Assembly: GCA_947166295.1 (NCBI GenBank)
Contig: CAMVDR010000004.1
Location: 1 to 55,258 of the forward strand
Direction of reading: 5' to 3'
Length of the DNA: 55,258 bases
DNA from: an uncultured Candidatus Saccharibacteria bacterium
GTDB lineage: Bacteria; Patescibacteriota; Saccharimonadia; Saccharimonadales; Saccharimonadaceae
In this document: positions 1 to 55,258 of the stretch, in pieces
How positions within the stretch are numbered: the first letter of the stretch is position 1
Layout of the letters: each line of letters begins with the position of its first letter
Made by a program: the position numbers and the translations under genes
Notes under the pieces: generated by a model
What the model saw: only the letters and a program-made list of their open reading frames with translations
Databases searched by the model: none
Told to the model about the DNA's origin: nothing

Positions 1-1
1 A

Positions 2-1618
2 ATAGATTTCTTCTACTATGCTTTCCGTAATGTATTGTTAGTTTCTGTTCCTCTTATTATCTTTTCTATCTTTGTTTTCACTATTCCTCATTCAACTGCA
101 GAAATAAGTAGTGGAGCAGATAATATCCAATTAGTCTTATCTACTTCCTGCACAGTAAATGCGGTAGTTACATCAGAACATACAGTAAGTCTTAATGGTG
201 GACAATTAGATAATAATGTAGGTAATACTAAGCTCAGTGCTTATTGTAATGATAATAATGGTTATAGCATCTATGCAGTAGGTAGTAGTGGAGATGTAGA
301 TGGTAATACAGATCTAATTTATAATAATGGATTTAGCGATAGTTATAATATTAGGACTGGAGTATATGATAGTAATAATGTAGCTAGCCCCTCATCCTGG
401 GCTATGAAACTAACTGCTGGCACTGGTACTGGTATAGATCCAGTTACCGGAGAAAGTGTACCTACTACTCCACCAATAATAGTAAATGGCTATGATAACT
501 ACAGTGCTATACCAAATGTCTATACCCAAGTCGCTAAACGAACATCAGGTACTAGTATGACTACAGACACTAGTGTATCAGGTTCATACTTGAATACAAC
601 TTACCAAATCTATGCTAACTCCGCTCAACCAGCTGGTACCTATAATGGTAAAGTTAAATACGTAATAGTACATCCAAATAGTAACAATAATAATCTAAGC
701 TTTAATGAAGCTTATGCACTGCAGGGCAAAAACCCAGTCAACACGGAAAGCGGTACTTACTATACCATGCAAGATATGACTACAGACATCTGTAACCAAG
801 TAGGCTTATATGGCGAAGCTTCCCAAACGCAATTAGTAGATACTAGAGATAATAATCTCTATTGGGTAGCTAAGCTAGATGATGATAAATGTTGGATGAC
901 GCAAAATCTAGATTTTGACATAGATAGCACTAGAACTTACACTTCCTACGATACAGACTTAGGTTATGCGGGTAGTCAATCAACTTGGATGCCAAGTAGT
1001 TCTACGATTAGTTTTGTCGGTGAAACTGTCCCAGGTTGGAGTAGTAGTTATGCTCCATATTCTGCAGACCCAGGTGACATATATTACTATACATCCAATT
1101 CCACATCGGATGATATAAAATACACTTCACTATCTGCTTGTATATCTGCAGGTCATACGGAAGGAGAATGTAAACACTATCACACTGGTAATTATTATAA
1201 CTGGACTGCCGCTATGGCCACGAACAATACTGGCGATCTAGTAACAAGCGGGACTGATATTGCTACTTCTGTATGTCCTGCCGGTTGGAGATTACCCAGT
1301 GTTAATAATAACGAATTCGGCATTTCATTGGCGCAGTATGGTGTTATTGATAACCAAAGTTCAACAACATATACAGCTAATGGATTTAATATAGTTCGTC
1401 AATTACCGCTTTATTATGTTAGATCGGGTGGAGTTGAATATGATAGTAACCGTATTGCTAATGTTGGTATAAGTGCAAGCTATAGGTCTAGTACGATTCC
1501 TTCGGGATGCTATATGACTAATTTTAATTTTAGCGCCAGTTCTGTTGCCCCGGCTAGTTGTAATAGATATATTGCTGCGAGACGATCAGGAAATCCCATT
1601 CGTTGCCTCGCTCGGTAA
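2..1618 (+). CDS. FISUMP-domain surface protein (5' end outside window)
   Basis: The reading frame is open from base 2 and encodes a stretch (FFYYAFRNVLLVSVPL) that matches the N-terminal region of the gene at 30946, so the start lies upstream of the window; the TTG at 35 is not a start. A membrane segment is followed by a Ser/Asn/Thr-rich stalk (to about base 690) almost identical to that of the 30946 protein. The C-terminal half has the layout of the FISUMP (Fib_succ_major) family: LVDTRDNNLYWVAKL, DKCWMTQNLDFD, NYYNWTAAMA, CPAGWRLP, and a final IRCLAR. Expected topology is one N-terminal anchor with the rest outside. No sorting motif is visible at the C terminus. Role is probably surface adhesion or recognition, by inference only. 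Confidence 0.85.
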   Translation: MDFFYYAFRNVLLVSVPLIIFSIFVFTIPHSTAEISSGADNIQLVLSTSCTVNAVVTSEHTVSLNGGQLDNNVGNTKLSAYCNDNNGYSIYAVGSSGDVDGNTDLIYNNGFSDSYNIRTGVYDSNNVASPSSWAMKLTAGTGTGIDPVTGESVPTTPPIIVNGYDNYSAIPNVYTQVAKRTSGTSMTTDTSVSGSYLNTTYQIYANSAQPAGTYNGKVKYVIVHPNSNNNNLSFNEAYALQGKNPVNTESGTYYTMQDMTTDICNQVGLYGEASQTQLVDTRDNNLYWVAKLDDDKCWMTQNLDFDIDSTRTYTSYDTDLGYAGSQSTWMPSSSTISFVGETVPGWSSSYAPYSADPGDIYYYTSNSTSDDIKYTSLSACISAGHTEGECKHYHTGNYYNWTAAMATNNTGDLVTSGTDIATSVCPAGWRLPSVNNNEFGISLAQYGVIDNQSSTTYTANGFNIVRQLPLYYVRSGGVEYDSNRIANVGISASYRSSTIPSGCYMTNFNFSASSVAPASCNRYIAARRSGNPIRCLAR

Positions 1619-1689
1619 ATCTCTTGAGAAATATATTCCGTTTAGGCTTAATTTAGCTACAAGTGTAATATAAAATTTCCCAGAGGTAA

Positions 1690-1740
1690 AACCCCTTATG
1701 TTTTCAATTTTCTAAGTAGGGGGTTGAAATTCTCCTACCC
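1690..1740 (+). promoter_or_regulatory. Competing inverted repeats before the PemK-like gene
   Basis: ACCCC-TTA (about 1690), TAAGTAGGGGGT (1713-1724) and CCTACCCC (1734-1741) form one segment that can pair with either neighbour. The middle segment holds the only purine-rich Shine-Dalgarno-like sequence, so pairing could control access to it. Pairing is seen; regulation is inferred. Confidence 0.3.
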
Positions 1741-2194
1741 CTGTGCTAATGTCCCGACTATGGAAAATAATGAGAAAAATTATCAGAAATGGATGAAAAT
1801 CAAATCATCTATACATAATAAAAATATAATCAGGTCAGTGAAAGAAGGCGATATTTGGTGGGCTGCAATTGGTGAAAATGTAGGCGTAGAAATAGACGGC
1901 AAAAGTGAAAAATATTCTCGCCCAGTAGTAGTGCTCAAAAAACATAGTAAATTATGTTTTACCGGCGTACCACTTACTTCTAAACCTCACAAAGGCACCT
2001 GGTATGTATCTTTTGATTTTCAAAACAAAACCGAAACAGCCATATTAATTCAAGCCAAACTTATGAGTTCTACCAGAGTTTATGAACGTATGGGTAAATT
2101 ATCCAAAAGAGACTATGAACTAATCAGAACCAATTATATTAAACTATTCCAAGATAAAAATGTGCCCCGGCACAAGGCTGGGGTGGGCGAGTAA
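1724..2194 (+). CDS. PemK/MazF-like toxin
   Basis: The core (EGDIWWAAIGENVG, then RPVVVLKK, GVPLTS, and LIQAKLMSSTRVYERMGKL) resembles the PemK/MazF endoribonuclease family, which cleaves mRNA as the toxin of type II toxin-antitoxin pairs. At 156 residues it is longer than typical MazF (about 110) because of an N-terminal extension. The start is uncertain: TTG 1724 lies right against a GTAGGGGG stretch, while ATG 1760 gives a 144-residue protein that begins MENNEKNYQKW but has no clear ribosome-binding site. No antitoxin gene is visible on either side, so it is either solitary or not an active toxin. Confidence 0.7.
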   Translation: MKFSYPCANVPTMENNEKNYQKWMKIKSSIHNKNIIRSVKEGDIWWAAIGENVGVEIDGKSEKYSRPVVVLKKHSKLCFTGVPLTSKPHKGTWYVSFDFQNKTETAILIQAKLMSSTRVYERMGKLSKRDYELIRTNYIKLFQDKNVPRHKAGVGE

Positions 2195-2204
2195 GTCTCG
2201 AATA

Positions 2205-2247
2205 ATACTTTAATTATAACAAAAATCTAGATTTTGTAAAGTATCAG
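2205..2247. terminator. AT-rich inverted repeat between convergent genes
   Basis: ATACTTT and AAAGTAT flank a near-palindromic AAAATCTAGATTTT core between the ends of the convergent toxin and histidine kinase genes. It could act as a weak bidirectional terminator. The stem is AT-rich, so confidence is low. Confidence 0.35.
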
Positions 2248-2248
2248 A

Positions 2249-3172
2249 TTAAAACTTTACCACAAACTCAGTCTCATTATCAGTAGATTTGGCAGAGATT
2301 TTCCAATTATTGCGGTCTGCTAAAGTTTTAGCAATCGAAAGCCCTAATCCTACACCTTCCGCACTTTTATCCGCTTGATAAAATCTGTCAAATATGTGTG
2401 CCAAATCTTTTTTAGAAATCACCGTGCCATCATTTTTTACTCTTAATTCCCTGTCGCTTAATTCTATACCGATCTTTTTATCACAATATTTTATTGCGTT
2501 ATCAACTAAAATCCCCAAAATCTGCCGATAGTCAGAAATATTGATTTTCGTCTTACTCGTATTAATATCTTTCTCGAAATCTATTCCATCCAGGCGCGGT
2601 TCAAAAGTCTCCAATTCTTGTAAAGTAGCGGCGCCTAAATCTACTTCTTCTACCACTACTTTATTTACCAAATCCGTGCGCGCCAAAGTCAATAATTCCC
2701 CATTGAGCGCTGTCAGTTTGGCAGTTTCTTTCTCTACGTTAGATATCCACTTGTTGCCCGTAATATCCGCCGCTTCCAAGTTGGCCGATATCGCCGCAAG
2801 CGGCGTCTTAATTTCGTGCGAAGCGTTGGCGATAAAAACCTTTTGCGCCTCGTAGGCTTCACGTACCGGCTTTATCGCCTCATCTGCTAAATAATACGAC
2901 ACAAAAGCTACAATTATTTCGATAGCTATGCCAGAAACAATCAACATAATTAATAATTCCCTCGAAGCAATTTCCCGCTCCTCTTCTATAGATTTTTCTA
3001 CAAAATTTTCTACGTCTTCCGAAAACTCTTCTCGTCTATCATTTGGCATTGGCGGACGATCATTCGCCATCCTGGTAGAAGAAATGTAAATCGCCGTAAA
3101 CACCACTACTAAAACTAGCGATGTAATCCCCATATTAATAAATATTAATTTACTGCGCAACTTCCTAAACAT
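2249..3172 (-). CDS. Sensor histidine kinase
   Basis: A 307-residue membrane kinase. Transmembrane segments lie at about 11-31 and 72-95, with a short acidic extracytoplasmic loop between them. The H-box NASHEIKTPL has the phosphoacceptor His at residue 119; the N-box DNAIKYCDK and the G-box region (IFDRFYQADKSAEGVGLGLS) complete the ATPase domain. It overlaps the response regulator by 8 bp, so the pair is one transcript and likely a cognate system. The signal is unknown. It is divergent from the VTC/DUF4956 operon, which is a plausible but unproven target. Confidence 0.93.
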   Translation of the reverse strand: MFRKLRSKLIFINMGITSLVLVVVFTAIYISSTRMANDRPPMPNDRREEFSEDVENFVEKSIEEEREIASRELLIMLIVSGIAIEIIVAFVSYYLADEAIKPVREAYEAQKVFIANASHEIKTPLAAISANLEAADITGNKWISNVEKETAKLTALNGELLTLARTDLVNKVVVEEVDLGAATLQELETFEPRLDGIDFEKDINTSKTKINISDYRQILGILVDNAIKYCDKKIGIELSDRELRVKNDGTVISKKDLAHIFDRFYQADKSAEGVGLGLSIAKTLADRNNWKISAKSTDNETEFVVKF

Positions 3173-3824
3173 AAACTAATTTATACCCCAAATTTCTAAT
3201 CGTTTTTATTTCTGCACGAGATTTCAAACTTTTCAACTTTTTGCGTAAATACGAAATATATACTTCTACGTAATTTTCTTCGAATTCAGATTCGTTCCCC
3301 CATACGTGCGCCAGAATTTGTTCTTTCGTTACGGCTGAACCTGGTGTTTTAATTAGCATTTCAAAAATCCCCGCTTCTTTATCGGTGAGTTCTACGCCAT
3401 TTAGTGTACGGTTCGTTAAATCAAACTTTAAATCTTCAAAATTTAAAACCTTCGCATCCATTAATGGTGGCCGGCGTACTAAAGCATTTAAACGCGCAAT
3501 TAATTCTGCCGTTTTAAATGGCTTAGCCAAATAATCATCCGCCCCCATTTCTAAGCCATTAATTTTATCTTCTACTTCATTCAAGGCAGATAGCATAATT
3601 ACCGGTGTCTTTATGCCTCGTTCACGCATAATTTTTAAAATTTCCAGGCCGGATAATTTTGGTAACATAATATCCAGCACGATGGCATCGTAATTTGGCT
3701 TTAGAGCTAAATCTAGACCTTCCTCACCATCCGCCACCCAATCTACTGCGATTTTCTCTTTCTTTAAAAGATGTATCACTGCTTCAGCTAAATATTTTTC
3801 ATCCTCAACATATAATATTCTCAT
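3165..3824 (-). CDS. OmpR-family response regulator
   Basis: A 219-residue protein with a receiver domain (acidic EDE near residue 7, phosphoacceptor Asp51 in VLDIMLP, Lys101 in YLAKPF) followed by a winged-helix DNA-binding domain (LTDKEAGIFEMLI, VTKEQILAHVWG, YVEVYISYLRKKL, IRNLGYKLV). It is the first gene of the two-gene operon with the histidine kinase. The start codon is at 3824, 104 bp from the start of the divergent VTC-domain gene, and the intergenic region holds promoters for both directions. Confidence 0.95.
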   Translation of the reverse strand: MRILYVEDEKYLAEAVIHLLKKEKIAVDWVADGEEGLDLALKPNYDAIVLDIMLPKLSGLEILKIMRERGIKTPVIMLSALNEVEDKINGLEMGADDYLAKPFKTAELIARLNALVRRPPLMDAKVLNFEDLKFDLTNRTLNGVELTDKEAGIFEMLIKTPGSAVTKEQILAHVWGNESEFEENYVEVYISYLRKKLKSLKSRAEIKTIRNLGYKLVYV

Positions 3825-3915
3825 ATTGCTATTATAATATATTCAATTTAAAACAACCTTAAAAGCAACCGTCTTTCCAAAAATGTATTTTAAACATTTT
3901 TTAAGTTTTGCATAA

Positions 3916-3921
3916 TATAAT
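3916..3921 (+). promoter_or_regulatory. -10 TATAAT of the VTC operon; leaderless start
   Basis: TATAAT ends 7 bases before ATG 3929, so transcription should begin at or next to the start codon. There is no room for a Shine-Dalgarno site. This supports ATG 3929 over the upstream TTG at 3908, which lies inside the promoter. Confidence 0.65.
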
Positions 3922-3928
3922 AACATAT

Positions 3929-4654
3929 ATGGAAACCAAAGTGTTTGATAGAGTAGAGAAAAAATATCTCATTACTTCTGCGCAAAAGAAAAAGCTTCTC
4001 AAAACTATCAAAAAATATATGCAACCAGATAGTTATCATAAATCCGAAGTATATAATATATACTTTGATAATGATAATTACGACTTAATAATTCAATCCA
4101 TCGATCATCCAGAATTCAAAGAAAAGTTACGTGCTCGTAGTTATGGTGGCTATGATAGGGTTTTTCTAGAAATTAAAACTAAAATCAAAGGCATAGATGC
4201 TAACGTTGGTTACAAGCGTCGCGTAATGATCACCCATAAAGATTTTGCAGAATTAGTTGACGGCAAAACTACGCTGGCCGAACTTTCTGCGCGCTCCATA
4301 GAAAACAATAATGATTTGCAAATTGCTAAAGAAGTAGATTATTTGATTTCACACTTCAATTTAAAGCCTAAAATTTTGGTATATTATAATCGTGAAAGCT
4401 ATAAGGGTGAAGATAATTTACGCATTACTTTTGATGAAAATTTAAAATACAGCCATCAAAATTTAAGTTTCATTAAAGGAAAGCGTGATAAAATTTATTT
4501 CAAAGATAAACGTAATGTTATTATGGAGGTTAAGGCGCATGGTATTATTCCGCTTTGGTTGGCCGAAATAATGTCTGCCGAAAAAATCTATCCACAGCAA
4601 TTTTCAAAAATTGGTAAAGTATACGAAAAAATAAGAAAGGAAAATAATGTTTAA
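3929..4654 (+). CDS. VTC-domain protein (polyphosphate polymerase-like fold)
   Basis: About 241 residues. The charged beta-tunnel pattern of the VTC family is visible: VFDRVEKKYLIT at the start, YNIYFDNDNY, EKLRARSYG, VFLEIKTK, GYKRRV, and near the end LRITFDENL and VIMEVKAHG. In yeast this fold makes polyphosphate from ATP; in Gram-positive bacteria it commonly occurs beside DUF4956 proteins, as here. The stop overlaps the start of the DUF4956 gene by 8 bp, implying coupled translation. Whether it polymerises phosphate or serves in envelope or sugar-binding protein biogenesis cannot be told from sequence. Confidence 0.85.
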   Translation: METKVFDRVEKKYLITSAQKKKLLKTIKKYMQPDSYHKSEVYNIYFDNDNYDLIIQSIDHPEFKEKLRARSYGGYDRVFLEIKTKIKGIDANVGYKRRVMITHKDFAELVDGKTTLAELSARSIENNNDLQIAKEVDYLISHFNLKPKILVYYNRESYKGEDNLRITFDENLKYSHQNLSFIKGKRDKIYFKDKRNVIMEVKAHGIIPLWLAEIMSAEKIYPQQFSKIGKVYEKIRKENNV

Positions 4655-5318
4655 TTCAATATTTGATTCTACCACCACTGGACTCAGCATCATTACTGGG
4701 CTGATCTGCGCCGGTGTAGCTTTGCTACTTGGCGTAGTCATCGCCATCACCCACATGAAAACTTCGCAAACCACTAAAGGATTTCTTACTACTTTGGCCA
4801 CATTGCCACTTCTGGTGATGGCTGTGATGATTATGATAAACGGCAACCTCGGTACTTCTATTGCTATTTTAGGTGCCTTTTCGCTTATTCGCTTTCGTTC
4901 TATTCAGGGGCAAGCCAAAGATTTGCTCAGTGTATTTTTTGCCATGATGATTGGCCTTGCTTGTGGTATGGGGCATATTTTGTTTGCGGTAGTAATTACT
5001 ATTATCGCTGTTGTCGCAATTGTTTTCTTTTCTTATACGCATTTCTTGGAGCCAAACAAAAAACAGCGTGTACTTAAAATAGTTATCCCAGAAGATCTAG
5101 ATTACGAAGAAGTTTTCGAAGATATTTTCAAAAAATATACTTCTCGCGCCGACCTTACTCGCATGAAAACAATGAATATGGGCAGCTTATATAAGCTAAC
5201 ATACGATATTACGATGAAAAATGGCGTTAAAGAAAAAGATTTTCTAGATGAAATCCGCGTAAAGAACTGTAACCTTAAAGTCTTACTATCCCACCCATGT
5301 ATGGAGGAAGAAATATAA
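4647..5318 (+). CDS. DUF4956 membrane protein
   Basis: A 223-residue protein with about four hydrophobic segments (residues about 13-35, 45-65, 68-85, 95-130) and a soluble C-terminal domain. The motif GAFSLIRFRSIQGQAKDLL is characteristic of the DUF4956 family, which recurs beside VTC-domain proteins. It overlaps the upstream gene by 8 bp and the downstream ATG by 1 bp (TAATG), so the three genes form a tight operon. Function is unknown; the membrane location suggests it couples a cytoplasmic VTC domain to an envelope process. Confidence 0.85.
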   Translation: MFNSIFDSTTTGLSIITGLICAGVALLLGVVIAITHMKTSQTTKGFLTTLATLPLLVMAVMIMINGNLGTSIAILGAFSLIRFRSIQGQAKDLLSVFFAMMIGLACGMGHILFAVVITIIAVVAIVFFSYTHFLEPNKKQRVLKIVIPEDLDYEEVFEDIFKKYTSRADLTRMKTMNMGSLYKLTYDITMKNGVKEKDFLDEIRVKNCNLKVLLSHPCMEEEI

Positions 5319-6811
5319 TGGCCGAAGAAAAATCTTTTTGGGGCGAAGTGCCAAACAGCGCTGAGCCCCGCGTTAAAGCGGATTTGTCGGACAAGAAAAC
5401 CGATAAACGATGGTTATGGGCTATTGCCGCTGCCGTGGCATTGCTAATTATTGGAGTTGTTGTAAATATCAATCACGGCACTACCGGTCCCACCACTACT
5501 ACAAGTGCATTGGATATAGACAACGGTGATCTCAAAATCAATTGGGATCGTTATGCTACGACAAATCTCGAACTTACGGAGAGTATTACTATTGCCAATT
5601 CCGGCGTTTACCGTATTGCCGGCTCACTAGAAAACGGCTCAATTTTAGTTAATGCTGGCGCAAGCGGCGAAGTTAAGCTTATTCTAGATAATGTTTCTAT
5701 CAAAAACTCATCTGGCCCAGCTATTCGTTGTATCGCGGGAGAAGATTTAGTAATAGAGCTAGTTGGCGATAATTACTTAGAAGATGGCGCTAGCTATTCG
5801 GGCGATTTGGATGAAGATACTAATGGCGTAATTTATTCTAAGGCTGACCTAACTTTTGGCGGTGAAGGTTCACTTACGCTGACGGCGAATTACCAAGATG
5901 CGATAGTCGCTAAAGATGACCTCAAGTTCAATGATGGTACTTATAATATTACTGCGGCAGACGATGGAATTCGTGGCAAAGATTCAGTCTATATTGTAAA
6001 TGGCAATTTTAATATCGTATCTAAGGGCGATTCTATTAAATCCACTAATGATACTGATGCTGGCAAAGGTTTTGTTCTGATTGAAAATGGCAATATAGAG
6101 ATTGCTTCTGGCGATGATGGTATTCATGCTATCCGCACACTTATGATGCAGGGTGGCGCTATCAATATTTCTAAAAGCTACGAAGGGCTAGAGGCTCAAA
6201 AAATCATCATAAATAACGGTGAAGTTTCCGTAATGGCTTCCGATGACGGTATAAATGCTGGCGGTAGCTCCGACAACACATCTACCAATGCGATGGCAGG
6301 CGATGCTAATTGTGAACTTACCATAAACGGCGGCAATGTTTATGTTAATGTGGCTGGCGATGGTGTAGACAGTAATGGATATATCTACTTTAATGGTGGT
6401 AAAGTTATAGTGGATGGTCCTACCAATAACGGAAATGGCGCGCTGGATAGCGGCCTTGGCATTATTATGAATGGCGGTGAAGTTATTGCGGTGGGTTCTA
6501 GCGGCATGGCGTCTAATTTGGGTAGTGCGTCTAGCGTTAATAATATTAGTGTGTACTTTACCTCTTCGCAAAGTGCTGGTACAAAAATTGAAATCAAAAA
6601 TAGTAATGATGAGACTATTTTAGAGCATACTTCTGCTAAGACCTTTACTCATATGTCTGCTGGCAGTGCATATTTTAAAACTGGCGAAACTTGTACTATA
6701 TATCTAAACGGCACTAAGTACCAAGATTTTGTTATTGCAGATATTGTTACTACTATTGGCAATTCTAATTCCAATAATATGATGATGCCATCAGGCGGTA
6801 ACAGAAGATAA
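5318..6811 (+). CDS. Cthe_2159-like beta-helix carbohydrate-binding membrane protein
   Basis: 497 residues. The start ATG 5318 overlaps the previous stop (TAATG) and follows GGAGGAAG. A cytoplasmic N terminus is followed by one membrane segment (about residues 28-46), then a long repetitive region with right-handed beta-helix spacing: SILVNAGASGEVKLILDNV, GPAIRC, LVIELVGDN, ADDGIRGKDSVYI, SGDDGIHAIRTLMM, SDDGINAGGSS, AGDGVDSNGYIYFNGG. The repeated DDGI/GDGVD turns are typical of the Cthe_2159 family, which binds acidic and cellulosic polysaccharides. The product is expected at the outer face, bound to host or neighbour glycans. Confidence 0.82.
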   Translation: MAEEKSFWGEVPNSAEPRVKADLSDKKTDKRWLWAIAAAVALLIIGVVVNINHGTTGPTTTTSALDIDNGDLKINWDRYATTNLELTESITIANSGVYRIAGSLENGSILVNAGASGEVKLILDNVSIKNSSGPAIRCIAGEDLVIELVGDNYLEDGASYSGDLDEDTNGVIYSKADLTFGGEGSLTLTANYQDAIVAKDDLKFNDGTYNITAADDGIRGKDSVYIVNGNFNIVSKGDSIKSTNDTDAGKGFVLIENGNIEIASGDDGIHAIRTLMMQGGAINISKSYEGLEAQKIIINNGEVSVMASDDGINAGGSSDNTSTNAMAGDANCELTINGGNVYVNVAGDGVDSNGYIYFNGGKVIVDGPTNNGNGALDSGLGIIMNGGEVIAVGSSGMASNLGSASSVNNISVYFTSSQSAGTKIEIKNSNDETILEHTSAKTFTHMSAGSAYFKTGETCTIYLNGTKYQDFVIADIVTTIGNSNSNNMMMPSGGNRR

Positions 6812-6842
6812 TTACGGGCGGGTAACAACAGAGGACAAACAC

Positions 6843-6928
6843 GGACGGGCGGCCGAGCTTGGGGACCCCCGACGCGCGCAGGCGGTAGCCGAGCACGGTG
6901 GGGGAAAATGCGAGGACAGGACCCGTCC
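6843..6928. repeat. GC-rich structured repeat, copy 1
   Basis: A GC-rich block in an AT-rich genome. Outer arms GGACGGG (6843-6849) and CCCGTCC (6922-6928) pair; inside are GGGGACCCCC (6861-6870) and GGGGG (6900-6904). The 3' part matches copy 2 at 36129-36209 (GGGGG...AGGACCCG.CC). The outer arms differ between copies but still pair, which suggests a selected hairpin element. Confidence 0.6.
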
Positions 6929-6957
6929 GAATTTGCACTTTTATTTATTACTTGTGC

Positions 6958-6963
6958 TATAAT
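6958..6963 (+). promoter_or_regulatory. Extended -10 (TGCTATAAT) for the 7TM-CAP operon
   Basis: TGC precedes TATAAT; TTGCAC at 6933-6938 may be a -35 with a long 19-base spacer. The promoter lies just after GC-rich repeat copy 1. It supports GTG 6982, which is preceded by AAGGAGG, as the start. Confidence 0.55.
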
Positions 6964-6981
6964 TATGGAAAAGGAGGTCTC

Positions 6982-7917
6982 GTGCAATTAATCGTAATCT
7001 TATTAGCCACGGTTTCTATATTGACTTTTCTGTCTGGCGCAATTGTATTTTTCGGTGCATCCAAGGGCGACCGCGTGCGTTCGGCATGGTATTTCGCTGC
7101 TGCAATTTTTGCTACTGCCTGGATGGCATCTATTGCTACTTTTATGGTAGCCACACCGGACCGTGCCAACGTCATTGGCTGGCATGTTAACTGGACTTTC
7201 ATTAGTGCAATTTTTCTAGACGCAGCGTTTTTGGGCTATGGGGCCTGGCAAAAAAAATATGGTAAGATAGCTACGCTCCTCTTCCTGTTTCTGGGGTTAA
7301 TGGTTAGTTTGGCCATTGCTCTCAATCCCTCTTCGCTCTATTCGGATGTAATCCTAAGCAATACCGGCAATAGCGTAACTATGCGGATGGGGCCAGTATA
7401 CTTTTCTTACATTGCCTTCTTTGGCGCAATTGTCCCAGTTATTATTTCGGTATTTTTCCATCAATTCTTAAAATCTAGATCCAAGCGCAAGCGTGGTGGC
7501 GACATTGTCACTATGATAAGCTTTGCGGTTTCTAGCGCCATCGTATTGATTGTCAACTTGATTTTGCCATTACTGAATAACTGGACATTAATTTGGCTTG
7601 GGCCTCTGGCTCTTGCGGTGACCATTTTGGGTGTCTATTACACCATTTTACGCTATCGTATGCTTAACCTTTCGTCTATTTGGCTACGTATCTTCTCGTA
7701 TATCGTAGTAATTGCGTCTATCGCCATTGTCTATATGATTATCTTTTCTATGATCTTCGCAGCGCTTTTCCGTGGCTCCACCCCGTCTACAGAGGTAATT
7801 GTCCTCAACTTTATTATGATATTAATCTTCATCACCTTGATTCCGGCGCTCAACACTTTAATGACGCATATTCGCTCGCTTATTATGGGGCAAGATTCTA
7901 ATAAGGAACAAAAATAA
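6982..7917 (+). CDS. 7TM membrane protein (histidine kinase N-terminal-like)
   Basis: 311 residues from GTG 6982, which follows AAGGAGG; longer frames run through the promoter. About eight hydrophobic segments fill most of the protein, with a short charged C-terminal tail. The pattern resembles the N-terminal 7TM sensor region found on some histidine kinases (pfam HisK_N_7TM-like), but no kinase domain follows; the next gene starts with 1 bp overlap (TAATG). It may be a stand-alone membrane sensor or a structural partner of the downstream CAP protein. Family assignment is tentative. Confidence 0.6.
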   Translation: MQLIVILLATVSILTFLSGAIVFFGASKGDRVRSAWYFAAAIFATAWMASIATFMVATPDRANVIGWHVNWTFISAIFLDAAFLGYGAWQKKYGKIATLLFLFLGLMVSLAIALNPSSLYSDVILSNTGNSVTMRMGPVYFSYIAFFGAIVPVIISVFFHQFLKSRSKRKRGGDIVTMISFAVSSAIVLIVNLILPLLNNWTLIWLGPLALAVTILGVYYTILRYRMLNLSSIWLRIFSYIVVIASIAIVYMIIFSMIFAALFRGSTPSTEVIVLNFIMILIFITLIPALNTLMTHIRSLIMGQDSNKEQK

Positions 7918-8873
7918 TGGAAACCGAACGCCCGAATAAAAACCGCATGACGGTCTTGCTTTCGCTCAATGCGGCTGCTATCTTGATCGTGGGCGTGCTA
8001 ATCGCCAGTGCCATTTGGCTAAACGGCGGAATTCAATTCCGCGCCGTAGACGAGCGTTCCGATATTGTTGGTGATACCGCTGGCGAAATGGAACTGCTAG
8101 AATCTGTTTCTGATTCTGACTCCGAAGTAGACGTATCCGTGATTGGCAATGACGATTACGTATCTACTACCAGCCATGAATTCGATAGTTCCGCCGTACC
8201 CTCCGGTAAGCTCTGGAACGAAAAAGCTATTACTATCTATGCTACACCAGATACCGATATTTGCGTAGGCGGAGGCTTGTCTAATCTCGGTGAAATGTAT
8301 TGGCAGACTTCAGATACTAATGTGATTGGTGGTTTTTATGATTCAGCCCGTACTTGGCTGGGATATAATAACGACACATGTCGTTACCCAGTCATTAATG
8401 GTACCGGCACTACTACTATTACCGCGGGTACTTATGATGGCCTACGTAAAGACTCCATCACTGTCACGGTCATTGATCCCCCAGCAGAGCAATGGGAACA
8501 CGAAGTGCTAACTCTAGTTAACAAGATACGTATCAAAAACAATCTCGGCCAACTAGCCTGGGGCGATACATGTAGCTCCGCTGCGGATATTCGCGCCAAC
8601 GAAACAATGACGCTTTATGCCCACACTCGTCCAGATGGTAGCAGCTGGTCTACCGTATGCCCTGCACCAGATTCTGGTGGTACCAGTGGTGAAAATCTAG
8701 CCATCGGTAATGCGGCAGTTTCGCCAGCCACCGTGGTGGCACTTTGGATGGGCTCAGAGTCACACCGGGCCAATATTTTAAACCCAGATTATACCAAACT
8801 CGCCGTAGGGTTTGTCTTTGATCCTAGCTCTACTTATCGCACCTATTGGTCTCAATTCTTTAGTACTTATTAA
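7917..8873 (+). CDS. CAP/SCP-domain extracellular protein
   Basis: 318 residues. One N-terminal membrane anchor (about residues 13-34) is followed by a linker, a region with Cys residues, and a C-terminal CAP domain (from about residue 195): LVNKIRIKNNLG, HTRPDGSSW, SGENLAIG, VVALWMGSESHRANIL, FFSTY. The His and Glu pattern of CAP proteins is present. CAP proteins are secreted and varied in role (lipid binding, protease-like, adhesion). It is coupled to the 7TM gene upstream and overlaps the end of the convergent hydrolase gene by 14 bp. Confidence 0.88.
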   Translation: METERPNKNRMTVLLSLNAAAILIVGVLIASAIWLNGGIQFRAVDERSDIVGDTAGEMELLESVSDSDSEVDVSVIGNDDYVSTTSHEFDSSAVPSGKLWNEKAITIYATPDTDICVGGGLSNLGEMYWQTSDTNVIGGFYDSARTWLGYNNDTCRYPVINGTGTTTITAGTYDGLRKDSITVTVIDPPAEQWEHEVLTLVNKIRIKNNLGQLAWGDTCSSAADIRANETMTLYAHTRPDGSSWSTVCPAPDSGGTSGENLAIGNAAVSPATVVALWMGSESHRANILNPDYTKLAVGFVFDPSSTYRTYWSQFFSTY

Positions 8874-9813
8874 ATTCCTCTTCAATCATTGTGCCAAGTT
8901 TGCGAATTTGTTGGTATGGTACTTTATTTGTCATTACGACTACGATAAAATGGCGATCTTTTTCTGGAAATTCTATAATCGCCGCATCATTATAAATATC
9001 CCAAACTTTTTCTTCATCATTATACGCCCACCCAACTTTATTATATACGTTCACTGCATCCGAAAAACCACTTGGCAACCCCTGCCGCCAATTATATTCT
9101 GTAATAGGTTGGTTTAAAAATGAATCTTTTATTTTGGCAATTAGTTTTTCATCATTGATATCCGTATGATCATAAAATCTTTTCATCGTTTCAGTGATGT
9201 CATTAGGCGTAGAAACAAGATCTTCTACACTAGTATTTATAATGCCAAAATCATTGGCTACGATTTTTTCTAGTTTGTCATGCCCTATCATTTGCCACAA
9301 AGTTTCTGCACAGTCAGAATTAGACTCGCGTACCGTCAAGTCTAGGCATTCTAAAATCGTATGCCCAGTATCGCCGGCGGCGTCACCCTCTCTCCACTCG
9401 CCCTGTTCAATTTTGCGATATCCTTCATATACCACAAAAAGCTTATACAGAGATGCCGTAGCAAAACTTCGGTTGGAATTATATTCCGCCACCATCTCAT
9501 CTCGATTTAAATCATATATCAATACGCCTTTATCGCCATCAATATTTTTTGCCCAGTTATCTACTGTCGTCTGGAAGTCTATCTTTTTGGGTTCTACCTC
9601 TGTTTTTTCGGGTGAAACATACGCGCTTTCTTCATTTGTAATAATATTATTCTCTGTGATATTGTCTGCGCCATCTATTATTCCAGCCGCTAAATAATAA
9701 ATAATAAATAGTCCAGTCATCATAAAAATAACAATTAGTGCAACTAAAACTATTCGCGATTCGCTACCCTCGCGTACTATGGCCTTGCGCTGATTAGCCT
9801 CGCTATAAACCAT
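8860..9813 (-). CDS. Class A beta-lactamase-like serine hydrolase, membrane anchored
   Basis: 317 residues with one N-terminal membrane segment (about 21-43). Active-site motifs of the serine beta-lactamase/PBP fold are visible: SxxK as SLYK near residue 122, an SxN-like RESNSD, and KVG in place of KTG near the C terminus. Likely acts outside the membrane on peptidoglycan peptides or beta-lactams. ATG 9813 is supported by AAGGAG eight bases upstream and overlaps the 3' end of the CapA-like gene by 37 bp, so the two are probably co-transcribed. Confidence 0.82.
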   Translation of the reverse strand: MVYSEANQRKAIVREGSESRIVLVALIVIFMMTGLFIIYYLAAGIIDGADNITENNIITNEESAYVSPEKTEVEPKKIDFQTTVDNWAKNIDGDKGVLIYDLNRDEMVAEYNSNRSFATASLYKLFVVYEGYRKIEQGEWREGDAAGDTGHTILECLDLTVRESNSDCAETLWQMIGHDKLEKIVANDFGIINTSVEDLVSTPNDITETMKRFYDHTDINDEKLIAKIKDSFLNQPITEYNWRQGLPSGFSDAVNVYNKVGWAYNDEEKVWDIYNDAAIIEFPEKDRHFIVVVMTNKVPYQQIRKLGTMIEEEFNKY

Positions 9814-11237
9814 TCCGCGGTCTCCTTATCTAAGAGTTTTGTTTGCATATTGCTATCATAAACAGTTGGCGTAATCCTAGTCTGTAATAATTTCCCCTTA
9901 TAGAAATAATGTTCCAAAATTAAACTTCTGGTAGTTCCCGGCCACCAAATCTGATCAAAAAACAAATTACCTAAGCCGTAATATATTGCACCATCGCCAT
10001 ATAGTTCAAAAGTTTGTGGCTGATGTGCACTGGTACCTACTACCACATTGGCACCCAAATCTATCAAATGGCGGAAAAATCCAACTTGATCCCCAGCGGC
10101 CGAATCTGCATAGTCGCAAGTGGTATCCTCTGTTTCTGAAGCATAGCCACTACACTCATAATACTGAATATCTACAATCACAAAATCTCCGCGCTCTTTA
10201 GCCGCAGCGATTTCTGCCGCTGCATTTTCTTCATAATATTGATTAGCGCCAGGCGTATCGCCATAAGTGGCTCCACCAGTGGATAAGTTATATGCCAAAA
10301 AGGTAATATTGGTACCCTTAGCATCTAATTCTAATGGCACGGCTGCCGCATCGGCTGTTTTGCCGCCACCCACTATTTTAATATTATTTTGCTCGTAAAT
10401 ATCAATCGTATCGCTAGCTGCATTATTACCACAATCTTGATTATGATTTCCTGTTAGCTCCACGACATCCAATCCAATCGCCGTCAAAACATCTATAAAT
10501 CTCGGATCAGAACATATATTGTGCGCCGTCGCCATATCGGTAAAAGAAGATTCGTTGGAAGTATGAGTTAAATCAAATGCAGACAGATAATCTTTAATCT
10601 TTTCTGCAAAATAAGTTGCATCGCCACCTACGCTATTTAGTTTTGCGTTCATCCCGCGGCTCATTGCTGTAACGCCAGTTTGCGCCAAGCTCAGTACGCT
10701 AGATTTTCCTGGCCACTGTTTTGCGAAAGTGCTAGTCACCAGTGGAGCTATTTCTTCGTCATATTTTTCAGAATCGAAATCAATCACTCTAAACGTAGCT
10801 CCGCTATTAAAATCATCTAAATAATATTCGCCATCCACAGCTAATAATTTTTTGGTAAAATCTAAATCCTCTACCGAAATAATTTTATATTCATCATCGG
10901 TAAATTCGCCTGTATCGGTTCGAGCGTCGTAAAAATCCGTCACCGGTACAGATATTTCATATAGCAATTCACCCTCATGAAGCTCCGGCATAGTAGAATA
11001 CTCTTTTGCGCTGATCGTCACATCCTTATCCAAATCTACCTCTTCAGTAAAAATTGTTTTTAATTTTGCTAGTTCTTCCGGCATCAGGCTTTCATCATAA
11101 TACACCACACCAGGCACATGAAAAATTCCGGTTTTCGTAATAAATTGTATTCCTAGAAACGCCCCTACAAACACCACCACAAATATCACAAATCCCCCAA
11201 AGAATAATTTCGTTCGACTTCGCTTCCTACGAATCAT
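9777..11237 (-). CDS. CapA/PgsA-like metallophosphatase-fold protein
   Basis: 486 residues from ATG 11237 (MIRRKRSRTK). One N-terminal membrane anchor (about residues 11-30) and a large extracellular domain. The C-terminal two thirds match the PGA_cap family: SVGGDATYF, TGNHNQDCGN, VVGTSAHQPQTFE, YYGLGNLFFDQ. Members are linked to poly-gamma-glutamate or other capsule synthesis, and the fold is that of calcineurin-like metallophosphatases. The -10 TATAAT (11244-11249) is only 6 bases from the ATG, so the mRNA is probably leaderless; the TTG further upstream lies inside the promoter. Confidence 0.85.
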   Translation of the reverse strand: MIRRKRSRTKLFFGGFVIFVVVFVGAFLGIQFITKTGIFHVPGVVYYDESLMPEELAKLKTIFTEEVDLDKDVTISAKEYSTMPELHEGELLYEISVPVTDFYDARTDTGEFTDDEYKIISVEDLDFTKKLLAVDGEYYLDDFNSGATFRVIDFDSEKYDEEIAPLVTSTFAKQWPGKSSVLSLAQTGVTAMSRGMNAKLNSVGGDATYFAEKIKDYLSAFDLTHTSNESSFTDMATAHNICSDPRFIDVLTAIGLDVVELTGNHNQDCGNNAASDTIDIYEQNNIKIVGGGKTADAAAVPLELDAKGTNITFLAYNLSTGGATYGDTPGANQYYEENAAAEIAAAKERGDFVIVDIQYYECSGYASETEDTTCDYADSAAGDQVGFFRHLIDLGANVVVGTSAHQPQTFELYGDGAIYYGLGNLFFDQIWWPGTTRSLILEHYFYKGKLLQTRITPTVYDSNMQTKLLDKETAEWFIARLISARP

Positions 11238-11243
11238 ACCAAA

Positions 11244-11270
11244 ATTATACCACACTCCATATGATATAAT
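11244..11270. promoter_or_regulatory. Divergent pair of leaderless promoters
   Basis: A 39-bp intergenic gap holds two -10 boxes facing opposite ways: TATAAT on the minus strand (11244-11249) for the CapA-like gene and on the plus strand (11265-11270) for GH97. Each is 6 bases from its ATG. The -35 region of each must fall inside or beyond the other gene's promoter, so the two genes may be regulated together. Confidence 0.6.
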
Positions 11271-11276
11271 AAGTTT

Positions 11277-13229
11277 ATGTTTAAATGGCGCACCAAAGAT
11301 GTATGTGAGAAAGATATTCTATCTCCAGACGGTCGCTTAAAGTGTCATTTTTCTCTTAAATCTGGACATATTTCATATTCCGTATCCAGAAATGATAAAG
11401 TCATTATTCGCCCGTCCAAATTAGGCTTTCTGATCTGCGGCGAAAATCCTCTACGCGACAATCTCAAACTCATTCGCACACATACTCGAAAACATGATGA
11501 AATTATAGAACTTCAGTGGGGTGAAGATCGCTATATCCAGAATACTTACACCGAGACGGCCTTTTATCTAGCCGAAAGTAAAGAGTCTCGGCGTATTTTT
11601 ACTATCAGATTTCGCGTTTTTAACGACAGTGTAGCTTTTCGCTACGAAATCCCGCCTCAGCCCAAATTTCGTCGCATTACCATCAAAGACGAGCTCACCG
11701 AATTTAACCTAGATCTCAATACTTTGGCTTGGAAAATCCCCGCCTATCAGCCAGATCGTTACGAATATAATTACGAAAAATCCGCCGTTTACGATCTTCA
11801 AAATTCCGTTCATACCCCACTTACGCTTCGCACACCCAACGGTTACTATCTTGCCATCCACGAGGCCGCGCTTTACAATTATGGCTCCATGACAATTAAA
11901 CTAAACGCTCAGAATATTCTCAAGGCTGATATCACGCCACTTTCCGATGGTACTAAGGCCCACATCAATTTACCTTTCAACACACCTTGGCGACTAATTA
12001 TGGTCGCAAGTTCTGCTATCGAACTCACCGCAAATCGTACAATGTATGCCCTCAACAAGGCCCCCACTCAAGATTTTAGCTGGGTTCACACACTTAAGTT
12101 TATTGGTATTTGGTGGGCGATGTATGTGGGCGAATGGACATGGGCACCAGGCGAACGTCACGGCGCCACTACTGAGCACGCCAAGGAATACATCGACGCC
12201 GCCGTCCGTCTTGGTGTCTCTGGCCTCCTTATCGAAGGCTGGAACGAAGGCTGGGAGGGTGATTGGCTAGAAAATGGTATTAATAATAAATTTACCGTCG
12301 CTACATCAGATTTCAACTTAGAAGAAGTCGCCACCTATGCCACAGAACATAACATTGAGCTGGTCGGCCATCATGAAACCGTCGGTTTTGTTGATAACTA
12401 CGAAAAACAACTAGAGGCTGCCTATAGTTATTATGCTGCCAATAACATCCACTATATCAAAACCGGCTATGCTGGTAGTATGATGATGATAAACGGTCGC
12501 CGCGAATTTCACCACTCCCAACTTGGTGTTAATCATTACCAAAAAACTGTAGAACTCGCCGCTAAAAACCATATTTGTCTAGATATTCATGAACCTATCA
12601 AGGGTACCGGTATCGAACGTACCTGGCCTAACCTCCTTAGCCGTGAAGGTGCTCGCGGCCAAGAATATGAGGGTGGCGCACTCAGTCCTTCGCATGCTTG
12701 TTTCCTGCCCTATACTCGCTTGCTTGCCGGTGGCATGGATTACACTAGCGGCATTTTCGATCTAGCTAATAGCGTCAAGCGCATGGCTACTACTCTAGCG
12801 CGTCAAGTGGCTTACTTTGTCACTATCTATTCTGGCATGGCTATGGCCGCCGACCGCCCGTTTATTTACGAAAATCGCTTTCCAAATGTCTTTGAATTTA
12901 TCCGCGCCGTCCCCACCAATTTCGAAAAAACTCTACCCTTACTCGGTGAAATTGGCGAGTATTATGTCGTTGCTCGCAAAGATCGTGAATCTGCAGATTG
13001 GTTCCTAGGTGGCGTTACCAACGAAAATGGCCGACGCGTGCATATCGATTTAGACTTTCTAGATAGTGGTGCTTACCAGGCTACCATCTATGCTGACAGC
13101 GACGATACTCATTACCGCGAAAATCCATTTGGTATCAATATCCAGCAAAAACATGTAGGTCGTGGCGAAGCGCTAGATATCTATATGGCTCCTGGGGGCG
13201 GTTTTGCGATACAGTTGAAGAAACTCTAA
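11277..13229 (+). CDS. Glycoside hydrolase family 97
   Basis: 650 residues, full length for GH97. An N-terminal beta-sandwich (LSPDGRLKCHFSLKSGHISY, FRVFNDSVAFRYEIP) is followed by a TIM barrel (WWAMYVGEWTWAPGERHGAT near residue 278, GLLIEGWNEGWEGDW near 315, ELVGHHETVGF, CLDIHEPIKGTG) and a C-terminal beta-domain. GH97 enzymes are alpha-glucosidases or alpha-galactosidases. No signal peptide is visible, so it probably acts in the cytoplasm on imported or stored glucans. Its 3' end overlaps the convergent sortase gene by 4 bp. Confidence 0.88.
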   Translation: MFKWRTKDVCEKDILSPDGRLKCHFSLKSGHISYSVSRNDKVIIRPSKLGFLICGENPLRDNLKLIRTHTRKHDEIIELQWGEDRYIQNTYTETAFYLAESKESRRIFTIRFRVFNDSVAFRYEIPPQPKFRRITIKDELTEFNLDLNTLAWKIPAYQPDRYEYNYEKSAVYDLQNSVHTPLTLRTPNGYYLAIHEAALYNYGSMTIKLNAQNILKADITPLSDGTKAHINLPFNTPWRLIMVASSAIELTANRTMYALNKAPTQDFSWVHTLKFIGIWWAMYVGEWTWAPGERHGATTEHAKEYIDAAVRLGVSGLLIEGWNEGWEGDWLENGINNKFTVATSDFNLEEVATYATEHNIELVGHHETVGFVDNYEKQLEAAYSYYAANNIHYIKTGYAGSMMMINGRREFHHSQLGVNHYQKTVELAAKNHICLDIHEPIKGTGIERTWPNLLSREGARGQEYEGGALSPSHACFLPYTRLLAGGMDYTSGIFDLANSVKRMATTLARQVAYFVTIYSGMAMAADRPFIYENRFPNVFEFIRAVPTNFEKTLPLLGEIGEYYVVARKDRESADWFLGGVTNENGRRVHIDLDFLDSGAYQATIYADSDDTHYRENPFGINIQQKHVGRGEALDIYMAPGGGFAIQLKKL

Positions 13230-13723
13230 TCTTTTATCTCGGCCGTAATTATTAGCCGATGTGTAGCGTCGCCACCGTCTAGCAAATCCCCTATGCAAGT
13301 CATAATTTCCAAAGTCTGTTTCTCAGCAGGCGCAAGGATTTTACTCATATCAACATTGGCTTTTTCTAATACTCTTATATTTTTAACTACATAAATGCCA
13401 TTGTCGTAATTTATCTCATCGCCTATTTTTACATTATTAAGATTTTGAAATACCGTGGCGGAGTGTCCAATTAGTAAAGTTTTATTTTTGGCTTTACTAA
13501 AGCTCCCTACTATCGCGTCTGGCGTTTTAAGTTCGCGATTTTCTAATTGTAATGTAGCTACATCAGTAGTCAGGTTAATGCTCGGAATATTTAGTTTTGT
13601 CGATATTTCATAACTTTTTGCTGCTTCGGCTGGCTGCAGACCCCAAACCACATAGGCACCAAAAACTACTACATATAGCCCTATCAAAACAGTTCTAAGG
13701 TTTAACCGTTTCTTAAGTTCCAC
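13226..13723 (-). CDS. Sortase
   Basis: 165 residues from GTG 13723, preceded by AGGAGGAG; the longer frame runs through a TGCTATAAT promoter and is rejected. One N-terminal membrane segment (about residues 8-26) is followed by a sortase domain with His in LLIGHSATVF (near 81), Cys in IMTCIGD (near 140) and Arg in HRLIIT (near 155). Sortases link secreted proteins to the cell wall at LPXTG-like motifs. No protein in this window shows a clear C-terminal sorting signal, so its substrates are elsewhere or use an unrecognised motif. Confidence 0.85.
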   Translation of the reverse strand: MELKKRLNLRTVLIGLYVVVFGAYVVWGLQPAEAAKSYEISTKLNIPSINLTTDVATLQLENRELKTPDAIVGSFSKAKNKTLLIGHSATVFQNLNNVKIGDEINYDNGIYVVKNIRVLEKANVDMSKILAPAEKQTLEIMTCIGDLLDGGDATHRLIITAEIKD

Positions 13724-13776
13724 ACTCTCCTCCTTGATTTCATTATAGCACAAGCTTCATAAAATAATTATGATTT

Positions 13777-13806
13777 TTGTTTGTAAAACATTTTTTATGC
13801 TACAAT
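13777..13806 (+). promoter_or_regulatory. Promoter of FISUMP leader RNA, copy A
   Basis: TTGTTT (13777-13782), an 18-base spacer and an extended -10, TGCTACAAT (TACAAT 13801-13806). The expected start point is about 13811-13813, so the RNA begins at or within the first bases of helix P1. The element TACAATAAAAGTGC is shared with copy B. Confidence 0.65.
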
Positions 13807-13810
13807 AAAA

Positions 13811-13980
13811 GTGCGATACTTAATTAAAATGAGGCCTTTTATAATGGCTATAAAAAGGTTGTAAAACTAAACGGCACCGTAAGGACCAAAAGTTTGCAAC
13901 CTTCTAGGCTTCAAATAATTAGGTATCGCACCTTGCGGTGCCATTTTTGTAATACTATCCCGTTTGCACAAAATGACATC
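13811..13980 (+). ncRNA. Structured leader RNA, copy A
   Basis: Helices read from the sequence: P1 13811-13826/13916-13931 (16 bp, one G-U); P2 13830-13837/13906-13913 (8 bp); hairpin P3 13838-13843/13849-13854; P4 13855-13861/13897-13903 plus inner pairs. The P4 loop carries GGCACCGTAAGG (13873-13884), complementary to CCTTGCGGTGCC (13931-13942) directly after P1: a pseudoknot, or a terminator stem followed by ATTTTTGT. An alternative hairpin pairs 13937-13950 with 13968-13980. Copy B keeps every one of these pairings with different stem sequences. The gene start follows 33 bases later. No known riboswitch class was recognised. Confidence 0.8.
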
Positions 13981-14013
13981 ACAAAGATAAAGAAACTAAA
14001 CAAGGCGATGCAT

Positions 14014-15534
14014 ATGGGTTATAGAACCACAAAGTCTAAAATAAAAGTAGAAAGCGATAAAGCTAATAACTATACAGAGTTCTACTATCATTTCTTCCGT
14101 AATATTCTTCTAGTTTCTATACCATTAACTATCATCTCCGCCCTAGCATTAAGTATTTCTCATTCTTCTGCCCGCATTTCCTCCTCGGATAGTTTAGCTA
14201 TTTCCGTTCCTTCCTCTTGTACTTTATCTAGTTCTGTAGATGAAGCTCATAGTGCCAGTATAGTAAATGGTAGATATGAAGAAGGTATAGGAACTACTAC
14301 ATTATCTACCTTTTGTAATGATAAAAATGGTTATAGTGTTTATGCTATTGGTGATAGTCTAAATAGCGAAGGTAATAATGTATTAGTTAGCAATATTAAT
14401 AATAATTATGATATACCTTCAGGCACTGCTTCTTCAGGTGATACTTCTAACTGGGCTATGAAACTAAGTCTTAAGGCAGGTGATACTTCCTCTACTCCGC
14501 CTACCATTATTCCTCCATTTGATAACTACTCTACAGTCCCTATTACTTGGACTAAAGTAGCTACTATACCTTCTTCTACTGCTGATATGAAGGAAGGTTC
14601 TAACTTTACTACTACTTATGCTACATATATCTCTCCTACTCAAGCTGCAGGAACATATTTAGGACAAGTAAAGTATCTATTAACACATCCTTCAGCAGCA
14701 GAGCCCGACACCAGCTATTTCATTATGCAGGAAGTCGCTAATTGGAAGAATGATTTAGACGAAGAAGAAAGCGTACAAGCAATAGATATTAGAGACGGTA
14801 AGATTTATTGGGCAACAAAACTAAAAGACGGAAATATTTGGATGACGCAGAACCTAGACTTTGATATAAGCGCTAATACTGCTCTTAACTCTGAGACTAC
14901 AGATTTAAATGTAATTTATAACAACGGACAATACCAAGAATACAACGAAGGATACACTAAGCCAGGGAATACTATCTACTGGACGCCAGCGAATACGGCT
15001 ACTACTGTAAACTTCAATAGTACTGCTGTGACTGGTTGGGTAAGTAGCAATACTGCACCATATTCCGCCAGCAAAACAGATAGCACAGAAACAGGTCACG
15101 CATCGCTGGGCAATTATTATAACTGGACAGCAGCTATAGCATCTAATAATTCTTCCACTCTAATGACTAGCACATATAACAATGTGGCCAATAATCCACA
15201 AAACTCTATTTGTCCTAAAGGGTGGAGACTGCCTACTATATCTAGTGTTGCCAACAATAATGAATTCAGCAATTTGAACAATTTATATAATAACGGCTCT
15301 ACCACTAGCGAAGCCGGCCTAATAGCGTATCCCCTATGGTTCGCGCAGTCCGGCCGTATAACTAATGACGGCGTACTTTCTAATTATGGTACTGGAGGAC
15401 GCTATTGGTCCAGTACGATCTATGATAGTGCCAATGTCTACGGCCTTGTATTCAATACTAATTACGTTAGTCCGGCTCATCATGATTATGTTGATAAGAG
15501 TGCCGGCTGGTCCGTCCGTTGCGTGGCTAGATAG
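14014..15534 (+). CDS. FISUMP-domain surface protein
   Basis: 506 residues from ATG 14014 (MGYRTTKSK), preceded by AAGGCG; an in-frame ATG at 14008 overlaps that site. A basic cytoplasmic tail of about 25 residues, one membrane segment (about 33-50), a Ser/Thr/Asn-rich stalk distantly like those at 2 and 30946 (CNDKNGYSVYAIG, NWAMKLS, ITWTKVA, QAAGTYLGQVKYLLTHP), then a FISUMP head: AIDIRDGKIYWATKL, GNIWMTQNLDFD, NYYNWTAAIA, CPKGWRLPT, GRYWSSTI, SVRCVAR. Probably an outer-face adhesin. It sits directly behind leader RNA copy A. Confidence 0.88.
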   Translation: MGYRTTKSKIKVESDKANNYTEFYYHFFRNILLVSIPLTIISALALSISHSSARISSSDSLAISVPSSCTLSSSVDEAHSASIVNGRYEEGIGTTTLSTFCNDKNGYSVYAIGDSLNSEGNNVLVSNINNNYDIPSGTASSGDTSNWAMKLSLKAGDTSSTPPTIIPPFDNYSTVPITWTKVATIPSSTADMKEGSNFTTTYATYISPTQAAGTYLGQVKYLLTHPSAAEPDTSYFIMQEVANWKNDLDEEESVQAIDIRDGKIYWATKLKDGNIWMTQNLDFDISANTALNSETTDLNVIYNNGQYQEYNEGYTKPGNTIYWTPANTATTVNFNSTAVTGWVSSNTAPYSASKTDSTETGHASLGNYYNWTAAIASNNSSTLMTSTYNNVANNPQNSICPKGWRLPTISSVANNNEFSNLNNLYNNGSTTSEAGLIAYPLWFAQSGRITNDGVLSNYGTGGRYWSSTIYDSANVYGLVFNTNYVSPAHHDYVDKSAGWSVRCVAR

Positions 15535-15550
15535 CTTGGGGACTAGTGCT

Positions 15551-16096
15551 TTATACTCCCGGGCTAAACATTTTCAACTTCTTTTCGTGCACTTTATAAT
15601 TTTTATCATGCCTCCCCACTTCCGCCCAAAAAGCCTTAGAGTGGTCCATATGATTTAGGTGCGCTAGTTCATGCAGTATCACGTAATCTCGCAAAGGCTC
15701 TGGCACTTTCATGAGCCCGATATTAAGCGAAATCGTACGATTAGAAGAACAGCTGCCCCATCGTGTATTAGCATGCGATAGTCTGCATTTATCATATGTA
15801 TAGCCATATAATTTAGCATAATACTCCAACCGATACGGCAAATATTCTTTTGCCCGCTTCATGAGTTGTTTTTTCTGGTAATCACGTGCTCGTTGTTCAC
15901 GCGGATCTTTCACAGGTAATTTCTCGCGAATCATTTTACGATTACTAGTTAAAAATCTCTTCGCCAAAAACTCCGAAGTATATTGCGGCACAGACATCTG
16001 CAGTCTACCCGACGTAGAAATAGAAAACTTAATATTTCGCGCCAGTGGGCTTTTGCGCACAATTACTTCACCAAATTCTTTATCTTCAATAATCAT
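15551..16096 (-). CDS. YgjP-like (DUF45) metallopeptidase
   Basis: 181 residues. The zinc-binding HELAHLNHMDHSKAFW (HExxH plus third His) near the C terminus and the upstream TRWGSCSS motif identify the YgjP/WrbB-like family of gluzincin-related proteins. No membrane segment is visible. Its biological substrate is not known. It follows the P-loop kinase gene with a 9-base gap on the same strand, so the two are likely co-transcribed. Confidence 0.88.
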   Translation of the reverse strand: MIIEDKEFGEVIVRKSPLARNIKFSISTSGRLQMSVPQYTSEFLAKRFLTSNRKMIREKLPVKDPREQRARDYQKKQLMKRAKEYLPYRLEYYAKLYGYTYDKCRLSHANTRWGSCSSNRTISLNIGLMKVPEPLRDYVILHELAHLNHMDHSKAFWAEVGRHDKNYKVHEKKLKMFSPGV

Positions 16097-16105
16097 TGAA
16101 ATAAA

Positions 16106-16597
16106 TTAGCGTGCCTTGGCAAGGCCAGCTAGTACATGCTTGGTTTGTGTTTCGAAAGTGTGCTTTCCGGATAGTATGATTGGTCGCTCAAAATCCGCTG
16201 GTGCTTCCATTTCGGCCACTGCTGCATCATATATTTCTTTAGCTTTCTTGATAGTCTTATATTTTGAACGCAAGCGTACCTTTATCGTGGTAAAATCTGT
16301 CTGCACCCACACTAGGGCTGGCTTATATCCGCGTTCGCGCAAGATATTGCGCACCTCGGTGCGATCTTTTTCCGTCTTCAGCTCACCTTCTATCACAATG
16401 GATTGTTTGGCTTTAGTAATGATTTCCAAAATAGAAAGTACCGCCTCATGCGAAAAGCCGTATTCTTCCCTGATTTCGTCCAAATTATAATATGCGAGGT
16501 TGAATTTTTTCGCGAATTTCTCTGCAAAGGTAGTCTTGCCACTACCTGGTGCCCCAAACACCAACACCGCCCTAAGTTTTTTCTTATTACCTTCCAT
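16106..16597 (-). CDS. P-loop kinase/ATPase (AAA_33 type)
   Basis: 163 residues. A Walker A motif (GAPGSGKTTF) begins near residue 16, and the short length, the YNLDEIREEYG region and the lid-like RLRSKYKTIKKAKEIYD fit the small P-loop kinase group that includes zeta-toxin-like and nucleoside or RNA-repair kinases. The substrate cannot be predicted. A -10-like TACAAT preceded by TG lies about 9 bases before the ATG, so the message may have almost no leader. Confidence 0.75.
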   Translation of the reverse strand: MEGNKKKLRAVLVFGAPGSGKTTFAEKFAKKFNLAYYNLDEIREEYGFSHEAVLSILEIITKAKQSIVIEGELKTEKDRTEVRNILRERGYKPALVWVQTDFTTIKVRLRSKYKTIKKAKEIYDAAVAEMEAPADFERPIILSGKHTFETQTKHVLAGLAKAR

Positions 16598-16638
16598 AAT
16601 ACCTCTATTGTATCACAAACTCACAGATAAGTACAAAC

Positions 16639-17571
16639 TTAGCTAAAAATCTTACGATCTAGGCTAAGCTCATCCACGAAATCCGTAATTACTTTAATGT
16701 CATGACTAACTTTTTCTATTTCTAGCTGCTCATCTATCGGCTTAGACGGCCGTGGTGGCTCAAAAGAATCTTTACCCTCATTTATCCCAACGTATAACTT
16801 ATTGTCCACAAAGCAGAATATCATTTTCTTATCATATTCGGCACTTACCTTCTCAATTTTTAAAATAAAAGATGGATCCAGCAAATAGAACGTCTCAAAA
16901 CCGTCTTCAGCATATATTTTAAACTTTTTATTAAAATCGATAGACTCCACTTCAAATTTTTCAAATTTGCGTCCAGTTTGTGGATTTCTGCCAGGAACCT
17001 TGCCCACTCCAAAAAATCTACTCACGACTTCAAGCTTAAAATTGAATTTCTTTGGAAATTCAAAAATCATAAATCTCCCTCTAAAAATTGTCGTATAGTG
17101 TGTATCTCCGTCGCTGTCGGTGTATTCTTCTTCAATATGCACATCCGCCTGAGTAAAATTGACATTTTTATATTTGCCCATTGTCAAATCATTTGAAGAA
17201 TACCTGTCTCCAGTATTTATCATCTGAGTAGCCGCAAGAACTTGTTTATTAAGTCCGGCTTCATGCTGATATTGTAAATTTGTAAAAGTTTTGGCTAGAT
17301 TTTGTTCTACAAAATAAGCTTTGTAAGTCTTTTTATATTCCGCCGCTTCTTTACGCGTTGCAATAGCTACAACTATGGCGGTAATAGCGAATACGAAAAT
17401 TGCTGACATGAATAGTGCTGGCAATATAGTGACTATAGAAAAATTAGCTCCTGTGATTGCGAAAAACACAATTAACGCCAACACGAACAGTATGCTCACG
17501 GTAATTAAAGAGACTCTAGTGAGCTTGTCTTTATATCGTACTCGCGCATTTTCAACATCTTCAAACTTCAT
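16639..17571 (-). CDS. DUF3137 membrane protein
   Basis: 310 residues. Two membrane segments (about 20-40 and 48-70) are followed by a cytoplasmic domain with ENARVRYKD at the start and the DUF3137 hallmarks: VHIEEEYTDSDGDTHY, FRGRFMIFEFPKKF, FNKKFKIYAEDGFETFYLL, VDNKLYVGIN. Function of the family is unknown. The -10 box (GATAAT, TG two bases before it, 17580-17585) is 8 bases from the ATG, so the mRNA appears leaderless. Confidence 0.8.
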   Translation of the reverse strand: MKFEDVENARVRYKDKLTRVSLITVSILFVLALIVFFAITGANFSIVTILPALFMSAIFVFAITAIVVAIATRKEAAEYKKTYKAYFVEQNLAKTFTNLQYQHEAGLNKQVLAATQMINTGDRYSSNDLTMGKYKNVNFTQADVHIEEEYTDSDGDTHYTTIFRGRFMIFEFPKKFNFKLEVVSRFFGVGKVPGRNPQTGRKFEKFEVESIDFNKKFKIYAEDGFETFYLLDPSFILKIEKVSAEYDKKMIFCFVDNKLYVGINEGKDSFEPPRPSKPIDEQLEIEKVSHDIKVITDFVDELSLDRKIFS

Positions 17572-17601
17572 ATACTTATATTATCACAAAAATCATATAC
17601 A

Positions 17602-17636
17602 AAAATTGAATTGGAATTGACTTCCAATTCAATTTT
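17602..17636. terminator. 15-bp hairpin between tRNA-Trp and the DUF3137 gene
   Basis: AAAATTGAATTGGAA (17602-17616) and TTCCAATTCAATTTT (17622-17636) pair perfectly around a 5-base loop. With A and T runs on both sides it can end transcription in either direction. Confidence 0.55.
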
Positions 17637-17655
17637 AAAACTAAATTTTCTTTGT

Positions 17656-17681
17656 TGGGGTTTCTTTTTTAAAAGAAATCC
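17656..17681 (-). terminator. Hairpin behind tRNA-Trp
   Basis: GGGGTTTCTTTT and AAAAGAAATCCC pair over 12 bp with one wobble, just beyond the tRNA 3' end on the minus strand. It probably ends the tRNA transcript or marks its processing point. Confidence 0.45.
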
Positions 17682-17689
17682 CAAACCTG

Positions 17690-17765
17690 TGGCAGGGGTG
17701 GCAAGACTTGAACTCACGACACGCGGTTTTGGAGACCGCTGCTCTACCAACTGAGCTACACCCCT
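17690..17765 (-). tRNA. tRNA-Trp (anticodon CCA)
   Basis: A 76-base cloverleaf on the minus strand. Acceptor AGGGGTG pairs with CACCCCT, the discriminator is G and the 3' CCA is encoded. The anticodon loop CTCCAAA lies in stem GCGGT/ACCGC and reads UGG. D-arm (AGCTCAGTTGGTAGAGC) and T-arm (GAGTTCAAGTC) are normal. Confidence 0.95.
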
Positions 17766-17817
17766 AACTTTTAAATTACCCTACTATTCTATCATAAAAT
17801 GTGCTAAAATAAAATAG

Positions 17818-19044
17818 ATGAAAATACTTATGTTAGGATGGGAATTGCCACCGCACAATAGCGGAGGTCTGGGCGTCGCCTGTCTTAACATGGCACGGGC
17901 GCTTGCCAAGCAAGGCGCAGACATTGATTTTGTGGTTCCCTATGAGGCTGAGCATCCCGACATTAAATTCATGAAAGTGCTCTCCGCCACACATCTAGAC
18001 CCTATCTATCGCTACGGCGGTGGCGCCTACGAATCTTTAAGGCTACTCGAGAAAATCATCCCTACCATAGATAAAGAAAAATTAGTTTCTATTCGCGATG
18101 TCCAAAAATCTTATTGCGAATTTGTCGAAAAATATTTGATGGAATTTAAGCCCGACATCGTACATGCCCACGACTGGCTTACCTATGAAGCCGGGGTACT
18201 CGCCAAAAAGAAATTCAAAATTCCACTTATCGCGCACGTCCATGCCACCGAATTCGACCGCGCCGGCATGCATTACGGCAACCCCCTAATCCACGAGATA
18301 GAGCGTGAAGGCTTGATGTTGGCCGACGAAATCATTGCTGTATCCGAAGCTACCAAGCGCATCATTCACGAAAAATACCATATCCCGCTCTCTAAAATTA
18401 GCGTGGTTTACAACTCTTTGGACGAAAATTACGACACTAGCGAGTATGTTTTTAACCACGATACATACGGATACTTAAAAAAGCTTAAAACTGCCGGCTA
18501 TACCGTAGTTTCTACTGTCGGGCGTTTTACCGTGCAAAAAGGCTTACATAATTTGATGCGCGCTGCCGCCATGGCTATTTCTAAAAACCCCAAACTTATT
18601 TTCCTTTTTGCTGGTGATGGCGAAGAACGTAACGAATTAATTAATCTTTCTGCCGACCTTGGCATTTCTAAAAATGTCATTTTTACCGGCTTTATCCGTG
18701 GCAAAAAACTACGCGATATTTATTCGGTTTCCGATATTTTTGTGATGAGTTCTATTTCTGAGCCATTTGGCCTGACTGCACTTGAGGCTGCTCATCACGG
18801 CGATGTTTTAATCCTTACCAAGCAATCTGGCGTATCCGAAATTATTTGGTCGGCTCTCAAATACGATTTTTGGGATGAAAAGAAGCTTGCCGATGAGATC
18901 CTCGCCGTAGCAGCAAACCCTGCGCTCAAAGAAACTCTACAACAAAATGTTAAGCACGAATATCACAAAATTTCCTGGAATCAAGTTGCGAAAAAATGCT
19001 TGAAGATTTATAATAGAAATATCAAACATAAGAGGTTTAATTAG
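17818..19044 (+). CDS. Glycogen synthase-like glycosyltransferase (GT-B fold)
   Basis: 408 residues. The N-terminal domain has MLGWELPPHNSGGLGVAC (a GT5/GT4 nucleotide-sugar loop) and VHAHDWLTYEAG; the C-terminal domain has VGRFTVQKGLHNLMRA, FLFAGDGEERNEL and SEPFGLTALEA with the E(x7)E motif. It likely transfers glucose or another hexose from an NDP-sugar. The GH57 gene follows after one base, so the pair probably builds and trims an alpha-glucan store. TGCTAAAAT ends 7 bases before the ATG, implying a leaderless transcript. Confidence 0.88.
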   Translation: MKILMLGWELPPHNSGGLGVACLNMARALAKQGADIDFVVPYEAEHPDIKFMKVLSATHLDPIYRYGGGAYESLRLLEKIIPTIDKEKLVSIRDVQKSYCEFVEKYLMEFKPDIVHAHDWLTYEAGVLAKKKFKIPLIAHVHATEFDRAGMHYGNPLIHEIEREGLMLADEIIAVSEATKRIIHEKYHIPLSKISVVYNSLDENYDTSEYVFNHDTYGYLKKLKTAGYTVVSTVGRFTVQKGLHNLMRAAAMAISKNPKLIFLFAGDGEERNELINLSADLGISKNVIFTGFIRGKKLRDIYSVSDIFVMSSISEPFGLTALEAAHHGDVLILTKQSGVSEIIWSALKYDFWDEKKLADEILAVAANPALKETLQQNVKHEYHKISWNQVAKKCLKIYNRNIKHKRFN

Positions 19045-19045
19045 A

Positions 19046-20245
19046 ATGCGCGCAATCTGCCTGTATCTGCACATACATCAGCCGGTTCGTTATCGTGAGT
19101 ATTCTATTTTTGATGTTGGCAGCGATTCGAATTATTTCCATGATAATTATAATGGTCGTCAGTCTAATGAGCGCATTTTTAAAAAGGTTGCTGACAAATC
19201 TTACCGCCCAATGCTAAATTTGCTCGAAAAAAATATGCAAAAATATCCGGGTTTCAAAGTCTCTTTTTCTATTACCGGCACCTGGCTCGACCAAGCCGAG
19301 AAATGGGCACCGGAACTTATTGGCCAAATCCGTCGCATGGTCAAGCGTGGTCAACTTGAAATCGTCGGCGAAACCTATTATCACTCACTTGCCTTCTTTT
19401 ATAATCTAGATGAATTTAACGCCCAGGTAGGCCAACACGCTCGCAAAATTCAAGAAGTTTTTGGTGTCACGCCACAAGTTTTCCGCAATACCGAGTTTGC
19501 CTATAATGACAGTCTCGCTCAGTGGGCCGAAGAAAAGGGCTACAAAGGCATTTTGGCCGAAGGTTGGGACAAAATTCTGGGTTGGCGTAGCCCAAATTAT
19601 GTTTACCGCCCAGCGGGCTGTAAAAATATCAAATTACTCCTCAAAAATTACCGCCTTTCCGATGATATCGCCTTCCGTTTTTCCAATCACGACTGGAAAG
19701 AATGGCCACTCACTGTGCCAAAATACCAAAATTGGCTTAATATGGATTGTTTGCGTGGTAATTTAATCAATCTATTTATGGATTTCGAAACTTTTGGCGA
19801 GCACCAATGGGCCGACACCGGCATTTTCAATTTTATGGATCATCTCATTTCTAGCTGGCTTTCTGAATACGAAAACAAATTCCTCACTGTCTCTGAAGCT
19901 TGCGAGACTAATAAACCTGCCGATGAAATTTCTATGCCCGAAACCATCACTTGGGCCGATACCGAGCGCGATTTATCCGCCTGGCTTTCTAACTCTATGC
20001 AAACTTCCGCTATGAATGATTTATACGCTATGCGCGAAGCAATTCTTGCCACGCAAGATACCGGATTAATTAATGACTGGCGTTATATGACCACTTCCGA
20101 CCACCCATATTCTATGTGCACCAAATATTGGAACGACGGCGACGTCCACGCCTACTTCTCGGCCTACGCTTCGCCATATGAAAGTTTCATGTATTTCGAA
20201 AACGTCCTCCGAGATTTAGATTATCGTCTATTGCAATATATTTAA
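19046..20245 (+). CDS. Glycoside hydrolase family 57 (alpha-amylase or branching type)
   Basis: 399 residues, the length of the short GH57 alpha-amylases. Conserved region 1 is HIHQPVR (residues 9-15), region 2 is GETYYHSL, region 3 is FRNTEFAYN (catalytic Glu near residue 150), region 4 is DFETFGEHQW (catalytic Asp near 246). It is cytoplasmic, with no signal peptide, and follows the glycosyltransferase with AAGAGG before its ATG. Together they suggest synthesis and remodelling of an alpha-1,4-glucan. Substrate linkage specificity cannot be fixed from sequence. Confidence 0.9.
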   Translation: MRAICLYLHIHQPVRYREYSIFDVGSDSNYFHDNYNGRQSNERIFKKVADKSYRPMLNLLEKNMQKYPGFKVSFSITGTWLDQAEKWAPELIGQIRRMVKRGQLEIVGETYYHSLAFFYNLDEFNAQVGQHARKIQEVFGVTPQVFRNTEFAYNDSLAQWAEEKGYKGILAEGWDKILGWRSPNYVYRPAGCKNIKLLLKNYRLSDDIAFRFSNHDWKEWPLTVPKYQNWLNMDCLRGNLINLFMDFETFGEHQWADTGIFNFMDHLISSWLSEYENKFLTVSEACETNKPADEISMPETITWADTERDLSAWLSNSMQTSAMNDLYAMREAILATQDTGLINDWRYMTTSDHPYSMCTKYWNDGDVHAYFSAYASPYESFMYFENVLRDLDYRLLQYI

Positions 20246-20967
20246 ACTTTCGGTAAAGCTTCTATAAGTGGCCTATATAAATCCATTTCAGGTTCGATTT
20301 TGAAGTCCTTCATCGATGCGGTGTCAGAAAATGGTATCCCATCGTATCCACGTAGAATCACAATCGGCGTGCATTCATCTCCTTCGCCCATTAATAATAC
20401 TGCCATCGAAGTCAACGGGTCTATTAAATCGACCTTCGTCAGCTGTAGCTCGCGTCCAAATAAATCTTCTTTTCCACGAATATCTCTCAATGGTTCTACG
20501 CCCGCTAGCCCAATCGTAATCCCAGTTACGCCCCAACGCAACGGCATAGTGTGTGAGTCAGTCGCTACAACACCTAGCTTCTCAAGCTTATGTATTTTAA
20601 TCAAATGTTGCCTAATTTCCTGGCAGAAATCATCTATGTTGTTCGGCCATAATACATAATACCCATTTGCGTTGCTTTCGTCTATTCCTGCGGCAGGAAT
20701 TAATACATTTTGTGTTACGGCAAGATTTACGCTAAAATTCCCCGCAGCATTTAAGTACGACAAATACCTATCAGCCTCTTGGCGGATTAAGGATTCCTTT
20801 TGTATATCGTCAATTCTATAAGTTCTACCTTGATGTATTGCCATAATCTTGGAAGTAATAAAAAGGATATCGCCTTCACGAATATCAAGTGAATCGATAA
20901 TATCATATATGTCGTCCTTTGGAGCACGGACAACCCTAGTTTTGATCGGAATAAATTCTATTTTCAT
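20242..20967 (-). CDS. CofE-like ligase (coenzyme F420-0:L-glutamate ligase family)
   Basis: 241 residues. The family pattern is seen in GDILFITSKIMAIHQGR, RQEADRYL, NVLIPAAGIDESNANG, ATDSHTMPLRWGVTGITIG and LAGVEPLRDIRGKEDLFG. Characterised CofE adds glutamates to F420-0 with GTP. No other F420 gene is present here, so the true acceptor in this organism is open. The 3' end overlaps GH57 by 4 bp. TATAAT lies 9 bases before the ATG, directly behind the T-run of the rpmG terminator. Confidence 0.85.
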   Translation of the reverse strand: MKIEFIPIKTRVVRAPKDDIYDIIDSLDIREGDILFITSKIMAIHQGRTYRIDDIQKESLIRQEADRYLSYLNAAGNFSVNLAVTQNVLIPAAGIDESNANGYYVLWPNNIDDFCQEIRQHLIKIHKLEKLGVVATDSHTMPLRWGVTGITIGLAGVEPLRDIRGKEDLFGRELQLTKVDLIDPLTSMAVLLMGEGDECTPIVILRGYDGIPFSDTASMKDFKIEPEMDLYRPLIEALPKV

Positions 20968-20985
20968 CGCAATAATATTATATCA

Positions 20986-21009
20986 AAAATCCCCCTTCCG
21001 GGGGAATTT
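20986..21009 (-). terminator. Terminator of rpmG
   Basis: CCCCC-TTCC-GGGGG stem flanked by A and T runs. On the minus strand it begins right after the rpmG stop and ends in a T-run, from which the cofE-like promoter starts. The symmetric flanks could make it bidirectional. Confidence 0.75.
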
Positions 21010-21219
21010 TTAGCGTTTCTTTTCCTTGACTTCGTTGCGACCTAGATTTTTCTTAGTCTCCACGAAAAGTACGTGTTTGCGAAGTACTGGATCATACTTT
21101 CTAAGGCTTAGCTTGTCAGGAGTGTTCATCGTGTTTTTCTTGGTATAGTAAGCACGTACCCCGGATTCTTCAGAAACTAGGCCCACAAGTTTACGTTTAG
21201 TATTATTCTTCTTTGCCAT
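21010..21219 (-). CDS. rpmG: Ribosomal protein bL33
   Basis: 69 residues from ATG 21219 (MAKKNNTKRKLVGL); the longer frame's N terminus has no match to L33. KLVGLVSEESGVRAYYTKKN, NTPDKLSLRKYDPVLRKHVLFVE is standard L33. The Cys pairs that bind zinc in C+ forms are absent, so this is a zinc-free (C-) type. It carries a basic C-terminal extension (about 15 residues) beyond the usual 50-55 residues. A single-gene transcript ending at the strong terminator just downstream. Confidence 0.92.
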   Translation of the reverse strand: MAKKNNTKRKLVGLVSEESGVRAYYTKKNTMNTPDKLSLRKYDPVLRKHVLFVETKKNLGRNEVKEKKR

Positions 21220-21287
21220 AATTCCTATCATTTTACCACACTTCAAGAAAAATGGCAAGACTTACGCCCTGCCATTGCTTGTGAGGT

Positions 21288-21467
21288 TTATGGTAATTTG
21301 CCACTTCCGCCGCAGTAGATACATTTTCTACGGTATACGTCATAGCCTGTCCCATTGCAGTAATAACACTTTTTCATAGCGTAGTTCACTCCGCATTGGG
21401 CCCTATGCCTGTCATACTCTCGTTCGCTTAGACAGGTTTTACCACACCTTTCGCAGTTCCAGGTCAC
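21288..21467 (-). CDS. Small Cys-rich zinc-ribbon protein
   Basis: A 59-residue frame starting at GTG 21467, directly after an in-frame TGA and about ten bases after AAAGGGGG. It contains WNCERCGKTCLSEREYDRH with a later Cys, then CYYCNGTGY and CIYCGGSGKLP. The CxxCxGxG units are like the zinc-binding repeats of DnaJ, and the first part looks like a treble-clef or ribbon knuckle. All nine cysteines fall at motif spacing, which is hard to explain by chance. Function unknown; a nucleic-acid or protein-binding zinc protein is likely. Confidence 0.6.
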   Translation of the reverse strand: MTWNCERCGKTCLSEREYDRHRAQCGVNYAMKKCYYCNGTGYDVYRRKCIYCGGSGKLP

Positions 21468-21504
21468 TCATTTTGCCCCCTTTCAGAATATTCAGGTTGT
21501 AAAA

Positions 21505-21696
21505 CTATTTTTTCGTCTTTCGGTGTCCGCGGATAAGAATAAAGACAATCGCCGCAATCAGCAATAATGCTACGCCACCCATACGAAAACAGATAGTAAT
21601 ATAATATTCGTCATTGCGCGCCACAGACACAATAACCGATATAACCCCTCCAAGCGCCAACAAACCATCAAGTATATAGGAAATCCAAATGCCCAA
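21505..21696 (-). CDS. Small two-span membrane protein
   Basis: 63 residues from TTG 21696, which follows GGAGG with an 8-base gap; a longer frame from 21726 has no binding site. Two hydrophobic segments (about residues 5-25 and 35-56) are followed by a basic tail, RGHRKTKK. It resembles no family I can name. It precedes the zinc-ribbon gene on the same strand, 37 bases upstream, so the two may form a small operon. Confidence 0.6.
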   Translation of the reverse strand: MGIWISYILDGLLALGGVISVIVSVARNDEYYITICFRMGGVALLLIAAIVFILIRGHRKTKK

Positions 21697-21763
21697 TAAT
21701 CTCACCTCCAAAAAAGTAAAGTGCAAAAATACCTTTTATATTATAACAAAAATTTAAGCTATG

Positions 21764-24700
21764 TCAATTTGGGCTATCTTCCAATATCTTAGCAACAAAT
21801 TCTTTAATATCTTTTAGTCCCAAATTGCTATCCGCTATCCTGAATATCTCCGCATCATCCATAAAATTCAAAGTTTCTATCATATTATATATAGTACGTA
21901 TTAAATCAACCAACTCTTTTTCGTCCTCATCGTTAAATTCATAGACTTTATCGTATACTTCTTCATCTTTATCCGGCGTTACAAACAATATATGTGCCCG
22001 CTCCACCTTGTATTTTTTATAAGTCGGCGAATTATTTAAGAGTAACTTATAAAATCCTAATTGCAGCATATACTTATATAGCGTGGCGTGCGAGCGCCAT
22101 TTTTCTTTGTGATAGCCACCAGTTTTAAAATCATATATCTCAATCGTTTTAGCATTATCATCTATCAATATATGGTCGATTTTACCAGTTACTGGCACAC
22201 CATCTATAGATAATCTCTCCGGCGCAAGATTTACTTCCGCCTTACCCTGGCGCAAAATCTCCCCGAATTTATTTAATGAAACCGCAAGATCAGCCGGGCC
22301 CTTTTCGCGAATTTTTTGCATAATATCTTGTGGTAACTCTTTTTTCTCAAGTTCTGCTAAGAAGTACTCTACCGCTTTTTCATCAGAAATCCCTTGATTC
22401 GTCACCATCTCAAAAGTTTTATGTACCAAATCACCAAAAGCTAAAGCTTCCGTTTCTGGTTCTGCCGGCGCACGCAGAATTTGCCGCTTAAAGAACTCTA
22501 CTGGGCCAGCATATACGATGTCTATAAACGAAGTCAAGCTTGATGCGGACATCCGCCAATTCTTCACTCTATCCCGATAAATTGCCCGCATATCGGGCGT
22601 TAGCTTGGTATATGGCGCTAACCAATGCCTTAAATTTTCTGTTTTGTCGGAAGAAACGGACGCGCTTGCTTCATAGTGACAATCTACTTTTTCGGCCGGA
22701 ATTAATGGCGAAATTACCTCGTCACCATCCGTATACTCTTCGAAATATTCTAATCTATCCGGCGCTTTGTCATTAAAATCATGCAAAGAATTCGTAATAT
22801 ATAGTGTACTTTTCGCCCGCGTCAAGGCTACGTATAGTATACGCAATTTTTCACCGTCCGTGGTGCCAGTGTGCCGTATTTGCATTAAATTTTTCGGTAG
22901 GGCTAATAAGTTGTTATTCCCTTTGCCTTTACCCCATGCCACATGATCTGCCGATATAATAAATACGTATTCGAATTCTAGTCCCTTAGCTTTATGCGCA
23001 GTTAGTATTTGTACGGCCTCATCTGCGTCTTTATATGGACTAGTCTTATTTAGTGTCATTTCAGCAGCTTCATAATCATCTATCATATCAATTAGATCAT
23101 CCAATTTTAGACTCTTCTCGCCAAAATGCTTTCTCAGCTTTCCCCTCAGTGAAGCCAAATTCTCATATAGATTAAATGCCCTATATTCGTCATCTTTTGT
23201 GTAATATGCCAAAAGCGGCGAGCGGTAGCCGCTTAACTCTGCCGCACCAACTATATAATCTAATATTATTTCTAGCGGCTCTGTAAAAGATTTTGCCACC
23301 AAGTTTGCCAACCATTCTGCTACCTGCTTGATTTCCGCATTCTCCGAAGTAGCCAAACGCTCAAATATCGCCTTGCGGTCTTTTCTGGCCTCACTAGTAA
23401 CTTTTATTACTTCCAACATAGGTAATTTAAAAAATGGATAGGCCAAAATTTCTAAAATAGACGTATTGCCACTCAGATTATTCTTTATTTCATAAACAAA
23501 CCGTGCTAAAGTTAGAATTTCGTGTATTACTTCGTCCTCGAATAAATTATCGCGCTTCTCATAAGCAATTTTTATCTCTGGTCGCGCCTTCAGGTATGGC
23601 AAAAGTGGCATAAAATATTTAGTTTTATACGAAATAATCGCAATATCGCTTTGTTTTACGCCAGATTTTATTAATTTATGAATTTCTCGTGCGATAAAAT
23701 CATACTCCATGTCTGAACTTAAAAACTCGTGCCGATAAATCTGCGTCTTTGCCGGCGCAGGCTTATGTGCTATTAATTCTTTATCTGCAAATCTATCCGG
23801 CGCTTGGTTGATAATCTTGCGTGAAAAATCCAAAATTTCTTGTGTGCTACGATAATTTTCTACCAGTGGTATTACGTTTGCCCCGTAATGTGCCTGAAAA
23901 TCTGTTAAGTTTGTAGAAAGCGCTCCCTGAAATTCATAAATCGCCTGATCGTCATCACCCACCGCCATAATCATTGGTTTTTCGTAGTCTGTCAACTGTT
24001 TGATTATCGCAAATTGCGATGGATTCGTATCCTGAAATTCATCCAACATAATAAACTGATAGTGTTCTTGCAGCGTAAGTTTAAAGCCATTATCGGTTTT
24101 TAGTATTCGTACGGCCTCCTGAATCATATCATCAAAATCATATAGGCCATTGTCACGCAAATACTCATCATACTCGCTCATTACCTTAGCAATACTGAGT
24201 AATTTCTTATTAGCCACGCGATCTTTAAGTCGGTAATTTCCCTTCTCGTCTTTTTCAAAATATTTATCCTTCCAGCTAGAAAGTGGCTTAATTTTTTCCG
24301 CAGATTCTGCTTCGACTATTGCCGTTTTTAAATCTCGCGCTAGGCTCGCAATAGAACGTTCTACTCCTGGCAAAATTGGCTGCGCATCCGCGTAGTTTAT
24401 GAGTATTTCGTATATTGGTCGATAAGCATTCTCGTAAGATTCTTTAAATGCACGCGGTACAATATTTTTGAGTAATGGCGAAATCGCTTCGGATAATACC
24501 TTAGAATCCTCCAAGTTTTGCTCGGCGATTTTTGCAAGATCATCTGCCGAAAGTCCCGCAGATTTTGCCGAAGATATCACACTAATAATATCCTTTACGT
24601 TGTCACCGCGTAAAATATCGCGCCCCGGTAATCTGTTCTGGATGTCACGGGCGATTTTGAACTGCGTAACCTCATCTATTGCAGAATCTAATTTTCTATC

Positions 24701-25003
24701 ATAATCTTCTGCGTAATTTTTGTATTGCGTAAGAATATCCGTGCCAAAGGCATGATATGTGCCAATATTTACTTTTAGTCCATCTTTGCCAATGATACTC
24801 TTCAGTCGCTCGCGCATATTACTAGCGCCGGTTTCCGTAAAAGTTAAACACAGAATATTTTCTGGGTTTGTGTCTGTGTTTTTCAAAATATACGCTACTT
24901 TTTCTGAAAGCAGCTGAGTTTTGCCAGTTCCAGGCCCCGCTAATACCAAAAGTGGCCCATCCAGATATTCTACTGCTTCTTTTTGCTTAGTATTTAGGCC
25001 CAC
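21764..25003 (-). CDS. UvrD/PcrA-type helicase with C-terminal PD-(D/E)XK nuclease
   Basis: 1079 residues. Superfamily 1A helicase motifs in order: Q-motif region LNTKQKEAV, Walker A AGPGTGKTQ (about 22-30), GTYHAFG, motif II IMLDEFQDTNP, motif III AVGDDDQAIYEFQGA, motif IV NYRST, motif V TAHKAKGLEFEYVF, motif VI VALTRAK. The C-terminal part (about 830-1010) has GDLVHKTFE, GKIDHI and IYDFKTGG, the RecB-type nuclease motifs. Likely role is double-strand break processing, as in AddAB/RecBCD-like enzymes. It overlaps the gpsA stop by 10 bp and is in the same operon. Confidence 0.92.
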   Translation of the reverse strand: MGLNTKQKEAVEYLDGPLLVLAGPGTGKTQLLSEKVAYILKNTDTNPENILCLTFTETGASNMRERLKSIIGKDGLKVNIGTYHAFGTDILTQYKNYAEDYDRKLDSAIDEVTQFKIARDIQNRLPGRDILRGDNVKDIISVISSAKSAGLSADDLAKIAEQNLEDSKVLSEAISPLLKNIVPRAFKESYENAYRPIYEILINYADAQPILPGVERSIASLARDLKTAIVEAESAEKIKPLSSWKDKYFEKDEKGNYRLKDRVANKKLLSIAKVMSEYDEYLRDNGLYDFDDMIQEAVRILKTDNGFKLTLQEHYQFIMLDEFQDTNPSQFAIIKQLTDYEKPMIMAVGDDDQAIYEFQGALSTNLTDFQAHYGANVIPLVENYRSTQEILDFSRKIINQAPDRFADKELIAHKPAPAKTQIYRHEFLSSDMEYDFIAREIHKLIKSGVKQSDIAIISYKTKYFMPLLPYLKARPEIKIAYEKRDNLFEDEVIHEILTLARFVYEIKNNLSGNTSILEILAYPFFKLPMLEVIKVTSEARKDRKAIFERLATSENAEIKQVAEWLANLVAKSFTEPLEIILDYIVGAAELSGYRSPLLAYYTKDDEYRAFNLYENLASLRGKLRKHFGEKSLKLDDLIDMIDDYEAAEMTLNKTSPYKDADEAVQILTAHKAKGLEFEYVFIISADHVAWGKGKGNNNLLALPKNLMQIRHTGTTDGEKLRILYVALTRAKSTLYITNSLHDFNDKAPDRLEYFEEYTDGDEVISPLIPAEKVDCHYEASASVSSDKTENLRHWLAPYTKLTPDMRAIYRDRVKNWRMSASSLTSFIDIVYAGPVEFFKRQILRAPAEPETEALAFGDLVHKTFEMVTNQGISDEKAVEYFLAELEKKELPQDIMQKIREKGPADLAVSLNKFGEILRQGKAEVNLAPERLSIDGVPVTGKIDHILIDDNAKTIEIYDFKTGGYHKEKWRSHATLYKYMLQLGFYKLLLNNSPTYKKYKVERAHILFVTPDKDEEVYDKVYEFNDEDEKELVDLIRTIYNMIETLNFMDDAEIFRIADSNLGLKDIKEFVAKILEDSPN

Positions 25004-25773
25004 TTATTACTCCTGCTCATCAAATCTTTTAGTTTTACGGCTTCAGCAGGTACTATTATTTCACCCCGCTTGATGCGTTTTAATGCGGAGACGCCTTCTA
25101 TGGTTTTCTCTGGCTCGGCATCGGGATTCTTACGTAAAATCCGCCCAAATTCATAATTGCGCGAAGGATAAGCACAGGTGATCTTAAGATCCCCTTTGCC
25201 ACATACCAAATCTACCGTTTCTGGCTGCGCGTCATTGGCTGAAAGAAGCGCCTTCATTTCTTCCGACACCTCTGTTAGGAATCTAGCATGTTCTTCTGTA
25301 TTCGGCTCTAATTCCTCTAGCCCAGCCAGTATAGCATACACGTTTTTTAGTGCGCCACACATTAATACGCCACGTTTATCGTCGGTTGTATCAAAAGTAA
25401 GATAGTTCGTCTCAAATAGTTCAATTATTCTATCATCCGTAGCTGTCAGTTTAGTTTTTTTGGCTGCTTTTATATCATCGGCAAATCCTGGTCCACTTAG
25501 TACCATATAATCATTGAAATCTGCAAATGTTTTATCGGATAGTATCCCCTTTGTTGCCACGATTAGCGGTTTATTTTTGGGTAGATATGGTAATAAATAC
25601 GGCGTTGCCTTAGACGGCACACAAAGCACTATATATTTAGCATCTGTCAACACATCTGATAGCTTCTCGCGTTCTAATTTTGAATCATAATAATCAATAT
25701 CATAGCCTTTATCGGCCAAAATCCCTCCGAGCGCCGTACCAAATGCCCCCGCACCTAAAACCGCTATTTTCAT
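24994..25773 (-). CDS. gpsA: NAD(P)-dependent glycerol-3-phosphate dehydrogenase
   Basis: 259 residues. Rossmann motif VLGAGAFGTALG at the N terminus, then VLCVPSKATPYLLP, VATKGIL, LSGPGFADDI, CGALKNVYAILAG (catalytic Lys) and a C-terminal CGKGDLKITCAYPSRNYEFG. It reduces dihydroxyacetone phosphate to glycerol-3-phosphate for lipids. It is shorter than the usual 330 residues, with deletions in the Rossmann half and C terminus. The -10 TATAAT (25781-25786) is 7 bases from the ATG: leaderless. Confidence 0.88.
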   Translation of the reverse strand: MKIAVLGAGAFGTALGGILADKGYDIDYYDSKLEREKLSDVLTDAKYIVLCVPSKATPYLLPYLPKNKPLIVATKGILSDKTFADFNDYMVLSGPGFADDIKAAKKTKLTATDDRIIELFETNYLTFDTTDDKRGVLMCGALKNVYAILAGLEELEPNTEEHARFLTEVSEEMKALLSANDAQPETVDLVCGKGDLKITCAYPSRNYEFGRILRKNPDAEPEKTIEGVSALKRIKRGEIIVPAEAVKLKDLMSRSNKWA

Positions 25774-25829
25774 ACTATTTATTATAACATTAATACAATA
25801 TTAACAGTAACAAAAGACATCAAATATCA

Positions 25830-26768
25830 TTATGTATTTTCAGTCCACGTTGCGTACAGTACAACCTCTCCCCCAGCAGTAGTCAGGTTCACAACCTCAG
25901 CACCATCCGCATACGAAGTCCCTGTGCTGTCAGCTTTAGTATTCCATCCTGCAAAGGTGTATCCTGTCCTAGTATATTCATTGGTCGCGAGTGTCGTTTG
26001 CTCATCTGCAAATATGGCTTGGTCATTCATGGTCGTCGCAACCGATGTAACTGAACCGTTACTCGGTATGCTGCCACCATTGGGGTTAAAGACTACAAAA
26101 TACGGCACATTGACTGCGACAGGATGCACCATGGTGTATTTCACTGCTCCGGTATAAGTCCCAGCAGGCTGGGTAGAAGAAGCATTAGCCGTATATGACA
26201 CTGTGATATTTTGAGGAGCTATATCACCGCTATCACCTAAAGTTACACCATTATACGAAGCTATCTTTGTGTAAGTACTAGGGATAACATGTGGATTTTC
26301 AGAATTACCAAAGCCGCTAACTATTACTGGTTTGTCGGTAGAGGCCGCGGTTAGACTCATTCCCCAATTACTCCCGGTGCCATCAGTTTTGATATTGTAA
26401 GGGCTATCTATAGTATTGTTAAAAATCAAATCCGTAACGCCAAAAGTATTATTTGAATATCCTACCGCATAAATATCATATCCTCCGGCATCATTGCAAG
26501 ACACAGCAAAAGTACTACCAGTAATCGTTGCGCTGCTATTGTTAGCTAAAATACCAGTATATTCGCCGCTACCACTTCTCTCAAAACTACACGCCGCACT
26601 TACCGTTACGGATGCATTAGCTGAAGCAGAGCTAGAAACTGTATTCGTAGTATCATTCGTAGTAGAACCACTGTCCACTGAATCGTCTGCAAACGCTATA
26701 CCGTTTCCCAAAACAGCGCCAGTTAGCGCTAACACCCCCATCAATCCCATAATAGCCTTTTTATGCAT
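25830..26768 (-). CDS. Secreted protein with FISUMP-type stalk and Flg_new/InlB-like repeat
   Basis: 312 residues from ATG 26768 (MHKKAIMG); an in-frame ATG 12 bases upstream cannot be excluded. A signal peptide (to about AFADD) is followed by a stalk like that of the three FISUMP proteins: SCNDAGGYDIYAVGYS, DLIFNN, PYNIKTDG, NWGMSLTA, PSTYTKIAS, SSTQPAGTYTGAVKYTMVHP. In place of a FISUMP head it carries one Listeria-Bacteroides repeat (FNPNGGS, GYTFAGWNTKADSTGTSY, LYATW). No anchor is visible after the repeat, so it may be released or held non-covalently. Confidence 0.8.
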   Translation of the reverse strand: MHKKAIMGLMGVLALTGAVLGNGIAFADDSVDSGSTTNDTTNTVSSSASANASVTVSAACSFERSGSGEYTGILANNSSATITGSTFAVSCNDAGGYDIYAVGYSNNTFGVTDLIFNNTIDSPYNIKTDGTGSNWGMSLTAASTDKPVIVSGFGNSENPHVIPSTYTKIASYNGVTLGDSGDIAPQNITVSYTANASSTQPAGTYTGAVKYTMVHPVAVNVPYFVVFNPNGGSIPSNGSVTSVATTMNDQAIFADEQTTLATNEYTRTGYTFAGWNTKADSTGTSYADGAEVVNLTTAGGEVVLYATWTENT

Positions 26769-26834
26769 ATTTCTTTCCATTTAGGTTACGTTTATCACTA
26801 TTATACTACTTTCTCCCGGCAAAACACAAGTACT

Positions 26835-27692
26835 TTAGGTAATTTTTCGCGCCGACTTTTTGCGCCTATAAGTTTTAATACCAAAAATCCCACCAAATAT
26901 TGCACCACATATCACCACAAAAGCCACTACCATAAACCAAATCGGGCAGATCAACATATCTTTCACTTCAATAGAAGATATACCATTATAATATATAGTC
27001 TGGCTCACGCGCACCACGCCCACCACCGGCAATCCGGTAATCTCATATTCTGTCCGCCTAGTGGTCTCCGGCATTATAGTTTCACTATGTCGCCCATCGT
27101 CTTGCCCGGTAGGTAAAACAGTCTCGCCTGTAATTAGGTTTTTTACTTTCAGTACGGTAGTTGCCGTTTGATGTATGTTGCCAGTATTAGAAATCAATGC
27201 CCCGACTTTCACTGGCGTAGTCATCGCAAACCCTGGAATATTGTTCTCAAGTATTTTGCCACCGGTTACAGTTTCTCCGGCTACATTGGCATATATCAAA
27301 CTTGCAATCTCAAAAACGCTATTTACTTTTACCCCTTGATTGCTTGCCGCCTCGGCATCCTCCGTCACCAGAAGCGATGCATATTGTCCGCCCGCCGGAG
27401 CCGTTTCGGGCACGGTAATTGTAAAATTAATTTCCGCCGTCTCGTTTGGCTTCAAAGTTCCCTTAGAATTTTCAACTTTTATCCAATCTACCACCATAGA
27501 TCTATTAGACATTGTGGCGAGATCCGCATCGTATTCTTCACCCATCACGCCATATGGCGCCACAGATATTTTATATGCAAAATCACTTGTAGCACTCCCT
27601 GAGTTTGCTACCGTAATACTACCATTGTAAGTCTTACCTGGCTCCAAACTAAAATTTTGGCTCATCGGCGTCACCACAAACGCATTTTCCAT
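26835..27692 (-). CDS. DUF916-like extracellular beta-sandwich protein with C-terminal anchor
   Basis: 285 residues from ATG 27692, preceded by GGAGG. The start VTPMSQNFSLEPGKTYNGSI, then ITVPETAPAGGQYASLLVTE and a late VGALISNTGNIHQT, follow the layout of DUF916 (WxL-associated peptidoglycan-binding) proteins. A C-terminal membrane segment (about 250-275) is followed by a basic tail. Unlike typical members, it has no signal peptide: the ATG is placed by its own promoter (TGCTATAAT) and Shine-Dalgarno site. Export route is unclear. Family assignment is moderate. Confidence 0.65.
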   Translation of the reverse strand: MENAFVVTPMSQNFSLEPGKTYNGSITVANSGSATSDFAYKISVAPYGVMGEEYDADLATMSNRSMVVDWIKVENSKGTLKPNETAEINFTITVPETAPAGGQYASLLVTEDAEAASNQGVKVNSVFEIASLIYANVAGETVTGGKILENNIPGFAMTTPVKVGALISNTGNIHQTATTVLKVKNLITGETVLPTGQDDGRHSETIMPETTRRTEYEITGLPVVGVVRVSQTIYYNGISSIEVKDMLICPIWFMVVAFVVICGAIFGGIFGIKTYRRKKSARKIT

Positions 27693-27726
27693 TTTTGCCT
27701 CCAAACTTACTATTATTATAGCAAAT

Positions 27727-28278
27727 TTATTCTACGCTCACAATTTTACCAGTACCAGGCTCCAGATGTAGCAATCTCTGGTTGCTGGATCCACGATATT
27801 TTAAGCTGAGATCCCGTTTTTTTAGGATAAATGGCCCATCTATCAATGCATCGAGAGACTTTAAAAACTCCCACGGCTCACCGCCGTATTCCTTAATTAC
27901 CTCATAAGTAAAACCCGAAAAACTCCAGACGTTCCAACCCAGTTCCTTTCGCACATAATCAGCTATTTGCTTGCAGGCTTTGGCTTGTACAAATGGTTCG
28001 CCACCACAAAACGTCAACCCAGCCTGTCCTTTAAAATCAGAAAGTCTTCTCGTAATTTCATCAATTTCTACTAAAAATCCAGCCTCATAATCCCAAGTCT
28101 CCGGATTCTGACATCCAGGGCAATGATTCGGACAACCCTGCGTCCATACCACAGCGCGCAACCCATCGCCATTTACGATATTATCATGCTCTAGTGGGCC
28201 GGAAAGCCGGATGTATCCATCCGGCGTTTCCACCTGCTTGGCAAGTTTCTCCAACGAAATCTTATGCCAATCTGTCAT
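27727..28278 (-). CDS. nrdG: Anaerobic ribonucleotide reductase activating protein
   Basis: 183 residues. A radical-SAM enzyme with the CxxxCxxC iron-sulfur motif at Cys49, Cys53 and Cys56 (QGCPNHCPGC), followed by LTFCGGEPF. NrdG uses S-adenosylmethionine to place a glycyl radical on NrdD. Its ATG overlaps the nrdD stop (TAATG), so translation is coupled. This makes the apparent lack of a glycyl-radical motif in the neighbouring NrdD notable. Confidence 0.93.
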   Translation of the reverse strand: MTDWHKISLEKLAKQVETPDGYIRLSGPLEHDNIVNGDGLRAVVWTQGCPNHCPGCQNPETWDYEAGFLVEIDEITRRLSDFKGQAGLTFCGGEPFVQAKACKQIADYVRKELGWNVWSFSGFTYEVIKEYGGEPWEFLKSLDALIDGPFILKKRDLSLKYRGSSNQRLLHLEPGTGKIVSVE

Positions 28279-30473
28279 TATTCGCCTTTAGCACAGTTAC
28301 AAACTTTTTCAAAAGGCAAATCCCCTTCTAGCCTACCACAATGTGGACACCTATCGCCAGTAATAATCCCCGAAAATCCACATACTGGGTCACGATCTAC
28401 CGGGTGATTTACCGAACCGTAGCCAATTCCTTCATCATGCATCTTACGTATCACCGCCTCAAACGCCGCGATATTTTGCGATGGATCACCGTCTAGCTCA
28501 ATATAGGTAATATGTCCAGCATTACACAAATTATGGTACGGTGCCTCAATTTCAATCTTCTCAAATGCTGAAATCGGATAATATACTGGCACGTGGAACG
28601 AATTAGTGTAGAAATCCCTATCAGTCACACCCGGAATTACGCCAAATTCTTTACGATCAATTTTAGTGAAGCGTCCAGCGATACCCTCTGCTGGTGTCGC
28701 CAGTAACGAGAAGTTCAACTTATACTTCTTGCAATACTGGTCGCACTTTTCACGCATATGAGTAATGATATCTAGCCCTAATTCGCGCGCATCTTCGTCT
28801 TCGCCATGGTGTTTGCCTACCATCGCCACCAATGTTTCGGCCAAACCAATAAACCCAATCGATAATGTCCCGTGTTTAATCACCTCGCGCAAAGTATCGT
28901 TCCAGCCCAACTTTTCTGAGCCAAACCAGTTCCCTTGCCCCATTAAGAATGGGAAGTTGCGTACATGCTGATTAGCCTGGAATTCAAACCTTTCCAAAAG
29001 CTCATCTTTCACTAGATCCATCTTCTCGTCTAGCTCCCTATAGAAGCCTTCCCAGTCAGCCTCTTTACGTTCGCCTAGGCAGATCCCATGCTTTATACCA
29101 ATTCGCACCAAGTTCACTGTCGTAAACGAGCAGTTTCCGCGCCCAGTTACAATGCCGTCACTTTCTGGGAACACACTAGCAAACACCCTCGTCCGGCAGC
29201 CCATCGTTGCAATCTCGGTGCGGTAATCACCCTTCTTGTAATATTTTAAATTATATGGTGCATCGATAAAGCAGAAATTCGGGAACAATCTTTTCGCAGA
29301 TACTTCCATAGATTTCTTAAACAAATCATAGTTCGGATCTTCTGGATTATAATTCACGCCCTCTTTCACCTTGAAGATGGAAATTGGAAAGATTGGTGTC
29401 TCGCCCTTACCTAGACCATTTTCGGTAGCTTCCAAAAGATACTTCGATACCAAGCGCCCTGCCGGTGTAGTATCAGTACCAAAGTTGATAGAAGTAAATG
29501 GCACTTGTGCGCCCGCACGGCTATGCATCGTATTTAGGTTGTGGATAAACCCTTCCATCGCCTGGAAAGTTTCACGCTCCACGTCCTCGTTAGATGCCTC
29601 AATCACTTCTTTCGGCCACTTCGCTTTTTCTAGTTTCTTATCGTCACCATATTCATAAGTATCTTTAATTTCTAGGTCTAGCTTCTTGCCGGTAAACTTA
29701 TTATATTTACCAAGATTTCGTTTCAAGGCTTTGCGGAAAGATTTATTTACGCCCGGCGCCATTGCGTAGTCAAAGTTCGGGATAGATTGCCCGCCATGTT
29801 GTTCGTTCTGGTTGGCCTGGAGTAAAATCGCCGCTAGCGCTCCATAAGAGCCAATTGAATTCGGCGTACGCAAGTGCCCATGGCCAGTATTAAACCCGCC
29901 ATTTTCAAATAGCACGAACGGATCACTCTGGCAACAAGTTAGTGTACCAGTTGCGTAGAAATCTAAATCATGAATATGAATATCGCCATTATCATGTGCC
30001 GCGGCAATGTCTGGCCTTAGCATCAATGTTTTGGCAAATACTTTCGAACCTTCTGCGCCAAATTGCAACATTTTACCCATAGCCGAGTTGCCATCTACGT
30101 TTGCGTTAGAGCGCTTCACGTCAGAATCTTCACTAGCATCAGCATGCGAAATCGTGCGATAAATCTGCATCAAATCAGATTTTGCCGCCCGCCGCCTAGA
30201 TCTTTCCTGGCGGTAGCGAATATACTCACGCGCCGTCTTCTTGAAAGAAGATTCCATCAATACTTCTTCTACCAAATCTTGAATTTGCTCTACATTTGGT
30301 GTACGTACTTTGATTTCTTCTTCTGCGCGTTTCAATACTTTATCTGTCAATGCCTTTGCACGTTCGTGTTTAAATTCTTCCGTCACTAAGCCCGCCTTAG
30401 CGATAGCCTCGGTAATTTTCTCCGGATCAAATTTCGCAATTTTACCATCACGTTTTACTATACGTTTGAACAT
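28278..30473 (-). CDS. nrdD: Anaerobic (class III) ribonucleoside-triphosphate reductase
   Basis: 731 residues from ATG 30473, preceded by GGAGG. An ATP-cone (residues 1-95) is followed by the reductase barrel: DIHIHDLDFY, TLTCCQSDP, MHSRAGAQVPFTSINFG, GRGNCSFTTVNL, LSIGFIGLAE. The C terminus has GSVNHPVDRDPVCGFSG and CPHCGRLEG, the zinc region, but the frame ends with FEKVCNCAKGE. The family's glycyl-radical segment (RxxGYL plus about 25 residues) expected after the zinc site is not seen. The stop codon is clean and nrdG starts on it, so no frameshift explains it here. Confidence 0.92.
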   Translation of the reverse strand: MFKRIVKRDGKIAKFDPEKITEAIAKAGLVTEEFKHERAKALTDKVLKRAEEEIKVRTPNVEQIQDLVEEVLMESSFKKTAREYIRYRQERSRRRAAKSDLMQIYRTISHADASEDSDVKRSNANVDGNSAMGKMLQFGAEGSKVFAKTLMLRPDIAAAHDNGDIHIHDLDFYATGTLTCCQSDPFVLFENGGFNTGHGHLRTPNSIGSYGALAAILLQANQNEQHGGQSIPNFDYAMAPGVNKSFRKALKRNLGKYNKFTGKKLDLEIKDTYEYGDDKKLEKAKWPKEVIEASNEDVERETFQAMEGFIHNLNTMHSRAGAQVPFTSINFGTDTTPAGRLVSKYLLEATENGLGKGETPIFPISIFKVKEGVNYNPEDPNYDLFKKSMEVSAKRLFPNFCFIDAPYNLKYYKKGDYRTEIATMGCRTRVFASVFPESDGIVTGRGNCSFTTVNLVRIGIKHGICLGERKEADWEGFYRELDEKMDLVKDELLERFEFQANQHVRNFPFLMGQGNWFGSEKLGWNDTLREVIKHGTLSIGFIGLAETLVAMVGKHHGEDEDARELGLDIITHMREKCDQYCKKYKLNFSLLATPAEGIAGRFTKIDRKEFGVIPGVTDRDFYTNSFHVPVYYPISAFEKIEIEAPYHNLCNAGHITYIELDGDPSQNIAAFEAVIRKMHDEGIGYGSVNHPVDRDPVCGFSGIITGDRCPHCGRLEGDLPFEKVCNCAKGE

Positions 30474-30558
30474 TTTACCTCCTTCAAATTCTGTCCAAAT
30501 GGTTAATGTATGACTTTTTATCTTGCGCATAATGTATTCTTCACTTACACACTATACG

Positions 30559-30609
30559 CCACATTTAGTGCTTAATATCTAATATACACCACTAAATATG
30601 GATTTACAA
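30559..30609 (-). promoter_or_regulatory. nrdDG promoter with inverted-repeat operator
   Basis: On the minus strand TTGTAA (30604-30609), a 17-base spacer and TATATT (30581-30586). A 12-bp inverted repeat, CCACATTTAGTG (30559-30570) and CACTAAATATGG (30590-30601), 11 of 12 matching, puts one arm between the -35 and -10 and the other downstream of the -10. Such placement suggests a repressor site. It does not match the NrdR box closely enough to name the regulator. Confidence 0.5.
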
Positions 30610-30678
30610 GACTTTTTATGCTTAATTCTATTGGATTTTTTCAGCATTTTATGTTCATTGTTTTGCTAATTTTTCGTG

Positions 30679-30707
30679 TTGATTTTTTATTTTTTGCGCG
30701 CTACAAT
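30679..30707 (+). promoter_or_regulatory. Promoter of FISUMP leader RNA, copy B
   Basis: TTGATT (30679-30684), a 17-base spacer and TACAAT (30702-30707). The start point is expected at about 30712, the first base of P1. TACAATAAAAGTGC is identical to copy A although the flanks differ. Confidence 0.65.
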
Positions 30708-30711
30708 AAAA

Positions 30712-30901
30712 GTGCAATAATTAAACATTTTCAATATATAAAGGGCAGCGATATTTTATATCTAGTGTTCTTAGAACAATAATATTGGCACCGTAAGGAA
30801 GTCAACCTTGTTCTGGGAGCACTGCCCATGAGAATGTTTGATTATTGCACCCCTTGCGGTGCCATTTTTGTATTACTACCCCGTTTACACAAAATGGCGC
30901 C
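30712..30901 (+). ncRNA. Structured leader RNA, copy B
   Basis: Same architecture as copy A. P1 30712-30732/30830-30850 pairs over 21 bp (two G-U) with a sequence unrelated to copy A beyond GTGC; P2 GGGCAG 30743-30748/30822-30827; hairpin P3 30750-30754/30758-30762; P4 30764-30779/30808-30823, up to 16 bp. The P4 loop has GGCACCGTAAGG (30787-30798), complementary to CCTTGCGGTGCC (30852-30863) right after P1. The alternative hairpin pairs 30858-30871 with 30889-30901 over 13 bp plus one bulged U. The coding sequence begins 44 bases later. Confidence 0.82.
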
Positions 30902-30945
30902 ACAAAGATAAGGTATTAACTAATAAATAATACAAGGTGATGCAT

Positions 30946-32748
30946 ATGGGTTATAGAACCACAAAGTCTAAAACAAAAGTAGAAAGTAATAGAAGCAAAT
31001 CATTGAATAGTGTAGATGCTAGTTATACAGAATTCTTCTATCATACTTTCCGCAATATGCTTCTAGTTTCTGTACCTCTCCTTATCCTCTCTGCTCTTAT
31101 CTTAGGCCTTAGTACTTCTCACAGTTCTGCAGTAGGTTCTGGTAGTAGTGGCACAGATAATGTCCAATTAGTCTTATCTACTTCCTGTACAGTAAATGCA
31201 GTAGTTACATCAGAACATACAGTAAGCCTTAATGGTGGACAATTAGATAATAATGTAGGTAATACTAAACTCAGTGCTTATTGTAATGATAATAATGGCT
31301 ATAGTATCTATGCAGTAGGTAGTAGTAATAATATAGATGGTAATACAGACTTAGTTAATACCGTAAATGAAAGCTATAACATTAGAACTGGAGTATATGA
31401 TAGTAATAATGTAGCTAATCCTTCATCCTGGGCTATGAAACTAACTGCCGATACCGGTACTGGCATAGATCCAGTTACTGGAGAAAGTGTACCTACTACC
31501 CCACCCACTATATTAAATGGCTATGACAACTACAGTGCTATACCAAATGTCTATACTCAAGTAGCTAAACGAACATCTGGTACTAGTATGACTACAGACA
31601 CTAGTGTATCAGGTTCATACTTAAATACTACCTACCAAATCTATGCTAACTCTGCTCAACCAGCTGGTACTTATAATGGTAAAGTAAAGTATGTAATAGT
31701 ACATCCAAATAGTAATCATAACACCATCCCAGATTTAGATACTGCCTTTGCTGCAGCTGGTAAAATGAAAGTTTATGAAGAGGGTAGTAGTTCATACTAC
31801 GCTATGCAAGATATGGACTCTCAAATATGTAGCTTTGTAAGTGGCACTGGCGCAAGCACTGCTACGCAGTTAGTAGATACTAGAGATAATAACCTCTACT
31901 GGGTAGCTAAACTGGAAGATGGTAAATGCTGGATGACTAGCAACTTAGATCTAGATATAGGCGGATTAAATACTGCACCACTCAACTCCAACAATACAGA
32001 TATCAGTACGGATCCTAATGTTTATGTCAGTAGTGGTATTTACTCAGACTATAATGTATCAGATGGAGTTTATACTTGGAATCCAGTATCTACCGCTAAA
32101 ACTTCCAGCTACTATATCGATAATACCACCGTTAAACCATCAGCTTGGCCTACCGATAACAATGGTCAAACCAAGCCATATTCAGCAGAAGGTGGTGATA
32201 CATATTACTATACCTCTAATTCTACTAGCAATGATACGAGATACAATTCACTCCAAGCCTGCAAACCAAGCCATACTGAAGCAGAATGCAAACGTTACTT
32301 TGCCGGCAATTACTACAACTGGTCTGCGGCTATAGCGTCTAATAACTCCACCAATATAGGCAGTACGGCTGGAGAGATAGCCGCTAACTCTATTTGTCCT
32401 AAAGGTTGGAGGTTGCCCAATGCTTCCCAAATAAACAATGAGTATAATGAGTTTGGTATTATGTTCTATAAGGCAGGTATTACTGCAAAATTATTCGCCG
32501 GGAACGATTCTGTAGGCTATAAAGATGATGGTTTTAATAAAATACGTTCTAACCCATATTATTTTGTGCGGGCCGGTGGTGTCACCCTCAGCACTCTATA
32601 TTATCCCGGCGTCAACGGTCGCTACTGGTCTAGTACGGTTGAAAATGGCAACATTGCCTACTACCTAAACTTTAACAATGCCGATATTTCCCCAGATCAT
32701 GAAAGTGCCAGATATGGCGGATGGCCTGTACGCTGCGTAGCACGTTGA
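30946..32748 (+). CDS. FISUMP-domain surface protein
   Basis: 600 residues from ATG 30946 (MGYRTTKSK), preceded by AAGGTG; earlier in-frame GTG 30937 and ATG 30940 overlap that site. Basic N-terminal tail, membrane segment (about 42-60), a stalk nearly identical to the protein at 2-1618 (TSEHTVSLNGGQLDNN, AYCNDNNGYSIYAVGSS, QPAGTYNGKVKYVIVHP), then a FISUMP head: LVDTRDNNLYWVAKL, GKCWMTSNLDLD, NYYNWSAAIA, CPKGWRLP, GRYWSSTV, PVRCVAR. Probably displayed on the cell surface. Expression likely passes through leader RNA copy B. Confidence 0.9.
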   Translation: MGYRTTKSKTKVESNRSKSLNSVDASYTEFFYHTFRNMLLVSVPLLILSALILGLSTSHSSAVGSGSSGTDNVQLVLSTSCTVNAVVTSEHTVSLNGGQLDNNVGNTKLSAYCNDNNGYSIYAVGSSNNIDGNTDLVNTVNESYNIRTGVYDSNNVANPSSWAMKLTADTGTGIDPVTGESVPTTPPTILNGYDNYSAIPNVYTQVAKRTSGTSMTTDTSVSGSYLNTTYQIYANSAQPAGTYNGKVKYVIVHPNSNHNTIPDLDTAFAAAGKMKVYEEGSSSYYAMQDMDSQICSFVSGTGASTATQLVDTRDNNLYWVAKLEDGKCWMTSNLDLDIGGLNTAPLNSNNTDISTDPNVYVSSGIYSDYNVSDGVYTWNPVSTAKTSSYYIDNTTVKPSAWPTDNNGQTKPYSAEGGDTYYYTSNSTSNDTRYNSLQACKPSHTEAECKRYFAGNYYNWSAAIASNNSTNIGSTAGEIAANSICPKGWRLPNASQINNEYNEFGIMFYKAGITAKLFAGNDSVGYKDDGFNKIRSNPYYFVRAGGVTLSTLYYPGVNGRYWSSTVENGNIAYYLNFNNADISPDHESARYGGWPVRCVAR

Positions 32749-32749
32749 A

Positions 32750-33007
32750 TTAACCCAAATCTCCTTCGTCACCAATCATCGCCTCAACTTTTGCTAGTTC
32801 TTCTGCATCAGTAGCAGCTTCCTTTTTCCTTTTTTTCTTCTTATCCCCAAATATCCACCTATCCACCCAAAAAAATATACATCCACCAATCAAATTTGCC
32901 ACTATTGTGGCTATAACTACGTTCCAGCCGCCCATCCACACCATGCATACCGCCAGTATTGGCGAACTTAGCTGCCACCGCACTAAATACAAGAAAAATT
33001 TTTTCAT
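32750..33007 (-). CDS. Small two-span membrane protein
   Basis: 85 residues. Two hydrophobic segments (about 5-25 and 29-50) with WVDRWIFGDKKKKRKK following, then an acidic tail. A GAAAGG sequence lies just before the ATG. The stop is one base from the end of the FISUMP gene on the other strand. No family is recognised; the short spans plus basic patch recall small regulators or transporter subunits, but nothing specific can be said. Confidence 0.65.
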   Translation of the reverse strand: MKKFFLYLVRWQLSSPILAVCMVWMGGWNVVIATIVANLIGGCIFFWVDRWIFGDKKKKRKKEAATDAEELAKVEAMIGDEGDLG

Positions 33008-33086
33008 ATTATTACCTTTCTATTTTAGCCACAAGCCTAATCCTACCACTTCCCCACCACCCCGTCAACCCACAATTCCAAACCTA

Positions 33087-33115
33087 TTGACTTTTTATTC
33101 CGTTTGTGCTATAAT
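33087..33115 (+). promoter_or_regulatory. Strong sigma70-type promoter
   Basis: TTGACT, 17-base spacer, TATAAT with TGC before it. It drives the small membrane protein gene at 33208 through a leader of about 85 bases. Confidence 0.8.
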
Positions 33116-33152
33116 TAAAGTAATACTGTAACATTTTCGTTACAAATTCGTA

Positions 33153-33197
33153 CCTTAAGAATAATTCGCGTTGTATTCTACGGTGCAAAATTTAAGG
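33153..33197 (+). promoter_or_regulatory. Leader hairpin that can hide the ribosome-binding site
   Basis: CCTTAA (33153-33158) pairs with TTAAGG (33192-33197), which is part of the TTAAGGAG ribosome-binding site of the 33208 gene. Inner pairs GAATA (33159-33163) and TATTC (33174-33178) extend the stem. A separate TGTAAC/GTTACA hairpin lies upstream. Confidence 0.45.
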
Positions 33198-33207
33198 AGT
33201 TGATTGA

Positions 33208-33546
33208 ATGAAACAGAAAAGATTTGGCCTGATCGTGGCCAACATCTTACCCATCTTGATCGTAATTGGCGAAGTTGCCCTAATCGTTAATTATCTGGCT
33301 GGTCTGGCCATAATAGTATCTATAGCGGTCACCGTAGTCAGCGTTGTAGCATTCTACCGTCTTCCATACGGCGAAGAAGCCATCTTTTTAATCGCCAACG
33401 TCGGTTATACGCTTGCCATTGTAGCATCTTGGTTAAGTTGCTTTGTAGAGCCTTCAATTGCCGGAGATATTGGACTTTTGCTTGGCTTCGCCACCGTATT
33501 AGCGCAAGGCGTTTTAACCGTCCATAGAATACAAGGCAGATTATAA
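33208..33546 (+). CDS. Four-span membrane protein, family unknown
   Basis: 112 residues, ATG preceded by AAGGAG at a normal distance. Hydrophobic segments at about 8-28, 30-50, 57-78 and 84-103, with short loops. No catalytic or binding motif is visible. It is a single-gene unit: a strong promoter and structured leader upstream, a clear terminator directly downstream. The promoter quality suggests it is well expressed or tightly switched. Confidence 0.75.
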   Translation: MKQKRFGLIVANILPILIVIGEVALIVNYLAGLAIIVSIAVTVVSVVAFYRLPYGEEAIFLIANVGYTLAIVASWLSCFVEPSIAGDIGLLLGFATVLAQGVLTVHRIQGRL

Positions 33547-33552
33547 TTTCCA

Positions 33553-33581
33553 CCCCGGTATACGCGATACCGGGGATTTTT
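33553..33581 (+). terminator. Intrinsic terminator
   Basis: CCCCGGTAT-ACGCG-ATACCGGGG stem of 9 bp followed by ATTTTT, seven bases after the stop of the small membrane protein. Confidence 0.9.
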
Positions 33582-33608
33582 CATACTTATTGAACTTGAG
33601 CCGCTTGC

Positions 33609-33730
33609 TATAATCTAAAAAATATAGTATTATTATGAACAATTGCTCAAACTAAAGGAGGTGCAAAAACGAGCAAAATTTTTTAAGACTTCTGAGTTTT
33701 GTCAAATTAGATAGCCAAAATTCAGAAAAC
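33609..33730 (+). promoter_or_regulatory. purM promoter and structured leader
   Basis: TGCTATAAT (TATAAT 33609-33614) starts a leader of about 145 bases. It holds a TTGCTC/GAGCAA hairpin followed by AATTTTTT (terminator-like), a strong AAGGAGG with no ATG behind it, and a 12-bp hairpin TTCTGAGTTTTG (33690-33701) / CAAAATTCAGAA (33716-33727). An attenuator is plausible; no known riboswitch was recognised. Confidence 0.45.
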
Positions 33731-33763
33731 AAATCTTAATGTACTTTAAAAGGAGAATTTAGT

Positions 33764-34822
33764 ATGGAACATGGCAAAAACAGTTTTTCCGAAAGCTATG
33801 CAAAAGCCGGCGTAGACATCACCGCTGGTTACAAAGCAGTTGAATTAATGAAAAGTTCTATCGCTAGGACCGCCACAGACGGCGCCATTGGCAACATTGG
33901 CAACTTTGGTGGGTTATTCATGCCTGATCTCGCTGGGATAAAAAATCCCGTATTCGTATCAGGCACAGACGGCGTTGGTACCAAACTTCAAATTGCAATC
34001 TTGCTAGACAAACACGATACCGTCGGTATCGACTGCGTAGCAATGTGCGTCAATGATATCGTCTGCTGTGGCGCCCAGCCACTTTTCTTTCTTGACTATA
34101 TCGCCTGCGGCAAAAACTACCCCGAAAAAATCGCCACTATCGTTTCCGGCGTAGCAGAAGGTTGCGTTCAAGCTGGATGTGCGCTTATTGGCGGCGAAAC
34201 TGCAGAGCACCCCGGCGTCATGCCACCGGCAGAATACGACATCGCAGGTTTTAGTGTCGGCGTAGTAGATTATAATAATCTCTTAAAGCCCAAAACTCAG
34301 CAAGCTGGCGACGTCTTGATCGGCTTACCTTCCAGCGGTATACATTCCAATGGTTTCTCGCTGATCCGCAAAATCTACAAAATTGGCGACGAACTCGAGC
34401 CGTTTATCCACGGCCGTTACAATATTCTCGACGGCAAGACACTCGGCGAGACATTGCTCACTCCTACAGTCGTCTATGTCAAGCCTATTCTTTCCTTACT
34501 TAGACAAGTTCCGGTCAAGGCGATTTCACACGTCACTGGTGGCGGCTTCTACGAGAATATCCCGCGCAGTTTACCCAAAGGCCTTACTGCGCGTATCAAT
34601 CGCAACAGCATAATCACTCCGCCCATCTTCAACATGATTGCCCACGACGGCAGCATCTCTGAACGCGAAATGTTCAACGTGTTCAATATGGGCGTCGGTA
34701 TGGTAGTATCGGTTCCTCAGGAATACGCAGATGCGGCAATTCAGTCGCTTAAGGCGTCCGATGTTAATGCTTCCATTATCGGCGAGCTAATCGAAGGTGA
34801 CGACGGAGTTATCATTGCATAA
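33764..34822 (+). CDS. purM: Phosphoribosylformylglycinamidine cyclo-ligase (AIR synthetase)
   Basis: 352 residues, ATG preceded by AAGGAG. Full-length PurM: SYAKAGVDITAGYKAV, VSGTDGVGTKL, VAMCVNDIVCCGAQPLFFLD, ALIGGETAEHPGVMP, GLPSSGIHSNGFSL, LLTPTVVYVKPIL, HVTGGGFYENIPR, FNMGVGMV. It closes the imidazole ring in de novo purine synthesis using ATP. No other purine gene is nearby, although CPR bacteria usually lack the pathway. It may work on a salvaged intermediate, or the remaining genes lie elsewhere. Monocistronic, ending at a terminator. Confidence 0.95.
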   Translation: MEHGKNSFSESYAKAGVDITAGYKAVELMKSSIARTATDGAIGNIGNFGGLFMPDLAGIKNPVFVSGTDGVGTKLQIAILLDKHDTVGIDCVAMCVNDIVCCGAQPLFFLDYIACGKNYPEKIATIVSGVAEGCVQAGCALIGGETAEHPGVMPPAEYDIAGFSVGVVDYNNLLKPKTQQAGDVLIGLPSSGIHSNGFSLIRKIYKIGDELEPFIHGRYNILDGKTLGETLLTPTVVYVKPILSLLRQVPVKAISHVTGGGFYENIPRSLPKGLTARINRNSIITPPIFNMIAHDGSISEREMFNVFNMGVGMVVSVPQEYADAAIQSLKASDVNASIIGELIEGDDGVIIA

Positions 34823-34833
34823 CCATTTTCTCC

Positions 34834-34866
34834 AAAAAAGGTCGAGTAATTCCACTCGGCCTTTTT
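34834..34866 (+). terminator. Terminator of purM
   Basis: AAAAAGG.CGAGT and ACTCG.CCTTTTT pair around a 6-base loop, a classical A-stem-T terminator starting 11 bases after the purM stop. Confidence 0.88.
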
Positions 34867-34960
34867 ACAACTCACAATAAAAAACTTCACCAGCTTACAG
34901 TAAAAGCTCTCATCCAAACGAATCGCTTTTTTGGTTCAAATAGTTTGAATAAGGAGCTTT

Positions 34961-35037
34961 TGGTGGATCCAGCAGGGCTCGAACCTGCGACCTTACGAAT
35001 GTGAATCGTACGCTCTAGCCAACTGAGCTATGGATCC
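34961..35037 (-). tRNA. tRNA-Val (anticodon CAC)
   Basis: A 77-base cloverleaf on the minus strand. Acceptor GGATCCA/TGGATCC, discriminator A, 3' CCA encoded. The anticodon stem TACGA/TCGTA closes loop TTCACAT, giving CAC, which reads GUG. D-arm AGCTCAGTTGGCTAGAGC and T-arm CAGGTTCGAGCCCTG are normal. Confidence 0.93.
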
Positions 35038-35060
35038 AAAAAGTATGATACAATTATACC

Positions 35061-36098
35061 ATGGATTTATCAAAATTAAAAACTGAATTACAAGAGATAG
35101 AAACCTTCCTGGCTCGCCCTGACGCTTTTAGCGACCCAGATTTTGCCACCAAGTCTAAGCGCGCCAGCTTACTTCATGAAATTGTTGATTTAGACACTAA
35201 AATTACCCAAGACAAAGCCAATCTTAAAGAAGCCGAAGATCTAGTAAATGATCCTGAACTTGGCGACATTGCCAAAGAAGATATCAAAAACCTCAAGACC
35301 GCCATCGCCAAGGCCGAAGAAAAGCTAGAAGAACTCCTGATACCACGTGATCCAGCCGACGACAAGCCAGCTATTATCGAAATCCGTGCTGGCGCCGGTG
35401 GTGATGAAGCCAGTCTTTTCGCTGGCGAACTCTACCGTATGTATATTAAATATGCCGAAAATCATAGTCTAAAATCTGAACTTATTTCTAAAAACGAAAA
35501 TGAAGCCGGTGGCATGAAGGAGGTTATTTTCAAAGTATCCGGCGACAATGCCTATGGTCAACTCAAATTCGAGGGTGGCGTGCATCGCGTACAACGTGTG
35601 CCAGTCACCGAAAGCCAGGGCCGCATCCATACTTCTACCGCTACCGTAGCCGTACTCCCTGAAGCTAGCGAGCAAGATTTGGAAATCAAGCCCGAAGATC
35701 TCCGTATCGATATCTACCGCTCTGGCGGTCATGGCGGCCAAGGTGTTAATACTACAGACTCTGCCGTCCGCATCACTCACTTGCCTACTGGCCTAGTAGT
35801 AGCCATGCAGGACGAACGCAGCCAGCAACAAAACCGCATCAAAGCTATGAATATTTTGCGCTCCCGGCTCTTAGAGAAAAAACGCGAAGAAGAAATCAAA
35901 AACGCATCTGAAGCGCGCAAATCCCTCATTGGCACTGGTGACCGCAGCGAAAAAATCCGCACTTATAATTTCCCGCAAGACCGTGTTACTGATCACCGCA
36001 TCCATTATTCCCGCAGCAACATCCCCGCCGTTATGGATGGCGATATTGAAGATTTGATCCGAGAATTAGTTAAGCATGAGCGCAGTCTCGCCGAATAA
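35061..36098 (+). CDS. prfA: Peptide chain release factor 1
   Basis: 345 residues. Domain with [21 protein letters not shown], then the catalytic loop [10 protein letters not shown] (GGQ near residues 226-228) and the C-terminal domain with [19 protein letters not shown]1 ends translation at UAA and UAG. It is slightly short (usual about 360) because the N-terminal helical region is reduced. TGATACAAT ends 6 bases before the ATG: leaderless. prmC begins inside its last 23 bases, the usual prfA-prmC coupling. Confidence 0.95.
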
Positions 36099-36849
36099 CC
36101 AGCATCAACAACAAGCAACATCGCCAGAGGCGGGTGACGCCTGGAGGGGGACCCCCAAAATGTTTGCGAACGCAAAATTTTGGGGGAGGAAAAGGCGGCA
36201 GGACCCGCCCAAAGCGTATACTCTGGGTATAAGCGACTTCTATGGCCGTGATTTTATAGTTACGCCAGACGTCCTGATTCCTCGTCCCGAAACTGAACAA
36301 ATCATCGATACCATATTAAATCTCGCCGGTAAACCGTATTTGCCTGGAGTAAAACCTTCTAAGCGCGTGCTTCCGCCAAACCCTACCATCCTAGACGTCG
36401 GTACCGGCTCAGGTTGTATTGCTATCACCATCAAAAAAGAACTCCCCGAGGCAGAAGTTCATGCTACTGATATTTCCAAAAAGGCTCTGCAGATCGCACA
36501 AAAAAACGCCCAAAACCATGGCGTCCATCTATCTTTCATTATATCACACCTTCTTGATAATGTCAAGTTTACCCCTGATGTGATAGTCGCGAATTTACCC
36601 TACGTAGATAAAGATTGGGATTGGCTAGATAAAGAATCTCTAAGCTTTGAGCCAACCATTGCTCTCTATGCCGCAGATCATGGCCTCAAACTCATCAAAG
36701 AGCTAATAGATGCTGCAAGTTCCAAATATCTAATTCTAGAGGCCGATCCTTGCCAACACCAAGAAATCATTAATTTCGCCACCAAAAAGGGCCTCCAGCA
36801 CCCAGAGACCCGTGGTTTTATTCTTACTTTTTATAACCCTCAAGCGTGA
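36076..36849 (+). CDS. prmC: Release factor glutamine methyltransferase with replaced N terminus
   Basis: 257 residues. From about residue 46 it is Prm[42 protein letters not shown] (SAM loop), VHATDIS and VANLPYV at the NPPY position (NLPY here). PrmC methylates the GGQ glutamine of release factors. The usual N-terminal helical domain of 70-90 residues, which recognises the factor, is missing. Instead come about 18 low-complexity residues and about 27 codons supplied by GC-rich repeat copy 2. The start is inside prfA. Its last 26 bases overlap the convergent htrA gene. Confidence 0.85.
36129..36209. repeat. GC-rich structured repeat, copy 2, inside prmC
   Basis: 81 bp, exactly 27 codons. 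Outer arms GGCGGGT (36129-36135) and ACCCGCC (36203-36209); core GGGGACCCCC (36147-36156); inner stem CCCCCAAAAT/ATTTTGGGGG (36152-36161/36177-36186). Shares the core and the GGGGG...AGGACCCG.CC end with copy 1. It is read in frame as part of PrmC. Confidence 0.6.
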
Positions 36850-38062
36850 CATTTACCGCAATTTCGTTCCCTTCACGGATTACGGTTAACTGTACGGTAT
36901 CGCCAGGCTTGTATTCACCAATCAAATCAGTCAAAGTTCCGGCCTTGCCCACCTCTACGCCATTTACCTTCGTGATAATATCCTTATCTTTTAGCCCCGC
37001 CTTAGCCGCTGGGCTATCCTTCACAATGGCAGTATAAGTAGACGAGCTATACAGGTACGCCCCAGCATTTACCGGCAAATTATAAGCTTTGGCAATTTCG
37101 GGCGTGATTTCCGCCGCATACACACCTAGATATGTTCGTTCCGCTTTACCAGTTTCAATTAATTGCGCCAACATTCCTTTTACTGAAGAAATTGGAATTG
37201 CAAATCCCATATTCTCTGCCGAAGTAGAAGTAGCAGTATTGATACCGATCACCTCGCCCGCAGCATTTACCAGCGGCCCACCAGAATTGCCGGAATTAAT
37301 TGCTGCATCAGTTTGAATCATATCGCTGAGAGTTTCGGTATTATAACCCGAACCATCCGATGCCGTTACAGACCGTCCCAGTCCAGATACCACGCCTACT
37401 GTCACGGTGTTTTGATATTGTCCTAGAGCATTGCCTATCGCCATCACTTGCTGGCCTACAGTTAGAGTCTTAGAATCACCCAAAGTTGCAGGTGTCAAAT
37501 TGGAAGCGTCTTTTATCTTGAGAAATGCAACATCATTTAGCGGATCAGTGGCAACTAATTCTACGTTTTCGTAAGTTGTACCGTCGTCTAACACTACATT
37601 TATGCTAGTGGCACCATTAATTACATGCTTATTAGTTAGCACATAGCCATCACTAGTTACAATAATTCCCGTACCTGCCGCCGCAGATTCATAGTCTTGC
37701 CCGAAAAAGTTACGTGTCTTAGTAGATGTCACGATAGATACTACACTCGCCGACACCTTATCTGCAATCTCCGCAATTGAGCCTTCCACGAAATTTGCCG
37801 AATTTCCATCCGCTCCATTATTTAGAAAAGTTAATGGTGTAGAAGATTTTTGATAAGCCATTAAGCCGAAGCCTAGTCCGCAGCCACCCATCACCAAAGC
37901 CAACACAGACATCACGATCGCGGCATTACCGCAGCATTTCTTGTCCACGCACTCCGAACTTTTCGGAGAAACGCTAGGCGCTTCCTTCATGGTTTTATCT
38001 CTGTTATTTGCAGTTTCAATTTTTTCTGCTTCAGAAACTTCACCCTTTTTATCGTTTTCCAT
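36824..38062 (-). CDS. HtrA/DegP-family serine protease with PDZ domain
   Basis: 412 residues, ATG preceded by GGAGG. A cytoplasmic N-terminal tail of about 45 residues (with a Cys pair, DKKCCG) and one membrane segment (about 46-68) precede the protease domain: LTNKHV (His), DPLNDVAFLKI (Asp), GNSGGPLVN (Ser near 260), then a PDZ domain (SPAAKAGLKDKDIITKVNG). Anchored extracytoplasmic quality-control protease. A DUF-type membrane gene lies immediately upstream on the same strand; both may share a transcript. Confidence 0.93.
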   Translation of the reverse strand: MENDKKGEVSEAEKIETANNRDKTMKEAPSVSPKSSECVDKKCCGNAAIVMSVLALVMGGCGLGFGLMAYQKSSTPLTFLNNGADGNSANFVEGSIAEIADKVSASVVSIVTSTKTRNFFGQDYESAAAGTGIIVTSDGYVLTNKHVINGATSINVVLDDGTTYENVELVATDPLNDVAFLKIKDASNLTPATLGDSKTLTVGQQVMAIGNALGQYQNTVTVGVVSGLGRSVTASDGSGYNTETLSDMIQTDAAINSGNSGGPLVNAAGEVIGINTATSTSAENMGFAIPISSVKGMLAQLIETGKAERTYLGVYAAEITPEIAKAYNLPVNAGAYLYSSSTYTAIVKDSPAAKAGLKDKDIITKVNGVEVGKAGTLTDLIGEYKPGDTVQLTVIREGNEIAVNVTLEGYKK

Positions 38063-38071
38063 TTTACCTCC

Positions 38072-38854
38072 TTATATATTAAATATTGGATTACTAAACC
38101 AAATAACAATTATGCCTATCAAGACTACGCCAAACACCACTGGCCCCAAAATATGTTTAAATCTAAAGTCATCTTGGTATTTAATCATCGCTTGTCTTGC
38201 GTAATTATATACGAATGCAAAAATCGTTAAAATTATTGCCACCTGTGGGATACGTATCCCGGAAGCACCAAAAGTATAAATTATTGCCCAGGATTGACAA
38301 AGCCAGGCCACTTCGGCAAACACAAGTCCGCATACCAAAGTCGTCAAAGTAAAATCTCTGTCACTACTTTGCACCAATACATGACGACTAGCCGCATACC
38401 CCACCAAAAACGCTACCAGTACCACTACTATTGTATTCAAATTTGCTGCCGCAGTAGCCGCTGCACTCATCCCCAAAAATACTGCAATCAAAGATTGTGC
38501 CAAAGTTGCCTTCTCAGACGACATCGGCTTGATGAAGAGCAACCATACACAATAAAATATCGCTAGTAATGCATCTACCGGCAAGAAAGTTGCGCCAGCA
38601 TAATAAGTAATTAGTACCACACTTACGCCTACAATAATATCTACTAAGTTAGACTTAATATTTAGCCACAAGTATCTCCCCCGCACTGCGAAGACTCGCC
38701 ATTTTGACACCAACACTAACAGCAGCCCCAATACCGGGCTCGCCGAAAGTACTGTCACTAGTACTGAGCCCACACCCAACAAAATATTCAAGAATATATG
38801 TACCAGATTACTTGCAATATTGCGTGATTTTCTAGCTAATACATAGTCTGCCAT
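38072..38854 (-). CDS. Polytopic membrane protein, family unknown
   Basis: 260 residues with about eight hydrophobic segments and a basic N terminus (VLARKSRNI). The pattern ISSD/QSSDRDFTLT in a cytoplasmic loop and SKWRVFAVRGRYLWLNIKSN near residue 50-70 are the only polar landmarks. No transporter motif recognised. Likely conserved in related genomes as a Saccharibacteria-type hypothetical protein, but this cannot be checked here. TATAAT (38863-38868, minus) is 8 bases from the ATG, so the message is leaderless, and htrA follows after 9 bases. Confidence 0.7.
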   Translation of the reverse strand: MADYVLARKSRNIASNLVHIFLNILLGVGSVLVTVLSASPVLGLLLVLVSKWRVFAVRGRYLWLNIKSNLVDIIVGVSVVLITYYAGATFLPVDALLAIFYCVWLLFIKPMSSEKATLAQSLIAVFLGMSAAATAAANLNTIVVVLVAFLVGYAASRHVLVQSSDRDFTLTTLVCGLVFAEVAWLCQSWAIIYTFGASGIRIPQVAIILTIFAFVYNYARQAMIKYQDDFRFKHILGPVVFGVVLIGIIVIWFSNPIFNI

Positions 38855-38898
38855 ATTTATATATTATAACACTTATTTTAAATTAAACTTAAAAATGA

Positions 38899-38904
38899 TA
38901 TAAT
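38899..38904 (+). promoter_or_regulatory. -10 of lepB; leaderless start
   Basis: TGATATAAT places TSS at about 38911-38912. The in-frame ATG at 38903 lies inside the -10 box, so ATG 38912 is the start. A second TATAAT on the minus strand at 38863-38868 makes this a divergent promoter region of about 57 bp. Confidence 0.65.
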
Positions 38905-38911
38905 GGGTGCT

Positions 38912-39580
38912 ATGGAACCAACTTTTTTTCAAAAACACCCACTTTTGAAAGATATTTTGAGTCTCGCCGGTTTTATTGGCGCCATTGTACTTGGCACGAT
39001 GTTTCTCAATACATATATTTACCGTTCTTACAATGTAGTAGGGGGCAGTATGGAAAATACCCTTCACGGCGACGACCGCGTGATAGTTAACCGCGCTGCA
39101 GTTTCTTGGGCGCATTTCACCGGCAATGAATACGTACCAGAGCGCGGGCAAATCATTGTATTTTTAAACGAGGACGAAGCCAAAGTCGCCGAATATAAAG
39201 CCCAGGGCGTAGAACATCCCATGACCTGCAATGTGCCGTCCAATGTTAGTGACCAGTACATTATTAAACGCGTGATTGCCTTTCCTGGCGAACGCGTCAC
39301 CGTGAAAGACGGCATAATGACAATCTACAATGAAGAACACCCAGATGGTTTTATCTACGATAAAGAGTGGCGCACGTCTGACACCGATGGCCCCAAAGAA
39401 CACACTTCTGGCGAAGTAGATGTTACCGTGCCAGAAGGCGAATTATTCGTTTCGGGCGACAATCGCGAAGGCTCCAATTCTTGGGATTCTAGAAACGGCC
39501 TTGGTACTATTCCATATTGCCGTGTCATCGGCCCAGTAATTCTTCGTCTCTTCCCGTTTGACAAAATGCGCACGTTTTAA
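38912..39580 (+). CDS. lepB: Signal peptidase I
   Basis: 222 residues. One N-terminal membrane segment (about 15-33), then the catalytic Ser in VGGSMENTL (Ser46) and general-base Lys in IIKRVIAFPGERV (near 120), followed by VSGDNREGSNSWDSR and GPVILRLFPFDKMR. It cleaves signal peptides at the outer face of the membrane. Box order (B, D, E) is complete. The N-terminal region has one rather than two membrane spans, as in Gram-positive enzymes. Confidence 0.95.
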   Translation: MEPTFFQKHPLLKDILSLAGFIGAIVLGTMFLNTYIYRSYNVVGGSMENTLHGDDRVIVNRAAVSWAHFTGNEYVPERGQIIVFLNEDEAKVAEYKAQGVEHPMTCNVPSNVSDQYIIKRVIAFPGERVTVKDGIMTIYNEEHPDGFIYDKEWRTSDTDGPKEHTSGEVDVTVPEGELFVSGDNREGSNSWDSRNGLGTIPYCRVIGPVILRLFPFDKMRTF

Positions 39581-39597
39581 ATAACTACCGATCTTAA

Positions 39598-39623
39598 GGA
39601 AAAACTCCGCACACGGCGGAGTT
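39598..39623 (-). terminator. Terminator for the 39622 gene
   Basis: AACTCCGC/GCGGAGTT stem (39603-39610/39616-39623). On the minus strand it is followed by TTTTCC. It overlaps the stop codon of the small membrane protein gene. Confidence 0.6.
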
Positions 39624-40017
39624 AATCTGGTACATCCACTAGGATGACTATTGATGTTGTCGGGCAAAATACTGCCAACAGTATACAATCTAGTTTAGTC
39701 ATACATAAATCTCTCATAAAATGCAAAGATACAACCATCAGACCGTAGTCTGCAATTGCAGACAAAATCAAAATAGCCACCATCAGAGCTATCAAACGAG
39801 GCCTAGACGATCTATATTTTTTAACATTTTTCATCCAGACCCGATCTGCGATGACAGATACGACGGTCAGTACGGCGATTAAGACAAAATTAGCATATGT
39901 CTTGCTCGCCATAACATGATTTTTGTCAATCACAGACCCCCGGAGAGAGTCCATCAATAGGTACGACAGCGAATTACCGAAAAAATACAATATATACATT
40001 TTTGGGATCTCTTTCAT
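39622..40017 (-). CDS. Small membrane protein, family unknown
   Basis: 131 residues from ATG 40017, preceded by AAAGGGAGGG. Hydrophobic segments at about 6-22, 35-52, 70-90 and 108-128, with a basic loop (KNVKKYRSSRPR) in the middle and a short C-terminal end. No family recognised. Monocistronic, ending at its own terminator, facing lepB. Confidence 0.65.
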   Translation of the reverse strand: MKEIPKMYILYFFGNSLSYLLMDSLRGSVIDKNHVMASKTYANFVLIAVLTVVSVIADRVWMKNVKKYRSSRPRLIALMVAILILSAIADYGLMVVSLHFMRDLCMTKLDCILLAVFCPTTSIVILVDVPD

Positions 40018-40122
40018 CAAATCCCTCCCTTTCAAGCTAGAGTCCAATATGAATATATATCACTTATGATTTTAACATACTTTACTCAAAAAGTCAAACC
40101 GCTAATGTTTTTTATACGGTAG

Positions 40123-41280
40123 TTAAATCTCACCAATCAGTTTCACAGATTCACTCTCTGGCAATTCTTCTACATTCTTGAGCTTTCGCTCTATTTGACG
40201 CGAAGTAGTTTTGGCACTTTCAATCTTATTGGCCGATTCTTGTAATTTTTTCTGCACGCCCTCAAGTAAGTCCGAAAACTTCCCAAACTGCGTTTTTACT
40301 GCGCCGAGCGTCTGCCACACCTCCGCCGAACGTTTTTCTATCGCTACCGTCTTAAATCCCATCAAAAGCCCATTTAGTGCTACCGGTAAAGTAGACGGGC
40401 TAGTGATAGATACATGATGTTTTTGTCGTACTTCATCACTTAAACCAGGTATTCGTAAAATTTCTGCATACAAACTCTCCGTCGGTACGAACATTATCCC
40501 AAAATCTGTCGTCATTGGCGGATCTAAGTATTTGGTAGAAATCTTTTTTGCCTGCTCCTTTACGTCTGCAGCTAAAGCTTTAGAATATTTTTCTATTTCC
40601 GCTTTTTCGCCATTTTCGTATGCCGCAATCAAACGCGAATAATTTTCTACCGGGAATTTACTATCTATTGGTAAGTAAACTAAACTATCGTCATCTTTGC
40701 CCGGCATCTTGATTGCAAACTCTACTCTATCACTACTACCTTTCTTAGTAGCGACATTTTCTTCATACTGCGCCTTATTCAAAATATCTTCAATTATAGC
40801 ACCTAGTTGTACCTCACCATAAATTCCTCGTGTTTTTACACCTTCCATTACCTTTTTCAAATCTCCCACACCAGTAGCTAAGTTTTTCATCTCCCCCAAA
40901 CCTTGATACACTTGCGTTAGTTGCGTAGAAATGGATTTAAAGCTTTCGTTAAACCTTTTTTCTACGCTAGCCTTTAGCTTCTCGTCCACCGTCTCACGCA
41001 TTTCTTCAAGCTTTTTCTCATTGCCGGTACGCAATTGCTCAATACTTCTTGCGTTGCTATTCTGCATCCGCTCTAGATTCTCATTAATCTCTTTACGGTT
41101 CTCGCGAAAATTGCGGTCTATTGCTGGATTAATTTTCCCCACTTCACCCTCTACGCGGATCAACCGCTCCTCCATTGTTTTAAAATCGGCCGATAGTTCC
41201 GGCTGCGCTGGCTTTTTGAAAATTAGCACCACTAACAAAATGATAATTACCACCCCTAAAACAACTAACACTATATCCAT
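40123..41280 (-). CDS. rmuC: RmuC-family DNA recombination protein
   Basis: 385 residues from ATG 41280. An N-terminal membrane anchor (about 3-22), a long coiled coil (about 30-140, rich in Glu, Lys, Arg) and the RmuC domain: GIYGEVQLGAIIEDIL, LPIDSKFPVENYSRL, YLDPPMTTDFGIMFVPTESLYAE, SPSTLPVALNGLLMGF. RmuC limits inverted-repeat recombination and has a nuclease-like core. TATAAT (41288-41293, minus) is 7 bases from the chosen ATG, which makes this start leaderless and excludes the longer frame. Confidence 0.92.
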   Translation of the reverse strand: MDIVLVVLGVVIIILLVVLIFKKPAQPELSADFKTMEERLIRVEGEVGKINPAIDRNFRENRKEINENLERMQNSNARSIEQLRTGNEKKLEEMRETVDEKLKASVEKRFNESFKSISTQLTQVYQGLGEMKNLATGVGDLKKVMEGVKTRGIYGEVQLGAIIEDILNKAQYEENVATKKGSSDRVEFAIKMPGKDDDSLVYLPIDSKFPVENYSRLIAAYENGEKAEIEKYSKALAADVKEQAKKISTKYLDPPMTTDFGIMFVPTESLYAEILRIPGLSDEVRQKHHVSITSPSTLPVALNGLLMGFKTVAIEKRSAEVWQTLGAVKTQFGKFSDLLEGVQKKLQESANKIESAKTTSRQIERKLKNVEELPESESVKLIGEI

Positions 41281-41359
41281 AACCATAATTATAGCACACT
41301 CAAGAGAGCGCGTAAGTTTTTTCCGAAAAACATACAAAATGTGTTATAATAAACCTAAC

Positions 41360-41435
41360 GCCGTAATAGCTCAGCTGGTAGAGCAGCCGCCTTGTAAGCG
41401 GCAGGTCGTCGGTTCAAGTCCGACTTGCGGCTCCA
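41360..41435 (+). tRNA. tRNA-Thr (anticodon TGT)
   Basis: A 76-base cloverleaf. Acceptor GCCGTAA/TTGCGGC (one G-U), discriminator T, 3' CCA encoded. Anticodon stem GCCGC/GCGGC closes CTTGTAA, reading ACA and related codons. TATAAT lies 9 bases upstream. Confidence 0.95.
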
Positions 41436-41443
41436 CGAACAAA

Positions 41444-41469
41444 AAGCAAGCTAAAATGCTTGCATTTTT
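41444..41469 (+). terminator. Terminator of tRNA-Thr
   Basis: GCAAGC-TAAAAT-GCTTGC followed by ATTTTT, nine bases after the tRNA 3' end. Confidence 0.75.
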
Positions 41470-41505
41470 GATTGCTTTTTTGAGTGGAGCTAAAGTGTCC
41501 CTGCT

Positions 41506-41517
41506 CTTGCGGCTCCA
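41506..41517 (+). repeat. Direct repeat of the tRNA-Thr 3' end
   Basis: CTTGCGGCTCCA repeats the last 12 bases of tRNA-Thr(TGT) (41424-41435), 82 bp downstream. Such 3'-end copies are typical scars of integration at a tRNA gene. Confidence 0.5.
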
Positions 41518-41533
41518 TAAGTAAAAAACAATA

Positions 41534-41560
41534 GAGAGTGCAAGCACTCTCGTTTTATTT
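41534..41560 (+). terminator. Second terminator-like hairpin
   Basis: GAGAGTG-CAAG-CACTCTC followed by GTTTTATTTT. It lies just after the tRNA 3'-end repeat and may belong to the same transcript or mark the end of a lost gene. Confidence 0.55.
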
Positions 41561-41639
41561 TCTAAGCGAAGCAAAAGCACTACTACACCTGTAGCTCTTT
41601 TTTCTCACCGTAAAACTCTGAAAAATATCTTATAATTTA

Positions 41640-41752
41640 CTACAATCGAGGAACATAAAGGCAAAATCCGCTTTCAAGCAGATTCTTGCCGCCGAAAGAG
41701 CGGAGTGATGTGATAAAATTTATTATCACATCACGAAGCTTCCGAGGTGTAG
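41640..41752 (+). ncRNA. Possible structured noncoding RNA
   Basis: No gene fits the 357 bases between tRNA-Thr and rubrerythrin. TATAAT at 41631-41636 precedes a segment with two strong hairpins: GGCAA.ATC.GCTT/AAGC.GAT.TTGCC (about 41660-41690) and a perfect 12-bp stem GTGATGTGATAA/TTATCACATCAC (41705-41716/41723-41734), the latter within CGGA...TCCG. CTACA (41640-41644) and TGTAG (41748-41752) could close the whole. Neither hairpin has a T-run. It is not tmRNA, SRP RNA or RNase P RNA. Confidence 0.4.
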
Positions 41753-41792
41753 CAAATTATGAGACAATACTTTAAAATCGTTATCTAGCAAT

Positions 41793-42329
41793 CTAATAAT
41801 TCTCTGGCTTTATTTCAAAATAAGCTTGTGGATGTGCACATACCGGACAAACCTCAGGCGCGTCTTTACCAATCACAATATGTCCACAATTACGGCATAC
41901 CCAAATCACATCACCATCCTTAGAGAATACTTTTTTATCTTTTACGTTTGCAAGTAACTTACGATATCTTTCTTCGTGAGTTTTTTCAATTGCCGCCACT
42001 TCTTCAAATTTAACTGCCAATTCTTCAAAGCCTTCTTCACGCGCAGTTTTAGCAAACCCGGCATACATATCAGTCCACTCATAATTTTCACCAGCCGCCG
42101 CCGCTTCTAGATTAATATCCGTAGGTTCTACCGCACCACCATGCAACTCTTTATACCACATCTTAGCATGTTCTTTTTCATTTAGCGCAGTCTCGGCAAA
42201 AATAGCCGCAATCTGTTCAAAACCATCTTTTTTGGCTTTAGAAGCAAAAAAATCATATTTATTACGTGCTTCACTTTCGCCCGCAAAAGCCTTTTTCAAG
42301 TTTTCTTCAGTTTTAGTACCTTTATACAT
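41793..42329 (-). CDS. Rubrerythrin
   Basis: 178 residues, ATG preceded by AAAGGAG. The ferritin-like diiron domain has its Glu pattern in [55 protein letters not shown]; the C-terminal rubredoxin-like domain has [10 protein letters not shown] and [12 protein letters not shown]. It reduces peroxide in the cytoplasm of anaerobes and fits the class III ribonucleotide reductase of this organism. Confidence 0.95.
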
Positions 42330-42354
42330 TTTAACTCCTTTTTCTTATTATACA

Positions 42355-42555
42355 CTAATCTAAGACAATCGTATAATTTGCATCATCCGCGCTGTTTACT
42401 TCGTCCGTCTTATCATCTACATAATTACTATATTCACTCAAAGATTTAAACGGCATAAACTGCGCTGCGCGTTCCGAATTTGACATATATGGTCGGCCTT
42501 CAGCATGAAAATGTGGTAAATCTATAATATCTATATAGGGAAAATCATTTTTCAT
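42355..42555 (-). CDS. Small YolD-like partner of the Y-family polymerase
   Basis: 66 residues, start overlapping the polymerase stop by 4 bp (ATGA). The motif SNSERAAQFMPFKSLSEYS is the mark of small proteins that sit beside Y-family polymerases in Firmicutes. The coupled start points to a partner or regulator of translesion synthesis. Function of the family is not well established. Confidence 0.7.
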   Translation of the reverse strand: MKNDFPYIDIIDLPHFHAEGRPYMSNSERAAQFMPFKSLSEYSNYVDDKTDEVNSADDANYTIVLD

Positions 42556-43901
42556 GCTTTATGTCCTCCCACTTGGCCGTTACGTTTTCGCATCGTCGCT
42601 CCCTCTTCAAAATTCTTTAATTTCAAAATTGAGTTTTTGCCATACCTTTGTTTAATCTTAATTTCCGCCGCTTGTAAGCGTTTTTCTTTTTCTATCTCTC
42701 TACGTTTTTTATCATAATCCGTAAAGATATCTAACTGCCTTAACGAATAATTCTCTACATTATCGATTTTTACATGATTTGCGACGATATAAAATCTTCG
42801 CGCTAACAATCCATGTTTTACTTTATCGTCAAAAAGCTCCAAAGCTTTTGACGTGATATTTTTACCAGAATTTGTAAACTCCCCCAAATTAATCGTACCG
42901 TGTGCCGCTTTTGGTACTTTTCTGCCATAATAATCGATTTCACTTTCGTCGGTAGATTTATTGCTTGCATCATATTGCACCGTTAGCACAATTTGATCCG
43001 TTACAAGATTTTTCGCCGCAAGCTCCAAACTCAGCGCATCTGCCATTTCCCAAGTTATTAGCCTGGCCTTATCATAATCATAAGGCTCAGATAACACCTG
43101 ACCTATACTAATACTATGATTGTCAGATTTATAATTTTTAATATCGCGGATTGTTGTAGGCTCCCAACCCCATGCATGGTCTATCAAAAGTTCCGCATTA
43201 ATCCCAAAAGTTTCATATAGTTTAGCGGAGCCATTTATAGAATATCGTGCCAAATCACCCATAGTGCAGATGCCCAACTTCGCTAGTCTTTTAGCATATC
43301 CTGGCCCCACTCGCCAAAAATCAGTCAAAGGCCGGTGCTTCCACAAATTATGCCGATAAGTTTTCTCGTCCAATTCTGCAATTCTCACACCATTTTCATC
43401 TGCCGGAATATGCTTGGCTTCAATATCCATTGCCACCTTCGCCAAATACATGTTTGTACCAATTCCAGCCGTAGCCGTAATACCAGTCTGCGCTAATACG
43501 TCTTTGATTATCGTCATCGCTAGTTCGCGTGACGTCAGATGATAATTCTCAAGATAATGAGTCACATCCAAAAACGCTTCATCTACAGAATATACATGAA
43601 TATCTTCCGTTGCTATATATTTAGCGTAAATACCGAATACTTTCGCGCTTACCGCCATATACTTACGCATTTGTGGCTGGGCAATAATAAAATTATTTGT
43701 CTTTTGGAATACCTCAAACAACCGCGGCCGGCCCGGCAAGCCCAACGCTTTCAAGGCTGGCGATACGGCCAAACATATCGTTTTTTCTGTGCGCGAAGCA
43801 TCCGCCACCACCAGCCTTGCAGTCAGCGGATCCAGCCCTCGTTCTACACATTCTACCGACGCATAAAAAGATTTTAAATCTATCGCTATATAACAGCTCA
43901 T
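42552..43901 (-). CDS. Y-family DNA polymerase (DinB/UmuC type)
   Basis: 449 residues from ATG 43901, which overlaps the SDR stop (TAATG). Palm motifs are AIDLKSFYASVE at the N terminus and HVYSVDEAFLDVT (acidic pair) near residue 105; then GIGTNMYLAKVAMD, a helix-hairpin-helix region (RLAKLGICTMGDLA) and the little-finger domain. Error-prone translesion synthesis. The C terminus (KQRYGKNSILKLKNFEEGATM) resembles UmuC-type proteins of Firmicutes. It forms an operon with the SDR gene and the YolD-like gene. Confidence 0.92.
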   Translation of the reverse strand: MSCYIAIDLKSFYASVECVERGLDPLTARLVVADASRTEKTICLAVSPALKALGLPGRPRLFEVFQKTNNFIIAQPQMRKYMAVSAKVFGIYAKYIATEDIHVYSVDEAFLDVTHYLENYHLTSRELAMTIIKDVLAQTGITATAGIGTNMYLAKVAMDIEAKHIPADENGVRIAELDEKTYRHNLWKHRPLTDFWRVGPGYAKRLAKLGICTMGDLARYSINGSAKLYETFGINAELLIDHAWGWEPTTIRDIKNYKSDNHSISIGQVLSEPYDYDKARLITWEMADALSLELAAKNLVTDQIVLTVQYDASNKSTDESEIDYYGRKVPKAAHGTINLGEFTNSGKNITSKALELFDDKVKHGLLARRFYIVANHVKIDNVENYSLRQLDIFTDYDKKRREIEKEKRLQAAEIKIKQRYGKNSILKLKNFEEGATMRKRNGQVGGHKA

Positions 43902-44662
43902 TAGATACAAGTATAGCCGCCATCTACTGGCATGATCAGCCCGGTTACATACGAAGCCTCTTCGGATGCCAAAAATACCGCAGCCGCATCCAGTTCGCCA
44001 GGTTTGCCATAGCGTTCCATCGGCACGTGAGTTTTAGCAAATTCTTGAAACCTTGGCGTATCTAGTACTGCCTTAGTAAGCTCCGTCTCGAAATATCCTG
44101 GGCAAATCGCATTGCAAGTAATACCCTCTGTAGCCAATTCCGCCGCTACAGCACGAGTGAAATTTACTACCGCACCCTTGGAAGTATGATAGGCTATTGT
44201 ATGAATCTCCGTATTCCCCACCAAACCATACATCGACGCAATGTTAATAATCCGCCCATATTTATTCTTTTTCATAATGTTTGCAAAAGCGCGTGTCATT
44301 TTAAACACGCTAGTCTCGTCCGTCGCAATAGTAAAATCCCACTCTTCGTCCGTCATCTCCAGCACACCTTTATCTTTGGAAGATCCGGCGCAGTTTAATA
44401 AAATATCTACTTTACCAAATTCTTTCTCTACTTTTGCAGCTGCCGCACCAATATCTTCTGTAGACGTCACATCACACTTTATCGCCACCACTTTTTTAGC
44501 GCCAGCTTTGATTAATTCCGGCTTAAACTCTTCCAGCCGTTCGATTCTCCGTGCCAAAATCGCCAAATCTGCTCCTTGTCGTGCAAAGGCAAGTGCCATT
44601 TGTTTTCCTAATCCAGAAGATGCCCCCGATACTACTGCTACTCTATCTCTCAAACTAAACAT
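43901..44662 (-). CDS. Short-chain dehydrogenase/reductase
   Basis: 253 residues, ATG preceded by AAAGGAGG. Classical SDR: nucleotide loop SGASSGLGKQMA, NCAGSSK, catalytic Ser in NIASMYG and YHTSK (Tyr and Lys), then CNAICPGYFETELT and the terminal VDGGYTCI. It is most like FabG or gluconate 5-dehydrogenase types; the substrate is open. First gene of the operon with the Y-family polymerase. Confidence 0.9.
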   Translation of the reverse strand: MFSLRDRVAVVSGASSGLGKQMALAFARQGADLAILARRIERLEEFKPELIKAGAKKVVAIKCDVTSTEDIGAAAAKVEKEFGKVDILLNCAGSSKDKGVLEMTDEEWDFTIATDETSVFKMTRAFANIMKKNKYGRIINIASMYGLVGNTEIHTIAYHTSKGAVVNFTRAVAAELATEGITCNAICPGYFETELTKAVLDTPRFQEFAKTHVPMERYGKPGELDAAAVFLASEEASYVTGLIMPVDGGYTCI

Positions 44663-44716
44663 AGTCCTCCTTTTACTTTTCTTTATTATACCAAAATTGT
44701 GTTAAAATCATAGCAT

Positions 44717-45355
44717 ATGCCAGGACATAACATTAAATCCAATCCGCATAACGAAACCGTCATTAAGGCCGGCTTTATCGCTATCGCAGTTAATTTATTA
44801 TTAGCCATATTCAAAGTTGCTATTGGCGCAATTTCTAATTCCATAGCCATCACTTCCGATGCTATCCATGGATTAATAGATACCTTATCCGGCATCATCG
44901 TTATCACAAGCGAAAAACTTGGTGCCAGCAAAAAATTTGCCAAGGAACATGAAAAAATAGAACACTTCGGGGCTATTCTTATTGCTATCATCATCATTGC
45001 CGTAAGTATTCATATCTTTATAGAAAGCATTGAAAAAATCATTGAACCCGAAGAAGTTGAGTATTCCGTGCCAATCATTATCGTTCTAATCGGCAGTATT
45101 ATTGCTAAGTTCATCTTGGGCCGTTATCTCAAAACCACCGGCACTAAGGTAAAATCAGACACTTTAATCGCTAGCAGCGTAGAGACCATTAATGACAGTA
45201 TTATTAGCGGCGCAGTATTATTTTCTGCTACCATCTATTTAATTTGGCATATAGATGTCGAAGCCTACATTAGTATCATAATTTCAATCATTATTCTTAA
45301 ATTTGGTTTGGAACTTATTTTTCCTAAATTCTTCAAGCACCATCACAGCCACTAG
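44717..45355 (+). CDS. Cation diffusion facilitator (CDF) transporter
   Basis: 212 residues with six hydrophobic segments. The metal-binding SDAIHGLID (HxxxD-like, helix II) and SSVETINDSI (helix V) mark the CDF family, which exports Zn, Fe, Mn or related ions in exchange for protons. It ends in HHHSH directly after the last span, so the usual C-terminal cytoplasmic domain of about 90 residues is absent. TAAAAT ends 8 bases before the ATG, leaderless. Confidence 0.85.
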   Translation: MPGHNIKSNPHNETVIKAGFIAIAVNLLLAIFKVAIGAISNSIAITSDAIHGLIDTLSGIIVITSEKLGASKKFAKEHEKIEHFGAILIAIIIIAVSIHIFIESIEKIIEPEEVEYSVPIIIVLIGSIIAKFILGRYLKTTGTKVKSDTLIASSVETINDSIISGAVLFSATIYLIWHIDVEAYISIIISIIILKFGLELIFPKFFKHHHSH

Positions 45356-45448
45356 GGTTCCGCAGACGAACATAATCGATAAAATATCTACCCTAAGCAT
45401 AAGCTTAATGTTATAATAAAGATAATAATATAACAAAAGGAGTATTTA

Positions 45449-45970
45449 ATGAAAAACTTAACTACCGCTGAAGCCGCCGCAGTTGGCGGAGCTGTGGGCG
45501 CAATGGCTGCTTTCTTCACAATCTTTGCAATAGTATTCTTCGTCCTCATGGTCGTAGCTAACTGGAAGATATTCAAAAAAGCTGGCGAACCAGGCTGGAA
45601 ATCTATCATCCCCATCTATAATGTATATATCATGTTCAAAATCGTTAATATGAAAAGCTGGTTTTGGTGGCTGATCGCTATTAACATCTGTGCCTCTATC
45701 ATGTTCACTGTTGATGGATTTAACCCATACGCCATGACCGGAGCGCAAATCAGCAATTTTAACTACAGCGTTCATCCTATGACGATTATCGCTCTCATAG
45801 TCACTGCAATTGTTGAAATCTGGGCCAGTATCACTTACGCATATCGGACATCCAAAGTATTCGGTCACGGAATTGGCTACACTATCGGTCTCATCTTCTT
45901 GCCAAACATCTTCTGGCTGATTCTTGGTTTTGGCAAATCCAAATACAGCAAGAAAAATCTTAAGAACTAA
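45449..45970 (+). CDS. DUF5684 membrane protein
   Basis: 173 residues, ATG preceded by AAAGGAG. Hydrophobic segments at about 15-37, 65-85, 112-132 and 140-160. The motif WKIFKKAGEPGWKSIIPIYN is characteristic of DUF5684 proteins, common in CPR and Gram-positive bacteria. Function unknown. A terminator lies just downstream, so it is the last gene before the island. Confidence 0.85.
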   Translation: MKNLTTAEAAAVGGAVGAMAAFFTIFAIVFFVLMVVANWKIFKKAGEPGWKSIIPIYNVYIMFKIVNMKSWFWWLIAINICASIMFTVDGFNPYAMTGAQISNFNYSVHPMTIIALIVTAIVEIWASITYAYRTSKVFGHGIGYTIGLIFLPNIFWLILGFGKSKYSKKNLKN

Positions 45971-45987
45971 TAGACTACATTACAAAT

Positions 45988-46029
45988 CACCCAGGTTGTC
46001 TCTTTACAAAATACCACCTGGGTGTTTTT
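45988..46029 (+). terminator. Intrinsic terminator
   Basis: CACCCAGGT/ACCTGGGTG (45988-45996/46016-46024), 9 bp, followed by TTTTTG. It ends the DUF5684 transcript. Confidence 0.85.
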
Positions 46030-46040
46030 GCACAAAAAAA

Positions 46041-46087
46041 TGGAGCCGCGAACCGGGCTTGAACCGGTGACCTCATCCTTACCATGG
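46041..46087 (-). repeat. tRNA-Thr 3' fragment: left attachment site of the island
   Basis: On the minus strand, anticodon loop ATGGTAA (GGT), stem half GGATG, variable loop, T-arm ACCGG/CCGGT and CGCGGCTCCA. It stops at the anticodon stem; beyond it no 5' half or acceptor partner (GCCGCGA) is found, only an inverted repeat TTATCATCG/CGACGATAA. This is the displaced 3' end left when an element integrates in the anticodon loop. The restored tRNA is expected at the far end, beyond the window. Confidence 0.7.
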
Positions 46088-46296
46088 TTATCATCGACCG
46101 ACGATAATGGAAAGGAGAAGTCCTGCTAGACTCCTACTTAAGAAATATGATCAGTATTTCTTGGAAATAATAAAAGTTCATATTCTGACATATGAACCTT
46201 AGCTGTTAATATACAGTTTTATTCTTCCTGAATCTATTATACCATACTTTCATCAAAAAGGCCGTGAAAACTAGAGATTTCACAGCCTTTCTTTTG

Positions 46297-47199
46297 CTAA
46301 GCGTGAATAACAGTATGCTTCCGGCGATGAATCTCGCGTAGATCCTCATTTACGACGTGGGTATAAGTCATGGTGACTTGGATGCTGGTGTGGCCGAGAA
46401 GCTCTTTGACATAGACAATATTAGTATTATTACGGAGTAAGTCGGTCGCAAATGAGTGGCGAAGCGTATGCGGATGAATATTCTTCTCCAGGCCGGCTTT
46501 GATCGCGGCATTCTTAACGACCATCTGAACGACGCCAGGGTTAATCTTCTCCTGGCCTTTTTGCTGCTCCGAAACAAAGAGTGCCGGATATGGATCGTCT
46601 CGAAGCGCGAGATACTCATCAATATATTTATGAGTAACTGGATCAATAAAGCAGACGCGAGGCTTATTGCCCTTTCCGATCACAGTAAAACTATCAATTC
46701 CTGGCTTGATTTGCGTGCGCTCCATAGCGCAAAGCTCGCCATTACGAAGACCGGCGCTAAACATCAGAGCAATGATAGCGCGATTTCTGTAACGCTTGAA
46801 TTTAGTGTAGCCGGCACCTTTTTGAAATACGGCATGGAGCATAGCCTGAACCTCATCTACTTCGAGGTAATCGACAACGCGAGAATCTCGCTTTGGAATC
46901 CCAACAGCCTCGGCGTCCAATGCCTTATAATTAAGAGCCTTGAGGTGTTTCAAGACGACGCGAAGCTTCAAGATATAACCGCGCACGGTATTAGAAGTGC
47001 GTGTCTTCCTGAGGTTCGCCGTCCATTTACGGACTTGATCAAACTCAAGCTCCGAGATAGGAATGTCGCCGAGAAAATCGACGATAGACTTCATGGCGCA
47101 CCTGTTCATCTCCTCGGTCTTGGCCGACTGATTTTTGTAGACGATCACGTCTTTACGATAGAGCTCAAAAGCTTCCGATAAAGTTAAATCTGGTTTCAT
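46297..47199 (-). CDS. Tyrosine recombinase/integrase
   Basis: 300 residues. An N-terminal SAM-like DNA-binding domain (LTLSEAFELYRKD to about 95) and a catalytic domain with Arg in SAGLRNGEL, Lys in VIGKGNKPR, HPHTLRHSFAT, LLGHTSIQVT and the Tyr in TMTYTHV. It resembles XerC-like integrases. The position 210 bases from the tRNA fragment and the direction toward it are typical of island integrases. ATG 47199 is preceded by GGAAAGGAA, and the upstream orf ends 51 bases before, so they are probably co-transcribed. Confidence 0.92.
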   Translation of the reverse strand: MKPDLTLSEAFELYRKDVIVYKNQSAKTEEMNRCAMKSIVDFLGDIPISELEFDQVRKWTANLRKTRTSNTVRGYILKLRVVLKHLKALNYKALDAEAVGIPKRDSRVVDYLEVDEVQAMLHAVFQKGAGYTKFKRYRNRAIIALMFSAGLRNGELCAMERTQIKPGIDSFTVIGKGNKPRVCFIDPVTHKYIDEYLALRDDPYPALFVSEQQKGQEKINPGVVQMVVKNAAIKAGLEKNIHPHTLRHSFATDLLRNNTNIVYVKELLGHTSIQVTMTYTHVVNEDLREIHRRKHTVIHA

Positions 47200-47250
47200 T
47201 TTATTCCTTTCCAGTTAAATCTAGCGAAGCCAGTCTTATCGGAACTAACC

Positions 47251-47544
47251 TCAGCTAGCTCTTCTTATTTCGTTGGAAAGTAGCCAAGACAGATACTTCG
47301 CCGGATTCCTCCCTTTCTTCTGGGCCAACTCGTAAAGCGACCAAACTTTGTCCTCTGATAGTACATAGAATGCTTTGCAGTAGAGTTTGTAGGCGATTTC
47401 GTTATCTTCGTTGCCTATTTTTCTAGCCAGATGCTCGGCCCGAGCGTCGACAGATCGCACGCGCTCGCTAACATTGACATAGACATTGTTATTCTTCTTT
47501 GAAGAATTACCACTGACAATGACATTGATGCTTGGAATTTCCAT
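47251..47544 (-). CDS. Island orf upstream of integrase, family unknown
   Basis: 97 residues from ATG 47544, preceded by AGGAG with an 8-base gap; a longer frame to 47595 has no such site. It has a beta-like N terminus (SINVIVSGNSSKKNNNVYVNVSERV) and a helical C-terminal half. No membrane segment. It may be an excisionase-like or regulatory protein by position, but no helix-turn-helix is clear. Transcribed with the integrase behind an attenuator-like leader. Confidence 0.6.
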   Translation of the reverse strand: MEIPSINVIVSGNSSKKNNNVYVNVSERVRSVDARAEHLARKIGNEDNEIAYKLYCKAFYVLSEDKVWSLYELAQKKGRNPAKYLSWLLSNEIRRAS

Positions 47545-47623
47545 AAATACCGCTCCTGAAGAAGCTCGCAAAAATACAGGTTCCCGTACCTCCACGAGAG
47601 ATTAAGTTGATATTATTGCGCAA

Positions 47624-47641
47624 CGTCATTCCGGAATGACG
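47624..47641. repeat. Perfect 18-bp palindrome
   Basis: CGTCATTCCGGAATGACG lies in the leader of the integrase transcript. It could be an operator or an RNA hairpin. Confidence 0.5.
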
Positions 47642-47655
47642 GCACTTGGAAGCTC

Positions 47656-47704
47656 GAAAAAGCTCCTAGTTTTCACATAGGAGCTCTCGGCTCCTAGCGG
47701 AGCC
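47656..47704 (-). promoter_or_regulatory. Attenuator-like leader with exclusive hairpins
   Basis: On the minus strand, in order: a (47699-47704), b (47689-47696), c (47678-47686), d (47661-47668) followed by TTTTTC. a:b pairs GGCTCC/GGAGCC; c:d pairs AGCTCCTA/TAGGAGCT and forms a U-tailed terminator; b:c pairs TAGGAGC/GCTCCTA and excludes both. This is the standard layout of terminator and antiterminator. Confidence 0.6.
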
Positions 47705-47731
47705 ACTAATCGCAATCTTTTCGTTAATGCT

Positions 47732-47760
47732 ATTATAACTCTTATGGCCATAAAGGTCAA
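47732..47760 (-). promoter_or_regulatory. Promoter of the integrase operon with palindromic operator
   Basis: On the minus strand TTGACC (47755-47760), 17-base spacer, TATAAT (47732-47737). The spacer contains the perfect 12-bp palindrome TTATGGCCATAA (47742-47753), a strong candidate repressor site. The leader to ATG 47544 is about 180 bases. Confidence 0.7.
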
Positions 47761-47922
47761 CATTTTGGCCCGAGCCGCAGATTTTAGATTGGCACCCAAG
47801 AAAAGCTTGCCTTGATTACTACCAATAAAAAGTGAATAACTATTAATTCACCTCTATTATTATAACATAATTTAAGCGTTTTGAACAGACAGCCAACACT
47901 TCGGAAATTATGAGTTTCGTGA

Positions 47923-47928
47923 TATAAT
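47923..47928 (+). promoter_or_regulatory. -10 of the hsd operon
   Basis: TGATATAAT, 42 bases before hsdM ATG 47971, which has GGAG nearby. The -35 is weak. The stretch 47545-47970 otherwise holds only the leader elements described for the integrase operon; no gene is seen there. Confidence 0.55.
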
Positions 47929-47970
47929 GTGTAATAAGGATATTTATAATTTAATTGTGGAGTAATACAA

Positions 47971-50049
47971 ATGCCAGAGGCAAATAATATTCCGGTGGCG
48001 ACCGGAAACAAAAATTCAGCGCAAGTCACAGACCAAGCTAACTTTATTTGGAATATAGCCAACAAACTGCGAGGTGCCTATATGCCAGATAAGTATGGCG
48101 ATGTTATTATCCCGATGACAATCGTGCGCCGTTTTGAGTGCTCTCTTGCCGACACTAAGAAAGAAGTTCTTGAAAACTACGAGAAAAACAACAATCTCCC
48201 TCCACAATTCCTTTACAAAATCTCTGGCTACCAGTTCTATAATACGAGCCGTTACACCCTAGCTGAGCTTTGCAACGATCCAAACAATATCGCCGTAAAC
48301 TTCAAGGAATATATTAGCGGCTTCTCACAGAACGTCCGCGACATTTTGAGCGGCCTAGAACTCGGCAAACAAATCGAGAAAATGGATAAAGAGGGCTGTC
48401 TCTATTCCGTCGTAAAAGACTTTTCGGAGCTCGACCTTTCTCCAAAGACCTACGACAGCGTACAGATGGGCTACATCTTCGAAAACTTAATTGGGCGCTT
48501 TTTCGAGAACGTGGATGCAGGTCAATTCTATACCGGACGCGACATTATTAAGATGTTGGTCGAAGTCCTCATGTCCGAGGGCTGTGAAGATCTAAAGGAT
48601 CCACAGAAAGTCGTAACGGTCTGCGATCAGGCTTGCGGAACCGGCGGTATGCTTTCTACTGCCTACGATTCTATTAAGTCAATGAACCCAACTGCGAATG
48701 TCCGCTTATTCGGTCAGGAATACAACTCAGTTAGCTGGTCTATCGGTCTAGCTGAAATGCTCATTAAAGGCCAGAACTCCGAAAACTTCCGCCATGCTGA
48801 TACTTTTAAGGAAGATTGCTTCCCAAATCAGAAGATGCGCCTCGTAATTGAGAACCCACCATTCGGTACGCCATGGGCCGGCAAAGACGCAAAGCAAGGA
48901 CAGGAAGACGCCGTTCGCGCCGAATACCGCAAAGGTATTGACGGCCGCTGGGGTGCTGGACTCCCATCAGGCGGTGACTCACAACTTCTCTTTATGCAAT
49001 CGGCATTAGATAAGATGGATGAAAAACTTGGTCGCGCTGCTATCATCGAAAATGGTAGCCCACTATTTACCGGCGGTACGCTTTCTGGCGAATCTCAAAT
49101 TCGTCGCTTCTTGCTTGAAAAAGACCGCATTGAAGCTATCATTGCCCTGCCAACTGACCTCTTTTATAACACTGGCATTCAGACTTATGTATGGATTCTA
49201 TCAAAGAACAAGCGTCAAGAGCGCAAAGGCAAAATTCAGCTCATCGACGCTTCGCAAATCTTCCATAAACTCCGCAAGCCTCTTGGCATGAAGAAGAACG
49301 AGTTCAAAGGTGTAGATATTGATAAGATCGTCAAGCTATACAAAGACTTTGAGGACGCAGACCCAGAGCTATCAAAGGTCTATAAGAATACCGAATTTAT
49401 TTACCACGAATACACGGTAATGCAACCACTTCAAAGAAGCTACGCAATCACCGCGACAAGAATCGAAAATATGCTTTCTAGCGGCGCTCTCAATGCCCTC
49501 TATGATGAAGCAAAAGTATATGAACTCGAGAATGTCGATAAATTAAGTAGTAAAGACCAAAAGAAGCTTGACGGTTTCCGCGCTAATAAAGACACGTACG
49601 ACGCAGTTGCCGAAGCACTAAATAATGCGAAATCCGATAAAAAATATAATTCCCCAGAAGATTTCGAACCAGTCCTTGAAGAAGTACTCGCTGATATTAA
49701 ATTAGATAAGAAAATCATCGCGAAAATCATGGACGGATTATCAGAGATGGATAAGTCCGCTAAAATCCAGACCAAGCGCAACGGCGAAATTGAGTACGAT
49801 AAATCTACCAAAGACTCTGAAATCGTGAAATTCGACGAAGATGTTGAAGATTATATGGCGCGCGAAGTCTTACCACATATCCCAGACGCAAAATACTTCG
49901 ACGAAGATAAGATTGGCGCCGAAATTCCGTTTACTCGCTACTTCTATAAGTACCAAGAGCCAAAATCTAGTGAAGAACTCGAAAAAGAGTTCCTCGAGCT
50001 AGAAAAATCCGTCTCCAATCGTGTAGCTAAGCTCTTCAAGGAGGCTTAA
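47971..50049 (+). CDS. hsdM: Type I restriction-modification methyltransferase subunit
   Basis: 692 residues. The N-terminal HsdM domain (NFIWNIANKLRGAYMPDKYG) leads into an N6-adenine methylase with SAM motif DQACGTGGML (near 221) and catalytic NPPFG (near 295), plus GGDSQLLFMQ and a long helical C-terminal extension. It methylates one adenine in each half-site together with HsdS. It is longer than typical HsdM (about 520) because of this C-terminal region. The stop overlaps the hsdS start (TAATG). Confidence 0.95.
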   Translation: MPEANNIPVATGNKNSAQVTDQANFIWNIANKLRGAYMPDKYGDVIIPMTIVRRFECSLADTKKEVLENYEKNNNLPPQFLYKISGYQFYNTSRYTLAELCNDPNNIAVNFKEYISGFSQNVRDILSGLELGKQIEKMDKEGCLYSVVKDFSELDLSPKTYDSVQMGYIFENLIGRFFENVDAGQFYTGRDIIKMLVEVLMSEGCEDLKDPQKVVTVCDQACGTGGMLSTAYDSIKSMNPTANVRLFGQEYNSVSWSIGLAEMLIKGQNSENFRHADTFKEDCFPNQKMRLVIENPPFGTPWAGKDAKQGQEDAVRAEYRKGIDGRWGAGLPSGGDSQLLFMQSALDKMDEKLGRAAIIENGSPLFTGGTLSGESQIRRFLLEKDRIEAIIALPTDLFYNTGIQTYVWILSKNKRQERKGKIQLIDASQIFHKLRKPLGMKKNEFKGVDIDKIVKLYKDFEDADPELSKVYKNTEFIYHEYTVMQPLQRSYAITATRIENMLSSGALNALYDEAKVYELENVDKLSSKDQKKLDGFRANKDTYDAVAEALNNAKSDKKYNSPEDFEPVLEEVLADIKLDKKIIAKIMDGLSEMDKSAKIQTKRNGEIEYDKSTKDSEIVKFDEDVEDYMAREVLPHIPDAKYFDEDKIGAEIPFTRYFYKYQEPKSSEELEKEFLELEKSVSNRVAKLFKEA

Positions 50050-51251
50050 TGGCGGAAACAATGAAAGATAGCGGCCAAGAATGGATAGGAACTATCCCAG
50101 AAAGTTGGGATACAAATAGAATTCGTTACTGCCTTGATGAAGTCAATGTCAAAAACTCGCCCGTAAAGACCGAGCAGATTCTATCTCTTGTCAAAGATAA
50201 AGGTGTAATGCTGTACGAAGAAAAAGGTGATGTTGGCAATAAGGCGAAAGAAGATATCACTGGCTACAAAGTCGCATTTCCTAATACACTAATCGTAAAC
50301 AGCATGAATATTCTCATTGGATCCGTTGGTATTTCGCAATACAAGGGTTGCGTAAGTCCGGTCTATTATGTATTTCGAGAAAAAGATAATTCGGATTTAA
50401 GATTTATAAACTACATATTCAACACCCGAGAGTTTCAAAAAGAGCTCCGTAAATACGCAAATGGTATCCTAGAAATTCGTCTTCGCGTTTCAGCGACAGA
50501 TATCTTTAACCGCAAAATACCGCTCCCATCAAAAGAAGAACAAATTAAAATTGCTGATTTTCTAGATGAAAAGTGCGCCGAGATAGATCGGCTATCTGAG
50601 GATATCCAAAAACAAATCGACATTCTTGAAGAGTATAAGAAGTCTGTTATTACTCGCGCGGTAACCAAAGGCTTAGATCCGAGCGCCGAAATGAAAGATA
50701 GCGGTGCGCGATGGATTGGTAACACTCCAAGCGATTGGACGACTGCTCCAGTAAAATACTACTTCGCAATCGAGAATGGTTCCGATCCTAAAACTGAAGA
50801 TGGTGACACCCCAGTATATGGTAGTGGATCTAAGAGCTTTAAGACTTGCGTCGAATTCAAAAAAGGCCCAACAGTTCTTCTAGGCAGAAAAGGCACAGTT
50901 AATATTCCTCAGTATGTTGAGGGCAAATATTGGAATGTCGACACTGCTTTCAATACTAAGGCAAAAGGCGGGTACGATCTCAAGTTATTCTACTATGCCG
51001 CTCAATGCTTTGATTACGAAAACTACTCCACCCAGACAGCCCTACCCAGTATGACTCAACACGACTATTACAACTTTAGATTGCCTCTTATGCCGGAAGA
51101 AGAACAGTCTAAAATTGTTGCTTTTCTAGATAAGAAATGTAGTGAAATTTCAGAAGCTATCGACATGAAGAAAGGCCAATTATTACAACTAGATATTTAT
51201 AAAAAATCAATCATTTACGAATATGTAACTGGTAAAAAGAGGGTTGCATGA
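50049..51251 (+). CDS. hsdS: Type I restriction specificity subunit
   Basis: 400 residues in two similar halves, each a target-recognition domain plus helical spacer. Starts are KDSGQEWIGTIPESW and KDSGARWIGNTPSDW; ends are LPSKEEQIKIADFLDEKC and LPLMPEEEQSKIVAFLDKKC. The first half ends in ITRAVTKGLDPS. The two recognition domains are unlike each other, so the recognised site is asymmetric and bipartite. It overlaps the next gene by 4 bp (ATGA). Confidence 0.95.
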   Translation: MAETMKDSGQEWIGTIPESWDTNRIRYCLDEVNVKNSPVKTEQILSLVKDKGVMLYEEKGDVGNKAKEDITGYKVAFPNTLIVNSMNILIGSVGISQYKGCVSPVYYVFREKDNSDLRFINYIFNTREFQKELRKYANGILEIRLRVSATDIFNRKIPLPSKEEQIKIADFLDEKCAEIDRLSEDIQKQIDILEEYKKSVITRAVTKGLDPSAEMKDSGARWIGNTPSDWTTAPVKYYFAIENGSDPKTEDGDTPVYGSGSKSFKTCVEFKKGPTVLLGRKGTVNIPQYVEGKYWNVDTAFNTKAKGGYDLKLFYYAAQCFDYENYSTQTALPSMTQHDYYNFRLPLMPEEEQSKIVAFLDKKCSEISEAIDMKKGQLLQLDIYKKSIIYEYVTGKKRVA

Positions 51252-51907
51252 GTAACACTGCTGGAGAAATCGCAAAATTCTTTCTAAACAAAAGTTGGGT
51301 AGTTTTTGCGCTTTCTTTGATTGCGGGATTCTTTGCAGCAATCTTAATTCCCGATGAATGGCGAAATAGTATTCCCCTAGAAAATAACGACCTGAGAGCT
51401 ATTGTTTCCTTTGTGGTAGCTTGGGCAATATTTTATGTCATTTTTAGCGGTATTCGTGGACTAATGAAACTAGCTACAGATAAGATTAAAAGCAGCAATC
51501 TTAAGAAGCAAAACGATGAATACCGAGCAAGGCAAAACCGGGAAGAAATAAAAGATTATCTCACAACTTCTCCTGACAAGTTTTATTGGCTCGTCGAACA
51601 TCTTGTAGAAAAAGGTAATCCCTGGACTTATGTATATGCCGGTTCCGAATATGAAGATGACTATATCATGAACACGGAATGGTTCCTCATTGAAGACGCA
51701 CCCAAGAAAGAGCAAATAAGAAGAAATGACGGTAAAGTACATCAAGAAATATATACGGGCCGATACAAAATAAAGTTACACGATTGGTTATATGAGGAGT
51801 TAAAGACAATTAAGTCTGAAACCAAAAGCCTAAGTCATAAGCACAGAACAAAATGGCCAATAGAATGGGAGATTGCAGAAAATAATAATAAGGAGAAAGC
51901 TAAATGA
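51248..51907 (+). CDS. Membrane-anchored protein inside the hsd operon
   Basis: 219 residues. Two N-terminal hydrophobic segments (about 14-35 and 48-68) are followed by a cytoplasmic, charged domain with a Trp-rich middle (FYWLVEHLVEKGNPWTYVYA, NTEWFLIEDAP). It overlaps hsdS by 4 bp (ATGA) and hsdR by 4 bp, so it is tightly coupled with the restriction genes. It loosely recalls SieB-type superinfection-exclusion proteins by topology, but no firm family match is claimed. A defence role is inferred from context. Confidence 0.6.
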   Translation: MSNTAGEIAKFFLNKSWVVFALSLIAGFFAAILIPDEWRNSIPLENNDLRAIVSFVVAWAIFYVIFSGIRGLMKLATDKIKSSNLKKQNDEYRARQNREEIKDYLTTSPDKFYWLVEHLVEKGNPWTYVYAGSEYEDDYIMNTEWFLIEDAPKKEQIRRNDGKVHQEIYTGRYKIKLHDWLYEELKTIKSETKSLSHKHRTKWPIEWEIAENNNKEKAK

Positions 51908-54900
51908 AATCACTAATAGATGAGAAAACAGAATATCAGCAATATTTCATTGCTCGTTTGAGCGATGTTGGCTATCGCGAACGCGTCGCCAAAGAAAAAT
52001 ACGACAAGCGCTACGCAATGGACACTGAAGAGCTTCTCGCTTTTCTCCGCGATACTCAGCCAGAAGAAATGGCAACGCTCGAAAAGATTCATAAAGATAA
52101 TACCGACGAAATGGTCGTCGCAAAAATCAATCAGCAAATTCTCCAAAGCAGTCTCCTTGATGTTCTTAAAGATGGTGTAGAAATCACCGGAACTACCCTA
52201 AAACTCATCTATAACAAACCTGCAACTTCTTACAACCCAACACTTGAAGCGCTCTACAAAAAGAACCGCTTTACCGTTATGCAGGAAGTTATTATCAGTG
52301 ATCACGAACGCGTAGATTTAGTCCTCTTCGTAAATGGCCTTGCCGTAGTTAGCTGTGAGCTAAAAAGCGAATACTCACGCCAGAATTATCGCAACGCAAT
52401 CGACCAATATACTAATACTCGCGATCCAAACAACCGCCTCTTTAAGTTTAAGGCCGGTACGGTTGTAAACTTCGCTATGGACTTAAACGAAGTCTACATG
52501 ACCACCAAACTCGATGGAATCGACACTACTTTCCTACCATTCAACCGTGGCTCGGGTGAGGGCGTAAAGACTGGCGCCGGAAACCCTCTTAACGATGGTA
52601 TTGGCGAATATCCTGTTCACTATATGTGGGATGATGTACTTACCCCAGACAGTATGATTGAACTTCTGATGAACTTCTGCTTCACGATTCGTGAAGAAAA
52701 GAAAGATCCAGAAACCGGTGAGAAATCTTACAAAGAGAAGATTATCTTTCCTCGTTATCATCAACGCGACGCCGTCCAGAAACTTCTTGCCGATGTTTAT
52801 GAACATGAATCATCGCTTAACTACCTAATTGAGCATAGCGCCGGCTCTGGCAAGACGAACACTATTTGTTGGCTCGCGCACCGCTTGTCTTCGCTTCACA
52901 ATAAAGACGATAAGCAGATCTTCGACAATGTAATTATTGTCACCGACCGCCTAGTCGTAGACCAACAGCTCCAGAAAGCCGTAAAAAGCATTGACCATCA
53001 AGCTGGGCTTATCCGTGCGATTGGCGAAGAAACCGGAGACGATTCCTCGACGCTCCGCGACGCACTTAAAGGCAACACGAAGATTATCGTGACTACGATT
53101 CAGAAGTTCTTATATCTAGACTTCAACGAGCTTGCGCGCGAGCTAAAAGACAAGAGATTCGCCGTCATTATCGACGAGGCTCACTCTTCGACTTCCGGCA
53201 AGGATATGTCAGCCGTACAGAATATTCTCGGCGCGAAGAATGACATAAACCCAGATGATATAGAGCAAGCCGATCTCCTCGAAAAAGAATTGAGCAAGAA
53301 TGGCAAGCAAGAAAATGTCTCCGTCTTTGCATTTACTGCCACTCCAAAGCCAACCACGCTTCAGTTATTTGGAACGGATATTGTAACCCCAGAGGGCCAA
53401 GTCAGAAAAGCTGCTTTCCATCTATACTCAATGAAGCAAGCAATCGAGGAAGGCTTTATTCTCGATGTGCTCAACAACTACACCGAATACAATACTTTCT
53501 ACAAGGTCTTAAAATCGAGTGAAGACGATCCGACACTAAAGACCATGGAAGCCAAGAAGCAAATCTATCGCACGGCGATGATGAATCCAGAAAACATCGA
53601 GCAACGCATTGCGATTATCGTTTCTCACTTCCGCGATAATGTAAAGAATGAGCTTGGCGGCCAAGCCAAGGCAATGATCGTAACAAATTGGCGCGAAGAA
53701 GCCGTGCGCTACTACTTCGCATTAAAGAAATACCTTGCCGACCACGCGATTGACGATATTAAGCCACTCGTAGCCTTTACTGGCAAAGTAAAGCTAGATG
53801 ATAGTGATACTGAATATACCGAACGCGGAATAAATGGCTTCGCAGAAGACAAACTCCCTGAAGAATTTAATACTGACCGCCATAATACGCTTATCGTGGC
53901 CAACAAATACCAAGTCGGCTTCGATCAGCCAAAGCTTTCAGCGATGTATATTTTGAAACCGCTTGCCGGAGTAAACGCCGTCCAGACACTTTCTCGCTTG
54001 AACCGTGTCTGCCCTCCATTTGCGAAGAAGACCTTTATTCTCGACTTCGTAAACACTTACGAGGAGATGGAAAACGCATTTGCGCCTTATTATACGACGA
54101 CAATCTTGAAGAATACTGCTTCCGTATCTGAACTTCGCGATAAAGCCGAAGAAATTGATGGTTATGGCGTAATTACCGATTATGATGTCGACGCACTCTT
54201 TAAAGTCATTTACGAGAACGCCGCTAAAGACGCGAAAGGCATAGGAAATATTCGCACGAGGATTAACGCGAACGCAGAGGCGAACCAGATTATCCGCCGC
54301 AACATCCTAGTCATGAATAATATGTTTGGCGAAGACCTAAACAAGAAGAAAGAATTCATTGGCGCGTGCCGAAGCTATGTACGCCTCTACGATTTCCTTT
54401 CTTTGATTACCGGCCAAATCGATGATGAGTTATTCAAGAAATACATATTCCTCTCCACATTCCTAACTAATGTCGACTTCGGTACCACAAACGGAATCGA
54501 TATTACGAAGAAAGTAAATATGGTGGAGTTCAAGAACCTCTATGCCCAAAAGCACGATAGTGGCCCACATGCTTCTAAGCCATTCGTAAATCTACCGAAC
54601 GCTGAGGTTAGATTAACCAAAGACGAGGAACAGCTCCTTTCAAGGATCATCGACGATATTAATGCTGCTTCCGGCCAGACATTCGATACCGACGTCGCAA
54701 CAAAAGCCATGCTCCAGATCAAGGATTTACTCCTCAAGAACGAGAATCTTAAAGTCGGCGCAAAGAACAACAACGAAGATGACTTCGCGTTCAGCTTCTA
54801 CGATGACGCCGACGAAGCATTACTTGAGGGCTTGATGAGCAATAATGAGTTCTTTACCCTACTCCTTAACGACCAGAATCTCAAAAAGCGTGTACTCGAC

Positions 54901-54942
54901 GCATTTAAACATAGTGTCTATACGGAACTAAAAAAGGATTAA
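51904..54942 (+). CDS. hsdR: Type I restriction endonuclease motor subunit
   Basis: 1012 residues. N-terminal nuclease region with the PD-(D/E)XK residues in VDLVLFVNGLAVVSCELK (about 136-151), then SF2 translocase motifs: QRDAVQKLL, Walker A HSAGSGKTNT (near 312), VTDRLVVDQQL, DEAHSS (near 423), FTATPKPTTL, and the second RecA domain with VGFDQPKLSAMYI and TLSRLNRV. With HsdM and HsdS it cuts unmodified DNA after translocation. Length and motifs are complete, so the system is probably active. Confidence 0.95.
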   Translation: MKSLIDEKTEYQQYFIARLSDVGYRERVAKEKYDKRYAMDTEELLAFLRDTQPEEMATLEKIHKDNTDEMVVAKINQQILQSSLLDVLKDGVEITGTTLKLIYNKPATSYNPTLEALYKKNRFTVMQEVIISDHERVDLVLFVNGLAVVSCELKSEYSRQNYRNAIDQYTNTRDPNNRLFKFKAGTVVNFAMDLNEVYMTTKLDGIDTTFLPFNRGSGEGVKTGAGNPLNDGIGEYPVHYMWDDVLTPDSMIELLMNFCFTIREEKKDPETGEKSYKEKIIFPRYHQRDAVQKLLADVYEHESSLNYLIEHSAGSGKTNTICWLAHRLSSLHNKDDKQIFDNVIIVTDRLVVDQQLQKAVKSIDHQAGLIRAIGEETGDDSSTLRDALKGNTKIIVTTIQKFLYLDFNELARELKDKRFAVIIDEAHSSTSGKDMSAVQNILGAKNDINPDDIEQADLLEKELSKNGKQENVSVFAFTATPKPTTLQLFGTDIVTPEGQVRKAAFHLYSMKQAIEEGFILDVLNNYTEYNTFYKVLKSSEDDPTLKTMEAKKQIYRTAMMNPENIEQRIAIIVSHFRDNVKNELGGQAKAMIVTNWREEAVRYYFALKKYLADHAIDDIKPLVAFTGKVKLDDSDTEYTERGINGFAEDKLPEEFNTDRHNTLIVANKYQVGFDQPKLSAMYILKPLAGVNAVQTLSRLNRVCPPFAKKTFILDFVNTYEEMENAFAPYYTTTILKNTASVSELRDKAEEIDGYGVITDYDVDALFKVIYENAAKDAKGIGNIRTRINANAEANQIIRRNILVMNNMFGEDLNKKKEFIGACRSYVRLYDFLSLITGQIDDELFKKYIFLSTFLTNVDFGTTNGIDITKKVNMVEFKNLYAQKHDSGPHASKPFVNLPNAEVRLTKDEEQLLSRIIDDINAASGQTFDTDVATKAMLQIKDLLLKNENLKVGAKNNNEDDFAFSFYDDADEALLEGLMSNNEFFTLLLNDQNLKKRVLDAFKHSVYTELKKD

Positions 54943-54960
54943 CCAAAGAAAGGATTTATC

Positions 54961-55014
54961 GTGGCAAAAACTATCGAACCAAAACTAATGAAGATCGGCG
55001 AGTATATCCTATAA
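54961..55014 (+). pseudogene. Truncated 17-codon remnant
   Basis: GTG 54961, preceded by AAAGAAAGGA, encodes VAKTIEPKLMKIGEYIL then TAA. The start resembles the N terminus of DUF262-type proteins (IEPKLMKIGEL...). Nothing similar continues in any frame. It looks like the stub of a further defence gene lost from the operon. Confidence 0.4.
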
Positions 55015-55073
55015 GTATAGATGCAAACATCCTACTAATATAGAATAGAATAAAGAATATAATATAGAAGTAT

Positions 55074-55108
55074 ATCATTGAATCTTTATTAATCATTGAA
55101 TCTTATTA
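55074..55108. repeat. Short AT-rich tandem repeat
   Basis: ATCATTGAATCTTTATTA followed by ATCATTGAATCTTATTA, two near-identical units (18 and 17 bases), in the AT-rich stretch behind hsdR. The rest of 55015-55258 shows no gene. Confidence 0.5.
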
Positions 55109-55143
55109 ATATCATTTTATTTGTATAAAGCATGATAATAATT

Positions 55144-55168
55144 AAAAAAAGTTGGAATTATCCAACTT
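55144..55168 (-). terminator. Terminator for a minus-strand gene beyond the window
   Basis: AAGTTGGA-ATTA-TCCAACTT perfect 8-bp stem; on the minus strand it is followed by a T-run (TTTTT). A convergent gene probably ends near or past the window edge. Confidence 0.6.
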
Positions 55169-55258
55169 GATCATTTCGTAATATCTTAATATTCCGAACT
55201 AATCTATAAATTGTAATTTAGCGAAATAGTAACTTAATTTTCTTTTTTATTAAACATA

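Follow-up and report, generated by a model that had tools for sequence, protein, structure and literature searches.

A family of pseudoknotted leader RNAs in Saccharibacteria, repeated before surface-protein genes and proposed to act as transcription attenuators

We describe a family of structured leader RNAs in Candidatus Saccharibacteria that combine a long closing helix, P1, with a pseudoknot that crosses it. That this is a real structured RNA family, previously undescribed, we regard as virtually certain, and most or all of the genes behind the leaders in the genome studied here encode surface proteins. The window, by which we mean the whole stretch of 55,258 nucleotides that was analysed (contig CAMVDR010000004.1 of an uncultured Candidatus Saccharibacteria bacterium), contains two of these leaders, A (13811-13980) and B (30712-30901), both found as they had been described in a first-pass annotation; their features are collected in Table 1. 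The leader would probably serve as a cis-acting transcription attenuator, a reading to which we give somewhat better than even weight, and the genes behind it have very likely been exchanged between sites.

P1 and the pseudoknot

In both window leaders P1 is paired despite unrelated sequence, over ~15-16 bp in A and 22 bp in B (16 and 21 bp in the first-pass annotation). The pseudoknot proposed there was recovered as well: GGCACCGTAAGG in the P4 loop pairs with CCTTGCGGTGCC just outside P1 over 12 bp, with one G-U pair, in each leader. Judged from sequence, the TACAAT boxes upstream are compatible with the suggested transcription start at P1. The genes behind A and B carry the expected FISUMP (Fib_succ_major) domain, with E values of 4e-6 and 9e-7 that, for either gene taken singly, are under the Pfam cut-off. 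Directly upstream of leader A lies a sortase gene (13226-13753, opposite strand), with a GH97 glycosidase gene (11277-13229) beyond it, and 46297-47199 encodes a tyrosine recombinase, for which the genome has three matches in all.

Table 1. Features of leaders A and B and of the FISUMP genes in the window
Feature	Position	Strand	Basis or remark
Leader A -10 box TACAAT, TGC before it	13801..13806	+	fixed spacing to P1
Leader A P1 5' arm	13812..13826	+	fold + covariation
Leader A pseudoknot strand 1 GGCACCGTAAGG, in P4 loop	13873..13884	+	fold + covariation
Leader A P1 3' arm	13916..13930	+	fold + covariation
Leader A pseudoknot strand 2 CCTTGCGGTGCC	13931-13942	+	
Leader A invariant core CCTTGCGGTGCCATTTTTGT (pseudoknot strand 2 + U tract); 5' gene-exchange boundary	13931..13950	+	
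Leader A terminator-like hairpin, 9 bp, -11.7 kcal/mol, overlaps P1 3' arm	13922..13942	+	
Leader A downstream strand D ATGACATCACAAAG; alternative core partner to pseudoknot strand	13973..13986	+	fold
Gene A: FISUMP protein, 508 aa, membrane-anchor-like N-terminus	14008..15534	+	
Leader B -10 box TACAAT	30702..30707	+	fixed spacing to P1
Leader B P1 5' arm	30712..30733	+	fold + covariation
Leader B P2 5' arm GGGC, partner 30824-30827	30743..30746	+	fold, pseudoknot strands masked
Leader B P4 5' arm, partner 30808-30823	30764..30779	+	fold
Leader B pseudoknot strand 1 GGCACCGTAAGG	30787..30798	+	fold + covariation
Leader B P4 3' arm	30808..30823	+	fold
Leader B P2 3' arm	30824..30827	+	fold
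Leader B P1 3' arm	30829..30850	+	fold + covariation
Leader B terminator-like hairpin GCACC-CCUUGC-GGUGC, -6.7 kcal/mol, then U5	30847..30862	+	
Leader B pseudoknot strand 2 CCTTGCGGTGCC	30852-30863	+	
Leader B invariant core (pseudoknot strand 2 + U tract); 5' gene-exchange boundary	30852..30871	+	
Leader B downstream strand D CAAAATGGCGCCACAAAG	30890..30907	+	fold of longer transcript
Gene B: FISUMP protein, ~602 aa, membrane-anchor-like N-terminus	30940..32748	+	
Third FISUMP gene of the window; contig begins at its 5' end, any leader cut off	35..1618	+	

Covariation, one of the properties that the first-pass annotation had named for checking, was strong in both P1 and the pseudoknot. When 35 copies from the window's genome (G000) were aligned without regard to structure, the top covarying column pairs fell almost entirely on one helix, P1; here 17 of the 19 pairs vary on both sides, and 90.7% of cells are paired. 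Within the same genome, 99.5% of pseudoknot cells are paired, and the variation there is mostly G-U. For P1 and the pseudoknot together, pairing reaches 94% of cells; column shuffles give 77%, and sliding the partner strand by 1-3 columns leaves at most 46%. The corresponding covariation scores are 0.504, 0.187, and at most 0.117.

The pseudoknot was followed across 200 leaders from 73 genomes, comprising 120 distinct combinations of motif and core. Depending on the position, 89-120 of these 120 combinations pair, and positions 3-15 use three to four Watson-Crick types each; position 12, for example, is A-U in 49, G-C in 38, C-G in 7, and U-A in 6. Comparison of own with mixed cores guards against relatedness better than column shuffles do. 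Motif pairing scored 33.4 with the leader's own core, 30.3 with other cores of the same genome, and 26.9 with the cores of other genomes, and the own core surpassed those of other genomes in 92 of 95 cases within the genus (four closest genomes excluded) and in 28 of 29 from other genera. Chance complementarity is ruled out by the covariation and the own-versus-mixed tests. A shared trans-acting partner that would keep the core uniform was also considered: in G007, G060, and G086 the cores differ between copies and the motif follows in cis, so that a shared partner in trans is not needed.

The lack of a recognisable Rfam class, stated in the first-pass annotation, was borne out by Rfam 15, in which no family matched even at permissive thresholds. 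At the gathering score, its covariance models found only tRNAs in the window; with permissive settings, the window leader and both subtypes described below drew nothing at the leaders beyond chance-level matches under the threshold. A search of open-licence papers returned no published regulatory RNA proper to Saccharibacteria. A plasmid or viral element was dismissed, leader B being unmatched in plasmids and the core absent from viral contigs; an exact 20-mer in Phytobacter is a chance match that sits within an ordinary terminator-like palindrome.

Copies, subtypes, and the genes behind them

The first-pass annotation knew of two copies; the genome has at least 35, with 32 exact and 3 near matches to the 20-nt core CCTTGCGGTGCCATTTTTGT in 767 kb. 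To our knowledge, at least 35 copies in 0.77 Mb would rank among the highest densities of any cis-regulatory RNA. All 35 leaders have a TATAAT-type box, P1, a P4 loop of the form GGYRYCG..AGG or a close variant, and a terminal U tract. Because the box invariably lies 5-6 nt upstream of the first P1 pair (35/35 aligned leaders), the RNA should begin at P1. Every leader with enough downstream sequence opens into a large frame, nearly always with a membrane-anchor-like N-terminus; at three sites this frame begins only after an insert. By position, 21 of the ~29 FISUMP genes of the genome could be assigned to a leader; most of the remainder are close to contig ends, and the gene at C1:105089 has none. 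Contigs of this genome and of G005, G086, and G165 often end 25-300 nt after a leader, and such breaks are probably caused by the repeated 5' ends of the genes. A further structured element, ~160 nt long and closed by TTGCATAATTCATTATGTT..AACATAATGAATTATGCAA, is inserted between leader and gene at four sites (L218, L026, L030, and L209; three in G000 and one in G079), 60-220 nt past the core; its comparison with Rfam gave nothing above chance.

The covariance-model search yielded many further matches ahead of surface-protein genes. A model built from the 35 copies (R1) matched 80 of the 174 genomes in the genus and 49 of the 393 in the order. Many in the genus have at least 10 copies, at most 16 being scored per genome. 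Many of the weaker matches belong to a second subtype, with P1 GUCUUA..UAAGAC, the motif AACGGCACCGCAUAA, and the 3' end GACACCUUGCGGUGUCGUUUUUU, which mostly occurs as a single copy per genome; a model built from it (R2) matched 63 of the 393 genomes and 30 of the 156 genera of the order. One subtype 2 leader is present in the window's genome too, before a small membrane-protein-like frame (C6:12254-12394). Because R2 also matches the window-type leaders of that genome, we treat both subtypes as one superfamily. In a sample of the phylum, R2 matched G751, from another order of the class, at 4e-20, and G484 and G814 weakly; P1, the pseudoknot, and the terminator hairpin are legible in the sequences of these last two. 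Among public contigs, those that contain the exact core belong mostly to Saccharibacteria, many of them from the gut of cattle, sheep, and goats. Leaders also occur in five rabbit-gut (Lapin) records titled Oscillospiraceae or Clostridia (L275, L296, L321, L326, and L273), four complete and one cut by the contig end; these are probably mis-binned contigs.

The location of the leaders before surface-protein genes held within the window's genus; outside it, restriction-modification genes and small membrane proteins are found behind them too. The leader-borne genes tested in other genomes of the genus encode FISUMP proteins, a List_Bact-repeat protein, and unrecognised proteins of 480-590 aa. Subtype 2 precedes genes for DUF4352, DUF4190-like, TM2, OmpA-like, and NHL proteins, as well as for a Tsp45I-type restriction enzyme (G446), a type III methyltransferase (G048), and, outside the order, a type IIG enzyme (G484). 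The Tsp45I-type gene (L232:1659-2456) begins 27 nt past the U tract of its leader. In 134 of 159 leaders, an open frame whose start codon has a ribosome-site-like sequence begins within 140 nt (median, 64 nt); the reverse-strand control gave 10.

Exchange of genes behind the leaders

We compared three related genomes (G165, G079, and G175) with that of the window, pairing sites by their upstream flanks. Nineteen paired sites had a gene in both genomes compared; in 16 of them the gene was clearly closest to that of a different site, and in one it was closest to that of its own site. The flanks and the leader match the site, and the 5' junction of the gene lies inside the 20-nt core (16/19 comparisons); in 10 of the 16 exchanged sites, the 3' flank is back to the original site. 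At one site, G175 is 100% identical to the window's genome over 400 bp up to the core and, from the core onward, 100% identical over 200 bp to a different site of that genome. The leader B site carries another gene class in both G165 and G079, which are independent assemblies. Chimeric assembly is unlikely, because the junctions lie in a 20-bp repeat, contigs tend to break at longer repeats, and independent assemblies agree. The 3' junction falls at a conserved gene end (..RCLAR-stop), and ordinary homologous recombination could therefore suffice. We conclude with good confidence that surface-protein genes have been exchanged behind fixed leaders: the leader would stay at its chromosomal site, and the gene behind it would be replaced from other sites by a crossover inside the invariant core.

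The leaders themselves vary at some orthologous sites. At several of these, with upstream DNA that is 94-99% identical, the P1 arms are mostly kept and the P2 and P4 stems are swapped and still paired, the replaced segments being 55-83% identical (clear pairs only). For L117, L190, L191, and L194, compared with sites in G000, the upstream flank is 95-99% identical. Other orthologous sites are 98-100% identical throughout. A search for a donor of the replaced P2/P4 stems found none.

A putative attenuator

Comparison among leaders establishes P1, the pseudoknot, a conserved terminal hairpin with its U tract, and closeness to start codons. The leader lies between the promoter-like box and the start codon, on the same strand. 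Beside the U tract, the core and the 3' part of P1 can form a hairpin of -4 kcal/mol or below in 159 of 171 leaders from the genus and in 29 of 29 from other genera (188 of 200 in total), a threshold reached by ~26% of shuffles; a tract of at least five Us is present in 190 of 200 leaders. The 5' arm of this hairpin lies within P1 and its 3' arm within the pseudoknot strand. Since the terminal hairpin, followed by U5-6, thus shares its arms with both elements, we read the leader as an attenuator. The two states should be mutually exclusive, because the hairpin costs P1 its last pairs and shares a strand with the pseudoknot.

In the proposed mechanism, transcription would begin at P1, and the RNA would fold as P1, P2, and P4, exposing GGCACCG.. 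in the P4 loop. In the ON state, the sequence after P1 would form with this loop a pseudoknot of 12-15 bp that covers the first Us; P1 would stay intact and the polymerase would read through. In the OFF state, the same sequence would instead pair back with P1 at its 3' end; the resulting short G+C hairpin, with U5-6 behind it, would terminate transcription. Some signal would shift the balance between the two. Energy differences of -4.3 +/- 3.8 and -1.4 +/- 4.6 kcal/mol, calculated with an assumed pseudoknot penalty, suggest that the P1-pseudoknot and hairpin states are near balance.

Outside the window's genus, the hairpin arms change in step with the motif. GACGACC..GGGTCGTC occurs with the motif GGGCGACTC, GACGACC-UGC-GGGUCGUC with GGGCGACUC, GACAACC with GGGCAACUC, and GACACCACGCGUGGUGUC with CGGCACCACGC; arms and pseudoknot strand co-vary. 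An upstream strand, UUAUGYGG, can hide the motif there (CCGCAUAA) in a pairing that covaries (24/29); in the window's genus, such a motif-hiding hairpin is unsupported. This lack of support counts against the model, as do other observations on the window subtype: the terminator hairpin is short, at a median of -6.7 kcal/mol, with a small advantage in the own-versus-mixed comparison (13.6 versus 12.9), and some copies drop its A-U pair and retain the pseudoknot. On the last of these grounds, the terminator hairpin as the sole constraint on these strands was rejected. In the window's genus, the core of a read-through transcript can pair with strand D, an element that fits poorly into a simple switch. 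D pairing scored 25.0 with its own core, 24.8 with other cores of the same genome, and 21.9 with those of other genomes; an equal fit within a genome is as expected if D-carrying genes move between sites.

The U tract directly follows the 12-15 bp pseudoknot, which could itself be the terminator, with ON and OFF reversed and relief provided by strand D or by unfolding of P4. The A-A of the pseudoknot pairs with the first Us, the pseudoknot exceeds the short hairpin in length and in strictness of conservation, and D pairs with the same core strand in the window's genus. However, D is made only after the U tract and would be unable to prevent termination there, and in other genera the short hairpin is found in 29/29 leaders and changes together with P1 and the motif, while D is unsupported; we consider the reversed arrangement rather unlikely. 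The core might instead toggle between the pseudoknot and a D hairpin after transcription, in an element whose 5' fold protects the mRNA or tunes translation. An RNA starting at P1 would fit a 5' stabiliser, D and the core make a stable hairpin in longer transcripts, and D tracks core changes at the genome level. Such a role would not need an invariant U tract behind a G+C hairpin, though, and the folds leave the ribosome-binding sequence uncovered in both states; a post-transcriptional element appears unlikely.

Gene exchange falls exactly at the core, which could point to a DNA recombination site, either an attC-like folded single strand or an invertase site, rather than a working RNA. The integron attC comparison is apt as to the variable stem, the short conserved core, and exchange at that core; the leaders differ from attC in being single, scattered sites with a promoter-like box, 5' of a gene. 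By eye, CCTTGCGGTGCCATTTTTGT contains no attC R'/R'' core sites, and no cassette array was seen. The fixed distance to the TATAAT-type box (35/35), the use of G-U as pairs, and the hairpin with its U tract indicate RNA instead, and in other genera the leader is mostly single copy and precedes unrelated genes. The 3' junction is merely a conserved gene end, as expected from ordinary homologous recombination, and we hold a DNA site alone to be very improbable.

As a putative attenuator, the leader finds its closest known counterparts among terminator/antiterminator riboswitches and ribosomal-protein pseudoknot leaders, such as those for fluoride, preQ1, L20, and S4. It resembles them in its P1-closed domain, its pseudoknot, a terminator-like hairpin that shares strands with these, and its position between promoter and start codon. 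It differs in the length of the pseudoknot, which at 12-15 bp takes in the terminator 3' arm and the first Us, and in its hypervariable stems, its copy number in a 0.77-Mb genome, and its lack of an Rfam match. In Borrelia vls and Anaplasma msp2/p44, many surface-protein paralogues exist and sequence moves between chromosomal sites (PMC11499132, PMC11946796). Here, by contrast, ~35 sites exist in parallel, every one of them provided with a promoter-like box and a leader, and what moves is the whole gene, not a segment. We saw no sign of a vls-type single expression site with silent cassettes: all 35 copies keep box and leader, and an open gene as well wherever the downstream sequence suffices.

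We tentatively suggest, as a possibility that we rate below even, that the switch RNA is also the seam of a gene-exchange system across the ~35 expression sites. In that case, the core would be nearly identical at all sites because it must pair in two or three ways, and its identity would permit whole genes to be exchanged without breaking their control. Cultivated Saccharibacteria live attached to other bacteria. The leaders expose a reassortment of surface genes behind fixed sites in this group, and one putative switch would link the control of surface proteins with that of restriction-modification genes elsewhere. If the seam reading is true, an ultrasmall epibiont would gain a combinatorial, RNA-controlled surface repertoire against its bacterial hosts or phages.
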